Source of the DNA: Ectothiorhodospiraceae bacterium BW-2
GTDB taxonomy: Bacteria > Pseudomonadota > Gammaproteobacteria > Thiohalomonadales > Thiohalomonadaceae
DNA: 64,000 nucleotides
Assembly: GCA_008375315.1 (NCBI GenBank)
Contig: CP032507.1
Span: 372,001 to 436,000, forward strand
Direction: 5' to 3'
Shown in pieces: positions 1 through 64,000 of this stretch. Within the stretch, counting starts at the first letter, position 1; each line of letters opens with the position of its first letter. The notes under the pieces are model-generated. The model saw only the letters and a list, made by a program, of their open reading frames with translations. It was not told the DNA's origin and did no database searches. A program made the position numbers and the translations under genes.

Positions 1-17
1 GCTAGCGATAGGGAGTG

Positions 18-1529
18 TTAAGCGTGTTTCATGTGCGGAAATAGCAGCACATCGCGAATCGATGGCGAATCGGTTAATAGCATCACTAACCGATCAATCC
101 CGATCCCCTCCCCGGCCGTCGGCGGTAGGCCATACTCTAGTGCGGTGATATAGTCGGCATCGAAGTGCATCGCCTCCTCATCACCCGCCTCCTTCTCCTC
201 TACCTGCTGTTTAAAGCGACTGGCCTGATCTTCAGGATCATTTAACTCAGAGAAACCGTTGGCAATTTCACGCCCACCGACAAAAAACTCAAAGCGATCG
301 GTCACAAAAGGATCGCTATCGCTGCGCCGCGCTAACGGGGAGACCTCGGTCGGATAGGCGGTAATAAAGGTCGGCTGCTGCAGACGGTGCTCCACACTCT
401 TCTCAAAAATCTCAATCTGCACCTTGCCCAAACCGTAGTAGGGCTGCAACACAATCCCCAACTGTTGCGCCACTTGACGCGCTGTCGTCTCATTTTGTAG
501 CTGCGTTAAACTCAAAGCGGGATTAAAGTGCAGAATCGACTCTAGCACTGTCATGCGACTAAAGGGCTGACCAAAGTCGTAGCGCTCCCCCTGATACTCG
601 ATCGTGGTGGTGCCAAGTAGCGCTTGGGTCAACTCTCGTAGCATCGTCTCGGTTAAATCCATCAAATCGTGGTAATCGGCATAGGCCTGATAGAACTCAA
701 TCATAGTAAATTCGGGATTATGGCGCGACGATAGCCCCTCATTGCGAAAATTACGATTAATCTCATAGACCCGCTCAAAACCGCCGACCACCAGCCGTTT
801 TAGATAGAGCTCTGGGGCGATACGCAGATAGAGATCGATATCAAGGGCGTTATGGTGGGTAATAAACGGCCTAGCTGTCGCCCCGCCGGGAATCATCTGC
901 ATCATCGGCGTTTCGACCTCCAAAAAGTCGCGCCGGTTCATAAAATCGCGGATAAACTGCACAATTTTCGAGCGCAGAGTAAAGGTGCGCCGACTCTCTT
1001 CGCTCGCAATCAGATCAAGGTAGCGCTGGCGATAGCGAGTCTCCTGATCACTTAGACCATGAAACTTCTCCGGTAGCGGTCGCAGCGATTTGGTCAGTAA
1101 CTCAACTTTCGCTACCCGTAGCGATAGCTCCCCCTTACCGGTACGAAACAGCTCCCCAACCGCACCGACAATATCGCCAATATCCCAGTGCTTAAAGGCA
1201 TCGTTATAGAACGCCTCCCCCACCGCCTCGCGCTGAATGTAGAGCTGTAGCGAACCGCTCATATCTTGCACGGTCAGAAAACTCGCCTTGCCCATAATCC
1301 GTTTGGCCATCATGCGCCCGGCCACCCGACACTCGACGGCAGCCTCCGTCAGCTGCTGCTTATCATACGACTCATAGCGCTGTTGTAACTCTTTTGCGTA
1401 GCTATCGCGCCGAAACTGGTTCGGAAAAGCGACCGGCTGCTGCTGTCGCAGTCGCTGCAACTTCTCTCGCCGCTCGGCAATTAGTCGATTCTCATCCTGA
1501 CTCTCGTTAGGGGGGGTCGCGTCACTCAT
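18..1529 (-). CDS. lysS: Lysyl-tRNA synthetase, class II
   Basis: Charges tRNA-Lys with lysine using ATP in the cytoplasm. The 503-aa product has the N-terminal OB-fold anticodon-binding region (about residues 60-150) and the class II catalytic domain: motif 2 is seen as [15 protein letters not shown] and motif 3 near the C-terminus as [13 protein letters not shown]. The length matches bacterial LysS (about 500 aa). The ATG at 1529 follows an AAGGAG-type ribosome binding site. prfB, a common upstream neighbour of lysS, is not present; the next gene upstream is a divergent cytochrome gene. Family assignment is secure. Confidence 0.98.
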
Positions 1530-1745
1530 CGGTGCCTTCGCTCCTTATGTCTAAACATCTAAAGAGCGCCATTGTCGCTATCCCCCCCCAATTTGACAAG
1601 GGTTAGTGCAACTAAAATGGACTAAAAACGGCTCTAACTCTTGAGTTTAGCGCCTATTGCGTCCACCATAGCGCCTTTCGGGGCCACGGAGTCTCAACTC
1701 AGGCCCAACCTAACCGCCCCTTAACTTTTTTTAGGAGAATCGACT

Positions 1746-2201
1746 ATGTTAAAACCGCTTGTAGCCCTAACAACCCTCACCGCCCTACTAGCGACCCCCC
1801 CCCTTGCGCTAGCCGACGGCGATCAGCACCCTGCCATTAAATATCGTCAAGCCTCTATGGCGCTCATTGTCGCTAATGTTAAACCGATGGGCGATATGTT
1901 AAAAAATAAGATTCCTTGGAATGAGGCGCAGTTTCGTCAATATGCTAGCGATCTCGCCGCTGTCGCCTCCATCAATCAGCTACGCGGTTACCCCGATGAG
2001 ATGGTGATGGGTAAGACGGCTGCTAAAGAGGCGATTTGGGACAATTTCGACGACTTTAGCCAGAAGATGGAGCAGTTCCAGCAGGGAGCAGCCGAGCTAG
2101 CGCAGGTGAGCGGCAGCGGTGATCGTAAGCTCATCGGTGAGGCGTTTGCCACTGTCGGTAAGAGCTGCAAATCGTGCCACGACGACTACAAAGAGAAGTA
2201 G
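1746..2201 (+). CDS. Cytochrome c' (class II periplasmic c-type cytochrome)
   Basis: A 151-aa secreted haem protein. The N-terminus is a signal peptide ending in ALA at about residue 23. The only haem-binding motif is CKSCH at residues 141-145, close to the C-terminus. That C-terminal placement and the predicted four-helix body are typical of cytochrome c', a pentacoordinate haem protein associated with NO or other gas binding in purple and sulfur bacteria. A GGAGAAT ribosome binding site precedes the ATG. The exact physiological ligand cannot be told from sequence. The next gene begins 11 bp after its stop, so the two may be cotranscribed. Confidence 0.9.
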   Translation: MLKPLVALTTLTALLATPPLALADGDQHPAIKYRQASMALIVANVKPMGDMLKNKIPWNEAQFRQYASDLAAVASINQLRGYPDEMVMGKTAAKEAIWDNFDDFSQKMEQFQQGAAELAQVSGSGDRKLIGEAFATVGKSCKSCHDDYKEK

Positions 2202-2212
2202 AGGAGAGAGCG

Positions 2213-2473
2213 ATGCAACCTGAACAGGTCGCCGACATTGTGCGTCAGAGTTTTAACGACTGCGAAGTTAGCGTCAGTGGTGACAGTGGCCACCTTAATG
2301 TGACCGTCATCGGCGAACAGTTTGCCGGTATGAGCGCTGTCAATAAGCAGCGTTCGGTCTATAAGGTGCTGGCCGACTATATTACCAGTGGCGAACTGCA
2401 TGCGGTCAATATCCACTGCCACACCCCGTCCGAGAGGCAGAAGGCGCTCTCATTCCCAATCAGTGACAGCTAA
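2213..2473 (+). CDS. ibaG: BolA-family protein, IbaG type
   Basis: An 86-aa BolA/IbaG-like protein. Family members work with monothiol glutaredoxins in iron-sulfur or redox handling. The start is ATG 2213, preceded by GAGGAGAG at 2201-2208; an upstream in-frame ATG at 2174 lies inside the cytochrome gene and is unlikely. The central part carries the BolA core with a conserved His in the segment NIHCHTPSERQ near residues 70-80. Position directly upstream of murA is the classic ibaG-murA arrangement of Gammaproteobacteria, which supports IbaG over other BolA paralogues. Confidence 0.9.
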   Translation: MQPEQVADIVRQSFNDCEVSVSGDSGHLNVTVIGEQFAGMSAVNKQRSVYKVLADYITSGELHAVNIHCHTPSERQKALSFPISDS

Positions 2474-3766
<1,293 letters not shown>

Positions 3767-3793
3767 CTTTTAACGATTGTGATCCAATATACG

Positions 3794-4471
3794 ATGAGTC
3801 AACCCCCCTCCCCCCCGATCCGTATCGCCCTCTCTAAAGGGCGCATTTTTAAAGAGACCCTACCGCTGCTCGCGCTAGCCGGTATTGAACCTATCGATGA
3901 TCCCGAAACCAGCCGCAAACTGATTCTCGATACCAGCCGCGACGATGTCAAACTGGTGATGATTCGCGCCACCGATGTGCCCACCTATGTCGAGTATGGG
4001 GCGGCCGATCTAGGCGTCGCCGGCAAAGATGTACTGTTAGAGCAGGGGGGGGAGCGGCTGTTTGAGCTGCTCGATTTAGGTATCGCCCGCTGTCGCCTCA
4101 TGACCGCCGGTCGGGTCGATCACCCCCTAAGCCACAATCGGCTCAAAGTCGCGACGAAATTTGTCAAATCGACCGAAAAGTTCTTCGCCTCGAAGGGGCA
4201 GCAGGTCGAAATTATTAAACTCTACGGCTCGATGGAGCTAGCGCCGTTAGTCGGGCTAGCCGATCTAATTGTCGATCTGGTCGATACCGGCAACACCCTC
4301 AAAGCCAACGGCCTGCAACCTCTGGAGCATATTGCCGATATCTCCTCTCGCCTTATCGTCAACAAAGCGTCGATGAAGACCCGCTTTGAGCAGCTAAACA
4401 CCATTATTAGCCAGATTCGACAAGGTCTCGACGACCACACCTCTGCCACTCGATCCACTGGAGAACCGTAA
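3794..4471 (+). CDS. hisG: ATP phosphoribosyltransferase, short (HisZ-dependent) form
   Basis: Catalyses the first step of histidine synthesis (ATP + PRPP). The product is about 225 aa from ATG 3794 (an in-frame GTG lies at 3779), beginning with the characteristic [10 protein letters not shown] segment. It contains the two catalytic lobes but lacks the C-terminal regulatory domain of the 299-aa E. coli enzyme. Short HisG proteins need the HisZ regulatory subunit; no hisZ lies in this window. hisD follows 2 bp after the stop, so the pair is cotranscribed with murA. Confidence 0.96.
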
Positions 4472-4473
4472 CC

Positions 4474-5769
4474 ATGCAGCAACTTAACTATAACGACACT
4501 CAATTTTGGCACCAACTAGAGCAGAAACTGACTTGGGAGGGGGTCTCTGATGAGAGCGTCAATCAGACAGTACGGGAGATTTTGCACCGAGTCAAAACCG
4601 AAGGCGACAGCGCCGTCATCGACTATACCAACCGCTTTGATCGCATGGCTATCGGCCACGCGAGCGAACTAGAGCTACCACTATCGCGGCTACAGACGGC
4701 GTTACAGGGCCTACCGACCGAGCAGCGACAGGCGTTAGAGCTCTCGGCAGAGCGAATAAGAGAGTACCATCAGCGCCAGCGACAGCACTCTTGGCGCTAT
4801 ACCGAAGCCGATGGCACTGTGCTAGGACAGCAGATCACCCCGCTAGAGCGAGCCGGGCTCTATGTCCCCGGCGGTAAGGCGGCCTACCCCTCCTCAGTCC
4901 TTATGAACGCCATACCGGCCAAGGTCGCCGCTGTCGGTGAGCTGATTATGGTGGTGCCTACGCCCGCAGGCGAGGTCAATCCTCTGCTCTTAGCCGCGGC
5001 GGCTATCGCTCAAGTGGATCGAGTCTTTACTATCGGCGGTGCCCAAGCGATTGCCGCGCTCGCCTACGGTACCGAAACCGTGCCTAAGGTGGATAAAATC
5101 GTCGGCCCCGGCAATATCTTCGTCGCCACCGCCAAGGGGATGGTGTTTGGGACGGTCGGGATCGATATGATCGCCGGCCCCTCTGAAATTCTTATCCTCT
5201 GTGACGGCCAGACCGATCCCGACTGGATCGCGATGGATCTCTTCTCCCAAGCAGAGCACGATGAGGATGCCCAGTCGATTCTCATCTGCCCCGATAGCGC
5301 CTTTATCGACCAAGTGCGAGTTAGCATCGATCGCCTACTGCCAACCATGGAGCGTAGAGAGATTATCGACACTTCGCTACAGCAGCGCGGTCTCTTAATT
5401 GAGGTGCCCGATATGGAGGCGGCAGTGAAGGTCGCCAACTTTATCGCTCCGGAACATTTAGAGCTATCGGTTGCCGATCCCGAAGCACTACTGCCACAGA
5501 TCCACCACGCCGGTGCCATTTTTATGGGGCGCTATAGCGCTGAAGCATTAGGTGACTACTGCGCCGGCCCTAACCATGTGCTGCCTACCTCGCGCACCGC
5601 TCGCTTCTCCTCCCCCTTAGGGGTTTACGATTTTCAAAAGCGCTCCTCCCTGATCTTCTGCTCCGCTGCCGGAGCCGCTACCCTTGGCCATAGCGCCTCC
5701 ATTATGGCGCGGGGAGAGGGGTTGACAGCGCACGCCCGTTCGGCAGAGTATCGGCTTAGCCGAACCTAG
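4474..5769 (+). CDS. hisD: Histidinol dehydrogenase
   Basis: Last two oxidations of histidine synthesis (L-histidinol to L-histidine, NAD and zinc dependent). The product is 431 aa, the usual length. Visible family blocks include [21 protein letters not shown], the [13 protein letters not shown] segment, [14 protein letters not shown], the [10 protein letters not shown] loop and the zinc/catalytic region APEHLEL with a downstream [13 protein letters not shown]. It starts 2 bp after hisG. There is no hisC downstream; the next gene is dtd. Confidence 0.97.
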
Positions 5770-5779
5770 CTAAGGCGCT

Positions 5780-6217
5780 ATGATTGGGCTGTTACAGCGG
5801 GTTTGCCACGCTTCGGTCGCTATTCAGGGCGAAACGGTGGCGCAAATCGACCAAGGCCTACTGGTGTTTATCGGTATTGAGCGACAAGATAGCCGCGCGA
5901 AGGCCGATCGACTCTTGCAGCGGCTGTTAACCTACCGAGTCTTTGCCGATAGCGAGGGCAAGATGAATCTAAATCTGCAACAGATCGAGGGGGGGCTGCT
6001 GCTGGTGCCCCAATTTACTCTGCCGGCCGATACCCGTAAGGGTAATCGTCCCGGATTTAGCCCTGCCGCCCCCCCTGAGGTGGGCGAAGAGCTGTTTAGC
6101 TATCTATTGACTCTGGCCCAAGCGGCACACACCCCAACGGCGAGCGGTCGCTTTGGTGCCGATATGCAGATTAGCTTGACCAATGATGGCCCAGTCACCT
6201 TCTGGCTACAGGGATAG
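5780..6217 (+). CDS. dtd: D-aminoacyl-tRNA deacylase
   Basis: Removes D-amino acids and glycine mischarged onto tRNA. The 145-aa product has the family length and the C-terminal block SLTNDGPVTFWLQG with the GPVT cross-subunit motif. The first active-site motif, usually SQFTL, reads PQFTL here (in LLVPQFTLPADT), so the usual serine is replaced by proline. The rest of the motif and the downstream NRPGFSPAAPP are normal. It lies 10 bp after hisD in the same direction, and the next gene starts 3 bp after its stop. Confidence 0.93.
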   Translation: MIGLLQRVCHASVAIQGETVAQIDQGLLVFIGIERQDSRAKADRLLQRLLTYRVFADSEGKMNLNLQQIEGGLLLVPQFTLPADTRKGNRPGFSPAAPPEVGEELFSYLLTLAQAAHTPTASGRFGADMQISLTNDGPVTFWLQG

Positions 6218-6220
6218 CGT

Positions 6221-6925
6221 ATGTTTCGTCTGCTTCGTCTCATTCGTACCTCGATTGGCAAAAAGCTGCTAATGTCGCTCTCGGGGCTAGTGCTGATTCT
6301 GTTTATCATCGGCCATGCGGTCGGTAATTTAACCATCTTTGTCAGCGCCAATGCGCTCAATACCTACGCCCACTGGCTACAGGAGAATCCGCTGCTGTGG
6401 TTAATACGGTTCGGCATGATCGCCATTTTGATGATTCACATTGCGCTAGCGGTGGTGGTTAGTCGTGAAAATCGCCGCTCCCGTTCGTGCGACTATGGTC
6501 ACGATACCCTCTGGCTGCGCCGTGTTAAGCACCCTTTTATGATGTGGAGTGGCGCTATTTTGCTACTGTTTTTGCTGTTCCATATCGGCCATCTTACGCT
6601 CGGTATCGGCGGCGAGCGCTATATGGCGCGACTCGATCACCAAGGGTATGTCGATGTCTATGCTCGGGTAGTCCTCTCATTTACCAACCCGTGGTTAACG
6701 ACTCTCTATCTCATCGCTATGGCAGCGTTAGGGCTCCACCTCTACCACGCTATTCGTAGCGTTTTTCAGACCCTCGGTTTCTATCACGATAACTACTTTG
6801 GCTTCTTTCATACCCTAGCACTGCTATTAACCCTGTTCACTGTCATCGGATTTATCCTTATTCTGCTCACTGCCCTACTAGGGGGGTTTGAGCTTGCAAC
6901 GGAGATTGACCATGCAGGTACCTGA
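6221..6925 (+). CDS. Succinate dehydrogenase/fumarate reductase cytochrome b subunit (five-helix type)
   Basis: A 234-aa membrane anchor of a succinate:quinone oxidoreductase. About five transmembrane helices are visible, with histidines in typical haem-ligand positions ([11 protein letters not shown] in helix 1, [11 protein letters not shown], and [16 protein letters not shown]). Size and layout match the single large diheme anchor of Bacillus/Wolinella/Bacteroidota-type enzymes rather than the paired SdhC/SdhD of E. coli. The flavoprotein gene overlaps its end by 14 bp. Whether the enzyme runs as succinate dehydrogenase or fumarate reductase cannot be decided. Confidence 0.9.
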
Positions 6926-8825
6926 TAGCCGCACCCCCTCCGGCCCGCTGGCTGACAAATGGGATAACTGCCGTAACCAGCTACAGCTTATTAGCCCCAA
7001 TAATAAACCCCGCTATCGGGTGATTGTGGTCGGTAGCGGCCTAGCCGGCGCGTCAGCCGCCGCCACGATGGCGGAGCTCGGCTATCGGGTCGAACTCTTT
7101 ACCTTTCACGACTCCCCGCGCCGCGCCCACTCTATCGCAGCTCAGGGGGGGATTAACGCCGCTAAAAACTACCGTAACGATGGCGACAGCATTCAGCGTC
7201 TCTTTTACGATACGATTAAGGGGGGCGATTTTCGCTCGCGTGAGGCCAATGTCTATCGACTCGCTCAGGTGAGCGGCAATATTATCGATCAGTGCGTTGC
7301 TCAAGGGGTGCCATTCGCCCGCGATTATGGCGGCTATCTCGATAACCGCTCCTTTGGCGGCACTCTCGTCTCGCGCACCTTCTATGCCCGTGGTCAGACC
7401 GGACAGCAGCTACTACTCGGTGCGTATGGGGCGATGAATCGTCAGATTCATAGCGGTCGGATTAAGCTCTATACCCGCAGCGAGATGCTCGATCTGGTCG
7501 TGGTTAACGGTCGCGCCCGCGGTATTATCGTCCGTCATCTGGTGAACGGTCAAATTAGCCGCCATATCGCCGATGCGGTGGTGCTGGCCACCGGTGGCTA
7601 TAGTAATATCTACTACCTCTCTACCAATGCAGCGGGCTGTAATGTCACCGCCACCTGGCGCGCCTATCAGCGCGGGGCGCTGTTTGCTAACCCCTGTTTT
7701 ACCCAAATTCACCCCACCTGTACCCCACTGAGCCACCCCGGTCAGGCGAAACTGACCCTTATGTCGGAGTCGCTACGAAACCATGGCCGACTCTGGGTAC
7801 CGCAACAGGCGGGGGATAGCCGCCCCGCTAACGACATTCCACTCTCAGAACGGGACTACTTTTTAGAGCGCAAATACCCCGCCTACGGCAATCTGTCACC
7901 TCGTGATATCGCCTCCCGTGCCGTCAAAGAGGTCTGCGATGAGGGGCGCGGCGTCGGGGCGATGGGGCGCAGCGTCTATCTCGACTTTGCCGATGCCATT
8001 GCCACCATGGGGCGGGAGGCGATTGAGCAGCACTACGCCAATCTGTTTGAGATGTATCAAAATATCACCCATGATGATCCGTGGCAGGTGCCGATGCAGA
8101 TCTACCCGGCGCCCCACTACACTATGGGTGGGCTGTGGGTTGATTACCATCTGATGAGTTCCATTCCGGGGCTGTTTGTCATTGGGGAGGCGAACTTCTC
8201 CGATCACGGGGCTAACCGCCTTGGCGCTAGCGCACTGATGCAGGGGTTAGCCGATGGCTATTTTATTTTGCCGCAGACCATAGGGGACTTTTTAGCGCAG
8301 CATCGCCCCGATCGACTCGACACAACAGCCGCTCCGTTTATCGCCGCAGAAACCGACGCTAAAGCGCGAATGGATGCCCTGTTAGCCATTAACGGACGCC
8401 GCTCGGTCACCGAGTTTCATCGTCAACTCGGAGAGATATTGTGGCAAGGTTGCGGTATGTCGCGCTCCGCTGCCTCATTACAACAGGCTTTAACTCAAAT
8501 TGAGGCGCTTGAGCATCAGTTTTGGCACGATCTGGCGCTCTGCGGTCACAGCGAGCAGCTGAATCAGAGTCTGGAACGCGCCGGTCGGGTCGCCGATTTT
8601 ATGCAGTTTGCTAAATTAATGTGTCTTGACGCACTGCAACGGGAGGAGTCGTGTGGTGCCCACTTTCGGGAGGAGTTTCAGAGCAGCGGCGAAGCGGCGC
8701 GTAATGATACCGCTTTTAGCCATGTCGCCTGCTGGTACAGGGGTGAAGGTGGCGATGCAGCGCAGCGGCTGACTGAGCCGCTACAGTTTGACAATATCGC
8801 CTTGGCAGTTAGGAACTATAAATAG
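6912..8825 (+). CDS. Succinate dehydrogenase/fumarate reductase flavoprotein subunit
   Basis: FAD-containing catalytic subunit, 637 aa from ATG 6912 (GGAG at 6901-6904). It has an N-terminal Rossmann motif [12 protein letters not shown], the covalent FAD-histidine segment [12 protein letters not shown], the active-site region around HPTC, and [22 protein letters not shown]. Sequence style matches the non-E. coli (Bacillus/delta/Bacteroidota) class, agreeing with the five-helix anchor upstream. The natural C-terminus (VRNYK) is present, but no sdhB/frdB follows: the convergent flgL gene overlaps the last 10 bp. The iron-sulfur subunit must be encoded elsewhere, or the complex is broken. Confidence 0.93.
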
Positions 8826-9766
8826 TTAAACAGACTAAGCTGATTGACTCGGGTATAGGTCTGCTGTAGTGCCTGCATTGAGGTCATCTCTTGGGTTAAG
8901 GAGGTAATCGCCTCGGTAATATCGACATCATGCACATCGGCCTTCTTCTGCTCTAAATAGAGCGAGTAGTCGAGATTGACCTCGCGCTGGGAGCTAATCA
9001 TATTCATCCGTGCCCCGGCTTCCGCCTGAGCATTAGTCACCCGCTCCATCACGGTATCAATTTGGCTTAAAATCGAACCGCCACTAGCAAGATTATCGGC
9101 TTTCAGCTCTTCGGCAAAATTCATAATCAGTGCGGCGATATTTTCACCGCCGTTGGTTCCCGGTGCTGTGCCGGTGCCAAACAGCGCATCGCCGTTACTT
9201 AACTGACCGGCATGGCCTAACGGCATCGTCACTCCATCGGCAATTCTGACCGCGCGTTGATTGTTATCACCGCTATAAGCACCCTGCCAAGTCGGTGGCG
9301 TGGTCGCTGGGGCAATTTCGGTCAAACTAAACGGTGTCACACTGCTGTTATAGCCGGAGAAGATATACTCCCCATCACTCCCTTTCGCATTCATCAGCCC
9401 AACTAGCTGTTCTGCCGCCAGTTCAAACTGTTTGGCCACTGCCGCCCGATCCTGAGTATTGAGGGTACCATTGACCGCCCGTACCGCCTCTTCGCGTACC
9501 GACTGCAAGACATCGCCAATGCTCTGTAGGTTGGTCTCCTCAAACTCTAATCGCGTCTCAGCGTAGTCCATATTGGAACTAAACTGCTCATAGCGGGCAA
9601 TTTCGCGCGTTAGCTCGTTAATTCTTGCCGCTCCGGCCGGATCGTCCGATAGCTTCTGAATACGCTGCCCCGAGCTAATTTGAGTCTGTAGGTTGGCAAT
9701 TTTCTCATACTTATTTTGCATCGCCTCAATAGAGAGGCGCTGCATGGTGGTTGTGGCCAGTTTCAT
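8816..9766 (-). CDS. flgL: Flagellar hook-associated protein 3
   Basis: Hook-filament junction protein exported by the flagellar type III system. The product is 316 aa with the flagellin-like N-terminal helix ([20 protein letters not shown]) and C-terminal helix ([27 protein letters not shown]), which pack together in the D0/D1 rod; the middle is variable. It lies 28 bp downstream of flgK and is presumably transcribed from the same sigma-28 promoter. Its end overlaps the convergent flavoprotein gene by 10 bp. Confidence 0.94.
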
Positions 9767-9794
9767 ACTATGAACTCCCGCTTAGTAACTATCA

Positions 9795-11468
9795 TTAGAC
9801 CCGTATTGAGCCGATTAAAATCCGAAACATCTCATCTGAGGCTGACATCACCTTAGCGGCCGCCTGATAGGCCTGTTGATAGCGCATGAGATTGGCCGCC
9901 TCCTCATCCAGATTAACTCCAGAGACATCATCCCGTGCCCGGCGTGACTGCTGATAGATCACCTCACTCGCCTCATAGGAGACTTTAGCCGAGTTAGCTT
10001 TCGAGCCAATATAGGAGACTAACCCCTCGTAGATCATATCGGCCGATTGGGTACTGCCATTAAAGCCTCTAAATTGCCCAACCTCAGCGAGTTGAGCCGC
10101 GATGACATTATTGCCCTCTTGGCCTGCGGTATCAGAGGCGGCAATATCGCGTGGCTCTTTAATCAGCAGCGCCATATCGCGGGCATTATTGGCAAAGGGG
10201 GTGACCAAAAAGCGATCACCGTTAGCGGCCACTCCTGAGGTGGTCAGGGTGACGCCATTAAAGGTAAAACTGGTCGCCGCACCACCCGCTCCAGCAAAGG
10301 TCTGTTCACTGCTATCGCGCTGATTAGTTACCTTCCACGCATCGGCAGGCCCATCATACTCGACTAGATATTGCGCTCCGCGCCAACTATCGATCACAGT
10401 ATCACTGTTAGTCGCTGGCAGAGGTGCAAAAGTATAGTCGTAGGCAACCGTGGCACCACTGCTATTGCTGCTACTATTGTAGGAGATAGCGGGGGCGGCG
10501 CTATTAAAAAATGGCTCATTGGTATCTCCATCCATATCAAAGCCATTTTGATGCAACTCATTAAACTTAATTGAGATTCCGGCTGCCATTAAACCAATAT
10601 CGTCTTTGGTGCGCTGTAACACTCCCTCTTTAAAATCGAGAGTCGCTCCAATTTTACCGCCATTAATTCGGTCAGTCACATCGGTAAAGCTGCCGGTATT
10701 GGTCACAATTCCAATTTTACGGGTATAACCACCAAACTCCGTCGTTTGCAGACTAAAGGTATTATGGTTCGCTCCGACGACTAGATTTTGACCATCGCCA
10801 ATGTAGATATTATTGGTGCCGTTGGGCATGTCGATGGTTTTTACCGAGACATACTCCGAGAGCAGATTAATTAACTGATCGCGTTGGTCTAGCAGATCAT
10901 TGGGTGTATCTTCGGCGGAAGTGGCAACATCCTGAATGTTGCTGTTAATGCCGGCAATTTGGGCAGCGAGTTCATTAACTGCCATCACCGAATCGGAGAG
11001 CTGATTATTTACCTGCTCGTCAATGGCGTTCAGGCGGTTACCTACCTCACGAAAGCGGGAGGCAAGGGTCTCCCCCCGCCCTAGCATCTCCTCCCGAGCG
11101 GCAATAGAGGTCGGATCGTTAGCCACATTCTCAACCGCATTAAAAAAGTCTTGGTTAAAGCGGCCGATACCGGTCTCGCTGTTAACTAGGATTTGGTCTA
11201 TCTCATCCATCAGATCCAAAGAGAGGTTATGCTCCTCTTTACGAGAGATGCTCTCCTGAAGATCGCGGCTCAGGTACTCATTGTAGTGGCGACGAATACC
11301 CTTGACTTCGACACCGGTACCCATCCCCCCCTCACTTCTGCGGGCAGTGAATTCGGTCTGTTGGCGAGTATAGCCCTCAGTATGGACATTGGCGATGTTA
11401 TTTGAGGTGGTCACCAGTGCATTTTGAAAGGCTACCAGCGCCGCACGCCCATTGGTAATAAGATCCAT
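9795..11468 (-). CDS. flgK: Flagellar hook-associated protein 1
   Basis: First hook-filament junction protein. The product is 557 aa. The N-terminus has the rod/hook signature ALVAFQNALVTTSNNIANVHTEGYTRQ, and the C-terminus has the FlgK block SGVNLDEEAANLMRYQQAYQAAAKVM. The middle is a variable, Ser/Thr/Asn-rich domain. A GGGAG ribosome binding site precedes ATG 11468, and a near-perfect FliA promoter lies about 50-75 bp upstream. No other flagellar genes are in the window, so flgKL is a late-class pair detached from, or at the end of, the main cluster. Confidence 0.95.
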   Translation of the reverse strand: MDLITNGRAALVAFQNALVTTSNNIANVHTEGYTRQQTEFTARRSEGGMGTGVEVKGIRRHYNEYLSRDLQESISRKEEHNLSLDLMDEIDQILVNSETGIGRFNQDFFNAVENVANDPTSIAAREEMLGRGETLASRFREVGNRLNAIDEQVNNQLSDSVMAVNELAAQIAGINSNIQDVATSAEDTPNDLLDQRDQLINLLSEYVSVKTIDMPNGTNNIYIGDGQNLVVGANHNTFSLQTTEFGGYTRKIGIVTNTGSFTDVTDRINGGKIGATLDFKEGVLQRTKDDIGLMAAGISIKFNELHQNGFDMDGDTNEPFFNSAAPAISYNSSSNSSGATVAYDYTFAPLPATNSDTVIDSWRGAQYLVEYDGPADAWKVTNQRDSSEQTFAGAGGAATSFTFNGVTLTTSGVAANGDRFLVTPFANNARDMALLIKEPRDIAASDTAGQEGNNVIAAQLAEVGQFRGFNGSTQSADMIYEGLVSYIGSKANSAKVSYEASEVIYQQSRRARDDVSGVNLDEEAANLMRYQQAYQAAAKVMSASDEMFRILIGSIRV

Positions 11469-11515
11469 AAGGGTTACTCCCGTGATAAAAAATGACTCAA
11501 ATCCAACTGCCTATT

Positions 11516-11542
11516 ATATCGGCAATTCCCCTCTAAACTTAA
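11516..11542 (-). promoter_or_regulatory. Sigma-28 (FliA) promoter for flgKL
   Basis: On the minus strand the sequence is TTAAGTTT, 11 bases, GCCGATAT. The enteric FliA consensus is TAAAGTTT-N11-GCCGATAA, so spacing is exact and 14 of 16 positions match. It lies 48 bp upstream of the flgK ATG and points at it. This places flgKL in the late flagellar class, transcribed once FliA is released. Confidence 0.88.
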
Positions 11543-11646
11543 ACTAGCCCCGAACTACCAAAAAATAAACCGCCCAACACAAATAAAAAATATATTTAAA
11601 ATCATGATGATAACTATTGTTGGTAATATTTTTCACCCAGTGGGGG

Positions 11647-11674
11647 TTGACTTATATTAGAAAACAGTTATATT
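11647..11674 (+). promoter_or_regulatory. Sigma-70 promoter of the small RNA candidate
   Basis: TTGACT at 11647-11652, a 16-bp spacer, and TATATT at 11669-11674. Both hexamers are one mismatch from consensus. The predicted start is near 11681. No protein gene follows in this direction before a strong terminator about 95 nt later. Confidence 0.75.
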
Positions 11675-11680
11675 AACAGC

Positions 11681-11775
11681 CACTGATTGTTAAGGACGAC
11701 AATTGTTCAAGACTCCTCCATCCTCCTTTGGTGGATTTTAGGCGCAGCATCCTCCCCTTTCGCTGCGCCTTTTTT
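11681..11775 (+). ncRNA. Small RNA candidate with anti-Shine-Dalgarno loops
   Basis: An intergenic transcript of about 95 nt is predicted between a sigma-70 promoter and an intrinsic terminator. Three hairpins can be drawn. H1 is ATTGT/ACAAT closing the loop TAAGGACG, which contains a GGA motif of the kind CsrA/RsmA binds. H2 is TCCATC/GGTGGA (one GU pair) closing the loop CTCCTTT, complementary to AAGGAG. H3 is the terminator stem, whose loop contains CCTCCCC. Two loops that mimic the 16S anti-Shine-Dalgarno sequence suggest an RNA that pairs with ribosome binding sites. No open reading frame of note fits inside. The family is unknown to me; expression is inferred, not shown. Confidence 0.62.
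11740..11775 (+). terminator. Intrinsic terminator of the small RNA candidate
   Basis: Perfect 9-bp stem AGGCGCAGC/GCTGCGCCT with a 13-nt loop, with six T from 11770 to 11775. The T-run follows the stem only on the plus strand, so it ends a plus-strand transcript and is not the terminator of the minus-strand gene beside it. Confidence 0.88.
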
Positions 11776-11785
11776 AATTGTGCCA

Positions 11786-14700
11786 CTATAACCCAAAAAA
11801 GCGACAGATACGCTGCTTCAGGCTAGCGCTATCCCCGCCTACCGCCTCGCTTTTGTTTGAACGGGCCGAAAGCGTGCTCTGCTGGCGCTGGTGCAACAGC
11901 CGACTGATGCGATCAACGAGCTGCCGATTCTGCTCTAGCAACGGCTGCATTACCGCTTTATCTATCACGTAGCCACAACAGTGACTTAACGCGACCACAT
12001 CGGCACTACGAGGCTCACCGGTAAAGAGCGCCATCTCCCCTATCACATCGCCTGCTCCGAGGCGTTGCAGCTCAATCGGCTCGCCTTGGTTCTGAGGCAG
12101 TCTCACCACAGCGGCCCCTTCACAGATAATAATCATTGAGCGCTCCTCATCACCACAGCCGATTAGCTGTTCCCCCCGAGGGTAGTGGCGCGTTTCGCTC
12201 CCCTGCAGTAGCTGTTCGAGCTCTTGCGGGGTAAATAGATCGTAAAATAGCTCCACTTCGCCGATTAGCTCGGCCGCAAGCAGAGTCGCCGCCACCTCCT
12301 CTTCAAGTAGCCGACTCTGTAGCAGCGGATTTGTCGCCAACTGAATGCCCGCCCAGTGCAGATGGCGCCAAATACGGCCCCAAAACGCCCGACTCAGACG
12401 CAGTTTAGCCCCAAAATCGCGACTGGTAAACCCGACAATATAGTGGGCGTTATACTCCTTTATCCCATTAAATTTAGCCCACGGCGCAGGAGTAGCCTCC
12501 ACCTCATCGATAGTCAGCAGCGCATCTTGCAAAATCTTCTCTACCCGATGTGGTAGCTCATCTGCATCGATAACCACGGTTAATACCGTTTCGTAGGCCT
12601 CATCTGGTAATGAGAAGTTCTGCACCACCGACTCCGACGCTACCGCATTAGGGATGGAGATAATCGTGCTATCACGACAGAGCAGCCGAGTCGAGCGCCA
12701 GGTAATATCGATCACCTTCCCCTCTTTCCCTCCTTGTAGCTGAATCCAATCCCCAATCCGAAACGGCCGCTCCAGATTGATCGCGATGCCGGAGAAGATA
12801 TTGGAGATATTGATCTGTATCGCCAGACCCACAATCATCGCAATCACCCCTGAAGTAGCCAACAGCGCGGTAATTTTATAACCAAAGACAAACGAGAGGA
12901 TCCCAAATCCCGCTAACAGCAGAATCAAGCCGCCACTAAACGCCCGCACCAAATTAGGAATTTTACGCCGAGTATGGTACTCCAGTGGCTGCCAGATGAA
13001 GGTCGCCATCGCACTAATGAGCAGCAGCGCCGGAATAAACCACCACAAGAGGTCAAATAGGGTGATAAACATTGCGCTCTCAAAGCGTCCCGAGCTCTGC
13101 TGTAGCCACTGTAGCAGCTCGACCTCCAGCGCTAGTAGTAGCAGCACAATCGCACCGCCTTGCAGCAGCCACACATAGCGCCCCCCCCCCTCCCGTCTAA
13201 CGCCTCTCCAGCGCAGCAAAAGTGGTAGCAGTAGCAGCAGCATAGCGCTACCCACCACCACCCAAAATGAGCGTTCGGGAGAGAGCATCCGTCGTAGCGA
13301 GAGGCTCTTAGTCGAGATATCGAGCACAAAGTTAAATTGTGAAAAGGGGATTTCACCCACGCCGCGATCAAGATAGTGGAGCTGCCCCATATTGTTCTGC
13401 AATAAGATATCGGGAAATAGCCGCACCCCATGTAGCTGCCAGTCATCGTGATCGGCAAAGAGGGTACTCTGCTGTAGCCGCTGTAGATAGTGATCGCTAT
13501 TTTCCATATTCATACCGACAATATCGGTAACATAGACTAACTGGCTACGATCCAGTCGCCGATGCCTAAAGGCCACCCCGACAATGCGCCCATCGAGCAC
13601 CATACTGCTAATCGCCCGATTCCAGTCGGTCACAAAGCGCCCGCTCAGATGAAAGCGCTGATAGACCACCCCGTTATCGAGCTGATAGCGATCCGGCTCA
13701 GGTAGCGTTATCGCCTCGGCGGCATTCACAAACTCGATATCGGTCGGATCGATCTGCTGCTGATGGCGAAACCAGAGATAAAAATCGAGCTCCACCATCC
13801 CCTCTCGTTCGGCAACCGGTTCAATACGATTGACGGTAATACCACTATGGACGACATAAATTTTCTGTAGATAGTGTTCACCTATCTGTAACAACTCCCC
13901 CGCTGCCACCGCCTCGGCCATCGCCTTAGGGGGTGAAACTATCTTAAGCTGTTCTAACTGTAATAGCGCCGATACCGGTCGATTACGCACAAAAGTGGCC
14001 ATATAGGCTGGCTTAAAGGCGTTTCCATGTTGATCAAAATAGGTCACTCCGGTAACACCGCTAACGCCACGCTCCACCGAGTTAAAGCGAACCATCGCCT
14101 GCCGTACCCGCTCTCTAACACCCTCAATCGGGCCATCACTACCGTTTAAACCCGCCTGCTGCAGGGCGCTAACCAGTACTTTAGCCGCGTCATAAGAGAA
14201 GGCCGCATGCCACCCCGGCTCAGAGTCAAACCGCTGCCGGTAGGCGCTACGAAACTTTTGCGCCTGCTGATTAGCCGTCTCAAACAGCATTGGCGACACC
14301 ACATAGCTGTTGCGTAGATAGTATCCCGGCTGGCGCTGCTCCTTCGGTAGCTGATCAAACGCGGTGGTAAAGGCGTTGTTGTAGAACGAGGTGGGGAGCA
14401 GGACGGTATTGTCGATCCCCGCATCACGCAGCTGCCGTAGTAGTAGCGCCCCCTCATGGTTATGACCGGCAATAAAAATAACCCCCAACTCAGACGCACG
14501 CGCAGCTAGCCCTAACGCTAGCTGCTGCAGACTCTGTTCCAGAGTCTCATCCTCCACCCGATAACCGTGCTGACAGCTTATCTCCATCTGTAGCTGCTCT
14601 GCCATAGTGATAAAACTCGCGGCTAAATCGCTGCCATAGGCAAGATCTTCATGAATCACACAAACCCGCTCAAAATTGAAGACCCCTTTAGCGTAGTAGC

Positions 14701-15196
14701 TCGCGATATGGGCCTCAAAGTCGTTATTAATAAGGGCACTAAAGTAGTAGGGGTTATCGCGGGTTATCGCCGGATTACTGGAGCTAGGGGTAATGGCTAC
14801 GATACCGGCCTGCTGATAGATCGGCGCTGCCGCGAGCGATGCCGAGCTGTAGTTATGGCCGATGACCGCCACACTCTCACCATCGCTAACTAGCTCTGCG
14901 GCTCGTTGTCGGGCTAACTCGGCTTGGTTCTGATCGTCATAGACATTGAGCACCAGCCGAGCGCCATTGACGCCACCGTGCTGATTCATCTCATCGATTA
15001 ACATCTCAATCCCGTTCAGGTGCATCTGGCCGGTAGTACTGTTTTTGCCGCTTAGCGGCAACACCACACCAATAGCGAGCTGCTGCTGCTGCTCCCCCTC
15101 CCCTAACCGCTCCATATCACTCTGATAGCGGTGCCAGATGAGCCCCACCAGAACCACGATCAACACTAAATAACCCATTTTGGCCAGTAGCCGCAT
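11786..15196 (-). CDS. Solute-binding protein / MscS channel / cyclic-nucleotide-binding fusion
   Basis: A 1136-aa membrane protein from ATG 15196 (GGAGGG ribosome binding site); the frame stays open to 15283 but the upstream part has no signal. Order: one N-terminal membrane helix (about 6-22); a periplasmic Leu/Ile/Val-type binding domain (about 40-400, starting IGVVLPLSGKNSTTGQ); a second extracytoplasmic beta-rich part (about 440-620) with DFYLWFR and DPTDIEFVN; several membrane helices (640-795); an MscS pore and beta domain (about 775-870, including the NIFSGIAINLERPFRIGDWI region); and a C-terminal cNMP-binding domain (about 985-1095) with the phosphate-cassette motif IGEMALFTGEPRSA. 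MscS proteins with cNMP domains are known as ligand-gated channels; the added periplasmic binding domain suggests gating by an external amino acid-like ligand as well. The function is inferred. Confidence 0.82.
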   Translation of the reverse strand: MRLLAKMGYLVLIVVLVGLIWHRYQSDMERLGEGEQQQQLAIGVVLPLSGKNSTTGQMHLNGIEMLIDEMNQHGGVNGARLVLNVYDDQNQAELARQRAAELVSDGESVAVIGHNYSSASLAAAPIYQQAGIVAITPSSSNPAITRDNPYYFSALINNDFEAHIASYYAKGVFNFERVCVIHEDLAYGSDLAASFITMAEQLQMEISCQHGYRVEDETLEQSLQQLALGLAARASELGVIFIAGHNHEGALLLRQLRDAGIDNTVLLPTSFYNNAFTTAFDQLPKEQRQPGYYLRNSYVVSPMLFETANQQAQKFRSAYRQRFDSEPGWHAAFSYDAAKVLVSALQQAGLNGSDGPIEGVRERVRQAMVRFNSVERGVSGVTGVTYFDQHGNAFKPAYMATFVRNRPVSALLQLEQLKIVSPPKAMAEAVAAGELLQIGEHYLQKIYVVHSGITVNRIEPVAEREGMVELDFYLWFRHQQQIDPTDIEFVNAAEAITLPEPDRYQLDNGVVYQRFHLSGRFVTDWNRAISSMVLDGRIVGVAFRHRRLDRSQLVYVTDIVGMNMENSDHYLQRLQQSTLFADHDDWQLHGVRLFPDILLQNNMGQLHYLDRGVGEIPFSQFNFVLDISTKSLSLRRMLSPERSFWVVVGSAMLLLLLPLLLRWRGVRREGGGRYVWLLQGGAIVLLLLALEVELLQWLQQSSGRFESAMFITLFDLLWWFIPALLLISAMATFIWQPLEYHTRRKIPNLVRAFSGGLILLLAGFGILSFVFGYKITALLATSGVIAMIVGLAIQINISNIFSGIAINLERPFRIGDWIQLQGGKEGKVIDITWRSTRLLCRDSTIISIPNAVASESVVQNFSLPDEAYETVLTVVIDADELPHRVEKILQDALLTIDEVEATPAPWAKFNGIKEYNAHYIVGFTSRDFGAKLRLSRAFWGRIWRHLHWAGIQLATNPLLQSRLLEEEVAATLLAAELIGEVELFYDLFTPQELEQLLQGSETRHYPRGEQLIGCGDEERSMIIICEGAAVVRLPQNQGEPIELQRLGAGDVIGEMALFTGEPRSADVVALSHCCGYVIDKAVMQPLLEQNRQLVDRISRLLHQRQQSTLSARSNKSEAVGGDSASLKQRICRFFGL

Positions 15197-15313
15197 GAAA
15201 CACCCTCCAATCAATCCATTAAAAAAAGAGCCTATAGGTTTTTGCCACCGGCTATGGTAACCTACCGCACTCATTGGGATCACTATCTAGTTTTTTTAAT
15301 CACTCTACACTCT

Positions 15314-17305
15314 ATGCGTTTACCTCTACGCCAGACCCAAACCGGTCTGCGGTTGCTGTTTTGGTTACTGCTCTGCTTCGTCTGGCTTAGCCACGGAGCC
15401 GCTGATTTGTGGGCCGCAGAGGTGAATCAAGATCAGATCGCACAGATTCAGCAGCAGCTAAATCAGCGCGGCTACGATGCAGGTCAAGTCGATGGCCTGC
15501 CGGGGCCAAAGACTCGTAGCGCCATTCGCAACTATCAGCAAGATCAGCAGCTACCGGTCGATGGAGAGTTATCAGAGCAGCTACTACAACAGCTAACCGC
15601 CCCGCAGGAGCCGTCCACACCCGAACCCGAACCCACACCTGAACCGGCAACGACGCCCCCCTTATCTCATGCCACAGCGGAGACCATTACAACGACAGCG
15701 CCCCCCACCGCTGCCCCCCCACCCGTCAGCTCGCCACCACCGCTCTCCCCCACGATAGCCGACCACCTTGACAGCGATGATCGCATGGCGCTCATTCGTA
15801 GCCGTGGCAAACTGATCGTCGGGGTCAAGACCGACTACCCCCCGTGGGGCGGCATTAATGAAAATGCTGACATTTACGGCCTAGAGCCCGATTTAGCGCG
15901 CGATCTGGCTCAGCGTCTCGGCCTTGAGCTGGAGTTGGTCAGCGTCACGGCGAGTAACCGCATGGGCAAGGTGGAAGAGGGGGCGGTGGATCTCATCATT
16001 GCCACGATGAGTGATACTCTCAAGCGGCGGGAGATCGCCGGCCTACTAGAGCCAAACTACTACGCCAGTGGGGTCAATCTCATGATCCACAAAGGGGTTA
16101 TCGTTAACTCTTGGGGGGAGCTACGGGGACGCAAAATCTGTCTCAATGAGTCAACCCACTTTAACCGCGTTCTGATTCAGCGCTATCTCATTGAGCCGGT
16201 GATCTTTAAAGGCAACCGCGATGCCCAACTGGCGCTGGAGGGGGGACGCTGTATCGGCTGGGCCTATGACGATACGGTGATTACCCGGCTGCTAAAACAG
16301 GAGCGCTGGAGCGACTTCTATATGCCACTAGAGTCGATTCTGGTCGGCCCTTGGTCGGTGGCAGTCAAGAGCAGTGAAGTTGATCGCGCCCTAGGACTCT
16401 TTGTCGCCGATACCATCGCCGAGTGGCATCGCAGTGGCTTTCTGCTGGCCAAGGAGGCGGAGTGGGGACTCCCTCCGAGCCCCTATCTACAGCAGCAAAA
16501 TCAGCTCTTTAACCAATTAGATGCCGATGGCGAACTACTCTGCCGCCGTGGCGAGGATAATCGCTTTCCACTACCGTGCCAAAACCAGAAGCTGCTGAAA
16601 GAGGCCGGTGTCGAAACGACGCCCAATTTTGACGGCATTCGCGGCTGGTTAGTCGATTTAGGCATCGACTTTGTCCCCCTAACTGACCCCTATGCGGGCG
16701 ACATTTTATGGCAGGGCATCGTGCTGACCCTTCTGCTCAGTCTAATCGCTATTGTCGGCTCACTGCTGTTCGGATTGGTAGCGGCCTATAGCCAGCTACG
16801 CGGCCTCTGGCCCCTAGGCTGGCTCTTCGCTACCATCGTACAGCTATTTCAGAAGACTCCCCCTATTTTACAGCTCTACATTATCTTCTTCGGGCTAGGT
16901 ACGGTGGCAGCGAATGAGTGGAATATCACCTTTAACGCCATCGCGGTAGCTGGAGTGGTCTTTTCGCTCTACGCCGGTGCTAGTAACGCGGTGGCGCTAC
17001 TGCATGCGATGGAAAATATCGGTGCCCGCTACCCCTATGATCCCCCCTATGCCCACCTAGCAGAGGTGATTGAGAGCGCCTTTAGCGCCCTAGTCGCTAA
17101 CTCAGTTAATATCGTTAAAGCGATTGGTATCGCCTCAGTGATTGCGGTACCGGAGCTCATTTCGGCCACCAATGCGATTTTATCTGAACATGGTAACAGT
17201 ACTGAAATGATGAACTTTTTAATGCTGTTCTATTTTCTACTGGTCGCCGTTGCGATCGTGTTACTCAATAGCTTGCGTCGGGTAGTCAATCGATGGGCCT
17301 CCTAG
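15314..17305 (+). CDS. Peptidoglycan-binding / amino-acid-binding / ABC permease fusion
   Basis: About 663 aa from ATG 15314 (an upstream ATG at 15254 is possible; no clear ribosome binding site at either). Order: signal anchor; a PG_binding_1 domain (about 37-95, IQQQLNQRGYDAGQVDGLPG); a Pro/Thr-rich linker (96-145); a family 3 solute-binding domain (about 160-385, LIVGVKTDYPPWGG and DLIIATMSDTLKRR); and a HisM/GlnP-type permease (about 465-660). Binding-protein/permease fusions are known in glutamine transporters of Gram-positive bacteria; the added wall-binding domain is unusual. The cytoplasmic EAA loop typical of ABC permeases is poorly conserved. It overlaps the next permease gene by 13 bp. 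No ABC ATPase gene lies nearby. Confidence 0.82.
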   Translation: MRLPLRQTQTGLRLLFWLLLCFVWLSHGAADLWAAEVNQDQIAQIQQQLNQRGYDAGQVDGLPGPKTRSAIRNYQQDQQLPVDGELSEQLLQQLTAPQEPSTPEPEPTPEPATTPPLSHATAETITTTAPPTAAPPPVSSPPPLSPTIADHLDSDDRMALIRSRGKLIVGVKTDYPPWGGINENADIYGLEPDLARDLAQRLGLELELVSVTASNRMGKVEEGAVDLIIATMSDTLKRREIAGLLEPNYYASGVNLMIHKGVIVNSWGELRGRKICLNESTHFNRVLIQRYLIEPVIFKGNRDAQLALEGGRCIGWAYDDTVITRLLKQERWSDFYMPLESILVGPWSVAVKSSEVDRALGLFVADTIAEWHRSGFLLAKEAEWGLPPSPYLQQQNQLFNQLDADGELLCRRGEDNRFPLPCQNQKLLKEAGVETTPNFDGIRGWLVDLGIDFVPLTDPYAGDILWQGIVLTLLLSLIAIVGSLLFGLVAAYSQLRGLWPLGWLFATIVQLFQKTPPILQLYIIFFGLGTVAANEWNITFNAIAVAGVVFSLYAGASNAVALLHAMENIGARYPYDPPYAHLAEVIESAFSALVANSVNIVKAIGIASVIAVPELISATNAILSEHGNSTEMMNFLMLFYFLLVAVAIVLLNSLRRVVNRWAS

Positions 17306-18822
17306 AGATTCTGAACGAACTACGCATCTGGACTCCCTACCTTGCCGGCGGGTTTATGATGAACCTGCTGCTATCGCTCCTCTCCATGGGGTTAGGCACT
17401 GCGGTCGGATGGGGGTTAGGCTGGATGAGAACCCTCCCCTATCGCAGTCTCAATCAGAGCGGGGCGCTCTTAACTAGCCTGTTTCGCAATATCCCTAGCT
17501 TCGTCTTTATGTTCTATATCGCCTTTATCTTACCAGTTGAGATCAACTGGGGCGATGAGGTGGTCAAGGTGCCCGCTTGGATTAAAGCCTCCATCGCTCT
17601 GATGGTACCCGTTACCGGCTTCGTCTCCGATCAGGTGGTTAAACTCTACCAGGATCGTCGCGCCGGCGGCCACCATCCGTTGATGAGCTTTGGTCTGGCT
17701 TGGACTCAATACTTCATCATTATCATTATGGCCTCCTCCACCGCTTCGGTTATCGGGGTCGATGAGATTGTCGCCCGCGCCAATACCGTCATCGCCGCGA
17801 TTCGGGCACCGGAGATTATGCTCTGGCTCTATCTGTATGTGGCTCTCTGGTTCCTGCTGCTAGGCAGGGTGGTCAGCCATATTGCCAATCGGCTGATGTT
17901 CAGCTCACAGATGAGTGACCGCGTCGTTCGGCGCGGCTATAGCGCTCTGGAGGTGCCAGGTCATGCCGATCGCTCCCCTGCTGAAACTGAAGCTCTCATT
18001 CGGCTAGGCAAACAGATTCAGATTACCGAGCTAAAAGGGAGCCTCTTCTCCGGTAACTGCCGGTCATTACAACAGCAGCTACTCCCCCTCCTGCTACAGC
18101 ACAATGGTGGCTATACTATTCTCGACTGTCACGCTTTAAGTGATCTCGATCAAGCTGCAATCCGGCTGCTGCGACGGCTGCACCACCTAGCTCTTGATAA
18201 CCGCTGCCGACTGGTACTGACCGGCCTACAGGAGAGCCCGACCCTCTCCGAAAAGCTACAAAAGAGCGGCATACTCTACTTAGTAGGCGCAGAGCATCAG
18301 TTTGAGACGGTGCATGATGCCATATTTGCCTGCGAAGATCGGCTGCTAGATCGCGAGCTAGGGCCACACCGCTACCATACAACCGTCCCATGGAGTGCGT
18401 TTAACATTCTAAAGCTGTTTAGCCGTGTCGAGCTCGATCTGTTTGAGACCTATCTTGAACAGCAGCGGTATCCGGCCAAAACGGTTATCAGCCACCAAGG
18501 CGATCAGGATGGACGACTGCTGCTAGTTCGTTCGGGTCGCGTACTAGCGCTCTCCCGTGGTCGTCACGGCCGTTCCAAACTGCTCTACGCCTTCTGTCCC
18601 GGCAGTATGATTGGCGAGATGGCGCTACTTGACAATGAACCCCGCTCAGCCACCATTGTCGCCGAGATGGACTTAGCCGTTGCAGAGCTGACTCCGAAAG
18701 CCTTTAAGCGGCTACAGCAGGAGCAGCCCCAGTTGGCTAATCGACTCCTCTCCGGTATCGGTATTGTCATGAGCCAGAAGATCCGTACTTTAAATCGCAC
18801 TGTGATGGCGCTAGAAGATTAA
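17293..18822 (+). CDS. ABC permease / STAS / cyclic-nucleotide-binding fusion
   Basis: A 509-aa protein translationally coupled to the upstream permease (13-bp overlap). Residues 1-205 form an amino-acid ABC permease domain with about five helices. Residues about 240-350 look like a STAS domain (ITELKGSLFSGNCRSLQQQL, then YTILDCHALSDLDQAAIRLL). Residues about 370-490 form a cNMP-binding domain with the phosphate-cassette motif IGEMALLDNEPRSA, whose arginine contacts the cyclic phosphate in CRP-type domains. STAS plus cNMP tails are familiar on SulP sulfate transporters, but I do not know them on ABC permeases. With the preceding gene it would form a heterodimeric membrane pore regulated from the cytoplasm. 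Confidence 0.82.
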   Translation: MGLLEILNELRIWTPYLAGGFMMNLLLSLLSMGLGTAVGWGLGWMRTLPYRSLNQSGALLTSLFRNIPSFVFMFYIAFILPVEINWGDEVVKVPAWIKASIALMVPVTGFVSDQVVKLYQDRRAGGHHPLMSFGLAWTQYFIIIIMASSTASVIGVDEIVARANTVIAAIRAPEIMLWLYLYVALWFLLLGRVVSHIANRLMFSSQMSDRVVRRGYSALEVPGHADRSPAETEALIRLGKQIQITELKGSLFSGNCRSLQQQLLPLLLQHNGGYTILDCHALSDLDQAAIRLLRRLHHLALDNRCRLVLTGLQESPTLSEKLQKSGILYLVGAEHQFETVHDAIFACEDRLLDRELGPHRYHTTVPWSAFNILKLFSRVELDLFETYLEQQRYPAKTVISHQGDQDGRLLLVRSGRVLALSRGRHGRSKLLYAFCPGSMIGEMALLDNEPRSATIVAEMDLAVAELTPKAFKRLQQEQPQLANRLLSGIGIVMSQKIRTLNRTVMALED

Positions 18823-18858
18823 CCCCCCTCATCTCAACGGCACTGACAGGAGTCACCC

Positions 18859-19533
18859 ATGCAGAATCCACTACGCTACTACTTCTTTGACCCTTATGTG
18901 ATCAAAATCGGTCTGGAGGGGGGAGTATGGGAACCAACCCCTCACGGCCTAGCCTTGGCCGAAGGGATGGTGGCAGCCCGAGAGGCGATCTGCCACCAAA
19001 CCGTGTTAGAACTCGGCGCAGGTTGCGGCATTCATGCCATTTTAGCGGCCAAAATTGGCGCAGCAGCGGTCGATATTACCGAAATCAACCAGAGCTATCT
19101 CGACAATGCCGCTGCAAATGGCGCTCTAAACGGCATCAGCTACCGTCAGGCACTGGTGCGCGACTGGAGCCACTTTAGTGTCGCTGAAGGCTACGATCTA
19201 CTCCTCTGTAATCCGCCCTTTTGCAAATCGGGAAAGCCGATACGACGCCACTTTATTCATCAATTGCTACAAGACACCCCTAAGTTGGTTAGATCCGGTG
19301 GTAAGCTGCTGTTTGTTCAAAGTAGCATGGCCGACTTTCGCCTTACCGAACAGCAGCTACAGGATCTAGGTATGAGCTACCGTGTGGTGCTGCAAAAACG
19401 GGGCGTGTTTCGCGACTACTATTTTACTGAGCCTAATTTTATGGAGGAGTCTGCCACCGTCGCTAATGGGTATGAGCTCATCGACGGCTGCTATATTGAG
19501 ACGCTACGGGTCTATCTAGCGACGCTGCCCTAA
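18859..19533 (+). CDS. Class I SAM-dependent methyltransferase
   Basis: A 224-aa Rossmann-fold methyltransferase. The SAM-binding motif is LELGAGCGIHAILAAKIGA, followed by an acidic residue in DITEINQ, and motif IV is LLLCNPPF. NPPF is typical of enzymes that methylate amide or exocyclic nitrogens (PrmC, RsmC/RlmG and DNA N6-adenine groups). The substrate is unknown. There is an AGGAG ribosome binding site before ATG 18859. It follows the permease gene by 36 bp, so may be read through from it, but no functional link is evident. Confidence 0.8.
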   Translation: MQNPLRYYFFDPYVIKIGLEGGVWEPTPHGLALAEGMVAAREAICHQTVLELGAGCGIHAILAAKIGAAAVDITEINQSYLDNAAANGALNGISYRQALVRDWSHFSVAEGYDLLLCNPPFCKSGKPIRRHFIHQLLQDTPKLVRSGGKLLFVQSSMADFRLTEQQLQDLGMSYRVVLQKRGVFRDYYFTEPNFMEESATVANGYELIDGCYIETLRVYLATLP

Positions 19534-19574
19534 CCGGCGCAGCCAACGCTTAGGCGCGGGAGAGGGCTAAAAAA

Positions 19575-20195
19575 TCACAGTTCAATCCCATTTTGAGCCA
19601 TAATGCCCGCTTTATAGGCGTGTTTGATCTCTCGCATCTCGGTCACCGTATCGCCAATATCGAGAATCTCAGCCGGTGCCCCACGACCAGTTATCACTAC
19701 GTGCTGCCTCGGCGGGCGCTGTTTAAGTACCGCAATCACCCCCTCTATCGGCAGGTAGTGGTACTGCAACACGATATTGAGCTCATCAAGCACTACGAGA
19801 TCAAACGACTCATCAGTTAAAAATTTGACCGCCTGCGCCCAAGCCCGCTCTGCAGAGGCGATATCCTGCTGCCGGTTTTGGGTATCCCAGGTAAAGCCAT
19901 CCCCCATCACATGAAATTCGACCTGCTCGGGAAAACGGCGATAGAACTGCTCCTCGCCGGTCACTATCGCCCCCTTGATAAACTGCACCACCCCAACGCG
20001 CATATTGTGCCCTAAGGAGCGGGCAATCATCCCAAATGCGGAGCTACTCTTTCCCTTGCCGTTACCGGTGTGAACCAGCACAATGCCGCGCTGCTGATTC
20101 GCTTTAGCAATCCCCTCATCGATATAGCTCTTTTTGCGTTGCATTCGCTGTTGATGACGCTGGTTCTTCTGCTTCTCAAGAGGATCGGCTGACAT
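19575..20195 (-). CDS. cobO: Cob(I)yrinic acid a,c-diamide adenosyltransferase
   Basis: Adds the 5'-deoxyadenosyl group to cobalt in corrinoid synthesis or salvage (CobO/BtuR family). The 206-aa product has the P-loop HTGNGKGKSSSAFG at about residue 40, the RVGVVQFIKG strand and a DLVVLDELN segment, all standard. Length matches E. coli BtuR (196 aa). An AAGGAG-like site precedes ATG 20195. No other cobalamin genes are nearby, so this could serve salvage alone or a scattered pathway. Confidence 0.95.
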   Translation of the reverse strand: MSADPLEKQKNQRHQQRMQRKKSYIDEGIAKANQQRGIVLVHTGNGKGKSSSAFGMIARSLGHNMRVGVVQFIKGAIVTGEEQFYRRFPEQVEFHVMGDGFTWDTQNRQQDIASAERAWAQAVKFLTDESFDLVVLDELNIVLQYHYLPIEGVIAVLKQRPPRQHVVITGRGAPAEILDIGDTVTEMREIKHAYKAGIMAQNGIEL

Positions 20196-20270
20196 AAGGG
20201 CTCCTTGGTATGGTATGTAAGGGGGATGGGTGTTTATGGGGGTCAGGCAATGTCAATTCAAAGTCGGCTC

Positions 20271-20699
20271 TCACTCCGTCATTTGGCTAGATTTGGCCTT
20301 CCGACTGCACCCTAGTAGGCTTAAGGTGGTCATCACCATTAAGATCAGCGTATGCCAATCGGCCTGTGCCGATCCGCTGTCGTAGTGGCGACTGGCGCTA
20401 AAGGTCAAATAGCCCACCAAGATCAGAAAAAAGAGTCCACCTAACCACGGTACTAACCCTTGCTGACGAAAAAACCAGATCCCTTGCCAGATCGCCATGG
20501 CAGCATAGAGCCAGTGCAGTAGCTGGGTTAGCAGTGCATGCTCAAGCTCCAGTGTAAGCAGGCTAAAGCTCTGTGGCTGCACTATCGACATAACTCCCCA
20601 ACTAATCCAGATCATTCCCATCATATAGCACACCCCAAATCCCTCTCGGCGAGGGGTCGGTTGTCGCTGTTCTGGCGGTGCAGGTAGTCTCATAATCAT
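20271..20699 (-). CDS. Small integral membrane protein of unknown function
   Basis: A 142-aa protein that I do not recognise. A basic, proline-rich N-terminus (about 20 residues) is followed by about four hydrophobic segments: GVCYMMGMIWISWGVMSIV, LLTQLLHWLYAAMAIWQGI, LGGLFFLILVGYLTF and LILMVMTTLSLLGC. The last 10 residues are polar. It lies 75 bp upstream of cobO on the same strand. Start ATG could be 20699 or 20693. No motif suggests a substrate. Confidence 0.6.
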   Translation of the reverse strand: MIMRLPAPPEQRQPTPRREGFGVCYMMGMIWISWGVMSIVQPQSFSLLTLELEHALLTQLLHWLYAAMAIWQGIWFFRQQGLVPWLGGLFFLILVGYLTFSASRHYDSGSAQADWHTLILMVMTTLSLLGCSRKAKSSQMTE

Positions 20700-20846
20700 A
20701 CTCTCAGATCAAATCGAAGGGGGGTATAGTGTAAAGCAGAACCGACTCTAAATCACAATCTATCCTAGCTCACTCCATGCTCTGCGAGCACACTGGTGAG
20801 GGAGCGCTAGCGGCACTATTTGAGCAACAGCAGTTGAAACCAGGCC

Positions 20847-20876
20847 TTGACACTACCACATTCGGCTGCATAAACT
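20847..20876 (+). promoter_or_regulatory. Sigma-70 promoter of the hrcA operon
   Basis: TTGACA at 20847-20852, an 18-bp spacer, and TAAACT at 20871-20876. The CIRCE operator begins 7 bp downstream, so HrcA bound there would sit on the transcription start. Just upstream, at 20833-20839, is GTTGAAA, the same heptamer that forms the -35 of the sigma-32-like promoter before dnaK, but no sigma-32 -10 follows here. Confidence 0.75.
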
Positions 20877-20882
20877 GCCTTG

Positions 20883-20909
20883 TTAGCACTCCAGAGCAAT
20901 GAGTGCTAA
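20883..20909 (+). promoter_or_regulatory. CIRCE operator (HrcA binding site)
   Basis: Perfect match to the CIRCE consensus: TTAGCACTC, nine bases, GAGTGCTAA. HrcA dimers bind this inverted repeat and repress chaperone genes until heat stress or GroE limitation inactivates HrcA. It lies between the promoter and hrcA itself, so the operon is autoregulated. It also rules out the in-frame ATG at 20899, which falls inside the operator. Confidence 0.97.
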
Positions 20910-20952
20910 CGCTGGCGACAAAAAGATTAACCTTAAAGCTTTTATGGTGACT

Positions 20953-21999
20953 ATGACTGAACTACAGATAAGTGATCGGGCACGCTTTCTATTAAAGCGC
21001 ATCGTCAGTCGCTATATTCACGATGGGCAACCGATAGGCTCCCGTACCCTCTCCCGCGAGGAGAATATCGATCTAAGCTCGGCCTCAATTCGTAATGTGA
21101 TGTCCGATTTGGAGCAGATGGGGCTTATCTGCTCCCCTCACACCTCCTCCGGACGCATCCCCACCGCAAAAGGGTACCGCTTCTTTGTCGAACAGCTACT
21201 AGAGGTGCGGCCACTGACACCCAAAACATTAAAACAGCTACAACAGGAGTTAAGCGCCGATCTGCTCAACCGCCCCGATACCGCACTACAGATAGCCTCA
21301 GCCCAACTAGCCGAGCTCACCGGTCTAGCGGGTATTGTGATGCTCCCCCGCTGGGAGCAGCAGGTAGTAAGACAAATCGAGTTTCTACCCCTATCGGGAG
21401 ATAAGGTACTGGTCATTTTAGTTACCAACGACAGTCTGGTACAGAACCGAATTATTCACACCTCCCGCCACTTCAGCGAATCGGAGCTCACCGAAGCGGC
21501 CAACTACTTTAATAGCCACTTCGGCGGCAAACACCTCTCTGAAGTTAGACGGACGGTAGTCGAAGCGATGGCGCAGCACCGCGACGATATGGATCGAATA
21601 ATGCGTAATATTATCGAAGTGGCGCAATCGACCCTCGCTGAGGAGGAGGAGCAGGAGGGCTACCTCATCTCCGGCCAAACCAAACTGATGGGCTACAGCG
21701 AAATGGGCAATCTAGATCGACTGCGACAGCTATTTGAAGCATTTAACCAAAAGCGTGATCTGCTCCATCTACTAGAGCAGTCGATGCAAGCGCAGGGAAT
21801 CGAGATATTTATTGGCGAAGAGTCGGGCTACAAAGCACTAGATGAGTGTAGTGTCGTTACCGCCCCCTATCGAATTGATGGCGCTAAAGTGGGCGTTCTA
21901 GGAGTCATCGGCCCGACCCGCATGAAGTATGACAAGGTAATTCCCATTGTCGATATTACCGCCAACCTGCTAGGCTCAGTACTAGCACAACAACACTAA
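20953..21999 (+). CDS. hrcA: Heat-inducible transcription repressor HrcA
   Basis: Repressor of chaperone genes that binds CIRCE. About 348 aa from ATG 20953 (ATG 20944 is an alternative). The N-terminus is a winged helix (DRARFLLKRIVSRYIHDGQPIGSRTL and SSASIRNVMSDLEQMGLI), followed by the GAF-like dimerisation/inducer region with TSSGRIPTAKGYRFFVEQLL and the C-terminal block GVLGVIGPTRMKYDKVIPIVD. The length is typical. It heads an hrcA-grpE-dnaK-dnaJ cluster, with its own operator upstream. Confidence 0.95.
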   Translation: MTELQISDRARFLLKRIVSRYIHDGQPIGSRTLSREENIDLSSASIRNVMSDLEQMGLICSPHTSSGRIPTAKGYRFFVEQLLEVRPLTPKTLKQLQQELSADLLNRPDTALQIASAQLAELTGLAGIVMLPRWEQQVVRQIEFLPLSGDKVLVILVTNDSLVQNRIIHTSRHFSESELTEAANYFNSHFGGKHLSEVRRTVVEAMAQHRDDMDRIMRNIIEVAQSTLAEEEEQEGYLISGQTKLMGYSEMGNLDRLRQLFEAFNQKRDLLHLLEQSMQAQGIEIFIGEESGYKALDECSVVTAPYRIDGAKVGVLGVIGPTRMKYDKVIPIVDITANLLGSVLAQQH

Positions 22000-22061
22000 A
22001 CACCCCCAACCCAATTAACCTAACCGATTGATACAGCTAGATTAAGGAGATCGAACTACCC

Positions 22062-22693
22062 ATGAGTAAAATCGAACAGACCCCACCGGAACAAAACCTA
22101 ACTGCCGCAGCACAGGTATCTGTGCCTGATCAGAGTCCCGATACCCCCCCCGATCCCCCCCCACTCCCCCACTCGATGAAGAGGCGAGGTTCGAGGCGCT
22201 GCAACAGCAGTTAAATCAGATGAAGGAGGAGTTCAACCAGTTACAACAGCAGAACGAGACTCTCAAAGAGCAGCTACTACGAGCTCACGCCGAACTTGAA
22301 AATGGTCACCGTCGATCACAACAAGCTATCGCAAAGGCGCATAAATTTGCGTTAGAGAAGTTTGCAACCGAGCTACTGCCAGTGGTCGATAGCCTAGAGA
22401 TGGGCCTCAACGCCATGAGCGATGCCGAACAGAATGAAGTGGTCGCCAAACTGCATGAGGGGACTGAAATGACCCTCAAACTCTTTCTAGCTACCTTAGA
22501 AAAGTTTGACATTAAAGCCGTCGGTGAACCAGGAGAGAGCTTTAACCCCGACTACCACCAAGCCGTCTCCATGCAGCCATCGGCAGAGTATCCGGCCAAT
22601 AGTATCGCCGTGGTCATGCAAAAGGGGTATCTGCTCAATGAGCGACTGATACGCCCGGCCATGGTGATGGTCAGCCAAGGTAGCGCCAGCTAA
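22062..22693 (+). CDS. grpE: GrpE nucleotide exchange factor, frame broken in C-runs
   Basis: DnaK nucleotide exchange factor. The conserved part is clear: a coiled coil (QMKEEFNQLQQQNETLKEQL), the GrpE body (FALEKFATELLPVVDSLEMGL) and the C-terminal PAMVMVSQG. The expected start, ATG 22062 with AAGGAG at 22044-22049, lies in a different frame from this body. The start frame reads a Pro/Asp/Gln-rich leader and stops at about 22211; the body frame is open from 22130 but has no ATG before 22220. The frames can join only near the two runs of eight C (22144-22151 and 22155-22162). One extra C gives a normal GrpE of about 210 aa. This is a sequencing error, phase-variable tract or slippage site. 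A shorter protein from ATG 22220 (157 aa) would lack much of the coiled coil. Confidence 0.85.
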
Positions 22694-22699
22694 ATAGCA

Positions 22700-22727
22700 G
22701 TTGAAACCTCAAGCAATGTCCCTATTT
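22700..22727 (+). promoter_or_regulatory. Sigma-32-like heat-shock promoter before dnaK
   Basis: GTTGAAA at 22700-22706, 13 bp, then CCCTATTT at 22720-22727. The RpoH consensus is CTTGAAA, 11-16 bp, CCCCATNT, so this is a good match. It lies between grpE and dnaK and gives dnaK-dnaJ a second heat input besides HrcA/CIRCE upstream of hrcA. Confidence 0.72.
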
Positions 22728-22786
22728 AGCGTGTAGTCATTACCCTCCCTGAGAGGGAGAAACCAAAAGATCTGGAGAATAGAGAG

Positions 22787-24721
22787 ATGGGAAAAATTAT
22801 CGGAATTGATTTGGGCACCACCAACTCCTGTGTGGCAGTCATGGAGGGGAAGAGTCCCCGTGTTATTGAAAATAGCGAAGGGACACGAACCACCCCCTCG
22901 ATTATCGCTTACAGCAAAGATGATGATGAGGTACTAGTCGGCCAATCGGCCAAGCGCCAAGCGGTCACCAACCCCGAAAACACCCTGTTTGCGATTAAAC
23001 GCCTCATTGGCCGCCGCTTTGAAGAGCCAGAAGTACAAAAAGATATCAAACTGGTTCCCTACAAAATCGTCAAAGCGGACAACGGTGACGCATGGGTCGA
23101 GGTGAAGGGCAAAAAGATGGCCGCCCCCGAAATTTCGGCCAAAGTGCTACAGAAGATGAAGAAGACCGCCGAAGATTATCTCGGCGAAACGGTCACCGAA
23201 GCGGTCATTACCGTACCGGCCTACTTCAACGACTCCCAGCGCCAAGCGACCAAAGATGCCGGCCGTATTGCCGGACTAGAGGTAAAACGAATTATTAACG
23301 AACCCACCGCTGCCGCGCTCGCCTTTGGGATGGATAAAAAGGGGGGGGATCGCAAAATCGCGGTCTATGATCTCGGTGGCGGGACTTTCGATATCTCCAT
23401 TATCGAAATTACCGATATCGATGGCGAGCACCAATTTGAAGTCCTCGCCACCAACGGCGATACCTTCCTCGGCGGAGAGGATTTCGATATGCGCCTTATC
23501 GACTATATCGCCGATGAGTTCAAACGAGATCAAGGGGTCAACCTCCATAACGATCCCTTAGCCCTACAGCGGCTGAAAGAGGCGGCAGAGAAGGCCAAAA
23601 TTGAGCTATCCTCTAGCACCCAGACCGAGGTCAATCTCCCCTATATCACCGCCGATGCCTCTGGCCCGAAACATCTGAATGTTAAAATTAATCGAGCTAA
23701 ATTTGAGTCGCTAGTTGAGGATCTCATTAGCCGCTCAATCGAACCGTGTCGAGTAGCACTCAAAGATGCCGGCCTAAGTGCGAGCGACATTAACGATGTG
23801 ATCCTAGTCGGTGGCCAGACTCGGATGCCTAAAGTTCAAGCCGAAGTGGAGCAGTTTTTCGGCAAAGAGCCTCGCCGTGATGTTAACCCCGATGAGGCGG
23901 TCGCCGTTGGAGCCGCGATTCAGGGCGGTGTCCTCGGCGGCGCAGTGAAAGATGTGCTACTGCTCGATGTCACCCCACTCTCGCTCGGTATTGAGACCAT
24001 GGGCGGCGTGATGACCAAGCTGATTGAGAAGAATACTACCATTCCGACCAAAGCGAGCCAAATCTTCTCCACCGCCGATGATAACCAGCCGGCAGTGACC
24101 GTACATGTCTTACAGGGAGAACGGGAGATGGCCTCGGCCAATAAGTCACTCGGACGCTTCGATCTGACCGACATCCCCCCCGCACCGCGCGGTACGCCCC
24201 AAATTGAGGTCACTTTTGATATTGATGCTAACGGCATTCTCAATGTCTCGGCCAAAGATAAGGGTACCGGCAGAGAGCAGACTATCGTGATTAAGGCCTC
24301 CTCCGGCCTCTCCGATGAAGAGATTGACAAAATGGTCAAAGATGCCGAGCTCCATGCGGATGAAGATCGCAAATTCCAAGAGCTCGTCGGCATCCGCAAT
24401 ACCGCCGACTCGATGATTCACGCCACCCGCAGGTCGATGGAAGAGCTAGGTGAGAATGGTCTCAATGCGGCTGAAAAGTCGGCCATTGAATCAGCCATCA
24501 AGGAGCTCGAAGAGGCGCTCAAGAGCAACGACAAAGAGGCGATTGAGGCAAAAACCAAGGCATTAACCGATGCATCTGCTAAAATGGCTGAAAAACTCTA
24601 CGCCCAAAAGGGAGCAGAGGGGGCTAGCGGCAGTACCGATAGTGCTAATTCCGGTACCCAAAAAGAGAAGGACGATGATGTTGTCGATGCCGAATTTGAA
24701 GAGATTGATGACAAAAAGTAG
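22787..24721 (+). CDS. dnaK: Hsp70 chaperone DnaK
   Basis: ATP-driven chaperone acting with DnaJ and GrpE. The 644-aa product starts [21 protein letters not shown]; it has the phosphate-2 block [13 protein letters not shown], the adenosine block VGGQTRMP, the linker [12 protein letters not shown] leading to the substrate domain, and a C-terminal acidic tail ending in [10 protein letters not shown], typical of proteobacterial DnaK. A GAGAG ribosome binding site lies just before ATG 22787. Full length and intact. Confidence 0.99.
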
Positions 24722-24747
24722 CTCCGCTAGGTACTAAACGGCTACAC

Positions 24748-24769
24748 GACAGGCGCTACGGCGCCTGTC
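24748..24769 (+). promoter_or_regulatory. Stable UACG-capped hairpin between dnaK and dnaJ
   Basis: Nine perfect pairs, GACAGGCGC/GCGCCTGTC, closing the loop TACG. In RNA this is C(UACG)G, a UNCG-class tetraloop of exceptional stability. It is followed by TTGCG rather than a T-run, so it is not a normal intrinsic terminator. It may protect the dnaK mRNA end after processing, or lower dnaJ relative to dnaK. Confidence 0.7.
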
Positions 24770-24803
24770 TTGCGCTGTAACTTAAAAATTAACGGATAGA
24801 CAG

Positions 24804-25949
24804 ATGTCGAAACGCGACTATTACGAAATATTGGGCGTTCAGAAAAACGCGACCGAGGCCGAACTGAAAAAGGCCTTTAAAAAATTGGCGATGAAGTACC
24901 ATCCCGACCGCAACCCCGACAATAAAGAGGCTGAAGAGAAGTTTAAAGAGGCCAAAGAGGCGTATGATATCCTCTCTGATGCCCAAAAACGGGCCGCCTA
25001 CGATCAGTTTGGTCATGCCGGTGTCGATCCCTCTATGGGAGGGGGGCGTAGCAGCAGCGGTTTTAGCGGTGGTAGCGGCAACTTTAACGATATTTTTGGC
25101 GATGTCTTTGGCGACATCTTTGGCGCGAGTGGCCGTGGGGGCGGCTCACGAGTCCATCGCGGCGCCGATCTGCGCTACAACCTAGAGCTGAGCTTGGAGG
25201 ATGCGGTCAACGGTACCACCGTTAAGATTCGAGTACCGACACTACTTCAGTGCGAGGTCTGTCACGGTAGTGGCGCTAAAAAGGGAACCTCCCCCACCAC
25301 CTGCCCCACCTGTCACGGCCAAGGTCAGGTACGGATGCAGCAGGGCTTCTTCTCACTCCAACAAGCCTGCCCTCGCTGCCACGGTAGCGGCAAAATTATT
25401 AGCGACCCTTGTGGCAACTGCCACGGTCAGGGTCGGGTTGAACAGCAAAAGACGCTCTCGGTCAAAGTCCCGGCTGGAGTCGATAAAGGTGATCGTATCC
25501 GCCTCTCCGGTGAAGGTGAAGCGGGAGATAACGGCGGTCCTGCCGGTGATCTCTATGTACAAATCTATGTCAAAAAACACCCAATTTTTGAGCGCGAGGG
25601 CAACGATCTCTATTGTGAGGTACCGATAAGCTTCGGGACCGCCTCCCTAGGTGGCGAAATGGATGTGCCGACCCTAAGCGGCAAGGTCAAGCTTAAAGTT
25701 CCGCCAGAGAGTCAGACTGGCAAGCTGTTTCGCCTCCGCGGTAAAGGGGTAAAATCGGTTCGAGGCAGCCAAGTGGGCGATCTGCTCTGCCGTATTGTCA
25801 TAGAGACGCCGGTCAACCTGACCGAAGAGCAGCAGGAGCTACTGCGTCGCTTCGATGACTCACTTAAAGGGCGCAACAATGAGCATAGCCCTAAGGCCAC
25901 CTCTTGGTTTGATAGCGTCAAAAACTTCTTTGAAGAGATGAAATTTTAG
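24804..25949 (+). CDS. dnaJ: Chaperone protein DnaJ (type I Hsp40)
   Basis: Co-chaperone that stimulates DnaK ATPase and delivers substrates. The 381-aa product has the J domain with HPD at residues 33-35, a Gly/Phe/Ser-rich linker (about 75-120), four zinc-centre repeats ([32 protein letters not shown]) and the C-terminal substrate domain. Full length. It follows dnaK by 82 bp, with the stable hairpin in between. Confidence 0.98.
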
Positions 25950-25956
25950 CCCTACC

Positions 25957-27009
25957 ATGCCCGATAGCTCCCCTCAACGCAGAGCGGTAGCCCTCATCTC
26001 CGGAGGGCTCGATTCGATGCTAGCCGCCAAGGTGATTATGGCGCAAGGTATCCATGTCGAAGGGATAAACTTCTATACCGGTTTCTGTGTCGAGGGGCAC
26101 ACCCACGCCATTCGTAAACAGGCAACAGATCGCCCCAAACGCAATAACGCCCTCTGGAGCGCTGAACAGCTCGGAATAAAGCTCCACATTATCGATATTA
26201 TCGAGCCCTACAAAGAGGTGCTCTTAAACCCCAAACATGGCTACGGTGCCCACCTAAATCCCTGCCTTGACTGCAAGGTGTTTATGGTCTCTAAGGCCTT
26301 GGAGTGGGCCAAAAAGCACCGCTTTGACTTCATAATTACCGGCGAGGTAATCGGCCAGCGACCGATGTCGCAACTCAAAGAGAAGCTCCCCATTATTGCC
26401 AGAGAGTCGGGTGCCGAGGATCGGCTCGTTCGGCCACTCTGTGCCCAAAATCTCCCCCCTACCCTACCGGAGCGAGAGGGGTGGCTAGATCGGGAGCGGC
26501 TCTACAACTTCTCGGGTCGTAGTCGTAAACCGCAGATCGCCCTAGCCAAAGCGTTTAACCTTAACGATTGGGCCGCCCCCGCCGGTGGCTGCTGCTTTCT
26601 TACCGATGCAACCTACTCGCGCAAACTGGCCGATCTATGGCAAGCTCGCGACAGTCGCCACTATGAGATGGACGATATCATGCTGCTCAAAGTGGGGCGT
26701 CATCTTCGCCCCGCTCCTCACTATAAACTGATTATCGGTCGCGAAGAGGGGGAGAATAACTTTCTTTGCGGCTATAAACGGCAGTTTATCTGGCTAAACG
26801 CCGTCTCCCATAAAGGCCCTCTCGCGCTCATTGATGGCGCACCGCAGCTAGATGATCTGACACTCGCCGCCCGCATCCTCGCCCGCTATGGTCAGGGACG
26901 CCATGCTGAACGGGTGACCGTCGACTATACGCTCCCTTCTGGCGAGTCGGGCTCACTACAGGTTTCACCATTAAAGAGTGATCAAATCCCTACCGACTGG
27001 ATGCTATAG
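25957..27009 (+). CDS. PP-loop ATP pyrophosphatase, MnmA-like, with NFACT-type RNA-binding tail
   Basis: A 350-aa cytoplasmic enzyme. The N-terminus has the PP-loop ALISGGLDSMLAAKV, which adenylates substrates such as tRNA uridines before sulfur transfer. A Cys pair in HLNPCLDCKVFM and another in APAGGCCFLTD could be catalytic or bind metal. The C-terminal third (from about 235; PHYKLIIGREEGENNFL) looks like the NFACT-R RNA-binding module seen in this family. It is often labelled a tRNA 2-thiouridylase, but is shorter than and distinct from MnmA. A sulfur-transfer role on RNA is likely; the substrate is unknown. It starts 7 bp after dnaJ, so may be cotranscribed. Confidence 0.75.
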   Translation: MPDSSPQRRAVALISGGLDSMLAAKVIMAQGIHVEGINFYTGFCVEGHTHAIRKQATDRPKRNNALWSAEQLGIKLHIIDIIEPYKEVLLNPKHGYGAHLNPCLDCKVFMVSKALEWAKKHRFDFIITGEVIGQRPMSQLKEKLPIIARESGAEDRLVRPLCAQNLPPTLPEREGWLDRERLYNFSGRSRKPQIALAKAFNLNDWAAPAGGCCFLTDATYSRKLADLWQARDSRHYEMDDIMLLKVGRHLRPAPHYKLIIGREEGENNFLCGYKRQFIWLNAVSHKGPLALIDGAPQLDDLTLAARILARYGQGRHAERVTVDYTLPSGESGSLQVSPLKSDQIPTDWML

Positions 27010-27058
27010 CGACTACCCGCTGCAAGAGGGTGGTTTTTAGCAGTGTCGAGTCATAAAT

Positions 27059-27087
27059 TCTACAATTTTTTGACATCGTGCTATAAT
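27059..27087 (+). promoter_or_regulatory. Extended -10 promoter before the chemoreceptor gene
   Basis: TATAAT at 27082-27087 preceded by TGC, giving an extended -10. A weak -35 (TCTACA, 4 of 6) sits 17 bp upstream at 27059-27064. The start would be near 27094, giving a leader of about 35 nt. Chemoreceptor genes are often sigma-28 dependent; this one appears to be housekeeping. Confidence 0.6.
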
Positions 27088-27128
27088 TTTTGGCGAAGAA
27101 CAGCAATATTTCAAGGGGGATAGGCTCT

Positions 27129-29396
27129 ATGTGGCACGGAACATCAATTACTAAGCGTTTTATATCAGCAACCTTACTGGTGGTCATCATCACAACGACA
27201 CTGGTCTTAGGGTATATCTTCACCGATATGCGAGCCACCCTCAAAACGGCACAGCAGCGCGAAGTCACGGCGATTTTTGAGACGCTGGAGGCGATGCTAG
27301 CACAAGAGGGGCGTCTGGCCGAGTCGATGGCTGCTCTAGTTGCCACGATTCCCGATGTCCAACAGGCCTTTGCTAACGATAACCGCGAACGGCTAAAACA
27401 GCTCTTTGCGGCAGGATTTGAGCAGCTCAAAGCGGAGCATGGGGTACGCCAATTTCAGTTCCACACCCCTCCTGCCCTCTCCTATCTGCGGATTCACAAG
27501 CTGGAGAAGTTTGGGGATGATCTCTCCTCGTTCCGCCACACAGTCACCCAAACCAACCGCACCCAGACTCCGACCCGAGGGCTCGAAATTGGCGTTGCCG
27601 GCTTAGGTATGCGCGGTATCGTCCCGGTCTTTTACCAGCAGCAACATATCGGCTCGGTTGAGTTCGGCATGTCGTTCGGCCAACCCTTTTTCGATGCCGC
27701 CAAAAAGCAGTATGGCGTCGATATCGCCCTCTATCTCAACCGTAGCAGCGGCATGGAGCTATTTGCCACGACTGCCGATAATCTCCAAATTTTTAGCAAA
27801 CAGATCTTGCAAGAGAGCATGGATGGTGACAACCACTTCAGTGTCACTAAACTCGATAACCAGCACCGAGCCATTTTGCTCCACTCGATTAGTGACTACT
27901 CCGGCAAGCCGATTGGGGTGATGCAGGTGGCGATGGATAACAGCTACTATGTTAACGAAATGTCAACCCTGCTGCTCAAGGTCACTCTGATGGGGGTGGC
28001 GATGACACTCCTTATCGCCATTGCGGTATTTTTGATTGCCAAAAGTATTATCAGCCCACTCAAGCGTGCCACACTAGCGCTAGAGTCTATCGCCCATGGT
28101 GATGGCGACCTAGATGTGCGACTCCTAGCCGAGGGGAGCTCGGAGATCATCCAGCTCGCCAACGCCTTTAACCAGTTTATCGACAAGATACGAAACCTGA
28201 TCGTTCGGGTCAACACCACCGCGATTGAGCTATCACAGCGAGTCGATCAATTCTCCCACATGGCAGAACACACCAACAGCGGCGTGCGCCAGCAGCAGCT
28301 CGAACTGAGTCAGGTCGCCTCAGCGATCACCGAAATGGCCGCTACCGTGCATGAAGTCGCGCAAAACACCTCTCAAACTGCCCTCGCAGCGGAGGATGCG
28401 GATCGTAAATCGGGCGATACCCGCGCCATCGTCGCCTCCGCTATGGAGAGTATTAACCGCCTAGCGAGTGATGTCGGCAGCGCAGCCGAAAAGATTGGCC
28501 ATGTCGAGGAGGATAGTCAGCGCATCGGGACAGTTCTCGATGTCATTCGCAATATTGCCGAACAGACCAACCTGTTAGCCCTCAACGCCGCCATCGAAGC
28601 AGCTCGCGCCGGCGAACAGGGACGGGGGTTTGCCGTCGTGGCCGATGAGGTACGCTCACTTGCGCAAAGAACTCAACAATCAACCCAAGAGATTCAGGAG
28701 ATGATTGAGAGCCTGCAATCTGGGGTAGTCGAGACGGTCACCAAAATGAAGACCAGCGAAAAGATGGCTCATGAGAGTGTCGAGCAGACCGGCAGAGCCG
28801 GAGAGGCGTTAAACGATATTGCTACAGCCGTTGATACCATTACTACCATGAGCGCCCAGATCGCTACCGCCTCTGAAGAGCAGAGCGCAGTCACCGACGA
28901 AATTAACCGTAATATTGTCACTATCAACGATATCGCCACCCAGACCGCCGAAGATGCCGCCAATAGCTCCGAAACTAGCCAGCAGCTAGCTGCTCAGGCC
29001 GAACAGCTATTGACACTCCTCTCCAGCTTTAAGAGTGAACAGCTAGCCACCACCGAGCTCCACCGAGCTAAAGCCTCCCACCTCTCTTGGAAATCGAGAA
29101 TGCGCGGCTTTCTTGATGGCAAGACCGCACTCACCTCAAAAGAGGCCTTCTCAGCCCAAGAGTGCCGCTTCGGCCGCTGGTACTACAATGAAGGGCTAGC
29201 GCGATTTGGCCATATTGAGACGATGCGCCAAATCGAAGCGCCCCACAAAGCACTACACGACAAAATTAAGGAGATTATCCGCCACAAGGAGCAGGGAAAC
29301 AGCAGCGCTGCCGAGGCGGGCTATCAAGAGGTTATCTCCCTCTCTGACCAAGTGGTCAACCTTATCGACAAAGTCGAGCGCCAAGCGCTTTCGTAA
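27129..29396 (+). CDS. Methyl-accepting chemotaxis protein with C-terminal zinc-binding (CZB) domain
   Basis: Transmembrane chemoreceptor, 755 aa from ATG 27129 (GGGGGA at 27115-27120). Membrane helix 1 lies near residues 9-30, followed by a periplasmic Cache-like sensor of about 240 residues, helix 2 ([20 protein letters not shown]), a HAMP domain, and the signalling hairpin with the conserved tip [20 protein letters not shown]. The last 110 residues match a CZB domain: a His in [13 protein letters not shown], then [12 protein letters not shown], then [16 protein letters not shown], supplying the 3His/1Cys zinc site. CZB domains sense cytoplasmic zinc and, through zinc, oxidants such as HOCl in other bacteria. 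The ligand of the Cache domain is unknown. No che genes are nearby. Confidence 0.93.
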
Positions 29397-29413
29397 TTAT
29401 TCTGCATCAGTGC

Positions 29414-29441
29414 TTGAATTCTACCCCAATAGCCGTACAAT
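29414..29441 (+). promoter_or_regulatory. Sigma-70 promoter of ssrA
   Basis: TTGAAT at 29414-29419, 16 bp, and TACAAT at 29436-29441. The mature tmRNA 5' end (29452) lies 10 bp further on, so little or no 5' leader is expected. Confidence 0.75.
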
Positions 29442-29451
29442 GCCCTCTTCA

Positions 29452-29812
29452 GGGGACGACATGGCTTCGACGCCGATTACAAAACCTGAGGTGCATGTCG
29501 AGGTGCAGTGACCTCGTTAATCACTCTGCAAAATCTATAGTTGCCAACGACGACAACTACGCACTCGCTGCTTAAACCCCAGTAGGGTGCCATCTGACTA
29601 GAGCCGTGTCTGTGCGTCTAGGTTTCAGGTGTCATATCTCACAGAATCGCGTGCGGGTCAGTCTGGTACCTAAGCGCTAAAACCTTACAGACTCGCTGCT
29701 AGTTTGCCCTGTGTGCCGGGTTGCTGTCAGTTAAAATAAAAGGTGCAATAAGCATGTAGAGCCGATGGCGGAGGATTGACGGACGCGGGTTCGATTCCCG
29801 CCGTCTCCACCA
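29452..29812 (+). ncRNA. ssrA: Transfer-messenger RNA (tmRNA)
   Basis: Rescues stalled ribosomes and tags the incomplete protein for proteolysis. The 361-nt molecule opens with GGGGACG and closes with CGTCTCC-ACCA, giving a 7-bp acceptor stem with encoded CCA. The T arm (GCGGG/CCCGC around TTCGATT) lies just before the 3' end. The tag reading frame at 29543-29575 encodes ANDDNYALAA followed by TAA, a typical gammaproteobacterial tag. It is a single, unpermuted gene. The tmRNA 3' end is a common integration site, but I see no repeat of it in the window. Confidence 0.98.
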
Positions 29813-29940
29813 CTTAGACAAAGATAGCCCCGTCCACTAACCGCGTTTGTCTGCCTGATCGCACGGCCCCTACTTAGCGACCGACGGGTCACAGGATGTA
29901 TCGGAGTGCGACTTGGCAAAACCAGCAAAAGGAGAGGCGC

Positions 29941-31023
29941 TTGCGGTTATTCAATTGTAGCCACTGCGGTCATCGATTGTACTTTGAAAATGTCGTTTGT
30001 GAACGCTGCGATGCGACTCTCGGCTTTTCGCCCGACCGGCTTCATCTGATGTCGCTAGATACGCTAGGTGAAGGGCAATGGCGACCTCACGGGGAGGCCT
30101 TGGAATATCGTATGTGTGCCAATTATGCGCAACACGCGGTGTGTAACTGGATGGTGCCGGCTACAGACGGGCAGAAGTTCTGTACCGCCTGCCGACTCAA
30201 CAAGACAATTCCCGATTTGAGTGTCGAGGGTAATCTTGACTTGTGGCGCACACTTGAAACAGAGAAACGCAGATTGGTCTATTCGCTGTTGCGACTAGGA
30301 CTACCTGTTGTGTCTGATGAAGTCGAACCACATGGACTGTCCTTTAATTTTCTTGCAGATAGCGATTCTGCTTTCAGTGAGCGCGGAAGGGTGTTCACCG
30401 GCCACGACCAGGGCTTGATTACCATCAACATCAAAGAAGCCGATCCTGCCGAGCGCGAACACATGCGCGAAGAGATGGCCGAACCCTACCGGACTCTGCT
30501 CGGTCATTTTCGCCACGAGTCAGGGCATTATTACTGGGATCGCCTGATTCGCGACACACAGCATCTTAACGAATGTCGCCAGCTTTTTGGTGACGATACT
30601 CTCGACTATGGCGGCGCCCTTGAGCAGCACTACCAACAGGGAGCGCCATCGAACTGGCAGGAGAACTATATCAGCAGCTACGCCACCATGCACCCGTGGG
30701 AGGACTGGGCTGAAACTTGGGCTCACTACCTGCACATGGTCGATACCCTAGAGACCGCTTGGCAGTTCGGCATCGGCATCCTTCCTAAAACCGGTGATGA
30801 TGCCACGGCAGTCGTGCGCCATGATTTCGATCCCTACCGTGCCGAGATGATCGATATCCTTATTGACCACTGGCTGCCCCTAACCTTTGCCCTTAATAGC
30901 CTTAATCGCAGCATGGGGCATGAGCATGCCTATCCGTTCGTTATCTCACCTGGCATTACCAAAAAACTCGGCTTCGTCCATCGCGTTGTATGTAGTTTTT
31001 CGAGAAACTGGACAGGCCCATAA
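29941..31023 (+). CDS. Putative zinc metallopeptidase with N-terminal zinc ribbon
   Basis: About 360 aa from TTG 29941, chosen because AAGGAG lies 6 nt upstream and the product then starts at the family N-terminus. The first 30 residues form a zinc ribbon (CSHC and CERC pairs). A gluzincin motif HESGH lies in HFRHESGHYYWDRL near residue 180, with further conserved blocks ATMHPWEDWAETWAHYLHM and VISPGITKKLGFVH. This is the putative zinc-binding metallopeptidase (Peptidase_Mx) family; substrates are unknown. The last 10 or so residues (after VHRVV) look atypical, and the gene stops 5 bp before the left repeat of the integrative element, so its end may have been altered by integration. Confidence 0.82.
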   Translation: MRLFNCSHCGHRLYFENVVCERCDATLGFSPDRLHLMSLDTLGEGQWRPHGEALEYRMCANYAQHAVCNWMVPATDGQKFCTACRLNKTIPDLSVEGNLDLWRTLETEKRRLVYSLLRLGLPVVSDEVEPHGLSFNFLADSDSAFSERGRVFTGHDQGLITINIKEADPAEREHMREEMAEPYRTLLGHFRHESGHYYWDRLIRDTQHLNECRQLFGDDTLDYGGALEQHYQQGAPSNWQENYISSYATMHPWEDWAETWAHYLHMVDTLETAWQFGIGILPKTGDDATAVVRHDFDPYRAEMIDILIDHWLPLTFALNSLNRSMGHEHAYPFVISPGITKKLGFVHRVVCSFSRNWTGP

Positions 31024-31027
31024 CCGA

Positions 31028-31065
31028 TTGAGAGGGGGGAAAACGGTAAAATAGCGGAGGGGCAG
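31028..31065 (+). repeat. Left attachment-site repeat
   Basis: A 38-bp direct repeat of 34636-34673, with four mismatches. Both begin TTGAGAGGGG, share AAAACGGTAAAAT and end GGCAG. The last 14 bp correspond to the 3' end of tRNA-Ser on the other strand, so this is the displaced att copy. Confidence 0.8.
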
Positions 31066-31137
31066 TCCTTATTGTTTTTGTTTTAAGTAATTGATAATTA
31101 ATATTTAATTTTTGAAAATATTGGCTTAATCTATTTT

Positions 31138-31163
31138 TACCCATTAATCTACCCATGATAATT
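31138..31163 (+). repeat. Left paired TACCCAT site (likely integrase arm site)
   Basis: TACCCAT, five bases, TACCCAT, followed by GATAATT. The same arrangement with 24 of 26 identical bases occurs at 34516-34541. The position 73 bp inside the left repeat suits an integrase arm-type binding site. Confidence 0.65.
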
Positions 31164-31307
31164 TTAGATTTAGATAAAATTACCGTTTTGACAGCAGATC
31201 GTTACCAAGCAGCAGCTAGCCGGTCGCTGTCAGTGTGGCGACTACCGCTATTGCTCAAATTGTGTGACGATAAAACAGGCATGATCGCTGCAGCTTTATG
31301 TGTATAT

Positions 31308-33053
31308 CCGGGACTCCGCACGACATCATCCACTTCCAGAATATAACTTGGAATAGCGCTCACCCAACATGTTTACCAGAGCGATATGATACTCATTCAG
31401 ATTCAGCACAAGCTCCTGCGTTTCCGCAATAACAAGCAATGTAATACCCGAAAAATATTGGAAAACCCAGCGTGCAGAAGGATTGTTGATGAGTTTACCT
31501 TTTTGGTTGGGGAAGGTTTCGTCGCAGGCCGCCAGTCGTTCCCGAATACGATGTTCCAAAGCGGCGTACACCATCAGACTCAGAGTCATGACCATCATCA
31601 GCGCCATGATGCGCTTAGGTGACTCAAGGAACAGTGTCGATGCCATAAACATTGGGTCTTTAAGAAAGCGGAAGCCGCGTTCGACTTTTTGCTGGTCTTT
31701 GTAGGCCGCAATGAGTTCTTCATGCGGTAAGGCTTGATCGTCGAGCTGATTACTGGCGAGGATAAAACAACTTTTGCGTTGCAAGCGACGGGTGCGTTCT
31801 TGAAGATCTACAGCCATCGCACCCTCAATGCGATAATCGAAATAGTCGGGTTGCCGCCCTTGTGCGGGTCGGCCTTTACCCTTAAAGCGCGGGATAGCGT
31901 TGATCTCCACCTCACTGAGAGTATTCAGCTTCAGCGTCGTTTCAAATTGAGTCAACGCTTGGCGGGCATCAGCGTCGCAGGCAAAATTTTGCTTGCATAG
32001 CTTGGTAAATGCCCTCAACTCAGCCAGACTTTGTTTGCCACACTGTTTATTGATAGTTTTCTGAGCACGCTGGTAGGCTTCTGGTGAAAACACAACGACC
32101 CAACGCTGCCTAACCTCGCCATAGTTGACCCCCAGCGCGCGGAAGGCGGGTTGTTCCGGAGTGTGTATCCATTCAGGAGCCGTCATATCGATGATCTCGC
32201 GTGCCAAATTCAGCGTTTCCGGTACCCGACTAATCCACAGCAGGTGATTCATCGAACTGAGTGTATCGGCTGTATACAACGCACTGTCGGCAACCAGGTA
32301 TTCGATACTGAAATCGCTATCCATCTGTTCGGTGAAATCGGTCACCATCTCACGAAAGCTCTCTTTATCGCTATTATTACCATTCAGCGTCTGCATCAGT
32401 AATGGGATTCCGGCTTGACGCTCACAAATCAGTTGCAGTACCACCTGGTTCAGGTCGGGCGGTGATCACGACTGTAGCCTTTGGTGAGCTGAATGACACC
32501 CTCTTCCGGCTCTTCATCACTGTTGTACCGACCATCAACATGAAAACTGGTCGAGTCCAGATGTCCAAAACGGCACGACAATCCCAACCTGTGCACCGCT
32601 TGTGATGCGAGCTGTGGGTAGAGCACTGAAGGATCGTAGTTCCATATCGCATCCAAAGCGCGCCCCAATACATCGTCATTCAGATGCGCTGATTCAATAT
32701 TTGGGCCAATGAGGCGTTCCACGGGTTTATTGCTGAAGAACTGCTCTGTCAGATACAGCGCGCGATTGGCAAAGCCCAAACCATTTAAAACCATGGCTTT
32801 AACTGCCTGGCCAATCGAGACGACACGTTTTTTCCCGTCTTGAAGTATCAATGCATCGATGAGACTGCCGATCCCCAGCTCATCGTACATGCCTGCAACC
32901 AAACCCAGATGATCCAGGTTTTCGCTACGGTAATATTGAGGGGATTCCATTGAACCCGTGCTGATGTGTGATGCCATGTGAGTCTCACCTAACGCTGAAA
33001 ATAACTAGATCTGGGGAAATAGTTCCTGATGCTCAAGGTGTGCGGAGTGTCGG
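31308..33053 (-). mobile_element. IS1634-family insertion sequence, inactivated
   Basis: About 1.75 kb. Imperfect 17-bp terminal inverted repeats (13 of 17) are seen: CCGGGACTCCGCACGAC at 31308-31324, and at 33037-33053 the complement of CCGACACTCCGCACACC. The transposase fills most of the element on the minus strand and carries a frameshift. I could not find a clear target-site duplication, so the outer ends are uncertain by a few bases. Confidence 0.72.
31326..32977 (-). pseudogene. IS1634-family (DUF4277) transposase, frameshifted
   Basis: DDE transposase in two pieces. The N-terminal piece (32977-32450) carries the DUF4277 start (NLDHLGLVAGMYDELGIGSL) and the segment GLSCRFGHLDSTSFHVDGRY with the first catalytic Asp. 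The C-terminal piece (downstream of 32450) carries VADSALYTADTLS and the rest of the DDE domain (about 370 aa). Intact relatives read GYSRDHRPDL across the junction; here the frame breaks right after HRP at about 32457, and one missing base explains it. Without that base both pieces join into a normal transposase of about 550 aa. Programmed shifting is unlikely because relatives have a single frame. Confidence 0.85.
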
Positions 33054-33137
33054 GTTTTTGAATAGGTTTGGTGATATAATTGCTCCCGACTGAATCAGTA
33101 TATTTGCTGGCAGCTCTCTCGGGGGGTGTCGGTTTTT

Positions 33138-33362
33138 TCATTTCAGCCCCTCCTCAATACGATCAAACCAGTCCAGGATATCGACTACTCGAAAAGCCTT
33201 TGTCTGAGTGGATAGCTTAACCAGTGGCGGCAGCTCGCCCCGTTTAATTTTGCGCCAAACGGTAGAGCGGCTGAGAGTGGATAGTTTGCAGAATTGGCCA
33301 ATCCTAACGAATTGCTGGCCATGCAGTTTCTCTTTGAGGGTGGGATAGTTCCCCGTACGCAA
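33138..33362 (-). CDS. AlpA-family excisionase/regulator
   Basis: A 74-aa helix-turn-helix protein: QFVRIGQFCKLSTLSRSTVW (recognition helix region), then KIKRGELPPLVKLSTQTKAF and VVDILDWFDRI, the AlpA/MerR-like layout of small excisionases and integrase regulators in P4-type islands. The assigned start is TTG 33362, with no good ribosome binding site; the first 14 residues may not be translated. It overlaps the end of a 44-aa reading frame in another frame, so it may be the second half of a frameshifted gene. Confidence 0.7.
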   Translation of the reverse strand: MRTGNYPTLKEKLHGQQFVRIGQFCKLSTLSRSTVWRKIKRGELPPLVKLSTQTKAFRVVDILDWFDRIEEGLK

Positions 33363-33438
33363 TAGCTGCTTTAGCTATTTCGATTAGAGTTTGGCGCATC
33401 TGCCTGAAAGCAGACGGCAAAACCGGTTCCTGTGTCAT
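33304..33438 (-). CDS. Small reading frame of unknown function upstream of alpA-like gene
   Basis: 44 aa from ATG 33438 with a strong GGGAGG ribosome binding site at about 33444-33449. The product starts MTQEPVLPSAFRQMRQTLIE and has no recognised motif. Its 3' part overlaps the AlpA-like gene in a different frame; it may be a real leader peptide or the start of an originally longer AlpA gene broken by a frameshift. Low certainty. Confidence 0.35.
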   Translation of the reverse strand: MTQEPVLPSAFRQMRQTLIEIAKAAIAYGELSHPQRETAWPAIR

Positions 33439-33540
33439 AACGCCTCCCAAAGCGCTAATCCCCTGCAAAAAAGGCACCACAGCAGCAGAGCAGGGAATAC
33501 TCTGTTTTCGGGAGCTAACCTAGCTGTGGTGGTTTAATCG

Positions 33541-33720
33541 TTAATTGATGCCTAAATGCTTTTTGATGTGTTTAACCAGCATTTCATCAATGTCAGGGTG
33601 TCTTGGTACGGGTTGGCGCTGGCCTGTTGCCGGGTTAATATAAATGTCATGGCGCGAACCATGCCGCAACAGATAACAGCCTTGCCGCTCCAATAGCTGT
33701 ATAAACTTTTTCCGCTTCAT
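33541..33720 (-). CDS. hicA: HicA-type mRNA interferase toxin
   Basis: A 59-aa YcfA/HicA-family toxin with a double-stranded RNA-binding fold that cleaves mRNA. The product starts MKRKKFIQLLERQGCYLLRH; the catalytic His region is LLRHGSRHDIYINP, and the C-terminal part has VPRHPDIDEMLVKHIKKHLG, as in the family. Its ATG overlaps the hicB stop (ATGA), so translation is coupled. Gene order is antitoxin first, the reverse of the classic hicAB order. Confidence 0.88.
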   Translation of the reverse strand: MKRKKFIQLLERQGCYLLRHGSRHDIYINPATGQRQPVPRHPDIDEMLVKHIKKHLGIN

Positions 33721-33905
33721 ATTGCGATCTGTTTGGTTTGGTACTCTTCTGGCACATCATCCAGCGCCATGAGCAGATAAGCCTCTTTCAGATTCTCTTC
33801 CAGCTCTTCGAGTGACTCCCCCTGCGTCATTATCTCCGGGTGTTCCAATAACTTGCCAAGATAGAATTTATCCGATTTCCAGTAGATCATATTCATATTT
33901 GCCAT
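33717..33905 (-). CDS. hicB: HicB-type antitoxin
   Basis: A 62-aa partial-RNase-H-fold antitoxin (KSDKFYLGKLLEHPEIMTQG then SLEELEENLKEAYLLMAL). Such short HicB proteins neutralise HicA by direct binding but lack the C-terminal DNA-binding domain of longer forms. An AGGGGTAA site precedes ATG 33905. It is coupled to hicA by a 4-bp overlap. Both genes lie directly behind the integrase remnant, and the pair probably helped stabilise the element. Confidence 0.85.
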   Translation of the reverse strand: MANMNMIYWKSDKFYLGKLLEHPEIMTQGESLEELEENLKEAYLLMALDDVPEEYQTKQIAI

Positions 33906-33909
33906 GCGA

Positions 33910-34497
33910 TTACCCCTGTTGCTCTGCGGTTATGTGGTTTTGCTCAAACGGAACTATTACGCCCTCATGGTGTGGCGTTTCAATGTAACGGTGCCAGTCG
34001 GCCATCCAATCTCTGAAGGTAGAGCGGAAACCATGCGCCGTTATCTGGCCACCATAGCCCATGCGCTTTAATAGAGTGAGCATCGCCATATTACTGATCG
34101 GTTTGCCGACTCGCTGTCCGGGGAACAGGTACTCGCTTTGCCGCTCCTGCTCTTGGCGCTCATACTCCCGCTGCTGTCTGGCCTGTTGCCGTGCCTCAAT
34201 CGGGTCGATTCCCTCTTTTATTTGCTGGCGGTAGAGTTTTACTTGCTCCCTCGCTTGTGCCATTTCGACATCGTGAATTGAACCAAGCCCCATTTCGCGG
34301 CTACGGCCATTGAAGCGAAAACGGAAAACCCAGCTCTTTGAGCCGGTGGCGGATACCTGCAGATAGAGTCCACGACCATCGGCATAATAGCCGCGCTTGG
34401 TGGTTTTTTTGACAAATAGCGCAGTAAGCCCTTTGTTCTTTCTCGCGCTTCTGATCTGATTTTTTGGCTTTTCGGTGGTTTCTGTCTCTGTACCCAT
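33910..34497 (-). pseudogene. P4-type tyrosine integrase, internally deleted
   Basis: 195 aa instead of about 400. The arm-binding domain (DUF4102) is present (about 20-105; YYADGRGLYLQVSATGSKSW). After a Gln/Arg-rich helix the reading frame jumps to the end of the catalytic domain (YLFPGQRVGKPISNMAMLTL, then ITAHGFRSTFRDW with the HxxR pair). The core-binding domain, the first catalytic Arg and the nucleophilic Tyr segment are missing, and the tail after ADWHRYIET is unrelated. The protein cannot recombine DNA, though it could still bind arm sites. It lies beside tRNA-Ser, as for active P4-like integrases. Confidence 0.85.
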
Positions 34498-34515
34498 ATT
34501 AACGGCCCCGCTCTC

Positions 34516-34541
34516 TACCCACTAACCTACCCATGATAATT
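34516..34541 (+). repeat. Right paired TACCCA site (likely integrase arm site)
   Basis: TACCCAC, five bases, TACCCAT, followed by GATAATT; 24 of 26 bases match the copy at 31138-31163, in the same orientation. It lies 94 bp inside the right repeat, just upstream of the integrase remnant. Confidence 0.65.
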
Positions 34542-34635
34542 AATGGTAATTGATGCGCTTGTGTGGTGTCAATTGAAGCAGGTGGAAACGGGTAAATGCT
34601 GCTGTGGCGGGCTTTTTGGGCTTTTTTGAGACAAT

Positions 34636-34673
34636 TTGAGAGGGGAAAAAACGGTAAAATGGCGGAGAGGCAG
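34636..34673 (+). repeat. Right attachment-site repeat overlapping tRNA-Ser
   Basis: Partner of the repeat at 31028-31065 (34 of 38 identical). The last 14 bases are the 3' end of tRNA-Ser including CCA, so the tRNA was kept intact on integration. Confidence 0.8.
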
Positions 34674-34747
34674 GGATTCGAACCCTGGGTGCCTTTCGAC
34701 ACAACGGTTTTCAAGACCGCCGCTTTCGACCGCTCAGCCACCTCTCC
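34660..34747 (-). tRNA. tRNA-Ser (UGA anticodon)
   Basis: 88 nt including an encoded CCA. Acceptor stem GGAGAGG/CCTCTCC; anticodon loop CTTGAAA with anticodon TGA; a long variable arm (TGTGTCGAAAGGCACC region); T arm with GGTTCGAATCC. Class II architecture with a serine anticodon. It served as the attachment site of the element on its 3' side. Confidence 0.96.
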
Positions 34748-34761
34748 TTAATGAGGGGCGA

Positions 34762-34790
34762 ATCGTACCATAGGCGACCGGTTGCATCAA
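34762..34790 (-). promoter_or_regulatory. Sigma-70 promoter of tRNA-Ser
   Basis: On the minus strand, TTGATG (34785-34790), a 17-bp spacer, and TACGAT (34762-34767). It ends 14 bp before the mature 5' end of the tRNA, a usual distance. Confidence 0.7.
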
Positions 34791-34819
34791 TACAAAAATC
34801 GGCCCCACCCGCGCTTGCG

Positions 34820-35680
34820 CTAGCGCAGCGGCCGTGATTGGGTAATGAGCCAGCCGCCGATAACAACCGGCACCATACCGGCGAGCTGTTTTCCGGTGGG
34901 AGGCTCGTTAAACAGCAGCCAGACTAAAAATAGCGTTAATACCGGCACCCAGGCGGTCATGGCGCTCGCCTTGGTAATTGAGATAGCGCTAATCGCCTCA
35001 ATCCAGAAAATTTTAGCCACTCCCATCATCAACACACCGTTAATCACTAACCACGGCAGAGCACTAACCACCGCCTCGCGCTCTGGCCACGGTTCGAGCC
35101 AGAGCATTAACAGCAGCAGCACCGGTAGCGCCATGAGTGATCGAAAGGCTAGGATCAGCTCTGCGGATAGATAGCACCGCGCCCGTTTTTGATAGAGATT
35201 TGCCCACGGCGCGATGGCCGCCGCTAACAGAATCAGTCCATCGCCAATGACGATCTCCCAGTCGGTAGGCACTAAAATCACCAGCGCCCCCACAGCCATC
35301 AATAGCGCCCCGAGAAGATGGTGCTTAGGGATCGGCTCCCCTCCGGCCAAGTTAAAGTAGATAAAGGCGAAAAAGAGCTGGCAGAAGATTAACACCGCCG
35401 CATGGGTGGCACTAGTGGTAGTCAGGCCGATAAAGATGAGGCTAAACATGAGCGTAATCAGCGCTGAAGCGATGAGTAGCGGTGGCACTCCAGCACGAAC
35501 TAGCACCATGTTGCCGCGCCAAAAGCCAAAGAGCAGTAGAAAGAGAGTGGCAAAGAGTAGCGTTAGCGCATAGCTGCTAATCGGTGGTAGGTAGGTCAGT
35601 ATGATTAGCGTCAGCAGCGGAAAAGCGCTGTCGAGCACCACGGTAGCGACCATCAATAGCTCCCCTCGCCGCTCGCTCAT
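34820..35680 (-). CDS. EamA/DMT-family transporter
   Basis: A 286-aa inner-membrane protein with about ten helices arranged as two EamA repeats (first half about 5-135, second 145-280). The end of the second repeat has a typical LTLFLVWLLFNEPPTGKQLA block. Family members export or import small metabolites; the substrate is unknown. It follows pta by 13 bp and probably shares its transcript, which may hint at handling a product of overflow metabolism; that is speculation. Confidence 0.82.
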   Translation of the reverse strand: MSERRGELLMVATVVLDSAFPLLTLIILTYLPPISSYALTLLFATLFLLLFGFWRGNMVLVRAGVPPLLIASALITLMFSLIFIGLTTTSATHAAVLIFCQLFFAFIYFNLAGGEPIPKHHLLGALLMAVGALVILVPTDWEIVIGDGLILLAAAIAPWANLYQKRARCYLSAELILAFRSLMALPVLLLLMLWLEPWPEREAVVSALPWLVINGVLMMGVAKIFWIEAISAISITKASAMTAWVPVLTLFLVWLLFNEPPTGKQLAGMVPVVIGGWLITQSRPLR

Positions 35681-35693
35681 AGCGTAGTCGTCG

Positions 35694-37802
35694 TTACGCC
35701 TGTGTCGTTCTCATCGCCCTCACCCGTCCGGCCTGAATGCAGGTAATGGCAACGGTATTAATAATATCGGCCACACTACAGCCGCGACTGAGATCGTTCA
35801 CCGGCCGCTTTAACCCCTGCAAAATGGGGCCAATAGCGATAGCACCGGCAGAGCGCTGTACCGCTTTATAGGTATTGTTACCGGTATTGAGATCGGGAAA
35901 GATAAAGACCGTCGCCCGCCCCGCCACCTGACTATGCGGCAGTTTTGAGGCTGCCACCGCCTCATCTACCGCCGCATCGTACTGAATCGGCCCCTCTACC
36001 GCTAGCTGGGGTTGCCGCTGCCGGACTAGTGCGGTGGCTTGGCGTACCGTTTCGACATCCGAGCCTTTACCCGAATCGCCACTAGAGTAAGAGAGCAGCG
36101 CCACTTTCGGCTCGATCCCAAACTGCGCCGCCGTGGCGGCTGAGGCGATGGCGATATCGGCTAGCTGTTCGGCATTGGGGTTGGGATTGACCGCGCAGTC
36201 GCCATAGACCAGCACCCGATCTTGCAGACACATAAAAAAGATGCTGGAGATAATCGAGCGCCCCACCTCGGTCTTTATAATCTGAAACGCCGGCCTTACC
36301 GTCTGTTGCGTGGTGTGAGCCGCCCCAGAGACCATCCCATCCACCGCCCCACTCATCACCATCATGGTGCCAAAGTAGTTGAGATCGGCCATCGTATCGC
36401 GAGCACTCTGTAACGACACCACCTTTCCCTGACGCCACTGAAAAAATTGCGCCGCATAGTGCTCTCGATCTACCGAACTGGCCGGTTCGACAATCTGCTC
36501 AGGCGCGAGTTGCAGCCCTAATCTGGCAATTTTATCTCGAATGGTCGCCTCATGACCTAAGAGCGTAATACGACAGATATCGCGCAGCAGCAGAATCTCC
36601 GCCGCCCGTAAAATCCGCTCATCCGCCCCCTCAGGTAGGACAATATGGGCCTTGGCCGCCCTTGCTTGGCGCATCAGCTCATACTCAAACATCAGCGGGG
36701 TCATGCGTGGCAGCGCTTGACGACAGAGTAGCTGCTGTAGCCATTGGCGGTCGATGCTCTCTTCGATTAAGCCAATGGCTAGGGCAATTTTACGGCTATT
36801 ATCTGCCGTCAATCCCGGCTCAACTGCTCTCACCTGCACCACGGTATCGTAGGTATCGCTAGCGACCGTTAAGATCGGCAGTGAGGTGTGACGCTGCCCC
36901 TCAATGAGCGCCATAATCGCCCGATCAGGAGTGAGATTGCCACTTAACAGCAGGCCGGCTAGGTGGGGATAGCGATTCGACTCATGCGCTAGCAGCGTCC
37001 CGAGAATAATATCGGCCCGATCGCCTGGGGTAATCACCAAATCACCATCTTCTAAATGGCCAACAAAGTTAGTTAGCTCCATCGCCGCCACTTTAAAGCC
37101 GCTAATATCGCGCTGGCGATCGGCCTCACTACCGTGGAGCCAGCGACTCTGTAGCGAGGTCGCGACCTCGCCGACAGTCGGCAGTGTCAATAGCGGCTCA
37201 TCTCGAAGCAGATAGACCGGATAGTCGCTCAACGCTATTTTGAGCTGCTGCTGCAGCGTCGTCATCTGCTCAGGGGCAACTCGATTAACTATCGCGGCCA
37301 CCACTTCAGCGCCGTGGTGGTGCAGTGCCTCGCGCTGAATCTGAACTAGCTCCACGCACTCGCTGTTAGAGCAAAGGTAGCCGTTAATAAGCACACAGAT
37401 AGAGCTGCTTAGGTTATTGGCTATTTCGACACTCATCGCCACATCGTGCGCCGGCAGATCTCGCTGTAGTTGCGGGCCGATAATTAAAAAGGTGTTAGCC
37501 TGCTGCTCGATCTCTTTATAACGGGAGTGGATCTGTTTTAGCAGCCGCTCCGACTCGCCGGCGGCAATCCAGTTTCGAGCCTGAGTTAAATCGCAGCCAA
37601 CCGCCTGCGAGGGTGAGTAGTTAAAGGGGTAGCGCTGCCACAACAGCTCCAGCAGCGGGTGGTGGTCAACCGCATAGTGGGTGACCGGAATAAAGAGCCC
37701 CGGCTGTAGCCCCATACCGACTAGCTGCTCCATGAGCCCGAGTGCCACTACCGACAGACCGCTGCCGCCACTACTACTATGAAGATAGAGATTATGAGCC
37801 AT
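35694..37802 (-). CDS. pta: Phosphate acetyltransferase, long form
   Basis: Converts acetyl-CoA and phosphate to acetyl phosphate. The 702-aa product has an N-terminal BioD-like P-loop domain (YLHSSSGGSGLSVVALGLME, with a degenerate P-loop), a DRTGG-type middle region (about 220-330) and the C-terminal catalytic domain (KAHIVLPEGADERILRAAEI, ISSIFFMCLQDRVLVYGDC, ALLSYSSGDSGKGSD). It is the E. coli-type three-domain enzyme. It starts 3 bp after ackA, forming the usual ackA-pta operon. Confidence 0.97.
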   Translation of the reverse strand: MAHNLYLHSSSGGSGLSVVALGLMEQLVGMGLQPGLFIPVTHYAVDHHPLLELLWQRYPFNYSPSQAVGCDLTQARNWIAAGESERLLKQIHSRYKEIEQQANTFLIIGPQLQRDLPAHDVAMSVEIANNLSSSICVLINGYLCSNSECVELVQIQREALHHHGAEVVAAIVNRVAPEQMTTLQQQLKIALSDYPVYLLRDEPLLTLPTVGEVATSLQSRWLHGSEADRQRDISGFKVAAMELTNFVGHLEDGDLVITPGDRADIILGTLLAHESNRYPHLAGLLLSGNLTPDRAIMALIEGQRHTSLPILTVASDTYDTVVQVRAVEPGLTADNSRKIALAIGLIEESIDRQWLQQLLCRQALPRMTPLMFEYELMRQARAAKAHIVLPEGADERILRAAEILLLRDICRITLLGHEATIRDKIARLGLQLAPEQIVEPASSVDREHYAAQFFQWRQGKVVSLQSARDTMADLNYFGTMMVMSGAVDGMVSGAAHTTQQTVRPAFQIIKTEVGRSIISSIFFMCLQDRVLVYGDCAVNPNPNAEQLADIAIASAATAAQFGIEPKVALLSYSSGDSGKGSDVETVRQATALVRQRQPQLAVEGPIQYDAAVDEAVAASKLPHSQVAGRATVFIFPDLNTGNNTYKAVQRSAGAIAIGPILQGLKRPVNDLSRGCSVADIINTVAITCIQAGRVRAMRTTQA

Positions 37803-37805
37803 CGT

Positions 37806-39014
37806 TTACTCCGCCGTAGGGTTCTGTTCGAGCTGCTGCTGGCTTAAACGAGCCATCTGCAGCGCCTCATCGGTCGGGACGACGAAGAGACCAACACGAC
37901 TATGGGGGGGGTGAATTGCGTCAATCTGCCCCGGCCTTACCGCACGGTTCTGATCGCTATCGAGCACAATACCGAGCGACTCTAACCCCTCGCAACAACC
38001 AGAGCGCACCACGGCGCTATGCTCGCCGATACCGCCGGTAAAGATAATGGCATCCACCCCTCCCATCACCGCCCAGTAGCTGCCGACAACCTTTTTGACT
38101 CGATAGCAAAAGAGTGCTAACGCTAGGCTAGCCGCCTCATCGCCATCAGTCGCCGTTGCTGCCGCCACCACCTCTCGCATATCGCTCAGACCACAGATCC
38201 CCTTTAGCCCCCCGAGGTGGTTCAAATGGCTTGAAATCTGTTCTGAACTGAAGCCCTGCTGCTGTAGATAGAGCACCACTCCCGGATCCAGCTCCCCACA
38301 GCGACTCCCCATCACCAAACCATCGGTGGGGGTGAAGCCCATCGTGGTGTCGATACTCTGCCCATCTCTCACCGCACACCCACTCGCCCCGTTACCTAAA
38401 TGGAGCGAAATCAGCCGCAACTGCTGTCGGGGGCGCTGTAGATAATCGGCCAGCGCCGCCGTCACATAGTCGTGTGATAGGCCATGAAAACCGTAGCGTC
38501 GTAGCTGATACTGTTCGACTAGCTGGCGATCGAGCGCCCAAGTTCTGGCCACCTCAGGGAGCTGGTGGTGAAAGGCGGTATCAAAACAGGCGACCTGAGG
38601 CACCTGACCAAAAAAGGCTAACATCGCCTCAATTCCCTGTACATTAGGCGGATTGTGGAGCGGGGCGAGCTGACTCACCTCGCTAATCGCCTGAAGCACC
38701 GATGGGGTAATCAGCGTGGCGCGATAGAAACAATTACCGCCATGCACGACCCGATGGGCAATTAGATCGGGAGGGCGTGCCGCCGTTAGCCACCGCTGCT
38801 GCTCTAGCTCTGCTAAGAGCAGTGTCAGGGCTGCGGCGTGGTCGGTCGCCCGCACGCGCCGAGTGATCGGGGTCGAGTTGAGATGAAGGCTTAGTTCGCT
38901 CTTGTGGCTGCCGATGCGCTCAATGGCACCCTCAACCAGTCGCTGCTCCTGCGCCATCTCAAACAGGGTAAATTTAATCGATGAACTGCCACAGTTAATG
39001 ACAAATATCTGCAT
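37806..39014 (-). CDS. ackA: Acetate kinase
   Basis: Interconverts acetyl phosphate plus ADP and acetate plus ATP. The 402-aa product has NCGSSSIKFTLFE at the N-terminus, the substrate region LAPLHNPPNVQGIEAM, the AckA signature RRYGFHGLSHDYV, and the ATP-binding stretch IIFTGGIGEHSAVVR. Length and motifs are normal. A GGAGCAG site precedes ATG 39014. It is first gene of ackA-pta-DMT. Confidence 0.98.
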   Translation of the reverse strand: MQIFVINCGSSSIKFTLFEMAQEQRLVEGAIERIGSHKSELSLHLNSTPITRRVRATDHAAALTLLLAELEQQRWLTAARPPDLIAHRVVHGGNCFYRATLITPSVLQAISEVSQLAPLHNPPNVQGIEAMLAFFGQVPQVACFDTAFHHQLPEVARTWALDRQLVEQYQLRRYGFHGLSHDYVTAALADYLQRPRQQLRLISLHLGNGASGCAVRDGQSIDTTMGFTPTDGLVMGSRCGELDPGVVLYLQQQGFSSEQISSHLNHLGGLKGICGLSDMREVVAAATATDGDEAASLALALFCYRVKKVVGSYWAVMGGVDAIIFTGGIGEHSAVVRSGCCEGLESLGIVLDSDQNRAVRPGQIDAIHPPHSRVGLFVVPTDEALQMARLSQQQLEQNPTAE

Positions 39015-39206
39015 CGTCTGCTCCTGCTGTAACTGAACTGCTATGCCGCTGTCATAAAATGATCACGCACCCGTTTTACAATGGTGCCCCTCTACTCTTC
39101 TTCATGGAAGCGCTGCTATATATACCACGACTATGTTAAATGCGAGTGTCACGGGGCGATTGCTCCCGAGCAGGCCTCTCGCCTCCCCCCACTATGCGAT
39201 ATAGAG

Positions 39207-39446
39207 ATGGTAACAATACTCAAGCTGCTAATGGTTATCCTCGGCACCTTTTTAGTCTCGTTAGGGGTCGTGATATTCTGGCTGCCGATCCCCTTAGGGT
39301 TGCCGCTAATTATGGCCGGATTACCGCTGCTGCTAAAATACTCCCCCACAGCAAGGCGCTATATCTTACGCTGTAGCCGCCGCTTCCCTATCCTCTACCG
39401 TCAGCTACGAAAGATCAGGCCGGTTAGAGCCTCCCCTCCCTATTAA
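39207..39446 (+). CDS. Small two-helix membrane protein of unknown function
   Basis: About 79 aa from ATG 39207; the frame is open back to 39081, but those residues are Cys/Tyr-rich and unlike a protein start. Two hydrophobic segments (LKLLMVILGTFLVSLGVVIF and PLGLPLIMAGLPLLL) are followed by a very basic tail (ARRYILRCSRRFPILYRQLR). The layout resembles small PGPGW-type membrane proteins, though that motif is replaced by LPIPLGLP. It lies 36 bp upstream of pyk. Confidence 0.6.
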   Translation: MVTILKLLMVILGTFLVSLGVVIFWLPIPLGLPLIMAGLPLLLKYSPTARRYILRCSRRFPILYRQLRKIRPVRASPPY

Positions 39447-39482
39447 CCCCCCTTTTTTTAGCCATTAACCAAGGAACTAAGC

Positions 39483-40913
39483 ATGTTTTTAAATCACAAA
39501 ACCAAACTCGTCTGCACCATCGGCCCAGCATCCGACAATCCGGCTAAATTAGCCGCGATGTTACGGGCCGGCATGAGTGTGGCACGGCTGAACTTCTCCC
39601 ACGGTAGCTTTGAGAGCCACCGCGAGACCATCACCCGACTGCGGCAGGCCTCTAGTGAGACCGGCATCAGACTGGCGATTATGGCCGATCTCCCTGGCCC
39701 GAAGATGCGTATCGGCGAGATTGTTAACGAACCGGTCGAGCTCACTATCGGCCAGCGCTTTACCCTCACCACTCGCGATGAGCCGGGCGATGCCTATCGC
39801 GCCTCAGTCTCATTTAGCAGCCTGCCCCGAGTGGTTAAGCCGGGGGATAAACTATTTTTAAATGATGGCTTAATCTCCTTAAAGGTGGTCGAATGCCGCG
39901 AAGAGGAGGTCGAGTGCGAGGTTCGCGCCGGCGGTGAGCTCTCCTCCCGCAAGGGGCTCAATCTCCCCGGTATCGATCTCGGTATGCTCGCCTTCACCCC
40001 AGAAGATCGCGCCTGTCTTGAGTTTGCCTTAGAGATGAAGCTTGATGCCGTTAGCCAATCGTTTGTCGCCTCAGAGTTAGATATTTTAGCCATGCGTCAG
40101 GTCATCGATCTACGACCGGATGGCCATCAGCCCTTTATTATCGCCAAAATAGAGCGGGCGAACGCACTTGATAACCTAGATGCCATTTTAGAGGTGACCG
40201 ATGGACTCATGGTCGCCCGTGGCGATTTAGGGGTCGAAATTCCGATCTCGACGATGCCGGTAGTACAGAAACAGATTATGAAGCAGGCGCGACAGCTCGG
40301 TAAACCGGTGATTACCGCCACCCAAATGCTAGAGTCGATGACCTACCACCGCCGCCCCACCCGCGCCGAGGCGACCGATGTGGCCAACGCGATTATGGAT
40401 GGCACCGATGCGGTGATGCTCTCGGGCGAATCGGCGGTCGGTCGCTATCCGATCGAGGCGATAGAGATGTTAGCCGAAATTGCCGCCTCAACCGAGCCCT
40501 ATCGCGATAACAATAGCCCTAAGGTGATCGAAAAACCGAAAAAGGGCAAAAAACAGCTCCAAGTGGAGGATCTGATCGCCAGCAGCGTTTACGAAGCGGT
40601 AAAGCGGGTACAATCGACCGTGGTCGTCGTCCCCACCCGCAGCGGCAATATGGCTCGCCATGTCACCCGTTACCGCCTGCCGGCCTGGATCGTCGCCCTA
40701 ACCACACAAAAAACCACTGCCCAGTCGCTACAGTTCTCCTACGGGGTCTGGCCGATAGAGGTGGAACAGGATCGACACGACTGGAGCCAATATGTACGCC
40801 AGTGGGCGGCTGAGAACGGCCTCCTCGACGACTATATCGTGCTCACACAAGGCCCCTCTCCAGAGAACCCCAGCGGCAACCAGCGTATGGAGTTGATCGA
40901 TTTGAAGGTGTAG
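39483..40913 (+). CDS. pyk: Pyruvate kinase
   Basis: Final step of glycolysis (PEP + ADP to pyruvate + ATP). The 476-aa product has TKLVCTIGPASDNPAKLAAM, ARLNFSHGSFESHR, the active-site block PFIIAKIERANALDNLDAIL, MVARGDLGVEIP and the K/Mg region TATQMLESM. Full length. An AAGGA site precedes ATG 39483. It converges with the Smr gene 17 bp away. Confidence 0.97.
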   Translation: MFLNHKTKLVCTIGPASDNPAKLAAMLRAGMSVARLNFSHGSFESHRETITRLRQASSETGIRLAIMADLPGPKMRIGEIVNEPVELTIGQRFTLTTRDEPGDAYRASVSFSSLPRVVKPGDKLFLNDGLISLKVVECREEEVECEVRAGGELSSRKGLNLPGIDLGMLAFTPEDRACLEFALEMKLDAVSQSFVASELDILAMRQVIDLRPDGHQPFIIAKIERANALDNLDAILEVTDGLMVARGDLGVEIPISTMPVVQKQIMKQARQLGKPVITATQMLESMTYHRRPTRAEATDVANAIMDGTDAVMLSGESAVGRYPIEAIEMLAEIAASTEPYRDNNSPKVIEKPKKGKKQLQVEDLIASSVYEAVKRVQSTVVVVPTRSGNMARHVTRYRLPAWIVALTTQKTTAQSLQFSYGVWPIEVEQDRHDWSQYVRQWAAENGLLDDYIVLTQGPSPENPSGNQRMELIDLKV

Positions 40914-40930
40914 CCCCCTGTTAATGGCTC

Positions 40931-41485
40931 CTACCGTAATCGCCGCAACAACAGATAGGTCGCCCCCAACCCTCCATGCAGACTCTGCGCCGAACAGAAG
41001 GCCAGCACCTCCGCACTCTGCTGGAGCCAGTAGTTCACCTTGCGTTTTAAGATCGGCGCCTGCTGCTGCGAGCGGTTGCCTCGGCCATGAATAATAAGCA
41101 CCACCTTCATTCCCCGCTGCTGAGCGCTATGGATGAAGGTGGTTAATAGCTGGCGCGACTCCTTCACCGTGCAACCGTGGAGATCGAGTCGCGCCTCCAG
41201 CGCAAACTGCCCCCGTTTCAGACGCTGAAAGAGGCGTTGATCGATACCGTTACGACAGAAAGCGAGCTGCTCCGGCGATTCGAGCTCCTGGTGGGTTAAC
41301 TCATCTGAAAAGAGGTGATCTAGCCACTGCGAGTTGGAGACCCCCACCTGTCGGCGCTGTTTTGTCTTCGTAACCGCTGGCGGTTGGGGGGGTAAGCGGT
41401 TACCATCACCCACCAATTTAACTTGGCCGATACTCTGCCGAAATAGCTGGCTATCGGCCTCGGTGACCTCTTTAGAAGGTGCCAC
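40931..41485 (-). CDS. Smr-domain protein
   Basis: A 184-aa protein with a C-terminal Smr (small MutS-related) domain: ARLDLHGCTVKESRQLL with the LDLHG motif, VLIIHGRGNRS with the HGRG motif, and GGLGATYLLLRRL at the end. In E. coli SmrB, LDLHG/HGRG enzymes cleave mRNA at collided ribosomes. The N-terminal DSQLFRQSIGQV region resembles SmrA/SmrB. Which of the two it matches cannot be settled. It is last in the minus-strand cluster that includes yggT and proC. Confidence 0.85.
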   Translation of the reverse strand: MAPSKEVTEADSQLFRQSIGQVKLVGDGNRLPPQPPAVTKTKQRRQVGVSNSQWLDHLFSDELTHQELESPEQLAFCRNGIDQRLFQRLKRGQFALEARLDLHGCTVKESRQLLTTFIHSAQQRGMKVVLIIHGRGNRSQQQAPILKRKVNYWLQQSAEVLAFCSAQSLHGGLGATYLLLRRLR

Positions 41486-41491
41486 CCTCGC

Positions 41492-42067
41492 CTAGCCGAG
41501 AGCGAGCTGCTTAAAGGGGGGGATAAGCAGCATCTTCACCACCTCCAACAGTAGAATCACCGCAAGAGGGGAGAGATCGATACCGGAGATTGGCGGGATC
41601 CGTCGTCTGGCCGGCCCTAATAGCGGCTCAGTCAGCGAGTAGAGTAGTGAGCTTATCGGATTGTAGTGGGGGGCTGGATTGACCCAACTCATAATCGCCT
41701 GAATGATAATCGCAAACACAAAAATCGTCAAAATAGTGCTTATAAGCTCTGCCACAGACCAGAAGATCACAAAGCCCAGCGTTGGGCTCTGGCCACTTAA
41801 CACCACCAACAGTAGCGTTGAGACCCCCTGTAGCAGCAGCATCAGCACGATTGAGGCGCTATCGATCCCCTGCCAGCCGGGAATAAAGCGCCGCAGCGGA
41901 ATCAGTAGCGGCGAGGTCAACTTCACGATAAACTGCGAAATCGGGTTGTAAAAATCGGCGCGAGTGAGCTGAAGCAAAAACCGCACCACTACCAACATAA
42001 GGTAGAGGCTAAAGAGGGTCGTTATTAAAAACGAGAGCGGGTTAAGCAGGTAGTGGCTATCGATCAT
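41492..42067 (-). CDS. YggT-family membrane protein
   Basis: A 191-aa inner-membrane protein made of two YggT repeats (residues about 10-85 and 105-185), each with a membrane pair and a PL-(I/L)-PLRR-type loop (LTSPLLIPLRRFIPG and LTEPLLGPARRRIPP). The family has roles in osmotic tolerance or cell shape in other bacteria, but the activity is unknown. It starts 1 bp after proC; the proC-yggT pair is widely conserved. Confidence 0.9.
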   Translation of the reverse strand: MIDSHYLLNPLSFLITTLFSLYLMLVVVRFLLQLTRADFYNPISQFIVKLTSPLLIPLRRFIPGWQGIDSASIVLMLLLQGVSTLLLVVLSGQSPTLGFVIFWSVAELISTILTIFVFAIIIQAIMSWVNPAPHYNPISSLLYSLTEPLLGPARRRIPPISGIDLSPLAVILLLEVVKMLLIPPFKQLALG

Positions 42068-42068
42068 A

Positions 42069-42893
42069 TTAGCGCCCTCCTAGCTCCTGAGCTAACGCCT
42101 CGGCCCGATCTCGCGCCGCTGTCACGGCTGCCGCAAGCGTCGCCCCTAGCTCCTGCTGCTGTAACACCTGTAGCGCCCGCTCGGTCGTCCCTCCCGGCGA
42201 AGTGACTCTCTGGCGCAATATGTCGCAACCCTCCTCGCTCTCTAGCGCCATTTTTGAGGCTCCAAAGGCGGTCTGTAGCGCTAACAGGCGGGCCACTTTA
42301 GGCGCTAGCCCCAACGCTTCGGCACTCTTTTGCAGCAGTTCGATAATATAGAAGAAGTAGGCCGGCCCGCTCCCTGAGAGAGCGGTCACAATATCGAGCT
42401 GCTGCTCCTGCTCCAGCCACAGCGTTAACCCTACCGCCCGCAGTACCGATTCAGCACTCTCTCGCTGCGTCTCACTGACCAAGCGGTTGGCCACTAGCGC
42501 CGTCGCCCCCGTCTGGATAAGCGCCGGCGTATTGGGCATCGAGCGCACCAGCGCCCGCTCTCCCCCTAGCCAACGCTCAATATCGGCCATGCGTACCCCA
42601 GCGGCAATCGAAACAAACAGCGGCTGCGCCGTTAACTCCTCAGCCAGCGCCTTGCACACCTCACGCATCAGCTGCGGCTTAACGGCCAGCACCACCACCT
42701 CACACTGGTTGGCTAGCTCCAGATTGTTATCGGTGGTATGAACACCAAAACGGCGGGTTATCTCCGCTCGGCGAGCGCTATCTGGCTCCGCCACCAACAG
42801 TCGTTCTGCCACCATCCCATCAGCAATCAGCCCACCTATCAGGCTGATGGCCATATTTCCGCCACCAATAAAGCCAATGGTTTCGTTATTCAT
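42069..42893 (-). CDS. proC: Pyrroline-5-carboxylate reductase
   Basis: Last step of proline synthesis (NAD(P)H-dependent). The 274-aa product has the Rossmann motif IGFIGGGNMAISLIGGL, VLAVKPQLM, VRSMPNTPALIQTGATAL and the signature ALSGSGPAYFF with the downstream TSPGGTTERAL block. Length is normal. It sits between the TonB-like gene and yggT. Confidence 0.97.
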   Translation of the reverse strand: MNNETIGFIGGGNMAISLIGGLIADGMVAERLLVAEPDSARRAEITRRFGVHTTDNNLELANQCEVVVLAVKPQLMREVCKALAEELTAQPLFVSIAAGVRMADIERWLGGERALVRSMPNTPALIQTGATALVANRLVSETQRESAESVLRAVGLTLWLEQEQQLDIVTALSGSGPAYFFYIIELLQKSAEALGLAPKVARLLALQTAFGASKMALESEEGCDILRQRVTSPGGTTERALQVLQQQELGATLAAAVTAARDRAEALAQELGGR

Positions 42894-42962
42894 AACTGCT
42901 CCTACTCTCTATCATGTCTCAACCACTCTCCACAATGTACCAAATTGCCTCTGTGACGGCTA

Positions 42963-43643
42963 CTATTGCAACCGGAACACTAGACTTAGCTCAACCGTGA
43001 GTGGTGAGAGTAGCTCAACGCCTGCCAGTGCTAGCGGCGAAGCACCACTCACCGCCGCTCGGGCGGCTCGCTGTAGTAGCTGTTCGCCCTCAATCGCCAC
43101 CAGCGTCAGTTCACCGTGGCGATCAATGGCGAGCGTTAACACCACCTCCCCTTCAAGACCACGACGACGCGCCTTGAGCGGATAGCGTTTATGCGCCTCT
43201 AACTGCTGCGCTAAGAGCTGCAGCACTCGCGTTGACCCCTCCTCACGGGGCAGCGGCGCAACAGCGCTCGCCTCCGCCTTTTGCGGGGGAGGGAGGCTTC
43301 TCCTATCAGATTCAGGTTCAGGTTCAGGTTCAGGTTCAGATTCAGGTTCAGGTTCAGGTTCAGGTTCAGGTTCAGGTTCAGGTTCAGGCTCAGGCTCAGG
43401 CTCAGGCGCGGCCACCTCAGTCGCAGTCGGAGCGAGCCTTGCCGTCCCGCTAGGGGCGGGAGGGGGCGATGGCGCAACTTGCTCCACTTTGACAGCGCTC
43501 GCTAAGGGAGGAGGAGCAACCAGTCTCATCTGCAGCGGCATCGCAACCGGCAGGGGCTGCGGCAACTGCGGTGTCGATAGCGGCAGCAGCAGCAACCCGC
43601 CATGCAGCGCCAGTGCCGCCAGCAGCGCTAGCCAGCGACCCAC
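42963..43643 (-). CDS. TonB-like energy transducer with Glu-Pro repeat
   Basis: A 226-aa periplasm-spanning protein: one N-terminal membrane helix (WLALLAALALHGGLLLLPL), a proline-rich part with about 17 Glu-Pro steps (residues about 78-112), and a TonB C-terminal domain (KRYPLKARRRGLEGEVVLTL). The rigid Glu-Pro arm spans the periplasm in TonB. No exbB/exbD is next to it. The repeat is encoded by a near-perfect 6-bp tandem array, so its length may vary between strains. Confidence 0.85.
   Translation of the reverse strand: MGRWLALLAALALHGGLLLLPLSTPQLPQPLPVAMPLQMRLVAPPPLASAVKVEQVAPSPPPAPSGTARLAPTATEVAAPEPEPEPEPEPEPEPEPEPEPESEPEPEPEPESDRRSLPPPQKAEASAVAPLPREEGSTRVLQLLAQQLEAHKRYPLKARRRGLEGEVVLTLAIDRHGELTLVAIEGEQLLQRAARAAVSGASPLALAGVELLSPLTVELSLVFRLQ
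43309..43404. repeat. Hexanucleotide tandem array in tonB-like gene
   Basis: Sixteen units of 6 bp on the plus strand: GATTCA, four GGTTCA, GATTCA, seven GGTTCA, three GGCTCA. They encode Glu-Pro/Glu-Ser dipeptides on the minus strand. Because the unit is 6 bp, gain or loss changes arm length without breaking the frame. Confidence 0.95.
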
Positions 43644-43669
43644 CCTAGCGAGTCGGCCGAGCTAATTAG

Positions 43670-44053
43670 CTAGCTGTTAGCCGCCTCCTGATTAGCCTGT
43701 TTCTCGGCAATTTGACGCCGCACATCCTCCATATCGAGCGCTTTCGCTTGGGTCAGAAGCTGTTCAAACTGCCCCCCCATCATCGCCCCAGGCTGGGCGA
43801 AGATCACGATCTGCTCTCTAAAAATCATTAAAGTCGGTATGGAGCGAACCCGAAAGTGGCTCGCTAGCGCCTGCTCCTCTTCGGTATTGACTTTGGCAAA
43901 GATCAGGTCGGGATTTTTTTCTGATACCTCCTCATAGACCGGTCCAAACTGCTTGCAAGGGCCGCACCACGGTGCCCAAAAATCGACAATCACAAAGTCG
44001 TTGCTGCTAATCGTGGTATCAAAATTATCCTGATTGAGTTCGATAGTTGCCAT
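43670..44053 (-). CDS. Thioredoxin-family protein
   Basis: 127 aa from ATG 44053 (GAGGTAAC ribosome binding site). The thioredoxin fold has the active site FWAPWCGPCKQF at about residue 30 and the cis-Pro segment RSIPTLMIF at about 75. A C-terminal extension of about 20 residues (MEDVRRQIAEKQANQEAANS) is absent from E. coli TrxA. It is probably cytoplasmic, as no signal peptide is seen. Likely a general disulfide reductase or a dedicated partner of a neighbouring gene. Confidence 0.88.
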   Translation of the reverse strand: MATIELNQDNFDTTISSNDFVIVDFWAPWCGPCKQFGPVYEEVSEKNPDLIFAKVNTEEEQALASHFRVRSIPTLMIFREQIVIFAQPGAMMGGQFEQLLTQAKALDMEDVRRQIAEKQANQEAANS

Positions 44054-44104
44054 AGTTACCTCATAAAATAGAGTGGAGAGTGGGGCCACTATAACAAATC
44101 TGCT

Positions 44105-44488
44105 CTAAGCTTTAAACCGTAGTAGCGCTCGCCGCGCTTTTTTATCGGGACGACCCGCCGGAGACGGTGCCGACTCTGCTTGTAATTTTCGTAGCTGTAA
44201 CTGCTCAAGACGCTGCCGCTTTACCGTCTCATCTTCACGGTAGAGCTGCTGCGCCTCGCTCGCCGGCCCCCGCCGCTCACTTAAGCCGATGACGGTGAGC
44301 CGAAAGAGGAGGGTTCCCTTTTTAATCTCAATCACATCGCCGATCCTAATCGCCTTGGCTGGCTTAACTCGCTGACCGTTGATCTGAATATGGCCACCGC
44401 TCACCGCCTCGGTGGCTAATTTGCGTTGTTTGTAAAATCGCGCCGCCCAGAGCCAGCGATCAATGCGTATCGCTCCACTCTCTGTCAT
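44105..44488 (-). CDS. hslR: S4-domain RNA-binding protein, Hsp15 type
   Basis: 127 aa from ATG 44488, which overlaps the tsaE stop as ATGA. The S4 domain is clear: IRIDRWLWAARFYKQRKLAT, then GGHIQINGQRVKPAKAIRIG. The C-terminus is highly basic. Hsp15 binds free 50S subunits carrying nascent chains and helps recycle them after abortive translation. Assignment to HslR rests on size, S4 position and the basic tail. Confidence 0.88.
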   Translation of the reverse strand: MTESGAIRIDRWLWAARFYKQRKLATEAVSGGHIQINGQRVKPAKAIRIGDVIEIKKGTLLFRLTVIGLSERRGPASEAQQLYREDETVKRQRLEQLQLRKLQAESAPSPAGRPDKKARRALLRFKA

Positions 44489-44940
44489 AGCCGTGCGACT
44501 ATCTGCTCGCCTCGGGGGGAGCAGGGCGTTAATCGTGCCCGGCGGCCACGGCCATGGTAGTGCAGCTCTAGCTGTAGATCGGCCGCCGGTGTCCACCCCT
44601 CCCCCTGCTCGGGCCACTCGATAAAGAGCAGTGCCTCCGGTTCGCTCAAATAGTCACGAATACCGAGATACTCTAACTCCTCCCCCGCCCCTAAACGGTA
44701 GAGATCGAAGTGATAGAGTGAACGGTGTGGCAACGAGTAGGGTTCGACGAGCGTATAGGTTGGGCTTTTAACGGCCTCCCTAAACCCAAGCGCCCGCAAC
44801 GCCCCTCTAACTAGCGTTGTTTTGCCGCTACCTAGTTCGCCTAGTAGCCACACCACCGCTGGCGCAGTGCCGATGGCGTCGATTAGCGCACCGCCTAGCG
44901 CCTCGGTCGCATGAGTGTCGATTAGATCTTCTATCTGCAT
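44485..44940 (-). CDS. tsaE: tRNA threonylcarbamoyladenosine synthesis ATPase
   Basis: ATPase of the TsaBDE complex that makes t6A37 in tRNAs reading ANN codons. The 151-aa product has the P-loop GELGSGKTTLVRGALRALG, the switch-like SPTYTLVEPY, and FIEWPEQGEGW. The length is normal. It starts 3 bp after the upstream GGDEF/EAL gene and is coupled to hslR. amiB, mutL or nnrE, frequent neighbours, are absent. Confidence 0.95.
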   Translation of the reverse strand: MQIEDLIDTHATEALGGALIDAIGTAPAVVWLLGELGSGKTTLVRGALRALGFREAVKSPTYTLVEPYSLPHRSLYHFDLYRLGAGEELEYLGIRDYLSEPEALLFIEWPEQGEGWTPAADLQLELHYHGRGRRARLTPCSPRGEQIVARL

Positions 44941-44943
44941 TGT

Positions 44944-47835
44944 TTAAGATTTATCGAACTGGTGCGTCAGTGTCGTCAAAAACTCATCGGCTAACATCGG
45001 CCGATAGAAGTAGAACCCCTGAATCGCATCACACTGAAGTACACAGAGCTCTAACCACTGGGTTTTGGTCTCAACCCCTTCGGCGATGAGCGATTTATTG
45101 AGTGCCTTACCCATTTTGATAATGGCGCTGGTGACTAATCGGGCGTCGTGCTGCTTATCGATGCCGTCGATAAAGTCACGATCTATTTTAATGGTCGAAA
45201 TCGGCAGTTTTAATAGCTGTAGTAGCGAGGAGTAGCCGGTACCAAAGTCATCGACCGCGATATCCATCCCCAGTCGATTCAGGCCACGCAGCACCGCCAG
45301 ATTTTTCTCTACATCACTAAAGAGTGAGGTTTCGGTCAGCTCTAGCAGAATCGATCGCGGCGAGGCGCCCGTTTCACGCAAAATTTGGGCGAACTCCGTC
45401 ACAATTTCATCGCAATTTAGCTGTACTTTAGAGAGGTTGACTGACAGATAGGGCGCCTGTTCGCCAAACTGCTGCTGCAGCCGCGCCTGCATCTGGCACA
45501 CCCGTTCAAAGACCCACCGCCCAATGCTGATAATTAATTGGCTCTCCTCCGCTAGGGGAATAAATTGCGCCGGAGAGACGCTGCCCCCAGGGGGGTACCA
45601 GCGCAGCAGCGCTTCAGCCCCCTTAATCTCGCCCGTTTCGGCCACCACTATCGGCTGATAGGCGAGCTCAAACTCATTCCGCTCCACCGCCCGTCGCAGG
45701 CCATTAATCATCTCTAGCCTTGAACGGGCTCTATCGGTCAGATCTTCGCTGAAAAGAGACCACGCATCGCGCCCCTGCTCTTTACTGTAGTACATCGCCG
45801 CATCGGCATTTCGTAGCAACTCATCGGCGCTAAATTGCCCCCCCGTTCCCAGTGCGACACCAACACTGGCGGTACAGATCAGCTCCTGTCCACCCAAACT
45901 AAACGGAAAGCGCATCGCACGAATCACCTGCTCCGCTAGCGCCTCTAGCACGCTCAAATGGGTGATATTTTCACACAGCACGACAAACTCATCGCCCCCA
46001 AGACGGGCAACGATATCGCCAGCGCGTACCTGTTCGAGCAGGATATTGGCCACCCGTATCAGTAGTTGATCGCCTGCATCATGGCCATAGGTATCGTTGA
46101 CTAACTTAAACTGGTCTAGATCGATAAATAGCACGCCAACCTGATGGCCACTCGTCTCTGTCCGATCTAACGCCGACTGCATTCGCGTCTTAATCAGCGA
46201 CCGATTGGCCAGACGAGTGAGAGGATCGTGCGTGGCTCGCCACAGCAGCACCTCCTCCGCCCTCTTTTTGGCGCTAATATCCTGCATACTCGCTACCATG
46301 ACCCAGCGGCCACTGTTACGAAACTTGCTGATAGAGGCTTGGGCGGGAAAGAAGGTGCCATCCTGACGGTAGCCGGTAATCTCGCCCCGCTCCCCCATTC
46401 GTAGCTGCATCGGCTCACCCTCGACAAAGCTTTTAAACGCCTGCTGATGAAAATCGCGCAAATTGGGCGGTAGCAGTATATGCACACTCATGCCGATAAA
46501 TTCGTCCATAGTGTAGCCAAATAGCTCTCTAGCCCCGCGATTGGCCTGGAGTACCCGCCCCTCCTCATCGGTGGCGATCACCGCCATATCGGTAATATCG
46601 AGAATTTGACCAAAGATAAGTTCGACACTGCTATCACTGCCAGGCCGTGGCAGCACGGTGGTTAACTCTGACGGGATAGCGGCACTAGCGGGCTGATGCA
46701 ATGCGCGATGCTGTTGGTAGCGCTGCGGTATGATTGGCGGTAGCTGCCCAAACGACTCGATAAGCTCAAAAGTCCCATCGTTACGACAGCGGGCTAGGTA
46801 GCTATTAACCCAGGCGTGGTGGGTCTCGCTATCCATCCGTACCTCCCCCTGACAGGAGTCGATAACTCCCTGCTCCAGAGCTGCTACGACCGCCTCACTC
46901 TCCGTACTCCCCGCCATGGCCACCGCCTGAGCGTAGGCTCTGACACAGGTGTAGGTCCCCTCACCAAAATTGGTCATCACTCCATTCCCTTCGGGCCAGA
47001 GCCCCTTCACCTTCGGATGGGAGGCGAGCTGTTGGAGATAGGCGCGATTTCGGGGGGTCTCGACCGCCATAAAGTAGCTGTTGCAGGAGTAGAACCCACT
47101 ACGCACCTGCTGCGGTAGTAAACGAACCATCGCCTCATCATAGTGGCCCATCACTACCGCCATCTTCTCTTTGAGCCCTCGTTCGACAAACCGTTTGAGC
47201 AGGGTAATTTGATCACTGCCGGCAAAGTAGGGGACAAAGATATCGGCACCGGAGCGGGCGACCCCACTGAGTAGCTGTTCAATCTCAAAGGCGCTCACGC
47301 CTATATTGAGATACTCCTCCCCCACGACCTCGCCACCGAGCTGCTGCAGCACCTCTTTAGCAGCATCAATCGAACCGCGCGGCCACTCGTAGTTATTGCC
47401 GGCAAAATAGATTTTATGGCCGTAGTGGCGCACCATGTAGGGAATCATGGCGCTAATCTGCTGATTCGGCAGGGCCGAGTAGCTAAAAAAGTAGCGGCCG
47501 CTAATACTCCCCTCATAGAATGAGAAGTTGAGATAGGGGACTCTATTCGGCTCTGCGATACGAGAGGCGACTGCAATGCGGGAGTTACTCAACAGATTAC
47601 CGATGATGGCGTCACACCGATGGTGCTCCACCAGCTTTTTGGCAGCGGCGATGGCGGTTTCGGGCATACTGCCATCATCCTCTATCACCAGCTCTAGCGG
47701 GCGCCCAATCACCCCCCCTTGCTGGTTAATGTCGGCCACAGCAATCTCGGCGGCATAACAGATTTCTGGCCCATAGAGTTCGACTAACCCCGTTAGCGGG
47801 GGCATTAAACCAATTTTAATCGGATGGTTACTCAT
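44944..47835 (-). CDS. AmiC-like ligand-binding / PAS / GGDEF / EAL protein
   Basis: A 963-aa regulator of cyclic di-GMP. Residues about 1-375 form a periplasmic-binding-protein fold of the AmiC/urea-binding type (IGLMPPLTGLVELYGPEICY), but with no signal peptide or membrane helix, so it should sense a cytoplasmic small molecule as AmiC does. A PAS domain follows (about 410-530), then GGDEF with intact catalytic motif (ARLGGDEFVVL) and EAL with intact motif (AEALLRWY) and DDFGTGYSSL. Both synthesis and breakdown sites look competent, so the net activity may switch with ligand. It lies 17 bp downstream of the yejB stop and heads the tsaE cluster. Confidence 0.9.
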   Translation of the reverse strand: MSNHPIKIGLMPPLTGLVELYGPEICYAAEIAVADINQQGGVIGRPLELVIEDDGSMPETAIAAAKKLVEHHRCDAIIGNLLSNSRIAVASRIAEPNRVPYLNFSFYEGSISGRYFFSYSALPNQQISAMIPYMVRHYGHKIYFAGNNYEWPRGSIDAAKEVLQQLGGEVVGEEYLNIGVSAFEIEQLLSGVARSGADIFVPYFAGSDQITLLKRFVERGLKEKMAVVMGHYDEAMVRLLPQQVRSGFYSCNSYFMAVETPRNRAYLQQLASHPKVKGLWPEGNGVMTNFGEGTYTCVRAYAQAVAMAGSTESEAVVAALEQGVIDSCQGEVRMDSETHHAWVNSYLARCRNDGTFELIESFGQLPPIIPQRYQQHRALHQPASAAIPSELTTVLPRPGSDSSVELIFGQILDITDMAVIATDEEGRVLQANRGARELFGYTMDEFIGMSVHILLPPNLRDFHQQAFKSFVEGEPMQLRMGERGEITGYRQDGTFFPAQASISKFRNSGRWVMVASMQDISAKKRAEEVLLWRATHDPLTRLANRSLIKTRMQSALDRTETSGHQVGVLFIDLDQFKLVNDTYGHDAGDQLLIRVANILLEQVRAGDIVARLGGDEFVVLCENITHLSVLEALAEQVIRAMRFPFSLGGQELICTASVGVALGTGGQFSADELLRNADAAMYYSKEQGRDAWSLFSEDLTDRARSRLEMINGLRRAVERNEFELAYQPIVVAETGEIKGAEALLRWYPPGGSVSPAQFIPLAEESQLIISIGRWVFERVCQMQARLQQQFGEQAPYLSVNLSKVQLNCDEIVTEFAQILRETGASPRSILLELTETSLFSDVEKNLAVLRGLNRLGMDIAVDDFGTGYSSLLQLLKLPISTIKIDRDFIDGIDKQHDARLVTSAIIKMGKALNKSLIAEGVETKTQWLELCVLQCDAIQGFYFYRPMLADEFLTTLTHQFDKS

Positions 47836-47852
47836 TAAATAGTTATCCTGTG

Positions 47853-48911
47853 TTAATGTCGCCCTAGGGATTGAAACTGAATGCGCGGATCGATCCAGAC
47901 ATAACAGAAGTCGGTAATCAGCTTCGCCATTAGCCCCATAAGGGTAAACAGGTAGAGCGAACCGAGTACCACCGGATAGTCGCGCTTCATCACCGACTCA
48001 TACGATAATAGCCCCAAGCCATCAAGTGAAAAGATAGTCTCAATGAGCAGACTGCCGGTAAAAAAAGCGCCAATAAAGGCCGCCGGAAAGCCGGTCACCA
48101 GCGGAATAGTCGCATTACGAAAGATATGGCCATAGAGCACCCCCCGCTCACTCACCCCCTTCGCACGGGCGGTGATGACATACTGCTTTTTAATCTCTTC
48201 TAAAAAGCTGTTTTTGGTCAACATGGTCATGACCGCAAAACTACCGACCACCGAGGCGGTAATCGGCAGCACCAGATGCCATAAATAGTCCAAAATCTGC
48301 TGCCACCACGGCAGACTCTCCCAGCCATCGGAGACTAACCCTCGCAGCGGAAAGAGATCCCAAAAACTGCCGCCACCGAACAGAACCAGCAGCGTCACCC
48401 CCAGTACAAAGCCGGGAATAGCATAACCGACCAAAATGAGCGTACTGGTGATAACATCAAAGGTCGAACCATCACGCACCGCTTTTGCAATGCCCAGTGG
48501 AATAGAGATAAGGTAGGTAAGCAGAAAAGTCCAGACCCCCAGACTGATAGAGACCGGTAGTTTAGAGAGAATAAGCTCGGTCACCGACTGGTGGTGAAAG
48601 TAGCTCTCACCCAAATCGAAGCGCAGATAGCGGCCTAGCATCTCTAAAAAGCGCTCATGCGCCGGCTTATCGAAACCGTAGAGCGCCTTTAGTTCGGCTA
48701 ACCGCTCCTCATCTAGCCCGCTAGCACCGCGATAGAAGCCGCTGTGAGAGCCGCCACTGACCTCAGCGGCAGAGCTGGTGCCGCGCAGCTCAGCTAGCAT
48801 CTGCTCCACCGGCCCACCGGGGACAAATTGGGTCACCATGAAGGTGATCAGCAACACCCCCAACAGAGTCGGAATCATTAATAGGAGCCGTTTTAGCAGG
48901 TAGCCGAGCAT
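47853..48911 (-). CDS. yejB: Oligopeptide ABC transporter permease, YejB type
   Basis: 352 aa from ATG 48911; the frame extends to 49034 inside yejA, but the protein family starts at MLGYLLKRLLLMIPTLLGVL. About six membrane helices with the BPD permease loop (EEIKKQYVITARAKGVSERG), which contacts the ATPase. YejB takes up peptides such as microcin C in E. coli. It follows yejA by 37 bp. The partner permease yejE and ATPase yejF are absent downstream, where the GGDEF/EAL gene begins. Confidence 0.93.
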   Translation of the reverse strand: MLGYLLKRLLLMIPTLLGVLLITFMVTQFVPGGPVEQMLAELRGTSSAAEVSGGSHSGFYRGASGLDEERLAELKALYGFDKPAHERFLEMLGRYLRFDLGESYFHHQSVTELILSKLPVSISLGVWTFLLTYLISIPLGIAKAVRDGSTFDVITSTLILVGYAIPGFVLGVTLLVLFGGGSFWDLFPLRGLVSDGWESLPWWQQILDYLWHLVLPITASVVGSFAVMTMLTKNSFLEEIKKQYVITARAKGVSERGVLYGHIFRNATIPLVTGFPAAFIGAFFTGSLLIETIFSLDGLGLLSYESVMKRDYPVVLGSLYLFTLMGLMAKLITDFCYVWIDPRIQFQSLGRH

Positions 48912-48948
48912 ATTTGTTATGCCATCATAGCAACTGAGTTCGCTACTG

Positions 48949-50751
48949 TTAATGGCTCTCCGCTTTAAGCCACCAACTACGCACCATCCAACTGACGGCA
49001 TCAAAGTAGAGCGGTAGTCGCTCAGGTCGCTCAAATTTATCCCACCAAGCGATACGGTGGCTACCGATATACCAGTGTGGCACTAGATAGTCGCCGTGTA
49101 GCAGCACTCGGTCTAGAGCTCGGGTCGCGGTCACGAGCGCCTCTCGATCCGCCGCGTAGATCACCTCCTTAACCAGCGCATCGACCACCGGATTTTGCAA
49201 GCCGAACAGATTGCGGCTACCCTGCTCGTTAGCCGATGAGGAGTGAAACATCCCCATAAGCTCATTGCCAGGCGACTGCGACTGCCCAAAACTGCTCACC
49301 ACCATATCGAAATCAAAGCTATCTAGCCGCTTCTGATAGAGCGCCACATCGACAGTACGATAGTCGATCTCAATCCCCAATTTTTCCAAATTGTGGGCGT
49401 AGGGGGCTAAAATACGCTCAAACGCCTTTTGGGCTAACATCACCTCAAACTGAAACGGCTGACCGTCACGATTCGTCAGCTTACCCTCCCGAATCTGCCA
49501 CCCCGCCTGCTGCAATAGCTCTTTAGCCTGACGCAAATTGGCTCGCAAGCCTCCTCGGCCTGTCGTCGTCGATGGCTGCCAAGCGGTGGTAAAGAGCTCT
49601 GGCGGTAGCTGCGATTTAAAGGGTAGCAGCCGCTTCAACTCCGCCTCAGAGGGGAGTCCGGAGGAGGCCAGCTCACTGTTGCTAAAGTAGCTGTCACAGC
49701 GCTGATATTGATCATAAAAGAGGTTACGGTTCGACCACTCAAAATCGAACGCCAGTGAGAGCGCCTGCCGTACGCGTCGATCTTGAAACAGCGGCCGACG
49801 CAGATTCATCACAAACCCCTGCATACCGGCATTATTGTGGTGCAAAATCTCGGCGGTGACAATCTCGCCACTGGCAAAACGGGGGCCGGTGTAGTCGGTT
49901 GCCCACTTTTTGGAGTTGTATTCGTGAATAAAATCGAACTCCCCCGCCTTAAACGCCTCTAACAGCACAGTAAAGTCGCGATAGTATTTATAACTCACCC
50001 TATCGAAGTTATAGCTCCCCCGCCGAACATTCAGCTCACGCCCCCAGTAGTCGGGATCACGGCGGTAGCGAATCTGTTTGCCCAAATCGACACTCTCAAT
50101 CAGGTAGGGGCCGGAGGTGATCGGCATCGTCTCGGCCAGTTCGGTAAAGCGCCCCTCCCCGACCCAGTGGCGGGAGAAGATCGGAATCTGTCCTGTGATT
50201 AGATGCAGCTCGGGATTCTCTCGGTGAAAGGTAAAGCGCACCGTTCGCTCATCGACCACTTCGGCGGCGGCAATATCGGCATAGTAGAAGCGGTGTTGGG
50301 GATGGGCTTGATCACTTTTGAGAGTATCGAACGAAAATTTCACATCGGCTGCGGTGACCGAGCTGCCATCGTTAAATCTAGCCTCTGGCCGTAGCCGATA
50401 GGTCACCGAGAGTCGATCTGCCGCCAACGCCACCGATTCGGCCAGCAGAGCGTACTGGCTAAAGGGCTCATCTAGGCTCTGCTCCATCAGCGTCTCAAAC
50501 ATGAGCAGTGAGAGACCCTCTGCCGCGAGCCCTTTTAAGGTAAATGGGTTTAGCGTATCAAAATTACCAAACGCTCCTAGCGTTAGCTCTCCCCCCCGCG
50601 GGGCTGTGGGGTTCAGATAGTCAAAGTGGCTAAAATGATCACCATATTTAGGCTCATACCCCAGTGCAATCGAACCAGTAGCTGCCCACAGCGAGGGAGC
50701 TAGCAGCAGTAGCCAAAGGGCAATAGGTAGATAGCAACGAGCGTTACACAT
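48949..50751 (-). CDS. yejA: Oligopeptide ABC transporter substrate-binding protein, YejA type
   Basis: 600 aa with a signal peptide (LPIALWLLLLAPSLWAATG). It matches family 5 binding proteins: SIALGYEPKYGDHFSHFDYL, GGELTLGAFGNFDTLNPFTL, TYRLRPEARFNDGSSVTAAD and TSGPYLIESVDLGKQIRYRR. It delivers peptides to YejB/E. Its start overlaps the coq7 end by 8 bp, so it is translated from the same transcript. Confidence 0.93.
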   Translation of the reverse strand: MCNARCYLPIALWLLLLAPSLWAATGSIALGYEPKYGDHFSHFDYLNPTAPRGGELTLGAFGNFDTLNPFTLKGLAAEGLSLLMFETLMEQSLDEPFSQYALLAESVALAADRLSVTYRLRPEARFNDGSSVTAADVKFSFDTLKSDQAHPQHRFYYADIAAAEVVDERTVRFTFHRENPELHLITGQIPIFSRHWVGEGRFTELAETMPITSGPYLIESVDLGKQIRYRRDPDYWGRELNVRRGSYNFDRVSYKYYRDFTVLLEAFKAGEFDFIHEYNSKKWATDYTGPRFASGEIVTAEILHHNNAGMQGFVMNLRRPLFQDRRVRQALSLAFDFEWSNRNLFYDQYQRCDSYFSNSELASSGLPSEAELKRLLPFKSQLPPELFTTAWQPSTTTGRGGLRANLRQAKELLQQAGWQIREGKLTNRDGQPFQFEVMLAQKAFERILAPYAHNLEKLGIEIDYRTVDVALYQKRLDSFDFDMVVSSFGQSQSPGNELMGMFHSSSANEQGSRNLFGLQNPVVDALVKEVIYAADREALVTATRALDRVLLHGDYLVPHWYIGSHRIAWWDKFERPERLPLYFDAVSWMVRSWWLKAESH

Positions 50752-51382
50752 AGTAGGCCGTCCGCGTCATCAGGCTAGCCGTGACTCCCATGAGCTTTTT
50801 TATCGGCAGCGGTAGCGGGGCACCTCCCGCTCGCTTCGCCATGGTCGCGTGTCGCGCCTCATCTTGCTGCATCTGATCGACTATCGCCCGCGTCCTCTTA
50901 TCCTCTAGCGGGAGCTTATCAAGATGCGATTGTAGATGGGCTACCACCTGCTTTTCGGTCTCGACCACAAAGCCGAGACTCCAGCGATCACCGACAGCGC
51001 CAGCCAGCGCCCCGATAGTGACCGAACCGAGATACCAGAGCGGATTGAGATAGCTAACATGGGCACCCATCTGGTTAGCACGATCTTCGCACCAGCGCAG
51101 ATGGTCGTTCTCCTCCTGTGCAGCCCGCTCCATCTGCTGCCGCACTCGCGGTAGTCGAGCGGTCAGCGCCTGCCCCTGATAGAGCCCCTGCGCCGCCACC
51201 TCGCCGGCGTGGTTAATCCGCATGAAACGCCCGGCCAGCTCCTTTTGCGAAGAGGAGAGCTCCGCCTCGGCGATCTGTTGGGCGGGATTGGGCCGTTCGG
51301 TTACTTTGGGGTGACCGAACAGAGTTCGCAAACTGGTATCAAACTGACTAACCACTCGATCAATCGGTGTGTAGTGGCGCAC
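50744..51382 (-). CDS. coq7: 2-nonaprenyl-3-methyl-6-methoxy-1,4-benzoquinol hydroxylase (Coq7)
   Basis: Carboxylate-bridged di-iron hydroxylase of ubiquinone synthesis. About 212 aa from GTG 51382, chosen over ATG 51397 because AGGAGGAG lies 4 nt before the GTG and the product then begins RHYTPIDRV as in the family. Di-iron ligands are visible: NHAGEVAAQGLY, EENDHLRW, ETEKQVV and DEARHATMA. It overlaps the upstream DUF3108 gene by 23 bp. Confidence 0.94.
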   Translation of the reverse strand: MRHYTPIDRVVSQFDTSLRTLFGHPKVTERPNPAQQIAEAELSSSQKELAGRFMRINHAGEVAAQGLYQGQALTARLPRVRQQMERAAQEENDHLRWCEDRANQMGAHVSYLNPLWYLGSVTIGALAGAVGDRWSLGFVVETEKQVVAHLQSHLDKLPLEDKRTRAIVDQMQQDEARHATMAKRAGGAPLPLPIKKLMGVTASLMTRTAYYV

Positions 51383-52130
51383 GGTGCTCCTCCTCATAGG
51401 TTAACTTTAATAACTGACTAGAAAAGATGCGGCCATCATCGTGGTGGCTGATTTTAACCACCAAGTAATTCAGTGCTGGCGCGACCCAAAACTCAACCTC
51501 TCGTGCAGGATTATCGGTACGGCGAATATGGATAGTCTCCAAAGTCTGATAGGGAAGCTCTAACTGCTGCCGACCCTCAACTTGAAACTGGTAGGTTTTG
51601 CGCTCATCCTTGTCGATCAACTCATAGCTAAATTGGCGCATACCGGAGGCTAACTGGCGTCGCATTAGCCACTGATAGCTTAAAACATCGTGCAATCCAG
51701 CGGCATAGGGAAAGCGGTGCTCTCTCCCATCGACTCGACTGATGGCGGTGCCACTGCTGTTAATCACCAGCGTCGCCTCCTTCTCTTGACTGCGTGAGAG
51801 CTTGTGAAACCGATAACCGAGCAGCTTCAGACCGGTAGCGGTCGGCTGAAACCGGCTCGATTCACTCCGCCGCTCCTTGCGCAAAACGGCCCAAAAGCCC
51901 GTGGTATAGATAGTCGAACGAAGCGTTAAAATGTCGTTGTTGAGAGTTAGCGAACGCACCATCTCCCCAACTTCAATGCCATCGACATCGACGAGGTAGA
52001 GCGCCTCATAGGGGGTAGTAAAAGCGATATTTTGCAGCGTAGCGGCCGTAACAGAGCCCGCTCCCGCTAGCAGCAGTAGCAGTAGCCTAACCGCTATTGT
52101 TGCACCGCCTCTCCTAAGGCATACCATCAA
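51360..52130 (-). CDS. DUF3108-family secreted protein
   Basis: 256 aa with a signal peptide (AVRLLLLLLAGAGSVTAATL). The body matches the DUF3108 family of periplasmic beta-rich proteins (PYEALYLVDVDGIEVGEMVR near the N-terminus, RYSFHKLS-like middle, VEFWVAPALNYLVVKISHHDDG near the end). The function is unknown; a lipid- or carbohydrate-binding shell is plausible from the fold class. It overlaps secF by 17 bp upstream and coq7 downstream. Confidence 0.82.
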   Translation of the reverse strand: MMVCLRRGGATIAVRLLLLLLAGAGSVTAATLQNIAFTTPYEALYLVDVDGIEVGEMVRSLTLNNDILTLRSTIYTTGFWAVLRKERRSESSRFQPTATGLKLLGYRFHKLSRSQEKEATLVINSSGTAISRVDGREHRFPYAAGLHDVLSYQWLMRRQLASGMRQFSYELIDKDERKTYQFQVEGRQQLELPYQTLETIHIRRTDNPAREVEFWVAPALNYLVVKISHHDDGRIFSSQLLKLTYEEEHRAPLHTD

Positions 52131-53046
52131 TATCGGCCCCCTCTCTCTCCGGCGGCATCAAATCTTCCCGACTGATCCCTAGCGCTAGAATAGCGCTACT
52201 CGCTACATAGATAGAGGAGTAGGTACCAACTAGCACGCCGATAATGAGCGCGGAAGCAAAGGCGTGAATCAACTCACCGCCGAGCATAAACAGCGCCAAC
52301 AGTACCAGTAGCGTCGTTAATGAGGTCATTAAGGTTCGCGATAGGGTGTCATTGAGAGAGCGATTAATCACCTCCTCCGAACTCCCTTTACGCAGCAGCA
52401 GAAAGTTCTCCCGAATACGGTCAAAGACCACAATGGTATCGTTTAGCGAGTAGCCGATAACGGCCAGTATCGCCGCTAGCACCGTTAGGTCAAACTCTAG
52501 CTGTAGTAGGGCAAAAACGCCGAGGACAATAACCACATCATGCACCAAGGCAATAATCGCCCCAAAGGCGAAGCGGTACTCAAAGCGCAGCGCAACATAG
52601 ATCAAAATCCCGATGAGAGCATAGATCATCGCCAACCCGCCATCTTCGGTCAGCTCCTCTCCCACCTGTGGCCCGACAAACTCCTGCCGCCGCAGCTCAA
52701 CACTCTCATCGGTTAGCTTTAAGGCTCGGACAATTTGGTCACTCGCAGCGGCACTTGAGAGCTGCTCTTGGGGCGGGATCCGAATGAGCACCTCACTGGC
52801 CGAACCAAAGTGCTGCACAACCGCCTCATCAAACCCCTGCTCGCTCAACTGCTGTCGCACCTGCTCCAGATCGGCACTGGTGCTGTAGCCGACCTCAATT
52901 AGGGTGCCCCCGGTAAAGTCGATACCAAAATTAAGTGATCGAAACAGCAGCGCGGCAAGCGCAATCAGCAGCACGGCCACCGAAAAGAGGGACGCCTGCC
53001 GACGACGGCTCATAAAGTCGATACGAGTCTCGGTTAATATCTGCAT
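52114..53046 (-). CDS. secF: Protein translocase subunit SecF
   Basis: 310-aa RND-type partner of SecD that uses the proton gradient to complete export through SecYEG. Six helices with SLNFGIDFTGGTLIEVG after helix 1, and AVIGYSLNDTIVVFDRIREN in the conserved core. Length is normal. It starts 9 bp after secD. Confidence 0.97.
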   Translation of the reverse strand: MQILTETRIDFMSRRRQASLFSVAVLLIALAALLFRSLNFGIDFTGGTLIEVGYSTSADLEQVRQQLSEQGFDEAVVQHFGSASEVLIRIPPQEQLSSAAASDQIVRALKLTDESVELRRQEFVGPQVGEELTEDGGLAMIYALIGILIYVALRFEYRFAFGAIIALVHDVVIVLGVFALLQLEFDLTVLAAILAVIGYSLNDTIVVFDRIRENFLLLRKGSSEEVINRSLNDTLSRTLMTSLTTLLVLLALFMLGGELIHAFASALIIGVLVGTYSSIYVASSAILALGISREDLMPPEREGADIDGMP

Positions 53047-53055
53047 GTTACTCTC

Positions 53056-54930
53056 CTAAATCGACAGACTCTTAATCCGTTTACCGCTCACAAAGGCGTT
53101 CACCAATCCACGGGTGACAAAGATGGCGGTAAACATTGAGGTGACAATACCGATAGAGAGCGTGATAGCAAACCCTTTAATCGGTCCGGTGCCAAAACCG
53201 AACAGGACGACGGCGGCAATGAGGGTAGTGACATTAGCATCGGCAATCGTTGAAAAGGCTTTCGCATACCCCTCATGAATCGCCGACTGCGGCGCGTTAC
53301 CTAGGCGCAGCTCCTCCCGAATCCGTTCAAATATCAATACATTCGCATCGACCGCCATCCCGACGGTTAACACAATACCGGCGATACCGGGCAGCGTCAG
53401 CGTCGCTTGCAGCATCGATAGCACGGCAACGATAAAGATTAGGTTCAACCCCAGCGCCACATTAGCCGCCAGTCCAAAACCGCGATACCAGAAAGCCATA
53501 AAGAGCAGCACCAGCACAAAACCGACCATCACCGACAAAAAGCCCTGATCGATATTCTCCTGCCCTAGACTTGGGCCGATAGTGCGCTCTTCGATGATCT
53601 CTATCGGTGCCGCTAGCGCACCTGCCCTTAACAGCAGCGCTAGGTTACGCGCCTCTTCGGTACTATCTAGCCCGGTCGTCTGAAAGCGTTTGCTAAAGTG
53701 CTCCCGAATAACAGCGATGCTAATCACCTCTTCAATGCGTTGGCGCACCTTCTGTTGGCTACCATCGACCACTTTAGTCTCGACCTTGTTTTCGATATAG
53801 ACCACCGCCATCTGCTTGCCGACATTTTCGCGGGTATTGTCGCTCATCTTACGCGCCCCCTTAGAGTCGAGGGTCACCATGACCAGCGGCGAGCCGGTCT
53901 GCGTATCGATGGAAGAGGAGGCATCAATAATCTGATCGCCGGTAATAATGATCCGCTTATAGAGCAGTACCGGCCGACCGTCACGATCACGATAGAGTCT
54001 CGAACCGGGGGGGACGCGGCCAGCTAACGCCTCCTCGACACTCCCCTTCTCATCCATCATGTGGTACTCCAGCGTGGCGGTTGCCCCCAAAATCTCCTTC
54101 GCCCGTGCGGTATCCTGAATCCCCGGTAGCTGCACCACAATACGGCTATCCCCCTGCTGCTGAATTACCGGTTCGGCAACGCCTAGCTCGTTAACCCGAT
54201 TGCGTAAGGTGGTGATATTCTGCTTTAGCGCAAATTTGCGGATCTCCAAAAGCTCCTGCTGATCAATAGTGGCATAGAGCATCGCCCTACCCTCTTCATC
54301 GGCGGCAGTTAACACCAGACCACGATACTGCTCACCTATTAGCGCCTCGGCCTGCTCCCGTTCAGCCTGATCTTTAAAGCGCAGCTCCAACAGACTCCCC
54401 TCATCTCCCTCCTGATGACGAGCTAACAGCGTCTGATAGCGTAGCCGATTCTCCCGCAGCAGAGTTCGTAAATCATCAACATAGCGATCATAGGCCTGAC
54501 GAGTGGCGGCATCCATATCGACCTCCATCAGGAAGTGGACTCCCCCCCGTAGATCGAGACCTAGATACATCGGTAGCGCCCCGACATCACGCAGCCATTG
54601 CGGTGTCGCGGGGGCTAGATTGAGGGCGGCGGTGTAGTTCTCGCCTAGCGCCTGTTCGACCACTTGGTAGGCCTGAAGCTGTTGGGCGGTATCGGCAAAG
54701 CGAATGAGCAGCAAGCCCTGCTGCAACTCGTATGACTTCACCTGTAGGCCTGCCGCCTCAAGCGCTTGCAGCGCCCGATCACGAGTCGTCTCATCGATTT
54801 CGGCCATGCGGTTAGCGGTAATTTGTAACGCCGGATCATCGCCATAGAGGTTCGGCAGGGCGTAAACCGCCCCCATCGTGATAAAAATAGCGATGAGCAG
54901 ATATTTCCACAGAGGGTATTGATTAATCAT
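53056..54930 (-). CDS. secD: Protein translocase subunit SecD
   Basis: 624-aa partner of SecF. One N-terminal helix, a large periplasmic P1 region with LGLDLRGGVHFLMEVD, and a five-helix RND core with GMAVDANVLIFERIREE carrying the proton-relay Asp. Length is normal. It lies 31 bp after yajC in the usual yajC-secD-secF order. Confidence 0.98.
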   Translation of the reverse strand: MINQYPLWKYLLIAIFITMGAVYALPNLYGDDPALQITANRMAEIDETTRDRALQALEAAGLQVKSYELQQGLLLIRFADTAQQLQAYQVVEQALGENYTAALNLAPATPQWLRDVGALPMYLGLDLRGGVHFLMEVDMDAATRQAYDRYVDDLRTLLRENRLRYQTLLARHQEGDEGSLLELRFKDQAEREQAEALIGEQYRGLVLTAADEEGRAMLYATIDQQELLEIRKFALKQNITTLRNRVNELGVAEPVIQQQGDSRIVVQLPGIQDTARAKEILGATATLEYHMMDEKGSVEEALAGRVPPGSRLYRDRDGRPVLLYKRIIITGDQIIDASSSIDTQTGSPLVMVTLDSKGARKMSDNTRENVGKQMAVVYIENKVETKVVDGSQQKVRQRIEEVISIAVIREHFSKRFQTTGLDSTEEARNLALLLRAGALAAPIEIIEERTIGPSLGQENIDQGFLSVMVGFVLVLLFMAFWYRGFGLAANVALGLNLIFIVAVLSMLQATLTLPGIAGIVLTVGMAVDANVLIFERIREELRLGNAPQSAIHEGYAKAFSTIADANVTTLIAAVVLFGFGTGPIKGFAITLSIGIVTSMFTAIFVTRGLVNAFVSGKRIKSLSI

Positions 54931-54961
54931 ACAGACTCTATCCTGTAATACTGTAATAGGC

Positions 54962-55309
54962 TTACAGTAACTCTTTAATAGTCCCTTTAGGCATCACGGT
55001 CGCCACCGCAGAGCGCTGTACCCGAATCACCACCCCTTCAGCAATTTCGATAGTGAGAAACTCCTCAGCCAGTTCGGTTACTTTGCCTAATATCCCGCCA
55101 TTGGTAATGACCTCATCCCCCTTCTGCAGCGCCTCGGTCATCGCCTTATGCTGCTTCACCCGCTTCTGCTGCGGTCGAATTAACAGAAAATAGAAGACGA
55201 TAAACAGAATAATAAACGGAAACAGCGCCTCTAACAGCCCCGGCTGCTGTGCCGCCCCTGCCACTGCCGCATCACCTTCAGCCCATGCCTCACCGATAAA
55301 AAAGCTCAT
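54962..55309 (-). CDS. yajC: Preprotein translocase subunit YajC
   Basis: About 115 aa from ATG 55309 (GGAGAG ribosome binding site); the ATG at 55339 is unlikely. One membrane helix (FPFIILFIVFYFLLIRPQQK) is followed by the conserved basic and beta part (DEVITNGGILGKVTELAEEF). It associates with SecDF. tgt, the usual gene upstream, is absent; the divergent cutA gene is there instead. Confidence 0.95.
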   Translation of the reverse strand: MSFFIGEAWAEGDAAVAGAAQQPGLLEALFPFIILFIVFYFLLIRPQQKRVKQHKAMTEALQKGDEVITNGGILGKVTELAEEFLTIEIAEGVVIRVQRSAVATVMPKGTIKELL

Positions 55310-55499
55310 AATCTCTCCAAGTGTGAATAGAGTTTGCAAAAATTGAGGCCTCTATTATGGCATAGCTTGGCCCCACGACACACCGGTTGACCACGATTTT
55401 CAGCCAATTCGAAAAAACTCTCCCCTTTCGGCATAGCATCGTGACGGCGAAATGGGGTATGCTAGCCACTGCTTGCTATCAATAATGGGGGAGATAAAG

Positions 55500-55838
55500 A
55501 TGAGCAATCCTACCGATACGGGTTACCGAATCGCCTATACCACCTGCCCAGGACAGAAGAGCGCCGAAGAGCTAGCTCAGAGGCTGGTTGAAGCTCGGTT
55601 AGCGGCGTGTGTTAATGTCGTTCCAACTATCCGCTCTTTCTATCGCTGGGAAGAGAGGGTCGAACAGAGTGAGGAGTGGCTGTTACTGATTAAGACTCGC
55701 CGCGATCGCCTTGCCGCCATTGAGGCCTATCTACTAGAGCACCACCCCTACGAGGTGCCCGCCCTCATTGCTACCGTGGCCGATAGCGGCTCGGTTCCCT
55801 ATCTCGATTGGATTAGTCAATCGCTCACCTCTACTTAA
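55500..55838 (+). CDS. cutA: CutA-family divalent-cation tolerance protein
   Basis: A 112-aa trimeric PII-like protein, from ATG 55500 with GGGGAG upstream. Visible motifs are YTTCPGQKSAEELAQRLVEA, ACVNVVPTIRSFYRWEERVE and EVPALIATVADSGSVPYLDW. Linked to copper tolerance in E. coli, but its biochemical role is unsettled. cutA next to dsbD is a conserved gammaproteobacterial pairing. Confidence 0.95.
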   Translation: MSNPTDTGYRIAYTTCPGQKSAEELAQRLVEARLAACVNVVPTIRSFYRWEERVEQSEEWLLLIKTRRDRLAAIEAYLLEHHPYEVPALIATVADSGSVPYLDWISQSLTST

Positions 55839-55867
55839 CCCTACCCCACCTGTTTCGGACATTTGCC

Positions 55868-58096
55868 ATGATAATACGCACACTCCCCCTGCTGCTGCTG
55901 CTATGGCTGTTGCCTCTCTTAGCAATAGCCTTGACTGAAGAGCCACAGCTACTGCCCCCCGAGGAGGCCTTCACCGTCACCGTCACCCCTCTAGGGGCTG
56001 ATAGGTTGCAGGCAACTTGGCAGATCGCCGAGGGCTACTACCTCTACCGAAATAAATTTAGGGTTGACACCCCCACCGCCGGCCTCTCTCTAGGTGAGCT
56101 GTCGCTGCCAGCGGGGCAGATGAAGCAGGATGAGTTTTTTGGCCGCATTGAGATCTACCGCGATCAGGTGGTCGCTGAGATCCCGCTGCTAGAGCGTGGC
56201 AATAGTCAAGCGATCACGCTGGAGCTGAACTCGCAGGGGTGTGCCGATATTGGCGTCTGTTACCCCCCCTATACCCATACCGTATCGCTAGAGCTCCCCC
56301 TCCCCTCAACCCTCCCCTCAACCCCGCTATCGCTGTTTGAAGAGGAGTCGGAGGTGCTCGAACCCGATGTGGCGTTTAGGTTTAGCCACCGGGTTGAGAG
56401 TGGCGAGCTGATCATGGCCAGTTGGGAGATAGCTCCAGAACACTATCTCTATAAAGATAAGTTCAGTTTTGAGATCAGCGCCGAGGGGGTCACACTCGTT
56501 AACGCAGCGATTCCGAGCGGTGAGGAGAAGCAGGATGAGTTCTTCGGGCTCATTGAGGTGTTCCACCACCGTATCGATATCCCGCTTACCCTCGCTCGCA
56601 CAACCACTGAAGCGACCGAACTCACCCTAACAGCTAACTATCAGGGCTGCGCTGAGATCGGTATCTGTTATCCGCCGCTCTCAAAAACCGTTACGCTCAC
56701 CCTGCCGGCAGTTGCGGCTCCAACAGCGCCTAACTCCACCGTGCAGACGACGACCACCGCAGTGGCAGCGACCTCTCCCCCTCTTAACGAACAAGATAGC
56801 CTCGCCCAGTCACTCGCGACGGGGAGTGCGGCGTCAACCATTCTGCTCTTCTTTGGACTGGGGCTGCTGCTCGCCTTCACCCCCTGTGTCTTTCCGATGA
56901 TCCCGATTCTATCGAGTATTATCGTCGGTCAGGGGGAGGGGCTGAGTACCCGCCGCGCCTTTACCCTCTCGCTAGTCTATGTGCTAGCGATGGCGCTCAC
57001 CTATACCGTTGCCGGTGTTTTGGCCGGTCTCTTTGGGGCTAATCTGCAGGCGATGTTCCAAAACCCATGGATTTTGAGCAGTTTTAGTCTGGTGTTTGTA
57101 CTGCTAGCGCTATCGATGTTTGGCTTCTATGAGCTACAGCTACCTAGCGCAGTTCAGAGCTGGCTGGCGGAGAAGAGCAATAAGCAGCAGGGGGGAACCT
57201 TAGCTGGTGTCGCGATTATGGGGCTGCTCTCAGCCCTCATCGTCGGCCCCTGTGTTGCGCCGCCGTTGATGGGAGCGCTGATCTATATTGGTCAGACGGG
57301 GGATGCTCTCCTCGGGGGGCTAGCCCTGTTTGCGCTTAGCCTCGGTATGGGGGCGCCGCTACTCCTCATCGGTACCTCGGCCGGTAAACTGCTACCGCGT
57401 GCTGGCGGCTGGATGGATGCTGTTAAAGCGGTATTCGGCGTGCTACTACTGGCCGTCGCTATCTGGATGCTAGAGCGAATCCTGCCCGCTTGGCTGGTGA
57501 TGCTGCTCTGGGCACTCCTGCTGATCTCGGCGGCTGTCTATCTGGGTGCCCTAGAGCCTGTCGGTGATAAATCGGGCTGGTATCGCCTCTGGAAGGGGCT
57601 GGGCGTTGTACTGCTGATTCAGGGGATATTGATCATGATCGGCATCGCCTCTGGGGCTAAAGATCCGCTGCTGCCGCTAAAAGGCTCGCCGATGATGACA
57701 CAGCAGGCCGGTGGCGCTCTGCAGTCGGCCCATGTCAGCTTTAAGTCAATTAAGAGCCTTGATGACTTAGAGCGGGAGATAGCAAGCGCCAGTGCCGCCG
57801 GAAAGGGGGTGATGCTCGATTTTTACGCCGACTGGTGTATCTCCTGTAAAGAGATGGAGAAATATACCTTTAGCGATCCGAAGGTTATCGCCGCGTTGAG
57901 TAACACGGTCTCGCTACAGGCCGATGTGACCGCTAATGATGAGATCGATAAGGCGCTCATGGCCCACTTTAAGATTATCGGGCCGCCGGCGATTCTCTTC
58001 TTTAACTCGAAGGGGGAGGAGGTACGAGCTAATCGGGTGGTCGGATTTATGGAGCCCGAACCGTTTATCGAGCAGATTAGTCAGGCGCTGAATTAA
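55868..58096 (+). CDS. dsbD: Thiol:disulfide interchange protein DsbD with duplicated N-terminal domain
   Basis: Carries electrons from cytoplasmic thioredoxin to the periplasm. At 742 aa it is about 175 longer than E. coli DsbD (565) because the alpha domain occurs twice. After a signal peptide, copy 1 (about 35-145) has the redox pair in SQGCADIGVCYPP and copy 2 (about 165-285) the pair in YQGCAEIGICYPP. The membrane domain begins near residue 320 (LLLAFTPCVFPMIPILSSII), and the C-terminal thioredoxin domain has FYADWCISCKEME. All cysteine pairs are intact. It follows cutA by 29 bp. Confidence 0.95.
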   Translation: MIIRTLPLLLLLWLLPLLAIALTEEPQLLPPEEAFTVTVTPLGADRLQATWQIAEGYYLYRNKFRVDTPTAGLSLGELSLPAGQMKQDEFFGRIEIYRDQVVAEIPLLERGNSQAITLELNSQGCADIGVCYPPYTHTVSLELPLPSTLPSTPLSLFEEESEVLEPDVAFRFSHRVESGELIMASWEIAPEHYLYKDKFSFEISAEGVTLVNAAIPSGEEKQDEFFGLIEVFHHRIDIPLTLARTTTEATELTLTANYQGCAEIGICYPPLSKTVTLTLPAVAAPTAPNSTVQTTTTAVAATSPPLNEQDSLAQSLATGSAASTILLFFGLGLLLAFTPCVFPMIPILSSIIVGQGEGLSTRRAFTLSLVYVLAMALTYTVAGVLAGLFGANLQAMFQNPWILSSFSLVFVLLALSMFGFYELQLPSAVQSWLAEKSNKQQGGTLAGVAIMGLLSALIVGPCVAPPLMGALIYIGQTGDALLGGLALFALSLGMGAPLLLIGTSAGKLLPRAGGWMDAVKAVFGVLLLAVAIWMLERILPAWLVMLLWALLLISAAVYLGALEPVGDKSGWYRLWKGLGVVLLIQGILIMIGIASGAKDPLLPLKGSPMMTQQAGGALQSAHVSFKSIKSLDDLEREIASASAAGKGVMLDFYADWCISCKEMEKYTFSDPKVIAALSNTVSLQADVTANDEIDKALMAHFKIIGPPAILFFNSKGEEVRANRVVGFMEPEPFIEQISQALN

Positions 58097-58670
58097 CGCT
58101 GTCCTCGGTCGTAGGCAGCAGATCGTTCAAACTCTTATCGAGCTTTTGTAGCATCTGCGGTGCCTCGACCTCCATCACCTGCTCGATAATCCACTTATTA
58201 TCGCTACCGCTGGCGGGCATGATGGCAGCAATCACCGTGCCAAAGTAGCGCAGAGCCGGATAGGAGGGTTTCCCATCGGGATAGCTAAATTCAGCATAGT
58301 CGGCCAAGCGCTGGTTTAGCTGTTCTAGAAAGGGGGTCGTGATATCGCGCGAGCTAGCCTCTCCCTGTCGTGCCTGCTCCATATTCTCTTTATAGGTTAA
58401 GGCCACTTTTTGCGCCATCCCATTCACAAAGCGCTGAAACTCCTCCTCCGATAGCTGTGGATAGAGCTTAGCGCCACCACACTGGAGTAAAAAAGTACTA
58501 AACTCAGCAATGACATTCACTAGCTGCTCGTTAGTCTCAAAATTAAAGCCATCTTGATACATCTTATCTACGGTGGTGTGGCTGATCCGCCACAACAGAA
58601 AACCGATCGTATTGGCAATATCCTCTAAGGAACGCTGCTGCTGTTTATGCCACTTAGTCTTTAGCCTCAT
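58077..58670 (-). CDS. Conserved-looking protein of unknown function
   Basis: 197 aa, not recognised. Mostly helical and soluble: starts MRLKTKWHKQQQRSLEDIAN; a possible helix bundle follows (TNEQLVNVIAEFSTFLLQCG). No signal peptide or membrane helix and a single Cys. Its 3' end overlaps the convergent dsbD gene by 20 bp. It lies downstream of the rspA-like terminator, so it needs its own promoter or read-through. Confidence 0.6.
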   Translation of the reverse strand: MRLKTKWHKQQQRSLEDIANTIGFLLWRISHTTVDKMYQDGFNFETNEQLVNVIAEFSTFLLQCGGAKLYPQLSEEEFQRFVNGMAQKVALTYKENMEQARQGEASSRDITTPFLEQLNQRLADYAEFSYPDGKPSYPALRYFGTVIAAIMPASGSDNKWIIEQVMEVEAPQMLQKLDKSLNDLLPTTEDSVNSAPD

Positions 58671-58694
58671 CGTCTGCTCCAGAGTCTTAGATCG

Positions 58695-58726
58695 AAAAAA
58701 AAGCCACTGATCTGATCTCAGTGGCT
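58695..58726 (-). terminator. Intrinsic terminator of the cas6-like/rspA-like operon
   Basis: On the minus strand AGCCACTGA/TCAGTGGCT form a perfect 9-bp stem with a 7-nt loop, followed by eight T. It lies 42 bp after the stop of the DsrC-like gene. Confidence 0.93.
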
Positions 58727-58767
58727 ATGGAGAAGCGGCCGTTATAGATAACGGCGGGGGATAGTCA

Positions 58768-59112
58768 TCAATAGCCGCCTTTACGCTTAGTCTCAGGTAG
58801 GCCAGCAATTTTGCTCGCCTGCTTCGCAGGCCCTCGGGGAAAGCTCTCATAGAGCACTTTTGCATCGACCTTATCTAAATCAGTCCACACCTCTTTAAAG
58901 TGTTTGACCATATTGCGCTCATTAGGCTGGTTACCACTGTTATTAAAATACTCATCACGCAGGTAGTTAATAATCTCCCAGGCTCTATCGTTGAGCTGAA
59001 TCCCCTCCGATTCCGCAATCACCTTAGCAACCTCTTCGCTCCAGTCATCAAGATTGACTAGATAACCGTTCGCATCGGCCTCTACGGCACTACCGTTTAC
59101 TTCATAAGACAT
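58768..59112 (-). CDS. DsrC/TusE-family paralogue without cysteines (RspA-like)
   Basis: A 114-aa protein of the DsrC/TusE fold (NLDDWSEEVAKVIAESEGIQ, WEIINYLRDEYFNN, NERNMVKHFKEVW). DsrC proper carries two cysteines in its C-terminal arm, the carriers of sulfur: one in a GPAKQGCKIAGLP context and one next to last. Here the arm reads GPAKQASKIAGLPETKRKGGY, so both are replaced, and the whole protein has no cysteine. Such paralogues have been described as regulatory sulfur-related proteins (Rsp), and it is therefore probably regulatory or structural rather than a sulfur carrier. It is last gene of the four-gene operon opposite dsrA. Confidence 0.88.
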   Translation of the reverse strand: MSYEVNGSAVEADANGYLVNLDDWSEEVAKVIAESEGIQLNDRAWEIINYLRDEYFNNSGNQPNERNMVKHFKEVWTDLDKVDAKVLYESFPRGPAKQASKIAGLPETKRKGGY

Positions 59113-59129
59113 AGAATAACTCCTTTTGC

Positions 59130-59780
59130 TTAATTTAAGGTTTTGTGGGGAATAAAGATACCAAACCCCAAATGTTGTTGTCGACCATAGCCGTTTTGTT
59201 GCAATGTCACCGAATCGGCTTTGGTCAGCTCTGCTACAAAGAGACTGCGGGAGACCTTTTCACCCGCCCCCCAACGGTGAACCACCCGTTTACCGGCTAG
59301 CACCTTATTAAATTTCAGCCCTGCTGCGCGTAAGTAGTCAACCGCCTCAGCAATCAATAGCTGCTCATCCTCAACAGACTCACTAGTGATATAACGACAA
59401 TAGAGCGCCGAAGATGGGATAAGTTGTTTGAGTTTAGCCTGTTTAACCGTCAGCGGATAGCCGTCAATATCAAATGTTAGCCCCGAAAGCGCTCGTGCGG
59501 CTTCAATTCTGTGGCTAGGCAAGCGCAACTCTAACCGAATACGACGAGAGAGATAGAGGGCCTCAGTCGGCCGCTCCCAGCCATTCCCTGAGTCAGCACC
59601 ATGGATGAGGTGTAGTGCTGCCTGCGGTTCAGCGGCCAACCACGGCAGCGCCCCATTGATGGCTGAGGAGAGGGCGTAGGCGTGATCGACGGCGATGGTG
59701 GGGCAATCAATGGCAAAAGAGAGCTCCTGCACCTCATCGGGAACGACAAAATGATCTTCGTTGGGCGATTCAACCCACAT
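59130..59780 (-). CDS. Cas6/Cmx6-like RAMP protein, stand-alone
   Basis: 216 aa. The pattern matches Cas6/Cmx6 of subtype I-MYXAN: VQELSFAIDCPTIAVDHAYA near the N-terminus (possible catalytic His33), then LYLSRRIRLELRLPSHRIEA, then LKQLIPSSALYCRYI, and a C-terminal glycine-rich loop in the segment VTLQQNGYGRQQHLGFGIFI. In Cas6 enzymes this loop binds RNA and a His cleaves CRISPR transcripts. No CRISPR array or other cas gene is in the window. It starts 2 bp after the 238-aa gene and is followed by the DsrC-like gene, so it may have been recruited as an RNA-binding or -processing protein in sulfur oxidation. The assignment comes from motif memory; an HMM search would settle it. Confidence 0.7.
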   Translation of the reverse strand: MWVESPNEDHFVVPDEVQELSFAIDCPTIAVDHAYALSSAINGALPWLAAEPQAALHLIHGADSGNGWERPTEALYLSRRIRLELRLPSHRIEAARALSGLTFDIDGYPLTVKQAKLKQLIPSSALYCRYITSESVEDEQLLIAEAVDYLRAAGLKFNKVLAGKRVVHRWGAGEKVSRSLFVAELTKADSVTLQQNGYGRQQHLGFGIFIPHKTLN

Positions 59781-59782
59781 AA

Positions 59783-60499
59783 CTAAGGCGACTCCGGAAT
59801 TTTAGCCCGAATCGCCTCACGATCGAACCACCACTGCTCTTCCACCAGTGCTTCGACCACCTGACCGAGCCGAGGGATACATTTGGCCGGATCGTTGAGC
59901 TCCAGTCGCTCGACCCAAAAGTCGAAAATCTCCTGCTCCTCTACCTGACTATGGCGACGGGCCACATCACCTAAGAGCTGCATGGTATAAAATTTTAGGT
60001 GGTTACGAACCTGCTCATCTTCGACACGAAGATCGACAATATAGTTAGCTACCGCAGCGGCGACAGCCGCCCCATCGGAGCGATCAGGGGAGTCGTTAAT
60101 CAGATGTTCCAGCATTGCAATCGTCAACTCGGTATCGATAGGGAAGGTGACCCCAAGCCAGATACCGTGGCCTATCGCGACCACCGAGTCGTTCTGCTCG
60201 GCTTGATAGATAATGTCACACGCCTCGACCGCATGGAGCCAACTTTCAGAGCTAATCGCTACCGGCAGTACCTCATGCGCGAGCTGCCACGCCTCAGCTT
60301 TGCGCTCTAGATCGAGCAGCACATAGCCCGCCTCCATGCGGTTTTTACAGTAGGCCGCGTCGGTCGTCGAATTGAGCTGCGACAGCGCTTGGGCTAAAGA
60401 GGCTAATTTCGCTTCTAACAGCTCGCTAGAGCGGACGGTATCTTCACTCGATTCGGCTTCACCAGCCACAACTGAGGCGGAGAGGTAGTGTCTTGACAT
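59783..60499 (-). CDS. Helical protein of unknown function in the sulfur-locus operon
   Basis: 238 aa, not recognised. Almost wholly helical with TPR-like pairs (LEAKLASLAQALSQLNSTTD, MEAGYVLLDLERKAEAWQLA, AVEACDIIYQAEQ). Acidic, soluble and without a signal peptide. Its stop is 2 bp before the Cas6-like start, so the two are translationally coupled and may form a complex. The ribosome binding site before ATG 60499 is weak. Confidence 0.75.
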   Translation of the reverse strand: MSRHYLSASVVAGEAESSEDTVRSSELLEAKLASLAQALSQLNSTTDAAYCKNRMEAGYVLLDLERKAEAWQLAHEVLPVAISSESWLHAVEACDIIYQAEQNDSVVAIGHGIWLGVTFPIDTELTIAMLEHLINDSPDRSDGAAVAAAVANYIVDLRVEDEQVRNHLKFYTMQLLGDVARRHSQVEEQEIFDFWVERLELNDPAKCIPRLGQVVEALVEEQWWFDREAIRAKIPESP

Positions 60500-60526
60500 A
60501 GCAGATAGTAGATAATAATCAAAAAG

Positions 60527-60703
60527 TTAGGTAAATTTAGCTTCGAGACGATCCTCCCAGTTTCCTGGGGTATCGCCAAACTGGGGTTTAACATCAATGC
60601 GGAAGAACATCTCCTCTTTAGAGAGCGTCTCAATCAGCTCTTCTAACTGTTCAAAACTCTCTAACTGCGGGTTCTGTATCAGCACTTCACTAAGGTTTAG
60701 CAT
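60527..60703 (-). CDS. Small acidic protein heading the operon
   Basis: 58 aa from ATG 60703 (a TTG at 60712 is possible). The sequence starts MLNLSEVLIQNPQLESFEQL and ends in EDRLEAKFT; acidic, probably helical then beta. No homologue recognised. It lies 27 bp upstream of the 238-aa gene, with no terminator between, so it appears to be the first gene of the unit. Confidence 0.6.
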   Translation of the reverse strand: MLNLSEVLIQNPQLESFEQLEELIETLSKEEMFFRIDVKPQFGDTPGNWEDRLEAKFT

Positions 60704-61029
60704 GGTTGACAAATTCCGTATCGGTTCAGGTTAGAGCCATAGTGGGAGCTGCCAAAAGCAAAAACAAGCCTCGACTCTACGCCATCGCCGTGGTCTCCTA
60801 AGTATGGAAGCGGTCATTCAGTATCCACTTATATTATTAAATATCAATTTGGAATATCCCAATAGGGATATAAATCCCCCCCCGATAGCCCCCCATGAGA
60901 AAGAGTGTTAATTGAGCGATATGCGACTAGAATTCGCCGCAACTTGAGCTGGTTGTTGGTTTGGCTAACACTTAGCCGGCTCAATAGCGAAATTCGATGA
61001 CTCAAAACTTATCTACTTCAGGAGCTGTT
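60704..61029. other. Divergent control region between the rspA-like operon and dsr
   Basis: A 326-bp region without a gene. It contains the perfect inverted repeat at 60854-60871, an AT-rich block before it (about 60810-60850), and C-runs (60876-60883 and 60890-60895). No promoter pair with good spacing stands out; TAGAAT at 60928-60933 is a possible -10 for dsrA. It probably controls both operons. Confidence 0.6.
60854..60871. promoter_or_regulatory. Inverted repeat, likely operator in the dsr control region
   Basis: ATATCCC, AATA, GGGATAT: a perfect 7-bp inverted repeat with a 4-bp spacer, placed about midway between the two divergent operons. The size suits a dimeric winged-helix regulator. 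The protein that binds is unknown. Confidence 0.6.
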
Positions 61030-62271
61030 ATGGCAAAACCGATGTACGAAACCCCGATGCTGGACGAACTGGAGAGCGGCCCTTGGCCTAGCTTTGTGAC
61101 CGGTCTAAAGCGTCTTGCTAAAGATAACGACATGATGGTTGACCTCCTCGGTCAGCTCGAAACCTCCTACCGTACCCGTAAGGGCTACTGGAAGGGCGGC
61201 ACCGTCGGTGTTATCGGCTACGGCGGCGGGATTATCCCCCGCTTCACCGAACTGAAAGATGAGAACGAAAAGCCGCTCTTTCCAGCAGCGGCCGAGTTCC
61301 ACACCTTGCGGGTCATGCCCCCTCCCGGGATGCACTACGATACCAACACTATCCGCAAATTCTGCGATATTTGGGAAAAATATGGCTCCGGCCTCATCGC
61401 CTTCCACGGCCAGTCGGGCGATATTATGTTCCAAGGGTGCAGCACCGACAATGTCCAAAAGGCGTTTGATGAGCTCAACGAGATGGGCTTCGACCTCGGC
61501 GGTGCCGGCCCGGCTGTTCGTACCGGCATGAGCTGCGTCGGTGCCGCTCGCTGCGAAAACTCCTGCTTTGACGAAGGGCGTACCCTGCGGATGTATGTCA
61601 ACGCCTTCTTAGATGATATGCACCGTCCCGCGCTACCCTATAAGTTCAAGTTCAAAGTCTCTGGCTGCCCGAACGACTGCATGAACTCAGTCCAGCGGGC
61701 CGATATGGCCACCATCGGCACTTGGCGTGACGACATGAAGGTCGATCAGGCCGAAGTCAAAGCCTATGTTGACAAAGTTGGCCGCAAATATGTGATCGAT
61801 AATGTCATCACCCGCTGCCCAACTCAGGCGCTGTCACTCAATGATGATGACACCTTAACGGTTGATAATCAGAACTGTGTCCGCTGCATGCACTGCATTA
61901 ATGTCATGACCAAAGCGCTCTCACCTGGCGATGATAAAGGCGTCACCGTCTTAGTCGGTGGTAAGCGGACTCTGAAGATTGGCGACCTCATGGGCACGGT
62001 CATTATTCCGTTCCACAAGCTCGAAACTGACGAAGATTTCGAGTATCTCGAAGAGCTAGCGGGTGAGATTATCGACTTCTTCGCCGAAAATGCACTAGAG
62101 CATGAGCGTACCGGAGAGATGATTGAGCGCATCGGTCTGGTGAACTTCCTCGAAGGGATCGGCCTTGAGATCGACCCCAACATGATCACCAACCCACGAA
62201 TGAACCCCTATGTTCGTACCGATGGTTGGGATGAAGAGGCCGAAAAGTGGTTTGAGCGTAAAGCCGGCTAA
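61030..62271 (+). CDS. dsrA: Dissimilatory sulfite reductase alpha subunit, oxidative type
   Basis: With DsrB forms the sirohaem enzyme that in sulfur oxidisers converts persulfide sulfur to sulfite. About 413 aa from ATG 61030 (AGGAG at 61020-61024); the ATG at 60997 is less likely. Cysteines for sirohaem-[4Fe-4S] are in CVGAARCENSC and VSGCPNDCMNS; the ferredoxin domain has RCPTQALSL and QNCVRCMHCINVM. The oxidative direction is inferred from dsrEF downstream. First gene of the dsr operon. Confidence 0.97.
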   Translation: MAKPMYETPMLDELESGPWPSFVTGLKRLAKDNDMMVDLLGQLETSYRTRKGYWKGGTVGVIGYGGGIIPRFTELKDENEKPLFPAAAEFHTLRVMPPPGMHYDTNTIRKFCDIWEKYGSGLIAFHGQSGDIMFQGCSTDNVQKAFDELNEMGFDLGGAGPAVRTGMSCVGAARCENSCFDEGRTLRMYVNAFLDDMHRPALPYKFKFKVSGCPNDCMNSVQRADMATIGTWRDDMKVDQAEVKAYVDKVGRKYVIDNVITRCPTQALSLNDDDTLTVDNQNCVRCMHCINVMTKALSPGDDKGVTVLVGGKRTLKIGDLMGTVIIPFHKLETDEDFEYLEELAGEIIDFFAENALEHERTGEMIERIGLVNFLEGIGLEIDPNMITNPRMNPYVRTDGWDEEAEKWFERKAG

Positions 62272-62355
62272 CGACCCTACTTCAACTTAAACTTTACCCT
62301 TAGCGGGGTCTGACTAAGATGACCCCGCGATTTTCCCGAATTCTGGAGGATTTAT

Positions 62356-63426
62356 ATGTCAGAACCACGCATGCCGATTGAGAGTGGCGTACCAGAGATG
62401 GAGCCGTACCTGCACCCTACCCTGAAGAAGAACTACGGGCAGTGGGCATGGCACGATCGTCCCCGTCCTGGCGTGCTACACCATGTAGCGAAGGGAGGCG
62501 ATGAGGTCTGGACTGTCCGCGCAGGAACCCAACGCCAAATGGATGTTTACACCATTCGCAAACTGATGGATATTGCCGATGAGTTTGCTGAAGGGTATGT
62601 CCGTTTTACTATTCGCTCTAACATTGAGTTTATGGTGACCGATGAGAGCAAAGTTAAACCCCTGATTGAGAAACTGAACGCCGAGGGCTTCCCTATCGGC
62701 GGTACCGGTAACTCGGTCTCCATGATCTCGCACACTCAAGGCTGGCTCCACTGCGATATTCCCGGTACCGATGCCTCAGGTGCGGTCAAAGCGCTAATGG
62801 ATGAGCTCTATCATGAGTTTACCCACGAAGAGATGCCTAACCGCGTCCGTATCACCACCTCCTGCTGCCAGATTAACTGTGGCGGTCAAGGAGATATCGC
62901 GATCAATATCCAACACACCAAGCCACCTAAGATTAACCACAATCTAGTTGCCAATGTCTGTGAGCGCCCTTCGGTTGTTGCACGCTGTCCGGTTGCCGCG
63001 ATTCGTCCGGCGATGGTAAACGGCAAGCCTTCACTTGAGGTCGATGAGAAGAAGTGTATCTGCTGTGGTGCCTGCTTCCCCCCCTGCCCGCCGATGCAGA
63101 TTAACGATCCGGAGCACTCCAAATTTGCCATCTGGGTTGGCGGTAAAAACTCCAACGCCCGCTCTAAGCCGACCTTCCATAAACTAGTCGCAGCGGGTAT
63201 CCCCAACAATCCGCCTCGCTGGCCTGAAGTCTCAGAAGTGGTCAAGAAGATTCTCGCCGCTTACAAAGCCGATGCGAAGGATTGGGAGCGGATGAACGAG
63301 TGGATCGATCGTATCGGTTGGCCCCGCTTCTTCGAGAAGACCGGTCTGCCATTTACCAAGTATCACATCGATAACTGGCGTGGTGGTCGCGTTAACCTTA
63401 ACGCGTCGGCTCATATTCGTTTCTAA
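62356..63426 (+). CDS. dsrB: Dissimilatory sulfite reductase beta subunit, oxidative type
   Basis: 356-aa partner of DsrA with its own cofactor site. Cys motifs: TTSCCQINCGGQGDIA (sirohaem cluster region), RCPVAAIRPAM, and ferredoxin-type KKCICCGACFPPCPPM. The ribosome binding site TGGAGGA precedes ATG 62356. It lies 84 bp after dsrA. Confidence 0.97.
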   Translation: MSEPRMPIESGVPEMEPYLHPTLKKNYGQWAWHDRPRPGVLHHVAKGGDEVWTVRAGTQRQMDVYTIRKLMDIADEFAEGYVRFTIRSNIEFMVTDESKVKPLIEKLNAEGFPIGGTGNSVSMISHTQGWLHCDIPGTDASGAVKALMDELYHEFTHEEMPNRVRITTSCCQINCGGQGDIAINIQHTKPPKINHNLVANVCERPSVVARCPVAAIRPAMVNGKPSLEVDEKKCICCGACFPPCPPMQINDPEHSKFAIWVGGKNSNARSKPTFHKLVAAGIPNNPPRWPEVSEVVKKILAAYKADAKDWERMNEWIDRIGWPRFFEKTGLPFTKYHIDNWRGGRVNLNASAHIRF

Positions 63427-63459
63427 GTGTCACTTGAAAAGAGTAAGGTATCCTGACTA

Positions 63460-63852
63460 ATGAAATTTACGATTCAGGTCAACGAAGGGCCCTATACCCA
63501 CCAAGCCTCTGATAGCGCCTACCAGTTCACCAAAGCGGCACTGGCGGCGGGTCATGAGATATTTCGGGTATTCTTCTATCACGATGGGGTCAACAATGCG
63601 ACTCGGCTCACCACTCCACCGCAAGATGATCGCAATGTCATCAACCGCTGGAGTGAGCTGGCTGCTGCCCATAACCTCGACTTGGTCGTCTGTGTTGCTG
63701 CGGCCCAACGCCGCGGCATCGCTGACGAAGATGAGGCTAGACGCAACGGCAAGGATGGCCACAATCTCGCTGCCGGTTTCCGGATATCCGGACTCGGTCA
63801 GCTGATTGAAGGGGGCATTCAGTCCGATCGCTTGGTTGTGTTTGGTGACTAG
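63460..63852 (+). CDS. dsrE: Sulfurtransferase subunit DsrE
   Basis: 130-aa subunit of the DsrEFH hexamer that passes persulfide sulfur to DsrC. The active cysteine is Cys78 in LDLVVCVAAAQRRGI, the position known in Allochromatium vinosum. DsrEFH is found in oxidisers, not in sulfate reducers, which sets the direction of the pathway. It lies 33 bp after dsrB. Confidence 0.95.
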   Translation: MKFTIQVNEGPYTHQASDSAYQFTKAALAAGHEIFRVFFYHDGVNNATRLTTPPQDDRNVINRWSELAAAHNLDLVVCVAAAQRRGIADEDEARRNGKDGHNLAAGFRISGLGQLIEGGIQSDRLVVFGD

Positions 63853-63868
63853 GTAGAGGAGTTAAACA

Positions 63869-64000
63869 ATGAGCGACACCAAAAAATTTCTGTATGTCAA
63901 TCGCAGGGCTCCCTACGGTACGGTCTATGCACTAGAGTCGTTAGAGGTTGTGCTTATCGGTGCTGCATTCGAACAGGATGTTAGCCTGCTATTTATGGAT
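63869..64000 (+). CDS. dsrF: Sulfurtransferase subunit DsrF (start only)
   Basis: The first 44 codons, cut by the window edge. Starts MSDTKKFLYVNRRAPYGTVY and continues with LESLEVVLIGAAFEQDVSLL, a DsrE/F-like fold. A GAGGAG site precedes ATG 63869. Position after dsrE supports DsrF; dsrH and dsrC are expected just beyond. Confidence 0.88.
   Translation, partial: MSDTKKFLYVNRRAPYGTVYALESLEVVLIGAAFEQDVSLLFMD

Follow-up and report, generated by a model that had tools for sequence, protein, structure and literature searches.

Three fusion proteins, two of which carry cyclic-nucleotide-binding (cNMP) tails by Pfam, make up a locus within the window, the 64-kb stretch of DNA that was analysed, in which the left gene probably encodes a ligand-gated MscS-type channel and the right pair of genes an amino-acid receptor or gated pore that does not depend on ATP. 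The evidence somewhat favours the broader view that these proteins exemplify two kinds of sensor, a pore-swapped Cys-loop receptor present in several families of the phylum and ATPase-free ABC-permease receptors that would report amino acids to cyclic-nucleotide signalling.

The left gene (11786..15196, minus strand, within an open frame of 11786-15283) encodes 1136 aa from a probable start at ATG 15196 with GGAGGG ahead of it, and combines Peripla_BP_6, the extracellular domain (ECD) of a Cys-loop/Pro-loop receptor (pLGIC), MscS, and cNMP domains. On the plus strand, right gene 1 (15314..17305, within an open frame of 15242-17305), with a probable start at ATG 15314, joins PG_binding_1, SBP_bac_3, and a PAAT-type permease, and right gene 2 (17293..18822) joins a PAAT-type permease to STAS and cNMP domains. 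The two units had been described in a first-pass annotation as facing each other, but the arrangement is divergent, with the genes back to back and 117 bases (15197..15313) between the probable starts; promoter and terminator scans, including a promoter scan of this intergenic stretch, remained at chance level. A methyltransferase gene (MTS; 18859..19533, plus strand) lies 36 bases downstream of right gene 2 and may be cotranscribed with it, its tie to the system being weak. Pfam and TIGR01726 searches bore out the annotated domain content of all three fusions, and the left gene does contain the solute-binding, MscS, and cNMP domains assigned to it; the ~230 residues between Peripla_BP_6 and MscS, which that description omitted, are the most telling part of the gene.

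The left protein begins with an amino-acid-binding-protein-like Peripla_BP_6 domain (13991..15076, minus strand; Pfam E 1.1e-43; PDB 4gnr, E 3.2e-24), followed by the ECD (13286..13975, minus strand), five predicted membrane helices (12770..13279, minus strand; model residues 233-402) leading from the ECD to the MscS beta domain (12611..12808, minus strand; Pfam MS_channel_2nd, E 4.6e-16), and a C-terminal cNMP-binding domain (11927..12190, minus strand; Pfam cNMP_binding, E 2.9e-18). The pore and beta domain together match MscS 7dlu (E 5.9e-15), indicating a pore of the MscS superfamily in the place where a pLGIC would have its four-helix pore, which is absent. Searched directly by sequence against Pfam and the PDB, the ECD returned no pLGIC match: the domain alone had 3dcx as its best match in the PDB (E 0.43 and 0.96) and two unrelated weak families, with one member each, in Pfam. 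PF02931 had no match in the genome, an absence that carries no weight as control genomes were equally blank. Since these sequence-only searches gave nothing useful, the identity of the ECD was sought through homologues, profiles, and folds. Profile comparison with hhalign of seven rows ending in an MscS pore against seven ending in a pLGIC pore gave an E value of 1.3e-51, and AlphaFold models of the ECD matched AChBP/nAChR domains with Z scores of about 14.5 (14.8 and 14.5), a match that persisted with no pLGIC-pore row in the alignment. Both the models and hhalign thus identify the region that separates Peripla_BP_6 from MscS as the extracellular beta-sandwich ligand-binding domain of a pLGIC. 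Confidence of the ECD models was modest (pLDDT 70 and 76), and pore matches of the model had a high rmsd of 9-11 A.

Homologues were collected from samples of 369 genomes of the class and 398 of the phylum, searched at stated E-value cut-offs. The full left architecture was present in three genomes (G301, G195, and G051; 33-37% identity), and a fourth, G006, matched the left protein over residues 265-1146 at the same 33-37% identity. Two loci, L073 and L074, have Peripla_BP_6 and the middle domain in common with the left protein (30-31% identity) and end in a pLGIC pore, not MscS; residues 471-738 of L074 match ELIC 4twd (E 2.7e-9), while PF02932 gave E 2.6e-4 for L074, under Pfam's cut-off, and 0.15 for L073. 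Among 40 loci classified, MscS followed the ECD in 26 and a pLGIC pore in eight, with the sorting profiles built in part from rows that they then sorted, so that those rows match of necessity; L079-L082, in which no ECD was seen, stand outside the 40. Most of the classified MscS-pore loci retain both sensor domains, which contain conserved residues. Assembly fusion, raised earlier as a possible origin, was rejected for the left gene, as its architecture recurs in many genomes, and the SBP-permease fusion of the right unit likewise occurs in four other genomes.

The two pore classes differ at the loop that couples sensor to pore in pLGICs. The coupling-loop motif PxDxQ was found in all eight pLGIC-pore rows, fewer of which are independent as L107 and L108 are near-copies, and in none of the 25 scorable MscS-pore rows (L077 was unscorable). 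At the aligned place (13586..13609, minus strand; SSMVLDGR, without PxDxQ) the window row reads MVLDGR and is missing the Pro-loop proline, a residue termed absolutely conserved in the abstract of PMC4795631, while the proline itself is retained in 5/25 MscS-pore rows. In a tree that counted six unassigned rows as a group of their own, four changes were needed for the MscS label and three for the pLGIC label, and the fork that united every one of the 24 MscS rows with three unassigned rows having an MscS-type loop had support of 92/92; without the unassigned rows there was one change (support 70, short search). Alignment A4 omits five of the 26 MscS-class loci (L068, which is the same as the window, L077, L078, L095, and L104). 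The tree is provisional because of long branches and a midpoint root.

Among the closest known systems are the PBP-I-fused bacterial pLGICs (ART-LGICs) of Tasneem et al. (PMC549065), a paper according to which bacterial forms retain the LBD plus a 4-TM core; the term MscS does not occur in that text. Like these receptors, the left gene has an N-terminal periplasmic-binding domain followed by a nicotinic-receptor-type ligand-binding domain, but it has an MscS pore instead of the 4-TM pore, has lost the Pro-loop motif, and has gained a cytoplasmic cNMP tail. With an MscS pore and a C-terminal cNMP domain by Pfam, the left gene also fits the definition of the bCNG channels of the MscS superfamily (Caldwell et al. 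2010, cited in PMC4560390), from which it differs by two large additional periplasmic sensor domains. The introduction of PMC4560390 notes that MscS subfamilies are set apart by the addition of ligand-binding domains and of large extracellular loops, which are not named there. No fusion of a pLGIC ECD to MscS was recognised in full-text searches of the open-access literature. We propose that the left protein places two periplasmic sensors, the amino-acid-binding-protein-like domain and then the nicotinic-receptor-type ECD, above an MscS-type pore in the inner membrane, with the cytoplasmic tail as a possible second input. Both sensors would be those of the PBP-fused pentameric receptors on a different pore, so that the pore swap would leave an MscS pore gated by a PBP-I and nicotinic-receptor-type sensor pair through a rewritten coupling loop, perhaps with a different subunit number.

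An alternative, which we consider unlikely, would make the left protein a usual osmotic valve of the bCNG/MscS kind, with periplasmic domains that act as tethers or levers and no gating by ligand. As judged from their sequences, the MscS pore and cNMP tail are intact, and some bCNG channels respond to tension according to the title of a work cited in PMC4560390; retention of both sensor domains with conserved residues across most MscS-pore loci argues against a mere valve, as does the occurrence of the same sensor pair on top of a true ligand-gated pore in L073/L074. Somewhat less probable still is a single machine, as proposed in the first-pass annotation, in which the left and right units together couple external amino acids and wall state to a cyclic nucleotide. 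The divergent genes lie close together and each unit has a cNMP domain at its end, but the two were not found together in any other genome of the two samples (369 and 398 genomes). By the refuting condition set in the first-pass annotation, that the two units never co-occur, the three genes were therefore not borne out as one conserved unit, the lists of left-type and right-type genomes overlapping only here. The IGEMAL..EPRSA cassette reported to be shared by the two tails, the cNMP phosphate-binding cassette, is real but ordinary: the genome holds 17 cNMP matches, and of four other cNMP domains read in frame two have GEIGLLTQTPRSA and GEGALLLDRPRSA, one has GEEALISNNKRNA, and one is without the cassette, a count that leaves aside three minus-strand loci, the left gene among them. 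It was rejected as a sign of special kinship between the tails.

The right pair has the SBP_bac_3 domain and the two permease 3-TM domains of an amino-acid ABC importer. Right gene 1 contains, all on the plus strand, PG_binding_1 (15428..15595; Pfam E 4.5e-15), an SBP_bac_3 stretch matched by Pfam (15812..16246; E 4.2e-18), a TIGR01726 permease 3-TM domain (16703..16984; 49.3 bits, cut-off 42.2), and a degenerate EAA loop (16982..17059) with 11 preceding residues missing. In right gene 2, also on the plus strand, a second TIGR01726 domain (17335..17631; 44.1 bits, cut-off 42.2) is followed by a deletion of ~20 residues that includes the EAA loop (17647..17694), a STAS domain (18019..18321; Pfam E 5.1e-9), and a cNMP-binding domain (18463..18723; Pfam cNMP_binding, E 3.7e-18). 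Both permeases have thus lost the EAA loop, on which the ATPase docks, and neither matched PF00528 in Pfam, while a regular permease fragment encoded by this genome did so at E 1.9e-21. Consistent with the earlier statement that no ATPase adjoins the locus, tblastn with two ATPase queries (E up to 1e-3) found no amino-acid-type ABC ATPase in the window. Three weak partial matches to right gene 2 appeared in a contig search and were left unused.

An SBP-permease fusion with a second permease was found in four other genomes (L130-L133; ~24-41% identity to the window proteins, in open frames). As in the right pair, the EAA loop is missing from these pairs (the first permease of L131 retains the letters EAA, with the residues ahead of them gone) and no ATPase was found in the 9-14 kb fetched around each, with the L131 neighbours known mainly from tblastn with five queries as gene calls are poor at high G+C. 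L130 and L133, the two relatives scanned with Pfam, differ from the right pair in having neither PG_binding nor STAS-cNMP domains. L132 and L133 differ from it in having a class III nucleotide cyclase, a dCache cyclase, next door; none was seen in the stretches fetched for the other two. These neighbours in two of four relatives fit a cyclic-nucleotide link, and the genome itself carries four class III cyclases. Methyltransferases also neighbour the window pair, L132, and L133, as does, by motif only, what we take to be one in L130; those of L132 and L133 are 62% identical to each other, and that of the window is weakly similar to that of L133 (21.6% over 171 residues, E 0.001).

The right pair shares SBP_bac_3 and two permease halves with polar amino-acid ABC importers of the GlnHPQ/AapJQMP type, which are also among the closest known systems, but has no EAA loop or nearby ATPase and carries fused wall-binding and STAS-cNMP domains. 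The STAS-cNMP tail of right gene 2 is 31% and 28% identical to those of the SulP transporters L010 and L037 (Pfam), with an ABC permease where those have the Sulfate_transp membrane domain. The right pair could still work as an importer by borrowing the AapP-like ATPase encoded at G000:C1 near 3071231, a prospect we regard as doubtful. The substrate-binding and permease domains are all present, this ATPase is of the amino-acid type (53% identity to that of L029), and a transposase has broken up the neighbouring permease gene; against borrowing, the docking loop is gone from both permeases and from the pairs of four relatives, and a nearby ATPase is present in 0/5 of these loci. That ATPase, the closest in the genome, was rejected as the orphan that the first-pass annotation had advised looking for, as it comes last in a series of genes for SBP, permease, and permease fragments. 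Least probable, and in our view very improbable, is that an importer is decaying here, with the right permeases as its remains: the missing EAA loops and ATPase would fit decay, but the open frames are long, the extra domains are intact, and repetition of the EAA loss in the open frames of four genomes, at the identities given above, points to a kept function. Loss of the loop, together with four relatives without an ATPase nearby, makes the right unit more likely a receptor than an importer, in support of the earlier suggestion of a receptor or channel. The right unit would then consist of permeases without an EAA loop, one with wall-binding and solute-binding domains and the other with a SulP-like STAS-cNMP tail, most likely acting, without ATP, as a receptor for amino acids (or as a gated pore) that a cyclic nucleotide modulates. 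No such EAA-less, ATPase-free permease receptor was recognised in the same literature searches.

Animals rely on Cys-loop receptors for fast neurotransmission, and it has long been asked how the sensor of such a receptor moves its pore. A natural family whose members bear the same two sensors, some above the usual pore and others above an unrelated MscS pore, and whose presumed coupling loop differs accordingly, would provide ready-made comparisons for tests of coupling. The sensor is known from five-fold receptors and the MscS pore as a heptamer, and the left family raises the question of whether the one can drive the other. Opening by membrane tension is not common to every MscS subfamily, and the left family offers a ligand-gated role for MscS channels. 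The ATPase-free permease pairs beside nucleotide cyclases suggest a route from importer to receptor, and the locus as a whole resembles equipment for chemical sensing more than a pump for nutrients.

The three open frames of the locus and their domain content, as described in the first-pass annotation, were confirmed with Pfam and TIGR01726. The left gene (11786-15196, minus strand) encodes a Peripla_BP_6 domain, an MscS beta domain and a cyclic-nucleotide-binding (cNMP) domain; the first right gene (15314-17305, plus strand) encodes PG_binding_1, SBP_bac_3 and an amino-acid-type permease domain, and the second (17293-18822, plus strand) an amino-acid-type permease domain, STAS and cNMP. The two units had been said to face each other; they are in fact divergent, with probable start codons 117 bases apart. 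The reported lack of an ATPase held, as two amino-acid-type ATPase queries produced no ABC ATPase match in the window. The cNMP cassette shared by the two units looks competent by sequence in both copies, and its motif is the usual one rather than a special one. The whole genome contains 17 cNMP matches. A 950-aa protein elsewhere in the genome (L119, 6367-9219, on G000:C1) combines a patatin phospholipase domain of the NTE type with two cNMP domains.

In a search of 369 genomes of the class, the architecture of the left protein recurred in G301, G195, G051, and G006, with 33-37% identity over ~ 880-1140 residues. Two further proteins, L073 (773 aa) and L074 (741 aa), align over Peripla_BP_6 and the middle region only (31% and 30% identity), and both have the pore of a pentameric ligand-gated ion channel (pLGIC) at the C-terminus. 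The PF02932 matches (E 2.6e-4 in L074, 0.15 in L073) are under Pfam's cut-off; residues 471-738 of L074 match the solved pLGIC ELIC (4twd) with E 2.7e-9, and its N-terminus matches amino-acid-binding proteins. Since its middle region is shared with proteins that end in a pLGIC pore, the window protein can be taken to carry there the extracellular domain (ECD) of a Cys-loop/Pro-loop receptor. When seven MscS-pore sequences were compared as a profile with seven pLGIC-pore sequences, the match reached E 1.3e-51 over 220 columns. An AlphaFold model of the ECD (nine aligned sequences, two with a pLGIC pore; pLDDT 70) placed nicotinic-receptor and acetylcholine-binding protein (AChBP) domains at the top of the Foldseek list (rank 1, E 9.4e-9), with VIA giving Z 14.8 and rmsd 4.3 over 170 aligned residues. 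Because two sequences in this model were pLGICs, a second model of ECD and pore was built from 22 MscS-pore sequences only (pLDDT 76), and its residues 3-225 again matched AChBP (Z 14.5, rmsd 3.7, 164 aligned).

The remainder of the second model matched MscS-type channels, with a YnaI-MscS chimera at Foldseek rank 1 (E 7.9e-14) and VIA matches to MscK (residues 232-555, Z 14.3, rmsd 11.0) and MscS (residues 290-555, Z 14.1, rmsd 9.2); by sequence alone, the pore matched MscS with E 5.9e-15. Five helices are predicted between the ECD and the beta domain, an odd number that fits an ECD outside and a beta domain inside. Sequence searches matched the tail to protein-kinase-A/G and CRP-type domains and the N-terminus to amino-acid-binding proteins.

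In a phylum-wide sample of 398 genomes, 43 (this one included) gave a match to the ECD profile. Among 40 classified loci from the class and phylum searches, the pore after the ECD was MscS in 26, pLGIC in 8, and unassigned in 6. At least six of the 26 MscS-pore loci have a cNMP tail (L068, the window protein, L069-L072, and L078), a lower bound because some fetched stretches end early. Peripla_BP_6 was not found by Pfam in L078, nor in the fragment L077. Some genomes (for example G420, G446, and G471) contain both longer and shorter open frames with an ECD match, which suggests that both pore kinds coexist in such genomes, the classification covering some of the loci. The window genome itself encodes a second Peripla_BP_6-ECD-MscS protein, without cNMP (G000:C1:3165084-3168113, L118 7085-10114), which adjoins genes that, on reading, resemble a type I secretion set. 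Two ECD-MscS proteins of family f117 (L075 and L076) have no cNMP tail and carry, after the conserved ECD GM motif, an inserted segment tens of residues long.

The sensor-pore interface loop of pLGICs is described as having a proline as its only absolutely conserved residue (PMC4795631). The PxDxQ motif was present in all eight pLGIC-pore proteins versus none of 25 scorable MscS-pore proteins, of which 5 retain the proline itself, 4 retain the aspartate, and 18 carry glycine in its place; the six unassigned sequences divide three and three by loop type. This change of loop with pore fits a sensor that contacts a different pore, a contact that we infer. On a tree without the unassigned sequences, a single change is enough to separate the pore kinds (support moderate, branches long); with them as a third group, the MscS label requires 4 changes and the pLGIC label 3.

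PBP-I-fused pLGICs have been known since Tasneem et al. (PMC549065), who describe bacterial forms as preserving the LBD plus 4-TM core, and MscS channels with cNMP tails (bCNG) were also already known (PMC4560390). The left protein belongs to the MscS superfamily by the defining feature of that group and resembles bCNG by its tail, but lacks the pLGIC pore and Pro-loop and is, for that reason, not a pLGIC, although its sensor side may still function as in one. Searches of an open-access library of papers found no description of a pLGIC-ECD/MscS fusion.

The right-unit permeases were compared by alignment with their counterparts in three ordinary relatives (L029-L031, L065-L067), in which binding protein, permease, permease, and ATPase are separate neighboring genes. 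The EAA loop, by which ABC permeases dock on their ATPase, is absent from both window permeases: gene 2 has lost 20 alignment columns that include it, and gene 1 has lost eleven columns ahead of it and retains a degenerate motif. PF00528 matched neither, but did match a permease fragment encoded in this genome (E 1.9e-21). A general amino-acid transporter run in this genome (L064, G000:C1:3066000-3080000; 5103-11376, minus strand), comprising binding protein, permease, permease fragment, and ATPase, is interrupted by a DDE_Tnp_1 transposase gene (6635-8428), and a transposase frame of the same length, beginning with the same sequence, lies at L119 3860-5653.

Right gene 1 was matched in 14 of 398 phylum genomes at E up to 1e-30, its own included. 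Binding protein and permease share one frame in four others (G537, G659, G507, and G646), each with an adjoining second permease; all four pairs (L130-L133) share the gaps of the window permeases, although the first permease of L131 retains the letters EAA, and the 9-14 kb fetched around each yielded no ATPase. EAA-less, ATPase-less permease pairs thus form a small family. The pairs of G507 and G646 are each adjoined by a protein with Cache-type sensor matches and a class III cyclase domain (57% mutual identity); no class III cyclase was found in the stretches fetched from G537 or G659. Near the EAA-less pair of L132, positions 9994-10515 give another class III cyclase match, weaker than the first (27% identity, E 9.6e-11). 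Two family members are thus linked to cyclic-nucleotide synthesis by position, and the window member is fused to a cNMP domain. The nearest relatives of its STAS-cNMP tail are the tails of SulP transporters, such as L010 and L037 (Pfam), one from the same family as the window genome. The latter encodes four class III cyclases, which makes the availability of a cyclic nucleotide probable.

The two units had been proposed as a joint system, yet no genome other than this one was listed with both in the class and phylum samples. Cooperation between them is possible, with comparative support absent because genomes listed for one unit are not listed for the other. Most likely, the MscS-type pore of the left protein would open or close on binding of a small molecule (possibly an amino acid) to the periplasmic sensors, its cytoplasmic cNMP domain would set the response, and the right pair would sense amino acids without ATP hydrolysis and pass its output through STAS-cNMP; ligands and direction are putative in both units.
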